From: Phycisphaerales bacterium
GTDB lineage: Bacteria > Planctomycetota > Phycisphaerae > UBA1845 > Fen-1342
Reading direction: 5' to 3'
Assembly (NCBI GenBank): GCA_003162245.1
Contig: PMMM01000165.1
Location: 1-35,028, forward strand
Length of the DNA stretch: 35,028 nucleotides
The notes beneath the pieces were generated by a model. That model had not been told where the DNA came from and did no database searches. It saw only the letters and a list, made by a program, of their open reading frames with translations. Of the stretch, positions 1-35,028 are shown piece by piece; position 1 is the first letter of the stretch, and each line of letters starts with the position of its first letter. A program made the position numbers and the translations under genes.

Positions 1-561
1 TGCCAAGTGTGCCAAGGTGTGTACCCCCCCCTTGGCACACTTGATTATCCGGACCCAACGCAAGGCAACCGCCAAGACGCCAAGAGCGCCGAGGACGCAA
101 AGGCCGCGAGTTGGTGAGAAGCGAAATCACAGAAAAGCGATCCGATCTCAGCCGAAGCTGCGGGCGCGGAACGTCCGCGCGAGTACGGGGTAAGTATTCG
201 TCAGAAACGGGCGGAAAACCAGGCGGGGCGGCGAGATTGGCGGCGGGTGGCGGGGGCTGTGCGATTCTGGCGGCGGGTGGCGGATTTTTACCACAAAGGA
301 CACGAAGAACACGAAGGAAAGCGTTTTGTCAGGACGCGGGGAAAGAAGTCGGAGAATCACCGCCGAGGACGGGAGGACGCGAAGGAGAACGGGACGGGGA
401 GCGGGGGCCGGGAAGAGGTCAGAAGTTAGAGGTCGGAAGTCAGAAGGGCGGGGCGGAGGGGCGGCGCGAGTTAGGAGTGGCGAGTAGCGAGGAACGAGTT
501 GAGCGAGGGACAGGGCGGGCGGCTTAACGGGTCTGTCGTCGGCCGATTCGGTCGGGTTCGG
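1..561. repeat. Intergenic region made of several dispersed-repeat fragments
   Basis: No convincing gene lies here. Bases 7-17 and 30-40 form a perfect 11-bp inverted repeat (GTGTGCCAAGG / CCTTGGCACAC) around a C-rich loop. Bases 60-110 carry GCCAAG-type units. Bases 290-324 hold the ACAAAGGACACGAAGAACAC motif, and 418-448 hold GAAGTTAGAGGTCGGAAGTC-like units. Open frames across the region translate these repeats (for example a HEEHEG peptide) and do not look like proteins. From memory, such short motifs are common between genes in planctomycetes; I could not count copies outside this window. Confidence 0.7.
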
Positions 562-1266
562 CTACTCGTCCGTGTCGCCGTTCCCAGGGGGCGCGGCGTC
601 CACGATCGCGAGGAGTTCTGGCAGGAGCGGAGCGGCATCGCGAAGCGAAACGTCGTGCTGCTTCGCGGCGTAGTAGTCGCGGACGGTCGCATATCTGCCG
701 GCGTGCTTCGCCCGAAACTCGTTCCAAAGCACGACGCTCTTGCTGAGTACGCTCTCAAGGGACCGTCCGCCGCGCAGAAACTTCAGCGGGTGTTTGAGAT
801 CAAGGACGTAGAGCTCTTTACGTTTCGGCGTCGGATGCTCGGCGAGCAGGTAGAAGTCCTTGAACAGCGAATTCTGCCGGATGGTGTCGGCACCGCCTCG
901 CCAGTGGATGAACTTGAACTCGGCGACGCGCCGGTCCGTCTCCAAATCGAAGGACCGACCGGTGTTGCCGGCGCCCAGCGAGACGTACTGGACGCGCTCT
1001 CCTGGCTCCATGATCTTCGGCAACAAGAGCACCCCGGCGACAGCGTGGATTAACACGTTGATCTGCCCGGCTGCTCGCTTGACGGAATAGGCCGCGGCGA
1101 GCAACTGCGGCGTTGCTCCCGCTTCGATGCACTTGACGGCACACTGGCTGCCATCGCACTCCTTGATTGACCACTCCAGATCGGCGATGCGACTGGTTAG
1201 GTCAGCGCCGATGAAGGTCCCGACGGCTTGCAGCGCTTCGGTTATGGCGGAGCGTGGTTCGGCCAT
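562..1266 (-). CDS. Hypothetical protein with possible PD-(D/E)XK-like nuclease core
   Basis: A 234-residue protein without a clear family. I chose the ATG at 1266 because the longer frame to 1320 begins at a TTG inside an unlikely leader. No Shine-Dalgarno sequence is visible, but TACGAT lies just upstream, so the mRNA may be leaderless. An alanine-rich helical first half is followed by a block with FDLETDRRVAEFKFIHW. The acidic residues followed by E-x-K resemble a PD-(D/E)XK nuclease core, and Q/K residues follow in RQNSLFKDF. No signal peptide or membrane segment is seen. It lies downstream of the SH3 protein gene on the same strand, separated by about 280 bases without a gene. The gene looks real from its codon use and composition. 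The nuclease call is an inference from one motif. Confidence 0.6.
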   Translation of the reverse strand: MAEPRSAITEALQAVGTFIGADLTSRIADLEWSIKECDGSQCAVKCIEAGATPQLLAAAYSVKRAAGQINVLIHAVAGVLLLPKIMEPGERVQYVSLGAGNTGRSFDLETDRRVAEFKFIHWRGGADTIRQNSLFKDFYLLAEHPTPKRKELYVLDLKHPLKFLRGGRSLESVLSKSVVLWNEFRAKHAGRYATVRDYYAAKQHDVSLRDAAPLLPELLAIVDAAPPGNGDTDE

Positions 1267-1547
1267 GAAGAGGCATCGTACCGTATTGGAGGCAGCGAAG
1301 CGACGGGCCGCGCAATCCAAACAACACTGACGAGCGTGGGGGAGGTTGGTGGTGGGCGAGCGGCGCGGACCTGACGGCGGCCCCAGGCGCTACGCACACG
1401 GCTGCGAGGACGGCTGTGATCGGTGTGCCGAACACGCAGCCCACGAGGGTAGCGATTACCTGGGAACCTGGGGGTGCCGAAGCGGGCTGGAGTAGCAAGG
1501 CGGGCGGGAAGGTCCGAAAACGAGGGAAGCGCGTTGGCATGCGGTGT
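1267..1547. other. Gene-free spacer between two minus-strand genes
   Basis: No protein with recognisable features is visible on either strand. The sequence is GC-rich. A minus-strand frame reads through it with a hydrophobic patch but without a ribosome binding site. It could hold the promoter of the hypothetical gene downstream. Confidence 0.4.
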
Positions 1548-2747
1548 TCAGTGCGCATGGCGATGGTCGTTGCGGGGCGGCCATGCCACGCGGGCGGGCG
1601 CGGCGCCCGCCCGCTGGTCTTCGTCGCGGGTGGTGCCTTGGGTTGTCGGGTAGCCCGGCATTCTGAACAGGTATCGCCCAAGCGTCCAGCCGGTTTGAGG
1701 CGTCCCGGACGAGTCATGCCACTCGATGTGGGCCCATCTCTTCTTCTGTCGATACTCGATGACCGTCACCTCTTGCGGGTAGGAGAGCACAGCGACGACG
1801 CGAGTTCGTTGGCTCGGATCGATGTGAACGAGGAGTCGCTCGGTGTTAACAAAGGGACTGATTGACTGTGATGGCGGATGGCCAAGACTTTGCTTCAAGA
1901 GGTGCCTAACCTCTGCCTTCCGTTCGTGCTGGAGCTGTGGAAGCGGCTTGTTAGGCATTCCGAGGATCATGCATTGCAGGATCATCGCAATCAGCGCGGC
2001 GAGGATGGCTTGGATGAGCCAGCGCACTGCCGGTGGGGTCTTGTCCCAGACGGCCTGAGCGGTGATGTCTCCGAGCACGCCATCCTGGCGGTATAAGAAG
2101 TCGTTCTCTATGCGGCTAATGTCTTCAGGGGTGTAGCTGACTCCGTCCAGGATAAGGGTGTCGCCGTCGGCTCGAACGTCGGGCCGGTAGTGCTCGAGAG
2201 TAGCGGCCACCGCCGCCAACCTCTCATTCAGGGGCACGACGATCTCGCGGAAAACGTCCTGGCGCAGCGAAGTTGCCTGGCGAAACGGGCGTGCCACATC
2301 GACAAGGGCGTCTCGCTGGGCTTGAGCCGCTGCCCGCAGGGGACGCATCGCTTCAGCCAGTATCTGCTGGCGCGCTAGCGTCGCTTCCTGCATGGGTTTG
2401 AAACAGGCTTCGAGCATCCTGCTGTAAGCGAGTTGCATCTCGCGGATTGGGCGGAAGGCCTCGTGCATGGACTGCGACAGCTCGCGCACCGGTCGCATGG
2501 CGTCAGCGATTTGGGAAGCTAGAGTCTTGCTTATGTTCATATGCTGCGCGAGGAAGCCCACGGGAGGGGCATGGTCCTCGCGGATCTTGTGCATGGAGTC
2601 GGCAGCCATGCGTATCTGATCAAGGTGGGGACGCACTGAGTCCTCCAATGCTCGTGCGATGTCTGCAAGTTGTTGGTGTGGGCGCCGCATCTGGGCGACA
2701 ACCGAAGCCAGCGACGTGTTCATCCGTTCAATGTCGGCCAAGTTCAT
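1548..2747 (-). CDS. Membrane-anchored coiled-coil protein with C-terminal SH3-like domain
   Basis: A 399-residue protein in three parts. Residues 1 to about 190 are charged and helical, with a recurring R-P motif (MRP, FRP, FKP, MRP, ARP) spaced about 15-18 residues apart, which suggests a long helical repeat. Residues about 243-268 form one transmembrane helix (AVRWLIQAILAALIAMIL). Residues about 305-365 resemble a bacterial SH3 domain, with RWAHIEW and TGWTLGRYLF as the typical W/G positions. The last 30 residues are low complexity and include a GC palindrome. The ATG overlaps the stop of the upstream DUF5615 gene (ATGA), and an AAGGAGG site lies inside that gene, so translation is probably coupled. 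The function is unknown; context suggests a third member of a toxin-antitoxin-like locus. Confidence 0.75.
   Translation of the reverse strand: MNLADIERMNTSLASVVAQMRRPHQQLADIARALEDSVRPHLDQIRMAADSMHKIREDHAPPVGFLAQHMNISKTLASQIADAMRPVRELSQSMHEAFRPIREMQLAYSRMLEACFKPMQEATLARQQILAEAMRPLRAAAQAQRDALVDVARPFRQATSLRQDVFREIVVPLNERLAAVAATLEHYRPDVRADGDTLILDGVSYTPEDISRIENDFLYRQDGVLGDITAQAVWDKTPPAVRWLIQAILAALIAMILQCMILGMPNKPLPQLQHERKAEVRHLLKQSLGHPPSQSISPFVNTERLLVHIDPSQRTRVVAVLSYPQEVTVIEYRQKKRWAHIEWHDSSGTPQTGWTLGRYLFRMPGYPTTQGTTRDEDQRAGAAPARVAWPPRNDHRHAH
1590..1614. repeat. Perfect 12-bp-arm GC palindrome in the 3' end of the SH3 gene
   Basis: The arms GCGGGCGGGCGC and GCGCCCGCCCGC are perfect inverted repeats around a single central base. 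The palindrome falls in the last codons of the SH3-protein gene, beyond the recognisable domain. It may be a repeat that has extended the reading frame, or a strong RNA hairpin near the end of the transcript. Confidence 0.7.
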
Positions 2748-2971
2748 GGGCCGGCCTCCTTCGCGTCGTGGGTGAGGTGCAGACAGTGGTGGGCGCGGTT
2801 GTCTGGCTGCAGCGTGCCCAGGTGGAGCTCCTCAGCCTTGTAGCGCGCGATCAACGTGGCGTCCGAAGCGCCGGCGAGTTGCTCGTCGCGAGTGGTGGCG
2901 ACATCGTTCCCGGCTTCCGCCAGGAGCCGACGACCGCGCTCTCCCAGGTTCTCGTCCAGCTTGATCTGCAA
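2744..2971 (-). CDS. DUF5615 PIN-like protein, C-terminally shortened
   Basis: A 75-residue protein matching the start of DUF5615 (PIN-like) proteins: KLDENLG near the N-terminus, then DVATTRDEQLAGASDATLIA. In the family the first acidic motif (DEN) and the later D residues form a presumed metal site, and the chain usually continues with a TLDxDF motif to about 110-120 residues. Here the corresponding part reads GTLQPDN and then departs from the family, so the last third is missing or replaced. Translation seems to start at TTG 2971, with a G-rich site upstream; no in-frame ATG is available. The gene lies 46 bases downstream of the DUF433 gene, the usual antitoxin-like partner, and its end provides the ribosome binding site of the next gene. 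It may be an inactivated toxin or a regulatory remnant. Confidence 0.75.
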   Translation of the reverse strand: MQIKLDENLGERGRRLLAEAGNDVATTRDEQLAGASDATLIARYKAEELHLGTLQPDNRAHHCLHLTHDAKEAGP

Positions 2972-3017
2972 GATCGACCCCCAGTCGGGCCGAGGGTGTC
3001 CGCCTGGCGAACTCGTA

Positions 3018-3254
3018 TCAACTTGCGAGGTTCAGGTAGCGCTCGCGCGACATTTCTGCGCCGTAGGCGATGCACGCCCGAACATCGGGTTCGGTGAGCC
3101 CGGGGTAATTCTCGAGGATCTCCGGAGTGGTGGACCCGCTCGCGAGCCAGTCGAGCACCAGCGAGACCCAGATGCGCGTGCCCCGGATGCACGGCTTGCC
3201 GAAGCAGACGTTCGGATCGATCGAAATGCGGGCTAGGAACTCTTCGCGCGTCAT
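3018..3254 (-). CDS. DUF433 antitoxin-like protein
   Basis: A 78-residue DUF433 protein. The family signature is clear: RISIDPNVCFGKPCIRGTRI, followed by a helix-turn-helix-like LVLDWLASGSTTPEILENYPGLTEPDVRACIAY. DUF433 proteins are commonly found before DUF5615 PIN-like genes and are considered VapB-like antitoxins that bind DNA. I chose the ATG at 3254, with GAGG eight bases upstream. A further upstream ATG at 3275 overlaps a perfect TATAAT box and is probably not translated. The next gene on the same strand is the shortened DUF5615 gene, so this is the first gene of a short operon. Confidence 0.88.
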   Translation of the reverse strand: MTREEFLARISIDPNVCFGKPCIRGTRIWVSLVLDWLASGSTTPEILENYPGLTEPDVRACIAYGAEMSRERYLNLAS

Positions 3255-3273
3255 GGCAAGAACCTCATACAGC

Positions 3274-3279
3274 ATTATA
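3274..3279 (-). promoter_or_regulatory. Probable -10 box of the DUF433 operon
   Basis: A perfect TATAAT on the minus strand ends 19 bases before the DUF433 start codon, placing transcription initiation about 12 bases before the ATG. No good -35 hexamer is visible at 16-18 bases. The inverted repeat at 3298-3379 lies directly upstream and could be an operator or a dispersed repeat. Confidence 0.45.
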
Positions 3280-3297
3280 CCGAGCGGCGCGGGTTGG

Positions 3298-3379
3298 CGG
3301 GAGGGCGGTCCGCCGTGTAGGGCCGACAGGGATGTCGGCCGGTACGTTGCGGCGGCTCGGCAGGCGCCTCGCCCTCCCG
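3298..3379. repeat. Nested inverted repeats upstream of the DUF433 operon
   Basis: Outer arms CGGGAGGGCG (3298-3307) and CGCCCTCCCG (3370-3379) enclose an inner hairpin, GGCCGACA-GGGA-TGTCGGCC, at 3321-3340. All arms are perfect. The element fills the space between the DUF433 promoter and the stop of the PilZ gene. It resembles the planctomycete-type intergenic palindromes seen elsewhere in this window. It could also act as a terminator for the PilZ gene, though it lacks a T-run. Confidence 0.6.
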
Positions 3380-3392
3380 ACTTGAATCCGCG

Positions 3393-4100
3393 CTAGTGGG
3401 CGAACGCCTGCGCCAGGAGCGTCGTGGTGACGAGGCGGCTCAGATCGGGTGGGATCGTGGCCGCGTCGAAGGCTACGCCGATGCCGGGAAGCTGCGGGGT
3501 GTCGTCCCATTTGCGCACCCGCATGACGTGGGCTCGGAGGCGCAGCGGCTGCTCGAGCAGGTCGCGCAGCTCGATTTCCAGTGCGTCGCCGGCCGCGTAG
3601 AACTCGTAGCTGACCACGAACGCACCGCCACAACTCAGATCGACGCAGTTCCCGAGCCGCCAGCGGTCCTCGGGGCCCACACGCACGCGCGCCCGACACA
3701 GCACGCCGACCCGCACGTGCCGCCGCTTCCAGCGCGGCAGCCACCCGGCGTCGCCGGCGGCGATGCCGTGCAGCGCTTCGGTGAGCGTGCCGTGGCGATC
3801 GGTGGTGGCGCACAGCGCGTTCGCCACGCCGTCGGGGCGGATGGAGCAACGCAGCACCGGCCACGTCGTCCGCAACTCCAGGAGCGCGTTCATCACGGCG
3901 GCCCCCATGCGGATGGACGAAACGGTGTCGATCAGCACGGCCTGCGGCGGCCCTTCGACGCAGCGGTTCAGCAACTGCACGAGGTCGTCGACGAAAACGA
4001 CGCGGTACGGCAGCGCGGCAAGCTCGGCGGCGTACTGCGGCTGTCTATCCCGGGCGCACACGAAAAGGAACGGATCGCCGGTGTTCTGGGAAGCGGCCAT
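3393..4100 (-). CDS. PilZ-domain protein with receiver-like N-terminal region
   Basis: A 235-residue cytoplasmic protein. The C-terminal half is a PilZ domain, a c-di-GMP binding module. It shows RRHVR near residue 127 for the RxxxR motif and DLSCGGAFV for the (D/N)xSxxG motif, followed by the expected beta-barrel strands up to about residue 225. The N-terminal 110 residues look like a degenerate response-regulator fold (VVFVDDLVQLLNRC, then AVLIDTVSSI) but lack a convincing phosphorylation site set. It probably senses c-di-GMP and passes the signal to an unknown partner. An AGG site sits eight bases upstream of the ATG. It follows the cytochrome b gene on the same strand after about 95 bases with a hairpin, so it may be a separate unit. 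Confidence 0.82.
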   Translation of the reverse strand: MAASQNTGDPFLFVCARDRQPQYAAELAALPYRVVFVDDLVQLLNRCVEGPPQAVLIDTVSSIRMGAAVMNALLELRTTWPVLRCSIRPDGVANALCATTDRHGTLTEALHGIAAGDAGWLPRWKRRHVRVGVLCRARVRVGPEDRWRLGNCVDLSCGGAFVVSYEFYAAGDALEIELRDLLEQPLRLRAHVMRVRKWDDTPQLPGIGVAFDAATIPPDLSRLVTTTLLAQAFAH

Positions 4101-4173
4101 AGTTTCGACCTGCCCGGCTGCCTCTTCTGCCTAGTCGTCGCGACAGCCGTTCGCCGGGCTTGGGACGGCGCGC

Positions 4174-4191
4174 GAGGCGGCGTTTCGCCTC
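4174..4191 (-). terminator. Short hairpin just after the cytochrome b gene
   Basis: GAGGCG and CGCCTC pair around a six-base loop directly downstream of the cytochrome b stop codon. There is no T-run, so this is at most a weak or factor-dependent terminator, or an mRNA end-stabilising hairpin. Confidence 0.35.
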
Positions 4192-4195
4192 TGCT

Positions 4196-5347
4196 CTAGT
4201 GTAGCGCGTGCAGGTGCGGGACGCCGTACATGTCGATCGCGATCGTTTGGCCGGCGAGGCGGATGGTCGTTTCGGAGACGTAGCCCAGAATCCCGAAGAC
4301 CAGTGCGAGGACCACGGCGGCGATGCCGATGCGGACGGCCCACTTACGGCGGCTGGGACGCCGGCCCGGTCCGCGTTCAAGAAACGGCCAGGCGAACAGC
4401 AGCAGAAACGGTACGCCGGAGACGAGGATGCCGAGCGGCTTGCCCCAGGAGCCGGAGAAGTACTTGAGCAACTGGTAGGTGGGGAGGAAGTACCACTCGG
4501 GCTTGATGCCCTCGGGCGTGTTCAGCGGGTCGGCGGGCGCTCCGATCTCCCAGGGGGAGGTAACGGCCAGCGTGAAGAGCGCCGCCATGCAGACCACGGC
4601 GACGCCGGCCTCTTTGGCCATGTGCACCGGCCAGAACGGGACGCCGCTTTCGGGCGGGTAGGGTTTTTCGCGGCCGACATCTTCGAGCGTGGCGAGGTTG
4701 TGGACGCGCATCAGGACGAGGTGCAGCGTGACGAGGGTAATCAGCACCCAGGGCAGCACGGTCACGTGGACGAGGAAGAAGCGCGACAGGGCTTCTTGCC
4801 CGACGCTGGGGCCGCCGAGCAGGATTTCCCGCATTTGCTCGCCGACGAGCGGGACGGCGCCGGTGACCTCGGTGCCGACGGTCGTGGCCCAGTAGGAGAG
4901 CTGGTTCCAGGGCAGCAGATAGCCGGTGAAGCCGAAGACCATCGTGGCCATCAGGAGGCCGGCGCCGATCAGCCAGGTGAACTCGCGTGGCTTCTTGAAC
5001 GAGCCCATGAAGTAGGTGCGGGCCATGTGCAGGACGACCGCCAGCATCATGAAGGTGGCGCCCCAGGCGTGGAGCTGACGGATCAGCCAGCCGAAGGGGA
5101 CGACGCCGGTGATGTACTGGATGGACTCGTGGGCTTCCTTGAGCGTGGGGCGGTAGTACAGCAGCAGCAGGATGCCGGTGACGAACTGGCTCAGGAAGGT
5201 GAGCAGCGCGAGGCTGCCGAGGACGTGGGCCCAGCCGGTCTGCGGCGGAAGGCGTTTGTACAGTTGTTTATGGAGGAAGTCGCGCACTATGAGATAGCGC
5301 AGGCGCGTGTCGAGGTAAAGCTGCCAGCGCTTGGGTTCAGCGGCCAC
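4196..5347 (-). CDS. Cytochrome b subunit of a bc-type quinol oxidoreductase
   Basis: A 383-residue membrane protein combining the cytochrome b6-like N-terminal part with the subunit IV-like C-terminal part. Heme ligands are H93 and H107 on one helix and H194 and H209 on the next; the 15-residue spacing in the second pair is the b6 type. The quinol-site motif PEWYFLPTY is at 283-291. About eight membrane helices are visible. The GTG start at 5347 has a GGGAG site eight bases upstream. It follows the cytochrome c/Rieske fusion gene by 15 bases, so the two form an operon. The complex should oxidise quinol at the outer side of the membrane and pass electrons to the Rieske centre. No c1 or f gene is present nearby. 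Confidence 0.93.
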   Translation of the reverse strand: MAAEPKRWQLYLDTRLRYLIVRDFLHKQLYKRLPPQTGWAHVLGSLALLTFLSQFVTGILLLLYYRPTLKEAHESIQYITGVVPFGWLIRQLHAWGATFMMLAVVLHMARTYFMGSFKKPREFTWLIGAGLLMATMVFGFTGYLLPWNQLSYWATTVGTEVTGAVPLVGEQMREILLGGPSVGQEALSRFFLVHVTVLPWVLITLVTLHLVLMRVHNLATLEDVGREKPYPPESGVPFWPVHMAKEAGVAVVCMAALFTLAVTSPWEIGAPADPLNTPEGIKPEWYFLPTYQLLKYFSGSWGKPLGILVSGVPFLLLFAWPFLERGPGRRPSRRKWAVRIGIAAVVLALVFGILGYVSETTIRLAGQTIAIDMYGVPHLHALH

Positions 5348-5362
5348 GGCGCGATCTCCCGA

Positions 5363-7291
5363 TCAACTCTTTTGGGCTCCGGTTACGACGACCTCGCCCT
5401 GGATCTCCGTCACGGTGTACTCGGGCAGGGCCTTGGGCGGCGGGCCGGAGATGACCTGTCCTGCCGCACCGAAAACGGCGCCGTGACAGGGACACGCGAA
5501 CTCATGGGTCGCCTCGTTCCAGTGCACGATGCAGCCCAAATGCGTGCACACGAGCGAGAAGCCGCGGAAGCCGCGGTCGGTGCGGATGACGGCCGCGGGT
5601 TGCCCGGCCACGGCCAGCCTTCTTTCTTCCCAGAGCTTCCAGCCTTCCTCTTTGCCGGCGCTGACGCGTTCGGAGGCTCCGCCGCGTTTGCGGGCCGGCA
5701 GGATATAGACGGCCGCGGGCCAGAACAGTCCGAGCATCGCCCCGGCGCCCATGACCCGCAGCGTCATGTCGAGCAACCGGCGGCGCGCCGGCGAGAAAGC
5801 GGCTTCCGCGGGCGGGGCCGCCGGCTGGCCGGGTTCCCGGACATACGCTTGCTTGAGCAGCAGGTACTTTCGATACATGAGGATGAAGAACAGAGCCGCG
5901 AACGCCCACACCGGGATGAGCGACCGGTTGCGCCACGTCAGCCCGGTCTGCTTGTGGTCGAGGCTGGCGTTGACGTCGCCGCAGATCGCTTGGAGCTTCT
6001 CCACGCGCTTCAGGATTTCCGGCTGGTTGAAGGTGTGCATGAAGGCGTAGAGCGCGACGACCTCGGTCTTCGCGTCCTCAGCCCGCACGGCCTCGTCGCG
6101 CACCAGCAGTACGCCGTGGGACATGCGGGCGACGCGGTCGGCCGTCTCCGCGTAGTCGAATTGTGCGTTGCGCAGGGCGTTGCTGAGTTCCGCGCCGCGC
6201 TCGAGGACGATGCGGTCGCTCGTGACGAAGAACTCCGCGTGCGGCCCCGGGCGGTCCGGTCCGTGACAGTAGTGACAGACGGAGTCGGGGCGGAGGGAGC
6301 CGGTCAGCGTGTCCAGGCGGGCGTCGAACGTCGACTGTAAGCGCTCGGCGTTGCCTTTGAGCTCGTCCCAGGTCTGCGTGTACGTCTGCAGCAGTGTTTC
6401 GGGGGGCGGCGCCGCGTCCTCGATCTGGTGGTTGCGCGGGTTTCCGCCTTTGCCGTGGCAGCCCGTGCAGCGGGCCATCACCGCGATGCGGCCGTGGACG
6501 CTGCTCAACACGTATTCCTCGACCTGCTGGTGGCACTTGCCGCACACGTGGCCCACCTGGGCGAAGCCGGGCGGGGCGGCGGCGTGACTGCCGTGGCACG
6601 TGGCGCAGTTCGGCGAGCCGGCGTCGCCCTTCTCCAGCAGGTTGCGCCCGTGCACGCTGTGGCGGTATTGGTCGACGATGTCGCCGGGAAGGTCGAAGGC
6701 CGACATCAGCGCGCGGTCCGCGTGGCAATGCCCACACGTGGCCGGGACGTTCGAAAAGTGCGTGCGGCTGCGTGTGTCGGCCTTAGACAGGATGTCGTGG
6801 ATTCCGTGGCAGTCGATACACACGGCGACGCGGTCGTCGCCGTGCAGCTTCAGCCGCTTCCCGTGGCCGCTGAGCCAGTAGGCTCGCAACTGGTCGGTGC
6901 GGAGGCCGTAAGGGTTCATCTTCTCGACGTCTTCGTGGCAGGTGCCGCAAAGCTCGGGCACGGTCACCCGCGCGGGCTTGCCGCGGAAGGCGGCGCCATG
7001 GTCGAACGGGGCCGGTTGCGTGTCGGCGGCGCGGCTCAGCAGGAGGGCCTGGTTCTGCTCCGCGGTCAGCTCATACACGTCCTGCCCGCCGTGGCATTGC
7101 GGACAGTGGACGGCCTCGCGATGCACGGAGCCGTGGAACTGTTCGGCCTGCGTGGGATGGCAGTCCGGGCAGGCGACGGTGCGGGGCTGTCCCAGCGCGG
7201 GCGCGCCGGCCGCGGCAGTCAGGAGGGCGGCCAGTGCACCGATGCGTACGCCACAGCCTATGCGAGCGCGACTGATTCGACTTGCGGTCAT
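5363..7291 (-). CDS. Nine-heme cytochrome c fused to a Rieske iron-sulfur protein
   Basis: A 642-residue exported protein. After an N-terminal signal sequence (to about residue 35), nine CxxCH heme sites occur at 41, 63, 115, 158, 186, 229, 250, 275 and 339. A helical region (350-440) leads to a membrane helix at about 458-475. A second helix at about 506-531, preceded by PARRR, resembles the N-terminus of an ordinary Rieske protein. The Rieske boxes are intact: CTHLGC at 582-587 and CPCHG at 600-604, giving ligands C582, H584, C600 and H603. The gene precedes cytochrome b in an operon. The heme domain probably replaces cytochrome c1/f as electron acceptor of the Rieske centre. Such a single-chain fusion is unusual. 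Each part is certain; the electron route is inferred. Confidence 0.93.
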   Translation of the reverse strand: MTASRISRARIGCGVRIGALAALLTAAAGAPALGQPRTVACPDCHPTQAEQFHGSVHREAVHCPQCHGGQDVYELTAEQNQALLLSRAADTQPAPFDHGAAFRGKPARVTVPELCGTCHEDVEKMNPYGLRTDQLRAYWLSGHGKRLKLHGDDRVAVCIDCHGIHDILSKADTRSRTHFSNVPATCGHCHADRALMSAFDLPGDIVDQYRHSVHGRNLLEKGDAGSPNCATCHGSHAAAPPGFAQVGHVCGKCHQQVEEYVLSSVHGRIAVMARCTGCHGKGGNPRNHQIEDAAPPPETLLQTYTQTWDELKGNAERLQSTFDARLDTLTGSLRPDSVCHYCHGPDRPGPHAEFFVTSDRIVLERGAELSNALRNAQFDYAETADRVARMSHGVLLVRDEAVRAEDAKTEVVALYAFMHTFNQPEILKRVEKLQAICGDVNASLDHKQTGLTWRNRSLIPVWAFAALFFILMYRKYLLLKQAYVREPGQPAAPPAEAAFSPARRRLLDMTLRVMGAGAMLGLFWPAAVYILPARKRGGASERVSAGKEEGWKLWEERRLAVAGQPAAVIRTDRGFRGFSLVCTHLGCIVHWNEATHEFACPCHGAVFGAAGQVISGPPPKALPEYTVTEIQGEVVVTGAQKS

Positions 7292-7431
7292 GCGAACACC
7301 ACGTATGCGCAGCAGATTTTGGGCGGCATCATGCCGGCGGGCAAGCGGGCGGACAGGCGAATTCCCAAATCGCGCGGTGCGCGGGCCGGCGTGGGCCCGC
7401 GTAGCGCAGCGTGAGGGCTAGCCGGGGTCGG

Positions 7432-8049
7432 TTATTTGCTGCGGGGGGTGTTCTTGACGGTCACGACCGGCACGAAGTCCGCGCCTTGCGGGCCTTTCAC
7501 GAGGATTTCCTGCGTGACCGCGCCGCCGTCCTGCAAGCGCAACGTCCAGCGGAAGGGGACCTTGTCGGTGCCCTGGGCGTAACGCTCGCCGTTGAAGGTG
7601 AAGGTCTTCGTCGCGGCGTCGTAGTCGCCGGTGGCGGAGACCGCGAACGTGGCGCCGGTTTCGATGGTCCACATCGTGTATTTGGCGGCGCGCGCGTCGT
7701 AGCCGTAGATCGTCAGGCGTTCGCCCTTCAGCTCCTCGTCGGGGGCGGAGCGGGCGGCGATCTGGACGAAGCGTCCGCCCATGAGCCACTCGCCGGTGGC
7801 CAGGACGTGGCTTTTGAGCGGTTCGCCGGGACCCATGCGGACCTCGACGGACTGGTCGAAGTCGCCGACGAGGGCGGCGAGGCGTTTGTGCTCGTCGGTG
7901 GGGGCGGAGGCTTTCTCGGCAAGGTCGGCGTAGTGCTTCTTCATTTCGGTTTGCGACGGGGGCTTGGTTTCCTGGGACTGCGCGAGCGTGACGATGACGC
8001 AGGCGGTGATCAAACCGGCGGCGACGAATCCGGTGAGTTTGCGGGGCAC
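7432..8049 (-). CDS. Secreted DUF1579 family protein
   Basis: A 205-residue protein with an N-terminal signal sequence (hydrophobic residues 8-23, likely cut after LAQS). The body matches the DUF1579 family: ALVGDFDQSVEVRMGPGEPL, then GEWLMGGRFVQ, GYDARAAKYTMWTIET and a C-terminal beta-strand series. The family is thought to form a lipocalin-like beta-barrel; its ligand is unknown. The start is GTG 8049, with a perfect AAGGAGG site seven bases upstream. It lies 140 bases upstream of the cytochrome fusion gene on the same strand, but nothing ties it to respiration. Confidence 0.82.
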   Translation of the reverse strand: MPRKLTGFVAAGLITACVIVTLAQSQETKPPSQTEMKKHYADLAEKASAPTDEHKRLAALVGDFDQSVEVRMGPGEPLKSHVLATGEWLMGGRFVQIAARSAPDEELKGERLTIYGYDARAAKYTMWTIETGATFAVSATGDYDAATKTFTFNGERYAQGTDKVPFRWTLRLQDGGAVTQEILVKGPQGADFVPVVTVKNTPRSK

Positions 8050-8152
8050 GGGTTGGCCTCCTTCGAGCGGTTGATGCGCGTACGGGGCGAAAACGAGTCC
8101 AGGGGTGATAGTGTACAGGCGGGGCGGCGGGGATGCGGACGAAAACCGCGTG

Positions 8153-8177
8153 GTGGGCAGTGCCCACCCTACGAGCT
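8153..8177. repeat. Dispersed palindromic repeat, copy 1
   Basis: The palindrome GTGGGCAGTGCCCAC is followed by CCTACGAGCT. A second copy with one change (A to G) is at 8930-8954. Both flank the TlpA-like gene. The element is not part of any gene and looks like a REP-type sequence. Confidence 0.75.
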
Positions 8178-8246
8178 ACCATACGCCCGACCGCTGGTAC
8201 AGCCACGGCGGCTTTCGGTTGGCCGTGGACCTTGAGATGGGATGGT

Positions 8247-8756
8247 TCACGGTTTCAAGAGACTCTCGATCTCGTGCTCGATCTTGCCTGGAGTGAAGAG
8301 GCTCCAACCGACCTGCGCGTATACGATTTGTCCGCCGCGATCGAGCAGGTACGTCTGGGGGATCGACCCGCCGCCGTAACTGCCCGCAAAGACCTCTCCG
8401 CCGCTGAGCAAGACGACGTAGGGGAGCTTCTGATTCTCGACGAACTTGGCGACCCGGTCTTTCGGGGCGTCCGCAACGTGGACCGTGACGACGCGCAGTC
8501 CGCGGGCAGCGTATTTTTCATGGAGGGCCTTCAGGTGTGAAGACTCCGCCCGACAGAACCCACACCCGACGGACCAAAAGCTGAGCAAGACGGGGTTGCC
8601 TTTGTACTGCGAGAGCGTGACGCTCGGCCCGGCGAGGCTGTCGAGCTTAAAGTCCGGGGCCGCCCGTCCGGTGCTGAGCCCGGTCGCGCAGCCGACTGCG
8701 GTGAGACAAGAAGCGGCCGTGCACAATAACAGCGAATGACGAAATGTCGTTTTCAT
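8247..8756 (-). CDS. TlpA/ResA-like thiol-disulfide lipoprotein
   Basis: A 169-residue exported thioredoxin-fold protein. I start it at ATG 8756, which places a signal peptide first (MKTTFRHSLLLCTAASCLTA) with a likely lipoprotein cysteine in AVGC. The AhpC/TSA-like domain has APDFKLDSLAG at its start. The active site is WSVGCGFCRAES with a CGFC pair, and the cis-proline is in SIPQTYLLD. Such proteins reduce or exchange disulfides outside the cytoplasmic membrane, often for cytochrome c maturation. That would fit the multiheme cytochrome gene 1 kb downstream, but the two are separate units. It is flanked by two copies of a dispersed palindrome. Confidence 0.88.
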   Translation of the reverse strand: MKTTFRHSLLLCTAASCLTAVGCATGLSTGRAAPDFKLDSLAGPSVTLSQYKGNPVLLSFWSVGCGFCRAESSHLKALHEKYAARGLRVVTVHVADAPKDRVAKFVENQKLPYVVLLSGGEVFAGSYGGGSIPQTYLLDRGGQIVYAQVGWSLFTPGKIEHEIESLLKP

Positions 8757-8929
8757 GTGCCGAAGTCCATGAACCGGGATTTGCGATGTCAACCTCGGCC
8801 GACGAACGTCGTCGGCCATTTTGCACAGGACGCCGGCGCTGGGCGCCTGGGCAAGCGACGTTTCCGAGGTAATCTGGCCCTTAACCGCCGGCATTAGATG
8901 AGTTCGCGGCGCTGGCGTCAAGCCGGATA

Positions 8930-8954
8930 GTGGGCGGTGCCCACCCTACGAGCT
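8930..8954. repeat. Dispersed palindromic repeat, copy 2
   Basis: GTGGGCGGTGCCCAC followed by CCTACGAGCT, nearly identical to the copy at 8153-8177 and in the same orientation. Confidence 0.75.
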
Positions 8955-8970
8955 GTGCGCTCGGCGCCTC

Positions 8971-9007
8971 GACCCTCCCCCAACCCCTCACTGGGAGGGA
9001 GAGGGGG
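8971..9007. repeat. C-rich/G-rich palindromic repeat, intergenic copy
   Basis: GACCCTCCCCC, a short centre, then GGGAGGGAGAGGGGG form an imperfect palindrome directly downstream of the citrate lyase alpha gene. A related copy is inside that gene at 10537-10578. Confidence 0.7.
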
Positions 9008-9026
9008 CAATCACCGGCGCCCACAG

Positions 9027-10763
9027 CTACTCGGCGCCGCCGGGGGTGGCGGGGCCGGGGATTTCGACGGCGCGGACGGAGTCGATGAGGGTGCCGTCGA
9101 CCCATTTGATGGCGGCGACAACTTTTTCACCGAAGTGGGGCGGGGCGGGGGGGCCGCCGCACATCTGGTCCACCTCTTTTTTGATTTCGCGGATGGGGCG
9201 GATGGGGAGCTTGGAGCCGTTGTCCTTGAGGACCTGCATGAGGTCCTCGCGCCTCGGATTGATCGCGATGCCGCGCTCGGTGACGACCACGTCGATCAGC
9301 TCGCCGGGGCCGCAGAGGGTCGTGACCTTGTCCACGATGACGGGGATGCGGTCGCGGACGGACGGGATCGGGAGGATCACGCAGGGGCTCGCGAGGCAGT
9401 TTTGCCAGCCGCCGATGCCGTGCAGCAGCCGGCCGTCGGAGTGCGTGACGACGTTGGCGTTGAAGTCCACGTCGACCTCGGTCGCGCCGAGGACGGCGGC
9501 GTCGACGAAGGTGGCGAAGTGGCCCTTGCCGTGCCAGTTGTAGCTGGTGAACGGGCTGGTCATGACGTGGTGCGGGTTATCACGCATGGACGTGACGCCG
9601 TGGAGGTCGAAAGTCTGGCCGTCGAGGATGTAGTCGGTGAGGCCGTCGTTGAGCATCTCGACGAGGTATTTGGTGCTGCCGCCACGGATGAAGCGGGCCT
9701 TGATGCCCTTGGCCCGCATGTAGTCGCGGAGGTAGATGGCGAAGCCGAGGGCGGTGCCGCCGGCGCCGGCCTGGAAAGAGAAGCCGTCGCGCATGATGCC
9801 GGCGTCGCGGACGAACTGGGCGGCCATTTCGGCGATCATGAGGCGGTCGGGGCTTTTGGTCAGCTCGGTGGTGCCGGAGACGATTTTACTGGGGTCGCCG
9901 ATGACGTCGAGGACGACGACCTGATCGACGTTGTTGCCCTGGATTTGCCAGGGGACGCAGGGGAAGGGGACGAGGTTGTCTGTCACCAGGATCGTGTGGT
10001 CGGCGTAGAGCGAATCGACGAGGCCGAAGCCGAGGCCGCCGCAGGCGGACGGGCCGTTCACGCCGTTGGCGTTGCCGAAGGGGTCGCAGGTGGGGGCGGC
10101 GAGGACGGCGATGTCGATGTGGATTTCGTTGTCCTGGACAGCCTGCCAGCGGCCGCCGTGGGAGCGGAGGACGCCGAGGCCGCGCATTTTGCCGGTGGAA
10201 CAGTAGTCGCCGATGGGGCCGTTCATGGAGCCTTCGACGTGGTGGATGACGCCGGACTCGATGAGCGGGATGAGCGGGGCGTGGCAGGGGAAGCAGGCGG
10301 AAGGGAACCAGATGAGGTCTTTGACGCCGAGCTCGGCGGCGGCCTGGAAGAGCGAAACGCCGATCTTGTCGCCGTTGCGGAAGTGGTGGTGCGAGCTGAT
10401 GCGCATGCCGTCGCGGAGGCCGGCCTTTTTGAGGGCGGTTTTGAGGGCCTCGACGGGGGTGGAGCAGGCGGCGGCGCGGGCGGGGAGGAGTGCGCTCGGT
10501 GCGAGGGCGGGCGCGGTGGTGGCGCCGTGCGTGGTTGACCCTCCCCCGGCCCCTCCCTGAGAGGGAGGGGGGTTGGGCATGAACGCCACGACTTTGTTGC
10601 CGTCGCGGGGGTAGTCGTTCGAGGAGCGGACCGGCGGCGCGGCCTTGCGGCCGGTGGGCGTGTACTTGCCGACGCCGGCGAAGGGGACCTGCGGTTGGCC
10701 GTTGACGATGGTCGGGACCAGGCGGCCGGCGGCATTTTTGACGAGCTCAGCGTTCTTCGACAT
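9027..10763 (-). CDS. citF: Citrate lyase alpha subunit homologue (citrate CoA-transferase)
   Basis: A 578-residue homologue of CitF. In citrate lyase this subunit transfers the acyl carrier thioester from acetate to citrate. Family blocks are clear: GLRDGMRISSHHHFRNGD, CFPCHAPLIPLIESGV, RSHGGRWQAVQ, DPFGNANGVNG, DGFSFQAGAGGTALGF, NVVTHSDGRLLHGIGG and VVVTERGIAINPRREDL. The start is ATG 10763 with GAGG nine bases upstream; the GTG at 10778 would overlap that site. The chain is longer than the usual 500-520 residues because of a Pro/Gly/Ala-rich insert near residues 62-102, part of which is encoded by a palindromic repeat. No citE, citD or carrier-loading genes are within the window, so it may work in a different CoA-transfer reaction. 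Confidence 0.88.
   Translation of the reverse strand: MSKNAELVKNAAGRLVPTIVNGQPQVPFAGVGKYTPTGRKAAPPVRSSNDYPRDGNKVVAFMPNPPPSQGGAGGGSTTHGATTAPALAPSALLPARAAACSTPVEALKTALKKAGLRDGMRISSHHHFRNGDKIGVSLFQAAAELGVKDLIWFPSACFPCHAPLIPLIESGVIHHVEGSMNGPIGDYCSTGKMRGLGVLRSHGGRWQAVQDNEIHIDIAVLAAPTCDPFGNANGVNGPSACGGLGFGLVDSLYADHTILVTDNLVPFPCVPWQIQGNNVDQVVVLDVIGDPSKIVSGTTELTKSPDRLMIAEMAAQFVRDAGIMRDGFSFQAGAGGTALGFAIYLRDYMRAKGIKARFIRGGSTKYLVEMLNDGLTDYILDGQTFDLHGVTSMRDNPHHVMTSPFTSYNWHGKGHFATFVDAAVLGATEVDVDFNANVVTHSDGRLLHGIGGWQNCLASPCVILPIPSVRDRIPVIVDKVTTLCGPGELIDVVVTERGIAINPRREDLMQVLKDNGSKLPIRPIREIKKEVDQMCGGPPAPPHFGEKVVAAIKWVDGTLIDSVRAVEIPGPATPGGAE
10537..10578. repeat. Palindromic repeat inserted in frame within citF
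   Basis: The block GACCCTCCCCC...GAGGGAGGGGGG is a close relative of the intergenic element at 8971-9007. On the coding strand it reads as NPPPSQGGAGGGS without disturbing the frame. It sits between the variable N-terminal leader and the conserved CoA-transferase core. Confidence 0.75.
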
Positions 10764-10878
10764 CGACGAGTTCCTCACGACCTGTCAGTCGTCAGCCCTC
10801 AGCTTTCAGCCAAGCTGGCCGGCTGCGTTGGCAATAATAAGCGACAGAGGACCGCGCAGGCAGTGCGCCGGACCGACC
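10764..10878. other. Intergenic spacer with a CAGTCGTCAGCCCTCAG-type repeat
   Basis: Bases 10783-10812 carry TCAGTCGTCAGCCCTCAGCT, a short direct-repeat motif related in style to 418-448. No gene is visible. The citF ribosome binding site is at the left edge. Confidence 0.4.
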
Positions 10879-11385
10879 CTACTGGTCAGGGGGCGAGAGT
10901 TTGTAGGAGCACCTGCAGGACTCGCAGAATGCTCGGACGCGCGGTTCGGGGATATCTGCGGCGAGGTGGAGCGGGTCGTGGCCGAACGCGTCGTGCCATT
11001 GCAGAATCACGCGGGAATCGACGTAGGCATGGAAGTGGACGCAGATTTCGCAGGCGTGGCGAGCCGCGAAGAGCGCGGCCAGCTCCGCGAGATTCTCGCG
11101 CGTGGCGGCGATGTGGAAGAGGAGCTGTCGGGGCCAGGCTGTCCCGCGCGCGATTCTCAACTTCGGCTGAACCGCCCGTGCTTCCAGGATCTTGTTCACG
11201 GCTGCTGAGCTGCTGCCTTCGAGGAACAGGATTGAACCGGCGGGCAGCAGGTCGTGGAGCTTCGCCACGAAGAGGGCGTGATCTTGCGGCGCCGTCATGC
11301 ACCAGCACGGTCCAGGTGCGAGCGTAGCTCCGTCCCGCTCCTCACGCGGGACGATACCCAGCAGTGTGGTCAGCCATCCCCACAT
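10879..11385 (-). CDS. Hypothetical protein downstream of a DUF433 gene
   Basis: A 168-residue protein that I do not recognise. It starts MWGWLTTLLGIVPREERDG, with an AGGAC site upstream of the ATG. The middle is alanine- and leucine-rich with LPAGSILFLEGSSSAAVNKI and RQLLFHIAATRENLAELAAL; a histidine-rich patch follows (CVHFHAYVDSRVILQWHD). It ends in a CESCRC cluster that could bind a metal. There is no signal peptide. It lies 42 bases downstream of a DUF433 antitoxin-like gene, the position normally held by a DUF5615 PIN-like toxin, which it does not resemble. A toxin role is possible but rests on position only. Confidence 0.65.
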   Translation of the reverse strand: MWGWLTTLLGIVPREERDGATLAPGPCWCMTAPQDHALFVAKLHDLLPAGSILFLEGSSSAAVNKILEARAVQPKLRIARGTAWPRQLLFHIAATRENLAELAALFAARHACEICVHFHAYVDSRVILQWHDAFGHDPLHLAADIPEPRVRAFCESCRCSYKLSPPDQ

Positions 11386-11427
11386 GGATTCGTCCTACGC
11401 GGCCAGAATCCGACGTACAGCGCCATC

Positions 11428-11652
11428 TCACGCCACCAGCGTGTTGTGTGCCGCCTCGGCCGCGTAGTACCGCGCGGCGTGAACGTCTTTGCGCGTGAGT
11501 TGGGGGAACTGCTGCAGCAACGCGTCTGTGTTCATGTCGGCCAGGCTGGCGACGATCACGGCGACCGCGATCCGCGTGCCGCGGATGCACGGCTCGCCGT
11601 GATGAAGGTGCGGATCGCACACGATACGCTCGCGCCACGTGTCAGTGGGCAT
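11428..11652 (-). CDS. DUF433 antitoxin-like protein, second copy
   Basis: A 74-residue DUF433 protein: RIVCDPHLHHGEPCIRGTRI at the start, then a helical VASLADMNTDALLQQFPQLTRKDVHAARYYAAEAA. It is shorter and diverged from the copy at 3018-3254. I chose ATG 11652, with GGAG six bases upstream and a plausible promoter at 11684-11712. No DUF5615 gene follows; the next gene is the unrelated 168-residue protein. It may be an orphan antitoxin, a regulator, or part of a pair with a new partner. Confidence 0.85.
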   Translation of the reverse strand: MPTDTWRERIVCDPHLHHGEPCIRGTRIAVAVIVASLADMNTDALLQQFPQLTRKDVHAARYYAAEAAHNTLVA

Positions 11653-11683
11653 GGCAGGCTCCGCTGGCTTCTTTGCACGTCTG

Positions 11684-11712
11684 ATGCTACCGGACAACCG
11701 CACCGGCCTCAA
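11684..11712 (-). promoter_or_regulatory. Probable sigma70-type promoter of the second DUF433 gene
   Basis: On the minus strand TTGAGG (11707-11712) is followed after 17 bases by TAGCAT (11684-11689). The spacing is ideal and each hexamer matches four of six consensus positions. The start codon follows about 31 bases later. Confidence 0.45.
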
Positions 11713-11805
11713 CAGACGCGTGAGGAGGCGGCCGCATTCGGCGATGTTGTGCGGCCGGCGCGGCGCGATATCATGCCCGCTCCTTTCCACCCACGGAGCG
11801 CGTGC

Positions 11806-13389
11806 ATGACGCATTTTTCGTGGCCCATCGACGGCACCATCGTCGGCCTCTACCTGCTGGCCACGATGATCGCCGGCATCATGGTCCGCAAGTACGTCGG
11901 CAAGGTCGAGCACTTCCTCGTCGCCGGTCGCGAGATGAACATCTATCTCGGCATCGCCTCGCTGGCGGCGACCGAGTTCGGCATCGTCACCTGCATGTAC
12001 ACGGCCCAGAACGCGTACAAGTACGGCTTTGCCGGCGCGATTCCGGGTCTGACGAACGTCGTCGCCATGTTCCTCGTCGGCTACACCGGCTTCGGCGTCA
12101 AGCCGCTCCGCGACGCCGGCGTCATGACCATCCCCGAGCTCTACGAAAGGCGCTACGGCAAGTTCGTCCGCTGGCTGTCCGGCGTCGTGATCGTCCTCGG
12201 CGGCCTGCTCAACATGGGCGTGTTCCTGCGGATGGGCGGGCAGTTTCTGGTCGTCTGCTGCGGCCTGAACCTGAAGTATCTTGAAGTGACGATGACCGTC
12301 CTGCTTATCGCCGTCGCGTTCTACACGATCCTGGGCGGCATGCTCTCCGTGCTCGTGACCGACTATTTGCAATTCGTCGTCATGAGCGTCGGCCTGATCG
12401 CCGTGACCGTCCTGGTGCTCGTGAAGACGGGCTGGACGAACGCCGTGTTCACGGTGGACACCCACTACGGAGCCGGCGGCTTCAACCCCTTTGTGAACCC
12501 CGATCTCGGCTGGCAATTCGTGCTGTCCAATACGTTCACCAGCCTCGCGGCCGTACTCACGTGGCAGCCCGTTATCGCCCGCGTGCTGGCCGCCAAGGAC
12601 TCCGCGACCGGCCGCAAGATCTACACGCGCACATCGTTCTTCTTCATCGCCCGCTGGATGCTCCCCGGCCTGTGGGCCATCGGGGCCCTGGCCGCCGCCA
12701 CCGTCACGCCCGAGAAGCTGGCGGAGATCGCCCGCAGCATGGGCGAGAAGGACGGCACCATCTTCGCCATGCCCTACTTCCTCGGCCTGATCCTGCCCAG
12801 CGGCCTCATGGGCATCCTCGTGGCGGCGATGCTCGCGGCGGACATGTCCACCGACTCGTCCTACATGCTGACCTGGGGCAGCGTGATCTACAACGACGTC
12901 CTCGGGCCGTTCCGCCGCCGTCGGCTCTCCGAGCGGGCCGGCATTCTCTGGAACCGTTTCATCGTCGCCGGAATCGGCCTGTTTCTGCTGTTCTGGGGCC
13001 TATGGTACAAGCTGGAGGGCGACCTCTGGGCTTACCTCCAGCTTACCGGCACCATCTACCTGGCCGCCATGTCGATCCTGCTCATCGCGTGCTGCTACTG
13101 GCGCGGCGCGAACAATTGGGGTGCCATCGCCGCCATCATCGTCGGCGCCGCCCTGCCGGTCCTGGGTCTGGCCCTCGACAAGCTCGTCCCGCTGCCGGTC
13201 CTGGATGCCGCGGGGCAGGCGGTCTTCAAGGACGGCATCGCCCAGACCATCGGCTGGAAAGCCAAGTACATCGGCGATGCCTGGCTGAACATCGGCACCT
13301 ACGCGGCCACGGCGGCGGCGATGGTGATTGGCTCGCTGCTCAAGTCCGCGCTCGGGCGACACGATGCCGCCCATCGGGCTCTGGCGTAG
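11806..13389 (+). CDS. Sodium:solute symporter family transporter
   Basis: A 527-residue membrane protein of the SSS family, which couples sodium entry to solute uptake. About thirteen hydrophobic helices are visible. Family landmarks include LVAGREMNIYLGIASLAATEFG near residue 40, GVMTIPELYERRYGK near 105, FYTILGGMLSVLVTDYLQFVVM near 177, and LVAAMLAADMSTDSSYMLTWGS near 345. The start is ATG 11806, with GGAG seven bases upstream; the ATG at 11773 lacks such a site. A tiny membrane protein gene follows directly and may be a partner subunit. The solute cannot be told from the sequence. Confidence 0.9.
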   Translation: MTHFSWPIDGTIVGLYLLATMIAGIMVRKYVGKVEHFLVAGREMNIYLGIASLAATEFGIVTCMYTAQNAYKYGFAGAIPGLTNVVAMFLVGYTGFGVKPLRDAGVMTIPELYERRYGKFVRWLSGVVIVLGGLLNMGVFLRMGGQFLVVCCGLNLKYLEVTMTVLLIAVAFYTILGGMLSVLVTDYLQFVVMSVGLIAVTVLVLVKTGWTNAVFTVDTHYGAGGFNPFVNPDLGWQFVLSNTFTSLAAVLTWQPVIARVLAAKDSATGRKIYTRTSFFFIARWMLPGLWAIGALAAATVTPEKLAEIARSMGEKDGTIFAMPYFLGLILPSGLMGILVAAMLAADMSTDSSYMLTWGSVIYNDVLGPFRRRRLSERAGILWNRFIVAGIGLFLLFWGLWYKLEGDLWAYLQLTGTIYLAAMSILLIACCYWRGANNWGAIAAIIVGAALPVLGLALDKLVPLPVLDAAGQAVFKDGIAQTIGWKAKYIGDAWLNIGTYAATAAAMVIGSLLKSALGRHDAAHRALA

Positions 13390-13403
13390 GCGGAGGCATG
13401 ACC

Positions 13404-13571
13404 ATGTGCATGGCGGAAATCAACATCGGCGAGCACTGGTTCTGGTGGGTGCTGCTGGTCGCGTGCCTGGTCTGGTACTCCACCGTCACGGTCTACGTCG
13501 CCATCCGCGGCGCGCTCGATATCAAGCACATGCTCGCACGCCTCGCGGCAATGCAGGAGCAGGAACGGTGA
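13404..13571 (+). CDS. Small single-helix membrane protein next to the symporter
   Basis: A 55-residue protein with one hydrophobic segment (HWFWWVLLVACLVWYSTVTVYVAI) followed by a charged tail, DIKHMLARLAAMQEQER. Three in-frame ATG codons are clustered at 13398, 13404 and 13410; the GGAGG at 13392-13396 is seven bases before 13404, which I prefer. The gene begins 14 bases after the symporter stop and is surely co-transcribed. Small helper proteins are known beside some SSS-family transporters. The accessory role here is inferred from position and topology. Confidence 0.75.
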   Translation: MCMAEINIGEHWFWWVLLVACLVWYSTVTVYVAIRGALDIKHMLARLAAMQEQER

Positions 13572-13593
13572 CCGCGTGCGGAAACGCGGGCCG

Positions 13594-14691
13594 CTACTTC
13601 GCGGGGGTGCGCACCGCGTCGGGGAGCGGCTGGGCGGCTTCGGGAACCGCAGTGCAATAGTCCTCACCCAGCGACGCGGCCACCGTGGCGGCGACTTGCG
13701 CCAGAATCAGCGGCTCCGTGTCGCTGCGCTCGCCCAGGTTCGGCGTGTCCGGCCCCATGACAGCCACCCAGACGTTCTCGGCCCCCGCGAACTTCTTGCC
13801 GTGGCTCTTCCACTCCGGGCCGGTGCCGCGGCCATGGTCGCAATCGACGATGAGCGTGGTCTTGTCTTTGTATTCCGGCAACGACTGCAGCAGCTCCCAG
13901 AGCGTCTTGATGAACCGGTCGGCCCGCGCCGCCGCGTTGAGGTACTCGTCGTACCGCCCCTCGTGCGCGCACTCGTCGGTCTCGCCGCTGGCAAAGAACA
14001 GCGCCCGCGGCTTGTGCGCCTTGACATACTCCAGGCACGCGTAGAACGTCGGAGCATCGTACCGCGGCGGGACGTCACGCTTGATGCGGTTCAGCAGCTC
14101 CTGCGCCGGGCTCGGCGGGTCGTCCTGCACCGGTTCGTTCCCCGCGTCGATGAACAGTCCGCTCCGCTCGCGGTTGAAAATGAACGGCAGCGCGTTCCAA
14201 CTGCCGAACGCCGCCACGCGCCCCTTGTACTCCGGCTTCTGGCTCAGCCACTCGAAGACGCTGACGCTCGGGTTCGGCTTGTGCTCGTTGCTGGCGATGC
14301 GCGGGTCGGCGAAGCCGACGGTCATCTCGCTGTAGCCGGGATAGGAGATGCGGTACTCGTTCGAGACGTGCACCATGCTGCCCTTGTTCTGGTCGCCGTA
14401 GACGACGCCGTCGTGGGCGATCGTGCTCCAGAAAAACGGCATCAGGGCCGAGCGGCGTTGCTCCGGCGTGTCGCGCCAGTACTTCTTCTTGAGCGCATCG
14501 ACGTTCTCGACGCCATTGTCTTTGGTCATCAGCGTCTCATCGGCGCCGGTGAAGACCTCCTGCCAGCGCAGGCCGTCCACCAGGAACAGCACGACGTTCT
14601 GCGAACGGGTCGCGCGCGGCTCGGCGGCCTGCGCCGCGAGGATCGTGGTCAGCACACATGCGAGGGCGCACAAGCGCAGAGTGAGCTTCAT
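13594..14691 (-). CDS. Secreted alkaline phosphatase superfamily protein
   Basis: A 365-residue protein with a signal peptide (MKLTLRLCALACVLTTILAA, cut near AQAA). The fold is that of the alkaline phosphatase/sulfatase/phosphodiesterase group: NVVLFLVDGLRWQEVFTGAD holds the first metal-binding Asp and a Thr that could be the nucleophile. Further metal-site residues lie in SGETDECAHEGRYDEY, VDCDHGRGTG and the KSHGKKF histidine. The start is ATG 14691, with AAAGGA eight bases upstream. The substrate is not predictable; phosphate monoesters or diesters, or sulfate esters, are options. It converges with the symporter pair and is unlikely to be co-regulated with it. Confidence 0.82.
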   Translation of the reverse strand: MKLTLRLCALACVLTTILAAQAAEPRATRSQNVVLFLVDGLRWQEVFTGADETLMTKDNGVENVDALKKKYWRDTPEQRRSALMPFFWSTIAHDGVVYGDQNKGSMVHVSNEYRISYPGYSEMTVGFADPRIASNEHKPNPSVSVFEWLSQKPEYKGRVAAFGSWNALPFIFNRERSGLFIDAGNEPVQDDPPSPAQELLNRIKRDVPPRYDAPTFYACLEYVKAHKPRALFFASGETDECAHEGRYDEYLNAAARADRFIKTLWELLQSLPEYKDKTTLIVDCDHGRGTGPEWKSHGKKFAGAENVWVAVMGPDTPNLGERSDTEPLILAQVAATVAASLGEDYCTAVPEAAQPLPDAVRTPAK

Positions 14692-14766
14692 TGGCAATGT
14701 CCTTTGGATAGAGGGGCCGGCGGCGGCTTCGTCCTTCGCCGGTTGACGTTGCGCGGCCCGGTTGGG

Positions 14767-15252
14767 CTATTTCACCAGGTGTGCGACGTACGCCTCGAGC
14801 TGGACGAGACTGCTCCCGACCATTTTGGCGATCTGGGCCAGGTGCAACTGCGACTCGACCTCCTCCACCTGCTCGTCGACGAACCAGTTGAGGAAGCTGC
14901 GCGTGGCGTAGTCCTTTTCCTTGTCGGCCAGCGCGACCAGGTCGTTGATCTGCGCAGTTACCTTGCGCTCGTGGGCCAGGGCCGTCTCGATCGCGGCCAG
15001 CACGGACGTGTACTTGGCCGGCGGCTCGGGAATGGCCAGCAGGCGCACCTTGCCCTCGACCGACGGGATGTAGTCGAGGATCTTCAGGGCGTGGGCGCGC
15101 TCCTCCTCGGTCTGCTTGCGGTACAGCTTCGCCAGCATCTTCAAGCCCATGTCCTCGAACAGGCAGGCCATCGCCAGGTAGACCTGCGACGAGTACAGCT
15201 CGCTGGTGATCTGCTCGTTCAACTTCGTGTTCATCGCTTTGGACAGTGGCAT
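14767..15252 (-). CDS. ftn: Ferritin
   Basis: A 161-residue non-heme bacterial ferritin, close to the usual length. The four-helix bundle and ferroxidase residues are visible: E18 in ITSELYSSQVYLAMACLFED, the EEERAH group at about 49-54, E89 and E96 in the third helix, and the FVDEQVEE segment near residue 127. It stores iron as ferric mineral in the cytoplasm after oxidising Fe(II). I start it at ATG 15252, preceded by AAAGGT. It is on the same strand as the phosphatase gene, 75 bases upstream of it, but a joint role is not evident. Confidence 0.93.
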   Translation of the reverse strand: MPLSKAMNTKLNEQITSELYSSQVYLAMACLFEDMGLKMLAKLYRKQTEEERAHALKILDYIPSVEGKVRLLAIPEPPAKYTSVLAAIETALAHERKVTAQINDLVALADKEKDYATRSFLNWFVDEQVEEVESQLHLAQIAKMVGSSLVQLEAYVAHLVK

Positions 15253-15311
15253 GTGCGCTACCTTTCGCTTTGACTGGTGACTGGTGCGTCGGCCGACCCG
15301 CAGTTGGTCCA

Positions 15312-15752
15312 TTATAGACCGCCCGGGCCCCCGCGGCCAAACCTGCGCCGGAAAGTGCGGCACCCGCCTTCCAGGGTGGCTTTCTCGCCTCCAGGAGCAG
15401 ATTCCGCGCCAAAATCAACCCCGGCAGCCCACCCCGGGCCACCTCGACCGCCGCGTTCCGATCCGCTCCAGCGGCGGCAGCACCGCGGCACCAGCGCGTA
15501 CAACTCCTGCGGCGAAAAGACGCATTCGAGGTTCCGGACCTGCGCGGACTCTGTCACGCCGAGGCGTGCCGCGAGCTCCCGTACCGATTGCGCGGACTGC
15601 TCGACGCCGAGGTAATGCGCGAGCTTCTCCAGCGCCGCGATGTTGCCCCGCAGCCCGCGCGTGGCGAGCGCCGTGATAAGGTGATAATGTGCCAACGTGA
15701 CGAGGGCCGCCGCGCGGCGTCGCGCGGCCGGCGAAGACCGAGACCTTATCAC
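15312..15752 (-). CDS. Uncertain hypothetical protein, possibly a degraded HTH protein
   Basis: An open frame of 146 codons starting at GTG 15752. The middle part (about residues 35-90) looks protein-like: NIAALEKLAHYLGVEQSAQS, then SVRELAARLGVTES, which resembles a helix-turn-helix. The last 50 residues are Gly/Arg-rich and probably not functional. Part of the N-terminus, AHYHLITALA, is encoded by a GTGATAAGG-type repeat. It could be the remains of a DNA-binding protein or a repeat-derived frame. It is divergent from the beta-phosphoglucomutase gene. Confidence 0.4.
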   Translation of the reverse strand: MIRSRSSPAARRRAAALVTLAHYHLITALATRGLRGNIAALEKLAHYLGVEQSAQSVRELAARLGVTESAQVRNLECVFSPQELYALVPRCCRRWSGSERGGRGGPGWAAGVDFGAESAPGGEKATLEGGCRTFRRRFGRGGPGGL

Positions 15753-15760
15753 TCTATCAC
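15673..15760. repeat. Pair of GTGATARRG-type repeats in opposite orientation
   Basis: GTGATAAGGTGATAAT on the plus strand (15673-15688) and GTGATAGAGTGATAAG on the minus strand (15745-15760) agree at 13 of 16 positions. Each is a tandem of two nine-base units. The right copy sits in the divergent promoter region before the beta-phosphoglucomutase gene. Confidence 0.55.
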
Positions 15761-15783
15761 GTTAACACTTTGTTACCGCTGCT

Positions 15784-16434
15784 ATGGCGATTCGCGGCGT
15801 GATCTTTGACCTCGACGGCGTGCTCGTGAAGACGGACGAGCTGCACTTCCGCTCCTGGGTGCAGGTCACGGGCGAAGAAGGCATCTACTTCGATCACGCG
15901 ATCAACGACCGCCTGCGCGGCATTAGCCGGCCCGACAGCCTGCGCATCGTGCTGGAGCGCGCGCCGCGCCCCTACACGCCCGGCGAGCAGGCCGCGCTGC
16001 TCGACCGCAAGCAACGCATCTTCCGCCAGCTTTTGGAGACGCTGACGCCCGCCGACCTGCTGCCCGGGGCGCTCCCGGCCGTCATCGAGTTGCGGCGGCG
16101 CGGGATCAAGACCGCCGTCGGCTCGTCCAGCAAGAACACCGCGTTCATCATCGAGCGGCTCGGACTGGGGCGGCACTTCGACGCGGTAGTCGATGGGAAC
16201 GACATCACCCGTTCGAAGCCCGACCCGGAGGTGTTCCTGCTGACCGCGCAGCGGCTCGGGCTCGAGCCCCGCGAGTGCCTGGTCGTCGAAGATGCGGTCG
16301 CCGGCGTCGAATCCGGCCGCCGTGCCGGCATGGTCGTCTTCGGCATCGGCCCTCCCGAAAAACTCCCTGGCGTCGCGCGCCTCGCGCCCGATCTGGCCCA
16401 CGTGACGGTGGATGAACTGCTGGCGATCGCCTAG
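15784..16434 (+). CDS. pgmB: Beta-phosphoglucomutase (HAD family)
   Basis: A 216-residue cytoplasmic enzyme that interconverts beta-glucose 1-phosphate and glucose 6-phosphate. The HAD motifs are in order: VIFDLDGVLVKTDELHFRSW, with nucleophile D9 and acid/base D11; the cap residues RGISRPDSLRIVL, typical of this subfamily; GSSSKNT as motif II; and SKPDPEVFLL followed by VVEDAVAGVESGRRAGM as motifs III and IV. The length fits the family. No Shine-Dalgarno sequence precedes the ATG, so the mRNA may have a very short leader. It lies alone between a doubtful divergent frame and the TMTC-like gene, 39 bases upstream of the latter. Confidence 0.9.
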   Translation: MAIRGVIFDLDGVLVKTDELHFRSWVQVTGEEGIYFDHAINDRLRGISRPDSLRIVLERAPRPYTPGEQAALLDRKQRIFRQLLETLTPADLLPGALPAVIELRRRGIKTAVGSSSKNTAFIIERLGLGRHFDAVVDGNDITRSKPDPEVFLLTAQRLGLEPRECLVVEDAVAGVESGRRAGMVVFGIGPPEKLPGVARLAPDLAHVTVDELLAIA

Positions 16435-16473
16435 CCGGTTGAAGCCTGTCGATGCCAGTGCTACGTTGCTCGC

Positions 16474-18402
16474 GTGAAGCGACCGCGCCACAGAGCACGA
16501 CAGGGGGATAGTGGGGGTCTCGACCGTCCCGGGCCAGCGATTGCTGCGCCCGTCGCACTGCACGCGCGCTCGACCGCCCTGCAGCTTGTGGGCCTGCTGG
16601 TTGTGGTGGTCGTAACCGTCGCGGCGGGGCACTGGCCGGCGCTCTCCGCCGGCGCGCTGTCTTTTGACGACAACATGTACCTCACCAGCAACCCGCTCGT
16701 GCAGAACCCGAGCTGGGCCTCCGCCGGCCGTCTGCTGGGCGAAGTGCTCCAGCCCTCGACTGTCCGCGGCTACTACCAGCCGCTCACCATGATCTCGCTC
16801 ATGCTCGACTGGCAAATGGGCGGGCGGCCCGACCAGCTCATGCCGTTTCATCGCACGAGCCTCCTGCTGCACCTGGCGAACACCGCGCTCGTCGTACTGC
16901 TGCTGCACGCGCTGATCCGTCGCCCGCTGATCGCTGCGCTGCTCGGGCTGTTGTTCGGCCTGCATCCGCTCACGGTCGAGCCGATTCCGTGGGTTGGCGA
17001 GCGGAAGACGTTGCTGGCCGCGCTCTTCTCGCTGGCCGCGCTGCTGCTGTATGTCCGCTACGCGCGTGCGCGGCGCAAGTCCGCGTACATCGCGTGCGCC
17101 GTCGCGTACGTCCTCGCGCTGCTCGCGAAACCCACCGCGACGCCACTTCCGGTTGCTTTCCTGCTACTCGACCTCTGGCCGCTTGCGCGCATGCCGGTGC
17201 TACGCTGGTCGCACCTGCGCCCCCGGCTGCTCGAGAAGATCCCGTTTTTCGCCCTCGCCGCCCTCGCCGCCGTCATCACCGTCATCTCGCAGGCCCGCGC
17301 CGGCCACGTAACCGCCCCCGGCGAGTACCCACCCGGCCACATCGCGCTCGTCGTCTGTCACAACATCGTCTTCTATCTCTGGAAGATCGTCTGGCCGGTC
17401 AATCTCAGCCCGCATTACCCGTTCCCCAACCCGATGACCCTCGCGCAGCCCGCCCTGGCCATCGGCGTCGTCGGCACGTGCCTGCTGATCCCGGCGTTGC
17501 TGATTCTGTGGCGCTGGACGCGCGCCCCGCTCGTCGGCTGGCTCGTTTTCTTCGTCCTGATCCTGCCCACGCTCGGGATCATCGGCTTCACGACGGTCAT
17601 GACCTCTGACAAGTACGTTTACCTGCCGGCCGTCGGCCTGCTGCTGGTCCTCGCGTCGGGCGCCACTTGGCTGTGGGACCGCCGGGCCGCTCGCACAGTC
17701 CGCACGCTCGTCGTCGGCGTCGCGGTCGTGCTGGCGGCCCTCGAGTTCGTCCAGACGCGCCGCACGTACGTGCCGTGGCGCGACACGGAAGACCTGTACC
17801 GCCACATGCTGGCGCTGGCGCCGGACGCCCAGAATGTTCACTTCAACCTGGCCATTTGCCTGAACGACCGCGGGCGGATCGACGAAGCCGTCACGCACTT
17901 CGAGCGCGTCCTCGCCCTCAACCCGGGTCATTGGATGTGCGACAACGAGCTCGGCGAGATTTGCCGTAAGCGCGGCGACCTCGACCGCGCGATCGCGTAC
18001 TTCAAGCAGGCGTTGCAGTCGAACCCCGAGTTTGTCCCCGCCCTCAACAACCTAGGTCTGGCGTACATAGACCAGGGCCGCCCCGCGGACGCGATCGTCC
18101 AGCTTGACGAGGCCCTGCGGATCAAGTCCGATCACTACAGCGCGTACCTCAACAAGGGCAACGCGCTGTGCCGGCTGGGGCGACTGGACGAAGCGGTGAC
18201 GCAGTACCACCTGGCGCTGCAGATCAAGCCCGATCACGCCCGCACGTATTTCAACCTCGGCCTCGCGCTCCAGCAGCTCGGCCGCCGCGACGAAGCCATC
18301 GCCGCGTTTCGCGACGCGGTGCGCTACAAGCCCGACTATGAATCCGCGCAGCAGCAACTGAACGCCGCTCTGCAGGCCCGGCCGGCCGCGAGCCAGCCGT
18401 GA
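16474..18402 (+). CDS. TMTC-like membrane glycosyltransferase with C-terminal TPR repeats
   Basis: A 642-residue protein with two parts. Residues about 33-445 hold roughly ten membrane helices. The first outer loop carries LSFDDNMYLTSNPLV, with the acidic pair expected in GT-C glycosyltransferases; GLHPLTVEPIPWVGERKTLL follows. This arrangement matches the TMTC/DUF1736 group of protein O-mannosyltransferase-like enzymes. Residues about 470-635 form about five TPR units (for example NVHFNLAICLNDRGRIDEAV and ARTYFNLGLALQQLGRRDEA). The enzyme probably moves a sugar from a lipid carrier to an exported acceptor, with the TPRs binding the partner. The start is taken as GTG 16474. Substrate and acceptor are unknown. 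Confidence 0.82.
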   Translation: MKRPRHRARQGDSGGLDRPGPAIAAPVALHARSTALQLVGLLVVVVVTVAAGHWPALSAGALSFDDNMYLTSNPLVQNPSWASAGRLLGEVLQPSTVRGYYQPLTMISLMLDWQMGGRPDQLMPFHRTSLLLHLANTALVVLLLHALIRRPLIAALLGLLFGLHPLTVEPIPWVGERKTLLAALFSLAALLLYVRYARARRKSAYIACAVAYVLALLAKPTATPLPVAFLLLDLWPLARMPVLRWSHLRPRLLEKIPFFALAALAAVITVISQARAGHVTAPGEYPPGHIALVVCHNIVFYLWKIVWPVNLSPHYPFPNPMTLAQPALAIGVVGTCLLIPALLILWRWTRAPLVGWLVFFVLILPTLGIIGFTTVMTSDKYVYLPAVGLLLVLASGATWLWDRRAARTVRTLVVGVAVVLAALEFVQTRRTYVPWRDTEDLYRHMLALAPDAQNVHFNLAICLNDRGRIDEAVTHFERVLALNPGHWMCDNELGEICRKRGDLDRAIAYFKQALQSNPEFVPALNNLGLAYIDQGRPADAIVQLDEALRIKSDHYSAYLNKGNALCRLGRLDEAVTQYHLALQIKPDHARTYFNLGLALQQLGRRDEAIAAFRDAVRYKPDYESAQQQLNAALQARPAASQP

Positions 18403-18519
18403 ACCGGCGGCTGCGGAACGACTGCAATTCCCGCCAGCCGCCGGTACTATCTACGCCCGCGACGGCGTGCACTGCCCGCGACGCGCGGCGGTGCGCTGGA
18501 ACGCAGTCAGGAGCGCCCC

Positions 18520-19986
18520 ATGCGGCCTACGGTCCGATTCCTGAGCGAGCAACTGGTCCAGCAGATCATCGCCGAAGCGCGGTCGGTCCTCTGCCAGCTC
18601 GGCGTGGAGATTCACAACCCAGGTATTCTCACACTGCTCGGCGACCACGGGGCCCGCGTCGACCCCGCGAAGAACCGCGTTACGTTCACCGACGACATCA
18701 TCGACGGGGCGCTGCGGACGGCGCCGCACTCCGTCAAGCTCTACGACGTGCTCGGCCGTCCGACGCACGACCTCGCCGGCGACAACGTCTACTTCACGCC
18801 CGGCTCCGCGGCCATCAACATCCTAGATACCGCGACCGGCACGACGCGCCGGCCGACCGCCGCCGACTACGTCCGCTACGCGCAGCTCGTCAGCCAGCTC
18901 GACCACATCGCCTCGCAGAGCACGGCCCTGGTTCCGGCCGACGTGCCGCAGAACATCGCCGACAGCTTCCGGCTGTTCCTGAGCCTGATGTACTGCCGCA
19001 AGCCGGTCGTCACCGGCGCGTTCACCGTCGCTTCGTTCAACCTCATGAAGGACCTGCAAGTCGCGGTCCGCGGCGGCGAGAGCGAGCTGAAAGCCAAGCC
19101 GCTGACGGTGTTCTCGTGCTGCCCGACCGCGCCGCTCAAGTGGAGCGACGTGACTTCGCAGAACGTCGTGGACTGTGCGAAGTACTCGATTCCGGTCGAG
19201 TTCATCTCGATGCCGCTGTCCGGCTTCGTCGCGCCCGTCACGCTGGTCGGCTCGCTGGTCCAGCACACCGCCGAGACGCTTAGCGGCATTGTTATCAGCC
19301 AGCTCACGAGCCCGGGGGCGCCGATGCTCTATGGCGGCTCGCCGGCGGTCTTCGACGTGCGCTACGAGACGACGCCGATGGGGGCGGTCGAGACGATGAT
19401 GATCGACTGCGCGTACAGCGAGATCGGCAAGCACCTGGGACTGCCGACGCAGGCGTACATCGGCCTGAGCGACGGCAAGCAGTTCGACGCCCAAGATGGC
19501 CTGGAAACGTCGATGGGCGCGACGCTCGCGGCCCTCGCCGGCATCAACAACATCTCCGGTCCCGGCATGTTGGATTTCGAAAGCTGCCTGTGCCTGGAGA
19601 AGCTGGTGCTCGACAACGAGATCTGCGGGATGACGCTGCGCCTGATCGCCGGCATCGAGCCCAAGGAGGACTTCCCGGCGTTGCCGCGTTTCGAGGAGTT
19701 GCTGGCGAGCAAGCACTTGCTCATCTCGCCGCACACGCGCCGACATCTGAAGACGGAGCATTACATGCCCGGCCGCGTGATCGACCGGGCGAACCGGGCG
19801 CGCTGGCTCGAGGAGGGCGGCCTGAGCCTGCACGAGCGCGCCCGCCGCGAGGTAGACCGGCTGCTTACTGTTTACCAACCGCCCGAGCTGCCCGACCGCC
19901 TCCGGACGGACCTGACGAAGCTCATGGAGCGCGAAGCCCGGCGGTATGGTCTGGACCGTCTGCCGGACACCGGCCCGCGCGCGTAG
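18520..19986 (+). CDS. MttB-family methyltransferase without pyrrolysine
   Basis: A 488-residue member of the trimethylamine methyltransferase superfamily (MttB, COG5598). Family blocks include FTPGSAAINILDTATG, GAFTVASFNLMKDLQ, PLSGFVAPVTLVGSLVQHTAE, LTSPGAPMLYGG and GLPTQAYIGLSDGKQFDAQD. The frame has no in-frame amber codon, so it is a non-pyrrolysine member; characterised ones demethylate glycine betaine or related quaternary amines and pass the methyl group to a corrinoid protein. No corrinoid protein gene lies in the window. The ATG has AGGAG eight bases upstream. It follows the TMTC-like gene after 117 bases. Confidence 0.88.
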   Translation: MRPTVRFLSEQLVQQIIAEARSVLCQLGVEIHNPGILTLLGDHGARVDPAKNRVTFTDDIIDGALRTAPHSVKLYDVLGRPTHDLAGDNVYFTPGSAAINILDTATGTTRRPTAADYVRYAQLVSQLDHIASQSTALVPADVPQNIADSFRLFLSLMYCRKPVVTGAFTVASFNLMKDLQVAVRGGESELKAKPLTVFSCCPTAPLKWSDVTSQNVVDCAKYSIPVEFISMPLSGFVAPVTLVGSLVQHTAETLSGIVISQLTSPGAPMLYGGSPAVFDVRYETTPMGAVETMMIDCAYSEIGKHLGLPTQAYIGLSDGKQFDAQDGLETSMGATLAALAGINNISGPGMLDFESCLCLEKLVLDNEICGMTLRLIAGIEPKEDFPALPRFEELLASKHLLISPHTRRHLKTEHYMPGRVIDRANRARWLEEGGLSLHERARREVDRLLTVYQPPELPDRLRTDLTKLMEREARRYGLDRLPDTGPRA

Positions 19987-20008
19987 CGTCAACCCCCTGT
20001 GGTTGACG
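19987..20008. terminator. Hairpin between convergent genes
   Basis: CGTCAACC and GGTTGACG form a perfect 8-bp stem with a six-base loop, directly after the MttB-family stop codon and before the end of the opposing DUF1570 gene. There is no T-run; a bidirectional or factor-assisted terminator is likely. Confidence 0.5.
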
Positions 20009-20043
20009 GCGTGACGCCCTCCCAGGACGGCTTGCGCGGGGCG

Positions 20044-21198
20044 CTACTTGCGTTTTTTCAGCGGCTCGACGTGCACGTTGCGCACCTTGCCGCCGTCGAA
20101 CTGGAAACGGCCCTGCAAGACCGATCCGTCCGCCCGCGCGCAGGTCAAGAAGCGCTGGTTCCCCTTTCCCTCCAGGGTCCACTGCCCGACCTTTGGCGCG
20201 ACCGCCAACATGGTCTTCAGCAGGCTCGGCGGCAACCAATCCTGCTGGTTGATGCTCAGCTTGCCAGCCGCCGCCGCGGCGAAGAACTCGTCCGCCGTCT
20301 CGAATCGCTGCCGCTGAGCCTGCGTGCGGCCGTAGAAGCTGGTCAGCGTCAGAACCACGACCTCGGCGTACAGCTCGCCGGTGGGGTTGTCCGGCAGCCC
20401 GGTCCAGTACTCCTCCCAGCGCTTCTGGAAGGCGTTGACGTCGGTGCCGAACGCCTGGACCCACGCCTGTTCCCACGGCGTCTTGCGGGCGACTTCGCGG
20501 AGGAAGCTCATGAACGGCTGTTCGTACTTGCCGTTGTCGCCGTGGGCGAGGAACTGGACCATCGCCCAGGCCTGGTCGTAGTTCTCGTGCCGCAGATCGC
20601 TGTTCCACTCTTCATGCTTCAGGACCAGCATGTCGCGCAGCGGCCGGAACGCGTGCTGGCGGATGCCCTGCTTGACGCGTTCGAGGCGCTCGGGCGGGAT
20701 CAGCCCGACGATGAACTGGTCGCCGGTGAACTGGCCGGTGCCGAAGTACTCAGCCATGCCCTCGTTGGCCCAGATGGGGATCTTGTGGCCGATGGCGGCG
20801 TCGACGAACTGGTGGAAGCCTTCGTGCTGGACGACGGACCAGGTGGCCTCGGGGTTCTCGGGATTGGCGACGGCCATCAGCGCCTCGCCGGTGAAGACGC
20901 CGGCGCTGCCGGGGACGCCACCGGCGGCGTTGTAATCGCGCATGTGCTTGAAGAGGTAGAACGGCATGCGCTTGTTGACGGTGCCGGCGAGGCCCTTGGT
21001 GCGGTTGTGGTATTCCTCGGCCATGAGCGTGATGCGGACGGTGGCCTCCTGCACGCCCTCCGGGCCGAGATCGGTGTGCAGGACGTAGTAGCGCGTCTGA
21101 TAGGTCGAGAAGCCGGGCAGGTCGGCGGCGGCGGGCGCGGCGGTCCACACGGCGACCGCCGCGATCGTCCCGATGATGTACCGCCAGCGGCGTCTCAT
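20044..21198 (-). CDS. Secreted DUF1570 peptidase-like protein
   Basis: A 384-residue protein with a signal peptide (IIGTIAAVAVWTAAPAAA). It matches DUF1570, a group common in planctomycetes that resembles gluzincin metallopeptidases. The zinc motif is present as HEGFHQFVDA (H125, E126, H129), and WANEGMAEYFGTG at 143-155 provides the third acidic ligand. The C-terminal 200 residues are helical with several W/Q-rich segments and a final beta-rich part. I start it at ATG 21198, with GGGAG upstream. It is 41 bases downstream of the VKOR/DsbA fusion gene, so both may be one operon for exported proteins. Substrate unknown. Confidence 0.82.
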   Translation of the reverse strand: MRRRWRYIIGTIAAVAVWTAAPAAADLPGFSTYQTRYYVLHTDLGPEGVQEATVRITLMAEEYHNRTKGLAGTVNKRMPFYLFKHMRDYNAAGGVPGSAGVFTGEALMAVANPENPEATWSVVQHEGFHQFVDAAIGHKIPIWANEGMAEYFGTGQFTGDQFIVGLIPPERLERVKQGIRQHAFRPLRDMLVLKHEEWNSDLRHENYDQAWAMVQFLAHGDNGKYEQPFMSFLREVARKTPWEQAWVQAFGTDVNAFQKRWEEYWTGLPDNPTGELYAEVVVLTLTSFYGRTQAQRQRFETADEFFAAAAAGKLSINQQDWLPPSLLKTMLAVAPKVGQWTLEGKGNQRFLTCARADGSVLQGRFQFDGGKVRNVHVEPLKKRK

Positions 21199-21239
21199 GC
21201 CGTCTCCCGGCCGGGGCCGCGCGCCTCTGGCGCGGGATT

Positions 21240-23363
21240 CTACTCGGCAGCCGCCCGCTTCAGAATCTGCTCGAGCACCGCGATGTCGCCGTTCATCTGA
21301 TACCGCGGGACGTATTTGCTGTCGATGAAGATCGCCGGGATGCTGTAGACGCCGGCGGGGGCCCCCCAGCGGAGCACCGGGAGCGACTTGCCGGCCTGGA
21401 TGTCCTCGGCGATGCTCGCCTGCACGTCGTCGCGTTTCATGGCCTCGAAGAGGGCGTCCGCGTCGAGGCCCATTTGCGGCGCCGCGGCCCGCAGCGCCTC
21501 GTCGGCGGTCCGCTGCATGGTGTCCAGCGCGCGCTGGGCATCGACGCCGAGCTTGGCGGCGCCCTTCTTCCGTTCGTCCTCGGACATCGTGTACAGAGCG
21601 CCGCGCAAGGCAGCGGCATCGACGCCGGCTTCCTGGGCGGCGGCCTTCAAGGCGGCGTCGTGGTTGTCCATCAGCCAGGCGTGCATTTTCCAGTAGCCGT
21701 CGTTGCCGCCCAGCCGGCCGGCGGCCTCCGCGGCCCGCGAAGCCCAACAGGCCAGCGGGTGCCGGCGATAAGGAATGTTCGGGTTGCAATCGCCGTTGAA
21801 CGGCATGTGCCGGAAGACGTAATTCGCGTTTCCGCCGTGCGCGATGAACGTGCGAATGACCTGGTCCACTTGCGCCGTGCCGTCCTCCTGGTAGTCGCCC
21901 CAGACGACGATCTTGGCCTTGGCGTCCGGCGGACCGAGGACCCACGTGGTCTTGTCCGGCGGAAGCGTACGCACGGTTTCGTCCGCCCAGTCCTGCACGT
22001 ATTTCTCGAACGCGAGCGGCGGGCGGTCGTCGGTGGCCGTCCGCGGCGGCGGATTCGTCGCGGCCACCTCCGCGACCGTCCGCACCAGGGCATTGGGCTG
22101 GAACCAGCCTTTCAGCTCGACGCCGTTGATGAAGATCATCGGCGTGAAGTACAAGCCAAGGCGCTGGCCGTCGTCGCAGTCGGCACGGACGCGGCGGAGC
22201 GGCTCTCCACTTTCGCTACTCATCATCTGGACGAAGCCGGTCGGGTCGTAACCGAACGACCGGATGGCGTCCTCGATCTCCTGCGTGGTGGTGAAGGAGC
22301 CGCGGTGCTCGAAGAGCCAGTCGTGGAGCTTCCAGAAGCCGTCGTTGCCGTAGAGGATGCCGGCGGCCTCGGCGGCGCGGGCGGCCCAGCAAGCGTTGGC
22401 GTGCAGGCGCGGGGCGTACTTGTTGCAGTCCGAGCAGAACGGATAGTGCTTCATCGACACCGAGACGCTCGGGTACGTCTTGAGCACCTGCTGGATCTGC
22501 GCCTCGATCTGCCGGCAGTCGGGACACTGGAAGTCGGTGAAGAGGAAGATGCGGATGGCGGCCGCTTCCGGGCCGAGGCGCCAACGGCCGGTGAACGGTT
22601 CGGGGCTGCCGGCTGTAGCCGTGGTGTTGCTCTGCGACGCGGGGGGCGTCATGGCGGGGCGCGTCGCGGGCTGCGTTGGGGCCGGCTGGGTTGCGGCGGG
22701 GCGCGTCGCGGGCGAGGGCTCGTGCGAGCGTTTAATGATCTCGGCGGCGGAGGCAGCGCGATCGCGCTCGCCCTGCGCTGCCAGCTTGGCACGCTGCGCT
22801 GCGTCCACGGCGCCCATGACGACCGACGCGACCACGAAGACGAGCGCGGCGAGGCCGAGCGGCCAGGCTGTGCGGCGCGTGCGTGCCCGCGTGGCCTCCA
22901 TGGTGATCCAGAAGGCGAAGTTCCCCGCGTGGGCGGCAAGGCAGTACGGGCAGAACATCCACTTCTTGACGATGACGATGCAGAACAGCAGGGACGCCAG
23001 GGCGCCGAGCCGGGCGACGTAGCGCAGTACGGTGGGCAGCGCGCCGCGGGCCGCGATCCAGCCGGTGAGGGCGGCCAGAAAGTACGCGAAGCCCGCGAAG
23101 GACACCGGCCATTGGAAGCTGCCGATCGCGATCTTGCCCCACGCCGACTGGGCGAGTTGCTGGCAGGCGCTGCCCGGCCCGCAACCCGGCAGGCTCAGGC
23201 CCGCGACGTGCTCGACGACGAGCAGGCAGGACATCGCGGCGGCCAGGAGGAGAAACGCCGCACCTGCCACCTGCGTGGGAATCGAAGCCTGCGGGGGAAT
23301 GACTGCCGGGGACGAGCGCTGCACCGGACGCACGTCGGTCCGGTTCCTTGGTGCTTTGCCCAT
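21240..23363 (-). CDS. VKOR fused to two DsbA-like domains
   Basis: A 707-residue membrane protein for disulfide formation outside the cytoplasm. Residues about 30-185 are a vitamin K epoxide reductase domain, with loop cysteines C61 and C67 and the CPYC site at 138-141. A Pro/Thr/Ala-rich linker (215-250) follows. The first DsbA-like domain (about 255-435) has CPDC at 280-283 and the cis-proline in YFTPMIFING. The second (about 475-705) has the same fold marks, including SIPAIFID, but QEDGTAQ where CxxC is expected, so it is probably not redox active. VKOR would reoxidise the first domain with quinone. The start at ATG 23363 has GGAG five bases upstream. Confidence 0.9.
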   Translation of the reverse strand: MGKAPRNRTDVRPVQRSSPAVIPPQASIPTQVAGAAFLLLAAAMSCLLVVEHVAGLSLPGCGPGSACQQLAQSAWGKIAIGSFQWPVSFAGFAYFLAALTGWIAARGALPTVLRYVARLGALASLLFCIVIVKKWMFCPYCLAAHAGNFAFWITMEATRARTRRTAWPLGLAALVFVVASVVMGAVDAAQRAKLAAQGERDRAASAAEIIKRSHEPSPATRPAATQPAPTQPATRPAMTPPASQSNTTATAGSPEPFTGRWRLGPEAAAIRIFLFTDFQCPDCRQIEAQIQQVLKTYPSVSVSMKHYPFCSDCNKYAPRLHANACWAARAAEAAGILYGNDGFWKLHDWLFEHRGSFTTTQEIEDAIRSFGYDPTGFVQMMSSESGEPLRRVRADCDDGQRLGLYFTPMIFINGVELKGWFQPNALVRTVAEVAATNPPPRTATDDRPPLAFEKYVQDWADETVRTLPPDKTTWVLGPPDAKAKIVVWGDYQEDGTAQVDQVIRTFIAHGGNANYVFRHMPFNGDCNPNIPYRRHPLACWASRAAEAAGRLGGNDGYWKMHAWLMDNHDAALKAAAQEAGVDAAALRGALYTMSEDERKKGAAKLGVDAQRALDTMQRTADEALRAAAPQMGLDADALFEAMKRDDVQASIAEDIQAGKSLPVLRWGAPAGVYSIPAIFIDSKYVPRYQMNGDIAVLEQILKRAAAE

Positions 23364-23822
23364 GACTGCTCCACGCTGGGTCTGAGGCGGCCACGTCCTG
23401 CACGGGTCACAGGTCTCATCTTATACAGACTCTGGTACGTGCACAGCCCGCCAGCATCTTGTGCGGCGGCGGCGGGGTGCTCACATCCGCCGGAGGGGCG
23501 TAATGGCGGCTCGCGAGCCGAGGGGCGTCTGGACGTGGGGGGTGGTGCGGCAGCGCCGGCAGACCACCAGAGACGCGGCGGCGGAGCGCCGTAAGCCTGT
23601 TGACCAACGTGGTTTAGCTTCATAGCACCGGGGGAACGCCAACGGCTTCTGGCTACGTGGCGCGGCGAGCCGGTGTTTTGCGAAACCGGCGCACGGGCCG
23701 TCGAATTCGCTTGACCGTCCCCAGCGAGAGTGCTACACTATAGAAACAGGTGGTGGATTATCAGCCCCTGGCGAGGCTCGCCGTGGAGGCGGAGAAGGCG
23801 AAGAAGCAGGAGGAGACAGAGG
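23364..23822. promoter_or_regulatory. Divergent intergenic region with two promoters
   Basis: About 460 bases between the VKOR/DsbA gene (minus) and the PEP-CTERM gene (plus), with no convincing gene. A minus-strand TATAAG at 23420-23425 may be the -10 box of the VKOR gene. A hairpin with arms GCCGGT and ACCGGC lies at 23669-23690. The plus-strand promoter of the PEP-CTERM gene is listed separately. Confidence 0.45.
23711..23739 (+). promoter_or_regulatory. Sigma70-type promoter of the PEP-CTERM gene
   Basis: TTGACC (23711-23716) and TACACT (23734-23739) are separated by exactly 17 bases. Transcription would begin near 23746, leaving a leader of about 75 bases with an AGGAGG site before the ATG. 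Confidence 0.6.
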
Positions 23823-24524
23823 ATGAACCGAATAGCGATTGTGGCGCTGTTACTATGCGTGTACGCAGCCTATGCCGATGCGCCGGCTATTGAGATTGAA
23901 TGCGGGACAGACGGCGGGGTCGTGAACTATTGGTACCCGACCGGCGTCGACAACGGGGACGGCACGTACAGCTATTCCGGTACCTACAACGACTCGGACG
24001 GGCACTGGACGTTGGACCTCCAGAATCTGCTGGTGAAGTCCGACCCTTACATCAGCGTGGTGTACGGGCTCACCAACTTCGCCGCGACGACACAGAACTT
24101 CACGTTGTCGGTTTCGCTGCCGGTATCCCCGACAATCGTGCCATCGTCGCTGATGGGCGGTTCGACGGGCGGCTCCGTGACGGACGCGAATGTTGACGGC
24201 ATCGGCACGCTTTCGACGATTGGGCCCAGTGCGTTCTACACTGGCTTGATCGACGGGGTCGGCGTGCTGCCGTTGTACCCGCACCCGTACAGCGTCTCGG
24301 TGCCGTTCATGGGTGGCACAGTGAACATCCCGGCCACGAGTGCCGGTTTGCCCGGTCCGACGCTGCCGGGTCCGGCCGTGCTCACGGATATCGGGATTAC
24401 GCACCGATTCAGCCTCACGGCCCACGACATCGTCGGCATCACGAGCGTTTTCGTCGTCACGCCGGAGCCCACCTCCGCGCTGCTGCTCGGGTTGGGTGCG
24501 TTGGCACTCATCCGGCGGCGTTAG
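23823..24524 (+). CDS. PEP-CTERM sorting-domain protein
   Basis: A 233-residue exported protein. A signal peptide (IAIVALLLCVYAAYADA) is followed by a Gly/Thr/Ser-rich beta-type body (GTYSYSGTYNDSDGHWTL, SVSLPVSPTIVPSS). The C-terminus is a typical PEP-CTERM tail: the motif TPEPTSALLLG, a hydrophobic stretch and a final RRR. Such proteins are handled by an exosortase and anchored or released at the cell surface, often in biofilm matrix. The body does not match a family I know. The start is ATG 23823, with AGGAGG nearby upstream. It is a single-gene unit with its own promoter and terminator. Confidence 0.85.
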   Translation: MNRIAIVALLLCVYAAYADAPAIEIECGTDGGVVNYWYPTGVDNGDGTYSYSGTYNDSDGHWTLDLQNLLVKSDPYISVVYGLTNFAATTQNFTLSVSLPVSPTIVPSSLMGGSTGGSVTDANVDGIGTLSTIGPSAFYTGLIDGVGVLPLYPHPYSVSVPFMGGTVNIPATSAGLPGPTLPGPAVLTDIGITHRFSLTAHDIVGITSVFVVTPEPTSALLLGLGALALIRRR

Positions 24525-24560
24525 TTTCGCCTCTGGCGACGACTTAGGACCTTGATATAG

Positions 24561-24601
24561 ACCCACTCCGATGGAGTTCCCATCGGGGTGGGTTTGTTTT
24601 T
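24561..24601 (+). terminator. Rho-independent terminator of the PEP-CTERM gene
   Basis: ACCCACTCCGATGG (24561-24574) pairs with CCATCGGGGTGGGT (24580-24593) with one G-T pair, around a five-base loop, followed by TTGTTTTT. It ends the plus-strand unit ahead of the opposing cbiO gene. Confidence 0.9.
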
Positions 24602-24656
24602 GTGGGGTCGGTGCCATGCCGGCCGACGGCCCTTACGGGCAGCTCGGCGGGGTCGT

Positions 24657-25436
24657 TTAAGCACTGTGACCTTGCAGGCGCAAGGGGAGCTCGAGGCCGT
24701 GGTGCTCGAGGAGTGATTGGTCGGCGAGTACGGTGTGGGTGGGGCCGTCGGCGCGGACGGTGCCTCCGGCGAGCAGGATCGCCCGGTCGCACAAATCCCA
24801 GGCGAGGTCGAGGTCGTGCGTGGCGACGATCTGCGTGCTGTCCAACCGAGTTAGGAGCCGGATCAAACGGCGGCGGTTTTGGGGGTCGAGCGCGGCGCTC
24901 GGCTCATCGAAGACCAGGAGGTCGGGGCCGTAACTGAGCACGGTGGCCAGCGCGACGAGCCGCTTCTCGCCGGCGGAGAGGCGCTGCGGCACGCGGCGGG
25001 CAAAGTCGGGCAGGCCGACCGTCGCCAGTGCAGCGGCGACGCACTCGTCGATCTCGGCGTGCGTGACCCCGAGGTGCAGCGGGCCGAAGGCGACGTCCTC
25101 GAAAACGGTGGGGCAGAAGAGCTGGTCGTCCGGGTCCTGAAACACAAAGCCGACGCGGCGGCGAATCTCGGCGTAGTTCGCCGGGACCAACTCCAGCCCC
25201 GCGACCCATCCGCGGCCGTGCGTCGGCTGGAGCAGTCCGTTCAGGTGGCGCAGGAGGGTCGTTTTGCCGGCGCCGTTCGGGCCGACAAGCGCGATTCGCT
25301 CGCCGGCGCGCACGTCCAGGGTCACGCCGCGCAGGGCTTCGATGCCGTCAGGGTAGCGGTGCGTCAAACCTTGCAGTCGCACGGCAGGCGGTGCAGCGGT
25401 GGTCTTGATGGGCGGCGCAGTAGTCGCGACTGTCAT
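24657..25436 (-). CDS. cbiO: Nickel/cobalt ECF transporter ATPase
   Basis: A 259-residue ABC ATPase that drives the metal ECF transporter. Motifs: Walker A GPNGAGKTT, Q-loop FVFQDPDDQLF (the DPDDQ form is typical of CbiO/EcfA), signature RLSAGEKRLVALA (LSAGE), Walker B DLLVFDEPSAALDP and the switch histidine in VATHDLDLA. The start ATG at 25436 overlaps the cbiQ stop as ATGA, showing tight coupling. The final subunit of the cbiM-cbiQ-cbiO operon. Confidence 0.93.
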   Translation of the reverse strand: MTVATTAPPIKTTAAPPAVRLQGLTHRYPDGIEALRGVTLDVRAGERIALVGPNGAGKTTLLRHLNGLLQPTHGRGWVAGLELVPANYAEIRRRVGFVFQDPDDQLFCPTVFEDVAFGPLHLGVTHAEIDECVAAALATVGLPDFARRVPQRLSAGEKRLVALATVLSYGPDLLVFDEPSAALDPQNRRRLIRLLTRLDSTQIVATHDLDLAWDLCDRAILLAGGTVRADGPTHTVLADQSLLEHHGLELPLRLQGHSA

Positions 25437-26185
25437 AGCAGAATCCGTAGCAGGACGACAACGGACACGAAGAGCACAGCGGCCAACGTCGCGCGCGCGG
25501 GCGGGTCGTGAGCGTGGCTGACCGGCCATTGGCCGGCATAGCCGCGGGCGGCCATCGCGTCCGCGACGCGCTCCGCCCGGCCGTGCGCCCGCAAGGCCAG
25601 TGCGCCGAGCAGGTTGGTCGCCGAGCGAAAGGGAGGACGGCGGCGGCCGATCGTTCGGGCGGCGCGGGCGTCCCATAGACGATGCAGCTCGGGCCGCAGC
25701 ACGTGCAGGTAGCGCAGCATGAAGGCGAGGACGCCGACGAAGAGTGCCGGCAGGCCGAGTCGCCGCAAGCCGGCGATCAGTTCCGCTTCGGGGGTTGTGA
25801 CCCAGACCAGTGCCAACACGCCCACGCAGAGCGCGGCACAGGTGGCGAGGCGCTGGGCCGCGTACAGGCCCTCCCGGGTGACCTCTAGCGGTCCGAGCTG
25901 CCACAGCACCGTACCCTCTTTGAAGAACGGCAACAGGACCACCAGCATCGCGATGGCGGGCAAGGCGGTCGCGAAGCGGCGGAGGCATTGGCCGACGCTG
26001 CGTCGCTGCGAGACCAGTAGCGCAGCGAGCAGAGCGGCATAGGTCGCGACCAGGGGCAGGTCTGTGCGGCGGATGGTCACGACGCAGATCGCCCAGCTCA
26101 GCGCACACACGATCTTGACCCGGGCATCGAGCTGTTCGAGGAGGGTCAGCGGCGCGGCTGTGCGAGTAAGGGACTTCTCATGCAT
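25433..26185 (-). CDS. cbiQ: ECF transporter transmembrane subunit CbiQ
   Basis: A 250-residue membrane protein, the coupling (T) subunit between the ATPase and CbiM. Helices are visible near VKIVCALSWAICVVTIRRTD, LPAIAMLVVLLPFF, CAALCVGVLALVWVTTPE and at the C-terminus. The two cytoplasmic Ala-Arg-Gly-type coupling motifs are represented by DARAARTIG and AMAARGYAG. The start is ATG 26185, with AGGAGG nine bases upstream; it overlaps the end of cbiM by eight bases. Order and overlaps make one operon with cbiM and cbiO. Confidence 0.92.
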   Translation of the reverse strand: MHEKSLTRTAAPLTLLEQLDARVKIVCALSWAICVVTIRRTDLPLVATYAALLAALLVSQRRSVGQCLRRFATALPAIAMLVVLLPFFKEGTVLWQLGPLEVTREGLYAAQRLATCAALCVGVLALVWVTTPEAELIAGLRRLGLPALFVGVLAFMLRYLHVLRPELHRLWDARAARTIGRRRPPFRSATNLLGALALRAHGRAERVADAMAARGYAGQWPVSHAHDPPARATLAAVLFVSVVVLLRILL

Positions 26186-27509
26186 GCGTCGGTCCTCCTG
26201 ACGCGTGCGCTGCGGCACAGGCGGAGGGGGCGATGGGCCGGACGAGCGCGCGACCGGCAACGAACGCCAGCACGAACATGGCGAGCGTGCCGATCGCGCC
26301 GGCCAGGCTGGTGCTGAGCAGACCCGTCAGTCCGGGGACGGTGTAGTCCGGCAGCAGGGCGAACCGCGATTTTGCGGCACCCGCCGCTGGCGTGGCTGCC
26401 GCGGGGAAGACCAATTCCAGTTCGCGGCCGGCGCGCGCGACGCGGAGGTGGACTGGCTGGCCGGGCGGAAGAGCGAAGCGATTCTCCGCTGGTGCGAAGC
26501 CGAGGGCTTGGGCCGCGGCAGCGAGGTCGGTGACGGGGGTCGACTCGATTCGCTCGATCACGTCGCCCGGCATGAGCGGACTCGCCTGCTGTTCGTAGCG
26601 CTGGGTCGCGGTCACACGGCCGTCGTGGAGCGCCAAGCGCACGCCGAGGGGGTAGGCCGAGAACGCCTCGACGATTCCGTCTGCGGCCAGAGCGGGTTCT
26701 TCATATAGGAAGCCCTTTTGAAAGCCGACGGACTCCAGGCCGTCCGGGAAATCCCACAGTCTTGGGAGCAAAGAGAGTCCTGTCGCCACGACGAGGGAGG
26801 CGGCCAGGCCGACGATTGCGGCGAGGCGTCCCACGCGCCGGCTTGTTCCCGCCGGACGGTCGTAGAGCAGATCAGGGCGCGTGCGGACGACGAAGGCGAC
26901 GACGCCGGCCGTGATGAGCGCCTCGCCGACGCCGATGACCATGTGGGTAAGCACCATGGCCGGCAGGGCCCGGGCGAGCGTGACCGTGCCGGAGACGGCC
27001 AGTTGCAGGCTGACGAACACGCTGGCCAGCGGCACGGAAAGCCAGGCGGCGAAGAAGCTCGCGGCGACGACGCGGGCCGGTTTGTGGAACGCCGGGCCGA
27101 CGAAGACGCGGTAGACGAAGTAGGCCAGACAGGTGCCGACGATGCCCATGTTGAAGATGTTGGGGCCAAGTGCGGTGAGGCCGCCGTCGCCGAGCAGGGC
27201 CTGAAACAGAATCACGGCCGCCATGACGACCGTCGCGGCCCAGGGGCCGAGCAGGATGGCGGCGAGGGTCCCGCCGAGGAGGTGCCCCGTCGTACCGGAG
27301 GAGATAGGGAAGTTGACCATCTGGCCGGCGAAGACGAACGCCGCCATGAGGCCCATCAGGGGTACGAGGCGCTGGTCGTGAGAGCGCGCGAGTGCGGCAC
27401 ACGCCCGTCCGATGAGTAGCACGACGACCAGGCCGAAGGTGAGGTTGACCGACAGGCTGAAGAGGCCGTCGGGCGCGTGCATGGCGAGCAATAAGAGGAC
27501 GGACGGCAT
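26178..27509 (-). CDS. cbiM: CbiM-type nickel/cobalt substrate subunit with PDZ-like insertion
   Basis: A 443-residue membrane protein that selects the metal. Residues 10-215 are the CbiM/NikM core, with MHAPDGLFS at 10-18 and SGTTGHLLGG at 71-80. In known homologues the mature N-terminal Met-His binds Ni or Co, so the first nine residues (MPSVLLLLA) may be a short cleaved leader; GGAG lies six bases before ATG 27509, while ATG 27482 has no such site. A PDGLE module (FPDGLES at 254) and a C-terminal PDYTVPGL plus helix (387-420) correspond to the CbiN-like tail of fused homologues. Between them a PDZ-like domain (about 286-368, with MPGDVIERIESTPV) is inserted, which is unusual. A NikR-like operator precedes the gene. 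Confidence 0.9.
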   Translation of the reverse strand: MPSVLLLLAMHAPDGLFSLSVNLTFGLVVVLLIGRACAALARSHDQRLVPLMGLMAAFVFAGQMVNFPISSGTTGHLLGGTLAAILLGPWAATVVMAAVILFQALLGDGGLTALGPNIFNMGIVGTCLAYFVYRVFVGPAFHKPARVVAASFFAAWLSVPLASVFVSLQLAVSGTVTLARALPAMVLTHMVIGVGEALITAGVVAFVVRTRPDLLYDRPAGTSRRVGRLAAIVGLAASLVVATGLSLLPRLWDFPDGLESVGFQKGFLYEEPALAADGIVEAFSAYPLGVRLALHDGRVTATQRYEQQASPLMPGDVIERIESTPVTDLAAAAQALGFAPAENRFALPPGQPVHLRVARAGRELELVFPAAATPAAGAAKSRFALLPDYTVPGLTGLLSTSLAGAIGTLAMFVLAFVAGRALVRPIAPSACAAAHASGGPTHA

Positions 27510-27542
27510 GGCGCGCTCCGCGGCGTGCTGAGATACGCTCTC

Positions 27543-27569
27543 GTATTACGATCGGTAGAATCGTAATAC
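27543..27569. promoter_or_regulatory. NikR-like operator upstream of cbiM
   Basis: GTATTACGAT (27543-27552) and ATCGTAATAC (27560-27569) are perfect 10-bp inverted arms with a seven-base spacer. Read as GTATTAC-N13-GTAATAC it resembles the NikR operator type GTxTTAC...GTAAxAC known from several groups. It covers the -10 region of the cbiM promoter, so nickel-loaded NikR would repress. No nikR gene is in the window. Confidence 0.65.
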
Positions 27570-27589
27570 CGAAACAGCCCGCCCGTCAA
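27560..27589 (-). promoter_or_regulatory. Probable promoter of the cbiMQO operon
   Basis: On the minus strand TTGACG (27584-27589) and TACGAT (27560-27565) are 18 bases apart. The -10 box lies inside the right arm of the inverted repeat, the usual layout for repression. Confidence 0.5.
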
Positions 27590-27656
27590 GCGCGCCGGGG
27601 CGGCGGTGCGGGCGAAGCGCCGCGCGGCCTGAGGATTGACCACGCCGCCGCTGAGA

Positions 27657-28358
27657 TTACTTGGCGCCGCGACGCAGCTCCGCCCGGATGGACATCAGGA
27701 TGTCGTAGTATCGCCAGGCGGGCGGCGCGTCCGGAGCCTGATGGTGGTCCGGGCGGAGCGTGAGGTCGCCCGTGGATAGCAACACGTCGCGGACCGCGGG
27801 GTTCTGGCGGACCTTCTCCCACGTGGCGGCGACGATCAGCGCGTAGTGTTCGCCCCGCTCCGAGGTCCAGTACGGCATTCGCCGGCCTTCGAACGTGACC
27901 CAGTCGATCCCAATCGCCTTCATGTTCGCGGTGGCCAGGTCGCCGGCGGCCTTGGCCTCGGCTCCGACCATCTGGGAGACCTCGGCGCGCGTGTGCTTCC
28001 ACGTGAGGCCGGGGAAGGTCGCGCGGAGGTCGTCGGGCCCTTCGGGATACTTCATCATTTGCCAGAAGCCCTCGAGGCTGGGGTAGTGCTCGCCGTGGAA
28101 AACGAACGGTGTGGCGGCGAAGTTCGAGAGCAAGCCGAGTTCGTTGCGTTTCGAGAGAATGACCTCGCCCGGCCCGGCCGCCTGGGGCAGAATCTCCCAC
28201 CACGCGGCGTCCGCTTCGGGGACCGGTTGCCACCAGTGCGGCGGATAGCGCGGTGGCTCGGGGGGACGTTCCGGGCTCGGGGCGTGACCGCCGGGGTCGG
28301 CGCAGCCCGAGACGCAGAGCAGGGCGACCAGGGAGAGAAGACGCTCGGCCCGGCTCAT
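27657..28358 (-). CDS. NADAR-family lipoprotein
   Basis: A 233-residue protein with a lipoprotein signal (LLSLVALLCVSGC, Cys19), then a Pro-rich linker to about residue 48. Residues about 65-230 match the NADAR/YbiA fold (COG3236): NELGLLSNFAATPFVFHGEH, then YPSLEGFWQMMKY, where E96 corresponds to the conserved catalytic Glu of the SxEHxFQ motif, and VGAEAKAAG. The end has VRDVLLSTGDLTL and a final helix. Known relatives cleave N-glycosidic bonds in ADP-ribose adducts or in riboflavin pathway intermediates, and act in the cytoplasm. Here export is clearly predicted. The ATG follows the ABC ATPase stop by 12 bases, with AAAGGA between, so it belongs to the transporter operon. Confidence 0.82.
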   Translation of the reverse strand: MSRAERLLSLVALLCVSGCADPGGHAPSPERPPEPPRYPPHWWQPVPEADAAWWEILPQAAGPGEVILSKRNELGLLSNFAATPFVFHGEHYPSLEGFWQMMKYPEGPDDLRATFPGLTWKHTRAEVSQMVGAEAKAAGDLATANMKAIGIDWVTFEGRRMPYWTSERGEHYALIVAATWEKVRQNPAVRDVLLSTGDLTLRPDHHQAPDAPPAWRYYDILMSIRAELRRGAK

Positions 28359-28370
28359 CGAATGTTCCTT

Positions 28371-29891
28371 TCAAACGCCAGCCATCAGGCGCAGCAGGTT
28401 TTCCTGTGTGGCCGCCGGGCGCGGTAATTCGCCCGCCAGCCGGCCCGCCCGCAGGACGAGAATCCGGGTCGAGAGGTTCAGCAACTCGGGCAGCTCCGAC
28501 GAGATTAGGAGGATCCCCAGCCCCGCGCGGGCCAATTCGTCGATCAGCGCGTGAATCGCCGCCTTCGCGCCGACGTCCACGCCGCGGGTCGGCTCATCGA
28601 CGATCAACACCTTGAGGCGGCAGGCGAGCCACTTGGCGAGCACTACTTTTTGCTGGTTGCCGCCGCTCAGGCTCGCGACCGGAGCTTCGATGGACGTGGC
28701 TTTGACGTTCAGGCGACTGAAGAAGTCCTCCGCGGTCCGGCGTTCGCGCCGTTGGTCCAGAAACAGCAGGCGCCGGAGTTGGTCCAGGATCACCAGGGAG
28801 AAGTTTGCCCGCCCGCTCATCATCAGCACCAGGCCTTGGCGCTGGCGGTCCTCGGGCACCAGGCCTACGCCGGAGCGCAGGGCCCGCCGGACTGAACCGA
28901 GCCGCAGGGCTCGCCCGTCGACCCGTAGCGACCCGCTGGCGCGACGGTCCAGGCCGAAGATCGCGCGCGCGATCTCGCTGCGGCCCGCCCCGACCAGTCC
29001 CGCCAGACCGACGATCTCGCCGGCGCGGACTTGCAGCGAAACGCCGCTGAACCGGCCCGGCGATGACAGGTTTTCGACCTCCAGCAGCGGGCGGCCGGGC
29101 GCGGCGGCCAGGTGCTGCGGGAAATACTCCGCCAGCGGCCGGCCGATCATCATTTGCACGAGCTCGGCCTCGCTCGCCTGGGCCCGCGCGACTGTGCCGA
29201 CCAACCGGCCGTCGCGCAGCACGCTGATGCGGTCGGCAAGCTGGAAAATCTCCGGCAGGCGGTGCGAGATGTAGATCGACGTGACGCCGCGGCCGCGCAG
29301 GCTCCCGATGAGCGCGAACAGCCGCTGCGACTCGGTCTCGGAGAGTGAGCTGGTCGGCTCGTCGAAAACCAGGACGCGTGCGCCGGTACCGATCGCGGCG
29401 GCGATCTGCACGAGCTGCTCCTGCGCCGTCGCCAAGCGGCGCATGGGCTGCCCGACATCGAGCTGCGCGCCGATCCGGGCTAGCAGGGCCTCGGCGCGCA
29501 CGCGGGCGCCGCGGCGACTGTAGAACAGCCCCAATCGCCGCGGATAACGGCCCAGGCAGAGATTCTCGGCGACGGACAGATCGCGGCAGAACACCGGCTC
29601 CTGGTGCACCATGCCGACGCCGGCGCGGGCGGCGTCGGCGGGGGAGTTGAACGCCTGCATTTGCCCGTCGATGAAAACGATCCCGCGGTCGGGCCGATGG
29701 ATGCCGGCGAGGACCTTCCCGAGCGTGGACTTGCCCGCCCCGTTTTCGCCGACCAGCGCATGACACTCGCCGCGCTCGACGGAGAGGCTGACGCCGTCGA
29801 GGGCGGTCACGCCGCCGAACGTCTTGGTGAGGGCGCGAACCTCAAGCGCCGCCCGCCGAGTCGGCTCGCCAGCGCCGTCCGCCCGTAGCAT
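28371..29891 (-). CDS. Ribose-type sugar ABC transporter ATPase (two domains)
   Basis: A 506-residue double ATPase of the RbsA/MglA type. First domain: Walker A GENGAGKST, Walker B VLVFDEPTSSL, switch SHRLPEIF; its signature LATAQEQLV is a mild variant of the usual LSVAQQQ. Second domain: a degenerate Walker A GLVGAGRSE, signature LSGGNQQKV and LIVDEPTRGVDVGAK, as in the family, where only one site is fully active. The start ATG is three bases after the binding-protein stop. It energises the permease for uptake of a sugar or ribose-containing compound. Confidence 0.92.
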   Translation of the reverse strand: MLRADGAGEPTRRAALEVRALTKTFGGVTALDGVSLSVERGECHALVGENGAGKSTLGKVLAGIHRPDRGIVFIDGQMQAFNSPADAARAGVGMVHQEPVFCRDLSVAENLCLGRYPRRLGLFYSRRGARVRAEALLARIGAQLDVGQPMRRLATAQEQLVQIAAAIGTGARVLVFDEPTSSLSETESQRLFALIGSLRGRGVTSIYISHRLPEIFQLADRISVLRDGRLVGTVARAQASEAELVQMMIGRPLAEYFPQHLAAAPGRPLLEVENLSSPGRFSGVSLQVRAGEIVGLAGLVGAGRSEIARAIFGLDRRASGSLRVDGRALRLGSVRRALRSGVGLVPEDRQRQGLVLMMSGRANFSLVILDQLRRLLFLDQRRERRTAEDFFSRLNVKATSIEAPVASLSGGNQQKVVLAKWLACRLKVLIVDEPTRGVDVGAKAAIHALIDELARAGLGILLISSELPELLNLSTRILVLRAGRLAGELPRPAATQENLLRLMAGV

Positions 29892-29894
29892 CCG

Positions 29895-30896
29895 TCACTT
29901 CCCCAGCCACTTGTCCCACTTCTTGCGGAACTCGCCGGCGTTTTCCTTGGTCACGCGCGTGAGCGGGTCGATGATGCGCGGCTCCTTGGGGTCCTGCTGC
30001 TTGACGACCTTGTCGAGCAGGATCTTCACGGACTGGTAGCCCCAGCCGTAGCAATCCTGCGCGAACAGCGTCTGCACGTGGCCGCTCTCCAGGTACGAAA
30101 GCTGGGCCGGGAGCGCATCGACCGCCACGACCTGGACCGTGCCGGGCGGCCAGCGCAGCGCGTTCTTCGTGAACAACGGCCAGCCGCCGACCATCGCCCA
30201 GCCTTGGATGCCCGGGTTGGTGGTCTGGGCGGTGTTCACCGCCTCGACGGCCTGCTCGGGCGTCTCGGGATGGTAGAACACGCCGTCCGGCAGCAGCTTC
30301 ATGTCCGCGTACTTCTTGAGCTCTTCCTTCACGCCGGCGACACGCTTCTGGAGGTTCGGCGCGGTCTGGTTGCCGGCCAGGATCGCGATCGTCCCCTTCT
30401 TCCCCATGATCTGCGCCAGCTCCGCCATCACCTTCTGTCCGCAGACGGCGTCGTCGGTGCCGTAGTAGCACAGGCGCTTGCTGCGCGGGGCGTCAGAGTC
30501 GAAGCACATTACCACTGTGCCGAGCTGCGCCGCCTTGTCGATTGCCGGCGTGACCGTGCCGGCGTCGCTGCACGACACCGCGATCGCCGCCGCGCCGCCG
30601 CGGGCGAGCTGCTCGATCGCCTCGGCCTGCTTCTGGGCGTCCTCGTCCGGCGGGGTCTGCCAGTCGATGGCCACCTCGACGCCGTATTGCGGCCCGAGCT
30701 CACGGGCGGCGTCCTTTGCGCCGGCGTACGCGGCCTGGAAAACGGGGTTGGATTGGCTCTTGGCCACCAGGCCGATCGTGATCTTCTTGGGCGCGGGCTT
30801 GCTCTGAGCCAGGAGCCGCGCGCCTGACGCCAGCGCCAGGGCCAGCGCCGCGGTCGCTGCCACGCCGAGCCAGGTGAACGACGAGGTTGGTTTCAT
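29895..30896 (-). CDS. Ribose-type ABC transporter substrate-binding protein
   Basis: A 333-residue exported protein with a signal peptide ending near ARLLAQS. It has the RbsB-like (Peripla_BP_4) two-lobe fold: KKITIGLVAKSQSNPVFQAA, then GAKDAARELG, AIAVSCSDAGTVTPAID, VVMCFDSDAP, and GTIAILAGNQ. The ligand is not evident; D/N/W residues in the cleft (FDSDAP, WPLFTKNAL, AVDALP) are compatible with a pentose or nucleoside. AGGAGGT precedes the ATG by five bases. It is the second gene of the operon, 25 bases after the permease. Confidence 0.9.
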   Translation of the reverse strand: MKPTSSFTWLGVAATAALALALASGARLLAQSKPAPKKITIGLVAKSQSNPVFQAAYAGAKDAARELGPQYGVEVAIDWQTPPDEDAQKQAEAIEQLARGGAAAIAVSCSDAGTVTPAIDKAAQLGTVVMCFDSDAPRSKRLCYYGTDDAVCGQKVMAELAQIMGKKGTIAILAGNQTAPNLQKRVAGVKEELKKYADMKLLPDGVFYHPETPEQAVEAVNTAQTTNPGIQGWAMVGGWPLFTKNALRWPPGTVQVVAVDALPAQLSYLESGHVQTLFAQDCYGWGYQSVKILLDKVVKQQDPKEPRIIDPLTRVTKENAGEFRKKWDKWLGK

Positions 30897-30921
30897 GCAC
30901 TACCTCCTGGACGCCATGCGT

Positions 30922-32037
30922 CTATTGCTTTTGGCGCGCCCCCATTGCCAGCCGTCTGCTCTGCACGTATTCGCTGAACCGGTCGATCGCGACCGCGAGG
31001 ATGATCGCGACGCCGATGATGATCTTGCTGTACTCCTTCGAGACCGGCAGGGTGGTGAAGCCCAGATTGACCTGCTTGAGGATGTAGGTTCCGTTGTCGA
31101 TGAGCTTGATCACCAGCGCGCCGAGCAGCGCGCCGAGCGCGGTGCCGCGCCCGCCCGTGAGGCTTGCACCGCCGACCACCGCCGCCGCAATGACCATCAG
31201 CTCGTAGCCTTCGCCGGTGGCCGTGTTGGCGGAGCCGTAGAAGCCGGTTGAGACGAGCCCCGCTAGGCCGGCGGAAAGCCCGGACAGGGCGTACATCCGC
31301 AACTTGACGCGGTTGATCGCGATGCCGCTGAAGCGGGCGGCTTCCTCGTTCCCGCCGACTGCGTACACCTGCCGCCCGGCGACCATGTGGCTGAGGAACA
31401 CCCACGCGGCTAGCACCCAGGCGAGCATCATGAGCATCGGGACCGGCTGAATGAGCAGGGGGGTCGCGCCCGCCCGTTCGACCACGAGTTGCCACGACAC
31501 GAAGCGGCTCGTGAACGCCAGCGGCAGCGAATGGTCGCCCGACGGCAGCGATTTGGTCCGCACGGAGATCAGGGCGATGCCGCGGAAGATGCTCAGCGTC
31601 CCCAGCGTCACGATGAAAGGGTGCATCCGGAGCCCGACGACGATCGCGCCGTTGAGCAGCCCGCACAGCAGCCCGATGCCGAGTGCGACGGCCGCCGCAG
31701 CCGGCACGACCAGCCAGCCGCTGGCCTGTTCATCGAAGCGCTGGAGCACCGCCGCCGTGCCCAGCGCGGCCAGCCCGAAGACCGACCCGACGGAGATGTC
31801 GATCCCGCCCCCGGCGATCGCGACGGTGGCGCCGACGGCCATGATGGCGATCCACGACATCGTCGTCGCGACGTTCGGCACCACGTTGTCGACGCGGAGG
31901 AAGTTGTTGACCTCGCGCCCGCCGACGGTCACCGACCCGCCGCCGAAGGTCAGCAGCGCGGCCAGCAGGAGGATGACCAGGACCAGGCCAGCCTCCTGAA
32001 GGCGGTACGGCGACCGCCACGTTGCATTCGACGCCAC
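30922..32037 (-). CDS. Ribose-type ABC transporter permease
   Basis: A 371-residue membrane protein of the RbsC type (BPD_transp_2), with about nine or ten helices. Signature segments are GGGIDISVGSVFGLAAL, MHPFIVTLGTLSIFRGIAL, YAVGGNEEAARFSGIAI (the cytoplasmic EAA-like loop) and AAAVVGGASLTGGRGTALGA. The start is GTG 32037, with GGAGAG close upstream. First gene of the permease, binding protein, ATPase, NADAR operon. Confidence 0.92.
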   Translation of the reverse strand: MASNATWRSPYRLQEAGLVLVILLLAALLTFGGGSVTVGGREVNNFLRVDNVVPNVATTMSWIAIMAVGATVAIAGGGIDISVGSVFGLAALGTAAVLQRFDEQASGWLVVPAAAAVALGIGLLCGLLNGAIVVGLRMHPFIVTLGTLSIFRGIALISVRTKSLPSGDHSLPLAFTSRFVSWQLVVERAGATPLLIQPVPMLMMLAWVLAAWVFLSHMVAGRQVYAVGGNEEAARFSGIAINRVKLRMYALSGLSAGLAGLVSTGFYGSANTATGEGYELMVIAAAVVGGASLTGGRGTALGALLGALVIKLIDNGTYILKQVNLGFTTLPVSKEYSKIIIGVAIILAVAIDRFSEYVQSRRLAMGARQKQ

Positions 32038-32156
32038 AGCTCTCTCCGCCAGGCGTCGCGATTATCGACACTTCGAGGCGGCGTGGGAAGCCGGACCCGG
32101 CGTGTGGCGCGAGGTGGCCTTGGACGCAGTGCGGCGGCCACGAAGTCTCAACGCGG

Positions 32157-32894
32157 TCAGGCCGCGCGCTCACGCCTCCGCAACGTCGCGAGGCCGATCA
32201 ACGTCGCCGCCAGTGCGCTCGGCTCCGGCGCGTTCGGCACGCGGAACACCAGAAACTCGTCGTGGTTGAACCCGTTGAACGGCACCGGGTAGGTCCCGCC
32301 GCCCGGGTCGTTGCCGCTGTCGTACCAGATCCAACTGGCGGTCGGCGAGATCCCGGGGCGATTGCCCCAGGGCGCCGGGTTCGACGAATTGTCATACCCG
32401 GGAACCTGGGTCGGTGCGGCCCAGAGGTTGTTCGTCGTCGCGAAGGCGATTGCCGCGTCTACCTGCGCCTGCGTCGGCATTTGCCAGGCCGGCCACGGGT
32501 TCGGCCAGCCGGGGTCGATCTGCGGCCAGTACTTGCCCGCCGGGAACACCTGCCACACCGTGCTGCCGGTCTGGATCGTCGCGCCGAGCGTCGTGTTGAC
32601 GAAGTCCCCGAGGAAGCCCTGGGCCACCACGTGGTCGGAGGCCGTGGCGACGTACAGGTAATCCGCCGGGTCGCGCCCGTACGCGTACCAGGTCTCGGTG
32701 GTCTGCCAGTTTGAGTCGCCGCCGGCGTGAAAGTCGGTCGCCATCGAATTGCCGAAGTAGACGTCGTAGACGTTGTCCACGGTCATGTGCATGACCCAGT
32801 CGTCGGCGAACGCTGGGGCGCCTGCCAGCCATGCGGCGGCCGCCAGCGTTGCCAGCCGCGCGGCCCGCCGCTGTCCTTGTGTCCTGATGCTCAC
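32157..32894 (-). CDS. PEP-CTERM sorting-domain protein
   Basis: A 245-residue exported protein. The start is GTG 32894, with AGGAGG eight bases upstream; the longer frame to 33098 is not protein-like. The signal peptide is LATLAAAAWLAGAPAFA. The body is rich in W, D, N and Y (DDWVMHMTVDNVYDVYFGN, ETWYAYGRDPADYLYVAT, ASWIWYDSGNDPGGG), which suggests a beta-sandwich, possibly carbohydrate binding. The tail NAPEPSALAATLIGLATL with final RRRERAA is a PEP-CTERM anchor signal. The gene ends 119 bases before the permease gene on the same strand; a functional link is not supported. Confidence 0.84.
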   Translation of the reverse strand: MSIRTQGQRRAARLATLAAAAWLAGAPAFADDWVMHMTVDNVYDVYFGNSMATDFHAGGDSNWQTTETWYAYGRDPADYLYVATASDHVVAQGFLGDFVNTTLGATIQTGSTVWQVFPAGKYWPQIDPGWPNPWPAWQMPTQAQVDAAIAFATTNNLWAAPTQVPGYDNSSNPAPWGNRPGISPTASWIWYDSGNDPGGGTYPVPFNGFNHDEFLVFRVPNAPEPSALAATLIGLATLRRRERAA

Positions 32895-33110
32895 GCGATC
32901 TCCTCCTGGATAAGAACGCGGTGCCGCCGGACGCGGTCGCACGACCGCTGGCTCCCGGCGGAGCCCGCGCAAGATGCCTCTGCTCATGCGATCGTCTCGG
33001 AACAAGATAGACGGGCGGCGGTACTTTCTGACACGAAACTGCACCAATCGGATCGGGTCGCGGCACCGCCGGGAGCCGAACGGCCCGGGTGCAGGCATGT
33101 CGTGCCGGGC

Positions 33111-33908
33111 TCAGGGGATGCGTTCTACGAAGGGGTGCGGCCCGGCCAGCTCGCCGAGCACGATGCGCGCGATACGCTTGTCGTGATCCGCGGCGCGCAA
33201 CGCGGTCGCGAGCTGCGGGGCGTTGGCCCGCTGCGCGGCGACGCCGGCCTTGCTGAGCAGGACGATCAGGTCGGCGGCGGGGGGGACGGCTTTGAGGTAG
33301 CCGAGGGGGTGGAAGAAGATGGCCGCGACATCGTCGGGCGCGAGGGGCGCTCCGATGGCGCGGTTTAAAAGCTGGGCGAAGCGTGCGGCGCGGTGTACGT
33401 GGGCGTCGTCGAGGGGGTGGCCGATGCAGTCGGTGCCGATGACGGCGATTACGAGGTCAGCCTGGGTCGAGATCACCGGCTCGTGGTCGGCGTGAGCTTT
33501 GAGGGAACGGCCAGCGGCACCGTCGGCCTCGACGAGGATGTAGTGCGCGACGTGCGCCTGGCGCAGCGCGTCGAGTTCGTCCGCCGCATGGCCGCAGAGC
33601 TTGCGATCGGCGTTGCAGAGCGTCTTGGCGAGCGCGATGTGGCGTGCCTCGGGCAGCTCGGACCGCAACTGCGTGGCCGCGCGGGCTGGGTCAGCCTCGA
33701 TGATCACGCGGGCCGCGTCCTGCGGCGACGGGTAGAGAATCCTGGTGCTGGTCGTCGAGATCACGGTGTGGCCGGCGCGCGACAGGTGGTGGGCGAGCGT
33801 GAACATCAGCGTGGTCTTGCCGCCGCCGCCGATGAGGAAGATGTAGGAGTGGGTCGCGAGGGCGAAGGCGTCGTCGAGGGCGGCGGGTGGAAGCGGGGCG
33901 GAGGTCAC
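33111..33908 (-). CDS. yqeC: YqeC-family protein of the selenium-dependent hydroxylase system
   Basis: A 265-residue nucleotide-binding protein matching the YqeC family: an ATP-binding loop GGGGKTTLMFTLAHHLSRAG, then STTSTRI, LVEADGAAGRSLKAHADHEP (the family's key EADGA motif), and AVIGTDCIGHPLDD. It is associated with maturation of selenium-dependent molybdenum hydroxylases. The start overlaps the yqeB stop by four bases (ATGA), so both genes are translationally coupled. No hydroxylase or selD gene is in the window. Confidence 0.88.
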   Translation of the reverse strand: MTSAPLPPAALDDAFALATHSYIFLIGGGGKTTLMFTLAHHLSRAGHTVISTTSTRILYPSPQDAARVIIEADPARAATQLRSELPEARHIALAKTLCNADRKLCGHAADELDALRQAHVAHYILVEADGAAGRSLKAHADHEPVISTQADLVIAVIGTDCIGHPLDDAHVHRAARFAQLLNRAIGAPLAPDDVAAIFFHPLGYLKAVPPAADLIVLLSKAGVAAQRANAPQLATALRAADHDKRIARIVLGELAGPHPFVERIP

Positions 33909-34714
33909 GTGGGTTGCCTGCGATTCAAGAAGGATAGGATGATCTCCAGCGCGGCACCGCTGATCGTGCGCGTCTTGTCGGAGAGGGTGTGGCAGTACGC
34001 CGGGTCGCCGCGGGGGTCGATGTCGCCGAGCTTCTGATTCACGACGACCTGGGAGCCGGGGTACACGAGGCCGCGCAGGACGCCGGGGATGGTGGCGGGG
34101 ATGGGTTGGCCGGAGACGGTCGCGATGAGGTCGCCAGCGTGGATGATGTCGCCGATGCGGCGGTGGGGCTGGAGCGTGCCGTCGGCGGGGGACCGGAGGA
34201 CGCGCTGGTGGGTGAGGCCGGCGATGGGGCCGGGGACGCCGGTGTCCGCGGCGGCGGGGCCGTGCGTGATGATCCGTCCGAGGTCGTGGCCGCGGCTCGT
34301 CTCGACGACGAAGTCCACGTCGCGGCCGGCGGTCAGTCCGGGGCCGTAGCCGATGACGAGCGGCGCGTCGCCGACGTGATTGTCGAGATTCGTCTTGAGG
34401 ATGCGGCCGTCAATGATTACGTCGGGTCGCCAGAGGTCTTTGAGGCGGCAGTCGGGGTCGATGAAGACGGGGATGTGGGACCAGTCGAAGGTCGCGAGCA
34501 TGGCGGTGTTGTCGGGCTTGCAGGCGACGGCGCGGACGCCTTCGACGGTGATTTCGCGGTCGAAGATGGCGGTGCAGAAGGAGACGGTGAGGCGGACGGC
34601 CTTGGGCCAGGCGAGGTCGGTCATGGCGACGCGGAAACCGGCGCGGAAGAGGCGATGGGCGGTACCGGAGGAGTGTTCGCCGGCGCCTTTGATCAGGATT
34701 CTCGTAGAAACCAC
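33905..34714 (-). CDS. yqeB: YqeB-family protein of the selenium-dependent hydroxylase system
   Basis: A 269-residue member of the EF2563/YqeB family. Conserved parts are ILIKGAGEHSSGTAHRLFRAGF with a Rossmann-like glycine pattern, VIIDGRILKTNLDNHVGDAP, VIGYGPGLTAGRDVDFVVET and a C-terminal biotinyl-like hairpin, HAGDLIATVSGQPIPATIPG. It is thought to act with YqeC on the labile selenium of molybdenum hydroxylases. The start is GTG 34714. Coupled to yqeC by an ATGA overlap. Confidence 0.88.
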   Translation of the reverse strand: MVSTRILIKGAGEHSSGTAHRLFRAGFRVAMTDLAWPKAVRLTVSFCTAIFDREITVEGVRAVACKPDNTAMLATFDWSHIPVFIDPDCRLKDLWRPDVIIDGRILKTNLDNHVGDAPLVIGYGPGLTAGRDVDFVVETSRGHDLGRIITHGPAAADTGVPGPIAGLTHQRVLRSPADGTLQPHRRIGDIIHAGDLIATVSGQPIPATIPGVLRGLVYPGSQVVVNQKLGDIDPRGDPAYCHTLSDKTRTISGAALEIILSFLNRRQPT

Positions 34715-35028
34715 GTTCTTCTACCTTCGAGTTCGGTCCCGGAACGCCAGGGGGCCGACGCTCCCAGAGTATGGTAGCGGCGATCCGGCCGCGGCAAACC
34801 GCCAAGGCCGCCAAGGGTGGCGAGATTGCCAGGGGGTTGGCGGAGTTCCGGATAAGAACGGGGCGGGCGCAACGCGGCGGCCAAGGCCGCCAAGACCGCC
34901 AATGTGTGGGCTCCCTGGTTGGCGGTCTTGGCACACTTGGCGATCTTGGCACACTTGCCGGGCGGCGTGCGCGGTTCGCGGGCTGGAAAGGGGAAGTGTG
35001 CCAACTGTGCCAAGGTGTGTACCCCCCC
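34715..35028. repeat. Intergenic repeat cluster at the right end
   Basis: No gene is visible. GCCAAG-type units fill 34796-34960. CCAAGACCGCCAA (34890-34902) and TTGGCGGTCTTGG (34919-34931) form a perfect 13-bp inverted repeat. The last 30 bases repeat the first 30 bases of the window with one mismatch. The left part holds the leader of yqeB. Confidence 0.7.

Follow-up and report, generated by a model that had tools for sequence, protein, structure and literature searches.

A nonaheme cytochrome c and a Rieske protein joined in one chain beside cytochrome b in a Phycisphaerales bacterium

What role can be played by a single polypeptide that carries nine c-type heme motifs and a complete Rieske domain, and whose gene adjoins that of cytochrome b? 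Such a protein is encoded on contig PMMM01000165.1 of a Phycisphaerales bacterium (assembly GCA_003162245.1); the whole stretch of 35,028 nucleotides that was analysed is referred to here as the window. We consider it likely that the fused protein forms that half of a quinol-oxidising Rieske/cytochrome b complex through which electrons leave, with the nonaheme part acting as the Rieske acceptor.

The gene at 5363..7291 is a single intact open reading frame of 642 codons on the minus strand, with its ATG at 7291 and its stop at 5363. The protein starts with a signal peptide, after which come nine CxxCH motifs; these are followed by a membrane helix, a twin-arginine motif and a second helix, and a complete Rieske domain comes last. 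By hydropathy, the signal-peptide-like N-terminus (about residues 1–35, 7187..7291) has hydrophobic residues at 16–34, followed by an AxA-like site. The CxxCH motifs, each invariant among 35 homologues, occupy residues 41–45 (7157..7171), 63–67 (7091..7105), 115–119 (6935..6949), 158–162 (6806..6820), 186–190 (6722..6736), 229–233 (6593..6607), 250–254 (6530..6544), 275–279 (6455..6469) and 339–343 (6263..6277). This count of nine compares with a mean of 0.045 and a maximum of 3 in 20,000 shuffles of the same protein, and the Pfam matches of the heme part are to multiheme families only. Helix 1 (about residues 458–483, 5843..5920) corresponds to the C-terminal anchor of the heme protein in all homologues in which the two parts are separate, and helix 2 (about residues 508–532, 5696..5770), the Rieske anchor, to the N-terminal anchor of the split Rieske proteins. 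Both were located by hydropathy, and in the fused chain they would form a hairpin through the membrane. Between them lies the twin-arginine pair R503-R504 (5780..5785). The Rieske domain (Pfam Rieske, E = 1.9e-10) has both boxes, CTHLGC (582–587, 5531..5548) and CPCHG (600–604, 5480..5494), conserved in the 35 homologues, and the latter is followed by Ala-Val-Phe instead of Ser-x-Tyr. Reading frame, shuffles, hydropathy and Pfam thus bear out the preliminary description, which had reported nine CxxCH sites, two helices and two Rieske boxes in one 642-codon frame. A profile search of the heme part against solved structures gave a sole, weak match, a 278-residue cytochrome c (28pb, E = 2e-5), and a single-sequence search found no solved relative of it. 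AlphaFold2, run on the single sequence of the fused protein, gave a mean pLDDT of 36, and the model was discarded.

Cytochrome b (383 residues, 4196..5347, minus strand; Pfam E = 1.3e-51) is encoded 15 bp downstream as a single chain that covers both the b6 part and the subunit IV part. Its four heme ligands, H93/H107 and H194/H209, and the PEWY motif (P283-Y286) are conserved in all complete homologues, and the two helix-D histidines are spaced by 14 residues, as in b6. The c_n-binding cysteine is absent: each of the 34 cytochromes b compared has Val, Ile or Thr at that position. Beside that position, H41 (about 5225-5227) is invariant in 34/34; for anammox complexes an extra b heme at the dimer interface has been proposed, with an N-terminal histidine of the b subunit as its ligand (PMC12954380). 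Neither a c1-like nor a cytochrome f gene lies beside the pair, as had been stated before, and there is no NAD(P) oxidoreductase gene at this locus. Since the neighbours encode a PilZ protein, a DUF1579 protein and a ResA-like thioredoxin, the fused gene and cytochrome b stand alone as a two-gene unit. Elsewhere the window encodes the citrate lyase alpha subunit CitF (9030-10778, minus strand, Pfam E = 2e-126), a trimethylamine methyltransferase (MTTB) family protein (18520-19983, plus strand, in a frame open for 488 codons) and a cobalt-uptake CbiM-like protein (26181-27509).

When the architecture was searched for in relatives, the same fusion was found in four other genomes (G310, G305, G313 and G393; 52–57% identity) and an independent one in two. 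The fused frame is free of stops in all four, which excludes an assembly joint as well as the frameshift against which the preliminary description had guarded. Within the family the complex is present in four of 27 genomes, that of the window included, and is fused in each of them. The 114 genomes of the order add one more member of the window's fused clade, from another family (56% identity), and the two further fused proteins, from a third family. Sampling 294 genomes of the phylum and 397 genomes of the class revealed no fused member outside the order.

At 28 loci, on the other hand, the heme and Rieske parts have a gene each; the heme gene comes first, the Rieske gene adjoins it and cytochrome b follows, except that one contig ends before cytochrome b. 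Within the order the spacing of these genes ranges from an 8-nt overlap to 36 nt, and one outgroup has 109 nt. Families of the phylum that are more distantly related may instead have the Rieske gene first, then that of a b6-type cytochrome and then that of the heme protein. Because the split relatives have the same parts, we are dealing with a lineage-specific fusion within a conserved Rieske/cytochrome b complex whose cytochrome c1 or f is replaced by a membrane-anchored nonaheme cytochrome. Of what had been proposed, the two-gene complex with a built-in multiheme part therefore stands for the window, whereas fusion is not general to the complex; the expectation that close relatives would lack separate genes failed, and the fusion described here is unaffected by it.

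On a maximum-likelihood tree built from the three proteins joined together (32 rows), two changes between the split and fused states are required. A single origin of all fusions was rejected, the tree that places them in one clade having a p-AU of 3.2e-6. Joining arose at least twice, independently: the fused state is derived and lineage-specific in one clade, and the second case is separate from it. Stop readthrough in the split relatives was rejected as well, because the pairs that are in frame with only the stop and a few codons between them (11/28) make up about the one-third that chance would give and each of the three stop codons is used.

A scan of named genomes returned only four distant multiheme proteins, from Nitrospirota and similar records, with neither Rieske nor cytochrome b beside them. 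Two records, Thermodesulfovibrio and BMS3Bbin08 (L003:5536-11754 and L005:1767-7885), encode a six-CxxCH membrane cytochrome that is related to one portion of the heme domain (~33% identity); a 3-CxxCH protein and a cytochrome of 17 to 18 hemes come after it. Another genome of the order has a Rieske/cytochrome b pair among at least six cytochrome genes of 5–13 hemes (L070, G322:C1:2400000-2419900), a multiheme cluster different from and much larger than the complex of the window. A further family in the phylum sample (L071) has a Rieske gene followed by cytochrome b fused to a diheme cytochrome c, an arrangement described for Kuenenia (PMC12954380); its presence in the sample would make Planctomycetota the likely phylum.

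Each of the 35 heme proteins compared has exactly nine CxxCH motifs. Nine further histidines (57, 98, 143, 165, 214, 236, 266, 288 and 419) are conserved, eight of them in 35/35 and H98 in 34/35, so that all-bis-His ligation is the simplest reading; Met125 and Met196 are also invariant. The nonaheme part would then be an all-bis-His wire, and two protein ligands on every heme would point to electron transfer rather than to an open catalytic site. In model Rieske proteins the potential drops when the Ser or Tyr near the cluster is lost. Here these potential-raising positions are Ala or Gly, and Phe, in 35/35, which suggests a low-potential, menaquinol-type cluster. A low potential is likely but not certain, since the potential of one anammox Rieske protein remains at +335 mV although it lacks the Tyr (PMC12954380).

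In the mechanism that we propose, cytochrome b would oxidise quinol, probably menaquinol, at the PEWY site, passing one electron through the two b hemes and the other to the Rieske cluster. The head of the Rieske protein would hand this second electron on to one of the hemes in the nonaheme cytochrome, which occupies the place of cytochrome c1 or f, and the nine hemes would relay electrons onward to other, probably multiheme, carriers. That heme protein, Rieske protein and cytochrome b occur together in the same order, fused and split, makes the nonaheme protein a natural candidate for the Rieske acceptor; transfer from the cluster to a heme may then be direct.

How does this complex relate to known ones? 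It shares with bc1 and b6f the two heme-His pairs and PEWY of cytochrome b and both cluster-binding boxes of the Rieske protein. It differs from them in having a nonaheme acceptor domain on the Rieske chain and in lacking the class-defining features of b6f (the c_n cysteine and cytochrome f) and of bc1 (cytochrome c1). In anammox bacteria, hexa- or octaheme cytochromes replace cytochrome f in Rieske/cytochrome b complexes (PMC12954380). The Kuenenia stuttgartiensis clusters Kuste4569-4574 and Kustd1480-1485 likewise encode a Rieske protein, a b-type cytochrome and a membrane-anchored multiheme cytochrome c, but there the hexa- or octaheme chain is separate, cytochrome b consists of a b6 and a subunit IV chain and has a c_n heme, and an NAD(P) oxidoreductase is included (PMC12954380). 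The complex of the window has in common with this type a multiheme cytochrome c in place of cytochrome f, here a nonaheme protein beside or fused to the Rieske protein at every locus compared, and has no NAD(P) module at its locus. Methanoperedens (PMC4683180) and Caldithrix (PMC5317091) also encode multiheme cytochromes c together with Rieske/cytochrome b, and these have been proposed as acceptors; they are products of separate genes with other heme numbers (pentaheme, tetraheme, octaheme), and no fusion is reported. Judged by these features, the complex is a member of the cytochrome bc superfamily and would work like the complexes with multiheme partners.

The downstream acceptor may be sought among neighbouring genes of the relatives. 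In G310, G305 and G393 the operon adjoins 7- to 9-heme cytochromes and a divergent gene for a six-CxxCH/b561-type cytochrome fusion, in G313 a nine-heme gene lies upstream, and in several split relatives the operon adjoins a tetraheme c554-like gene; these multiheme proteins are candidate acceptors. In the window genome the pair has no other multiheme gene next to it, and the only related protein found there is a nine-heme cytochrome encoded on another contig beside a nickel-iron hydrogenase. That locus (L124:5451-11521, G000:C81) encodes the large and small hydrogenase subunits and a maturation protease and, adjoining them, the cytochrome, which has 745 residues and a thrombospondin type 3 repeat. 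Alternative complex III genes (NrfD-type, and ActD with cytochrome c) adjoin a caa3-type oxidase set elsewhere in the same genome (L113, G000:C244, about 12-22 kb) and likely form with it the main aerobic chain. Given this chain, and given that no second cytochrome b was found in the genome with the present one as query, the nonaheme complex is probably an accessory quinol-oxidising branch. In the nearest relative, of the same genus and an estimated 97% complete (G294), searches found no match to the complex, COX1 or NrfD; either members of the genus differ strongly in respiratory equipment or these genes are missing from the draft.

The order of the domains bears on how the protein could be assembled. 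The motif before the Rieske helix is mostly [S/T]RRxFLD, of the Tat-substrate type, with RR invariant in 35/35, and TatC is encoded in the window genome. Cytochromes of the c type cross the membrane unfolded and receive their hemes outside. The fused chain should therefore need Sec for its heme part and Tat for its Rieske part, work that the split relatives share between two chains. Use of both Sec and Tat by one chain has been shown for the actinobacterial three-helix Rieske proteins (PMC5449189), which, like the fused protein, have an internal twin-arginine motif before the last helix; their upstream part needs Sec, as that of the fused protein should, and positive charges follow their last helix, as they do in the window's clade. 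Their upstream part consists of two plain helices, as against a signal peptide, a nonaheme domain and one helix here. Within 35 residues after helix 2 there are eight Lys/Arg in the five members of the window's clade, compared with a mean of 3.6 in the split proteins, and hydropathy showed no difference between fused and split. This excess resembles the Sec-avoidance feature of the actinobacterial proteins (PMC5449189), but is only suggestive, because it represents one evolutionary event and is absent from the second fused pair, which has 3 and 4. A course in which Sec export and attachment of nine hemes outside precede the passage of the folded Rieske domain through Tat, with the wire as its obligate intramolecular acceptor, strikes us as evenly balanced between right and wrong.

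The main competitor grants the same chemistry and denies the fusion any significance: the stop between two neighbouring genes was lost, and the product, perhaps cleaved in its linker, works exactly as two subunits. Split forms are common and many are separated only by an in-frame stop and a few codons; in G364, which lies near the second fused pair in one tree, the stop directly precedes the Rieske start, and the linkers of the fused proteins are dissimilar. The fused state has nevertheless been kept in five diverged genera and arose twice, and a neutral fusion would be expected to split again occasionally within the fused clade, where no such case was seen among its five known members. We lean against neutrality, if only slightly. 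Our own explanation has to accommodate the failure to find the complex in 23/27 genomes of the family, the congeneric one among them, which indicates that it is dispensable.

Other alternatives change the direction or the purpose of electron flow. Electrons from outside, for example from the hydrogenase by way of a multiheme cytochrome, could enter through the nine hemes and reduce quinone, and the hydrogenase beside a nine-heme cytochrome lends this some substance; however, where a Rieske/cytochrome b pair has a PEWY site it normally oxidises quinol, and the hydrogenase is unlinked to the locus, so that we regard entry of electrons by this route as unlikely. Replacement of cytochrome f by a multiheme protein, shared with Kuste4569-4574 (PMC12954380), could also indicate an anammox-type bifurcating complex for the production of NAD(P)H whose high-potential branch is the multiheme part. 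With no NAD(P) oxidoreductase gene at the locus and a one-chain cytochrome b lacking the c_n cysteine, this seems very improbable. Although the window is taken from a draft genome of 264 contigs, an assembly artefact or pseudogene is already refuted for practical purposes by six other genomes with the same fused frame, without stops and with all motifs kept.

Multiheme Rieske acceptors were proposed for early anaerobic bc complexes by Dibrova et al. (2013), as cited in PMC5317091, and such proposals have rested mostly on gene neighbourhood. In searchable open-access papers we found no report of a multiheme cytochrome-Rieske fusion, and its novelty is not certain. In a natural fusion both the partner and the 1:1 ratio are set by the chain itself, and the split relatives offer ready controls, so that the idea of a multiheme cytochrome as direct Rieske acceptor becomes directly testable. 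The fused protein also offers a test case for assembly, as one chain that should need Sec and cytochrome c maturation as well as Tat and cytoplasmic iron-sulfur assembly; if Sec does act before Tat, cofactors of two assembly routes would come together on a single chain.
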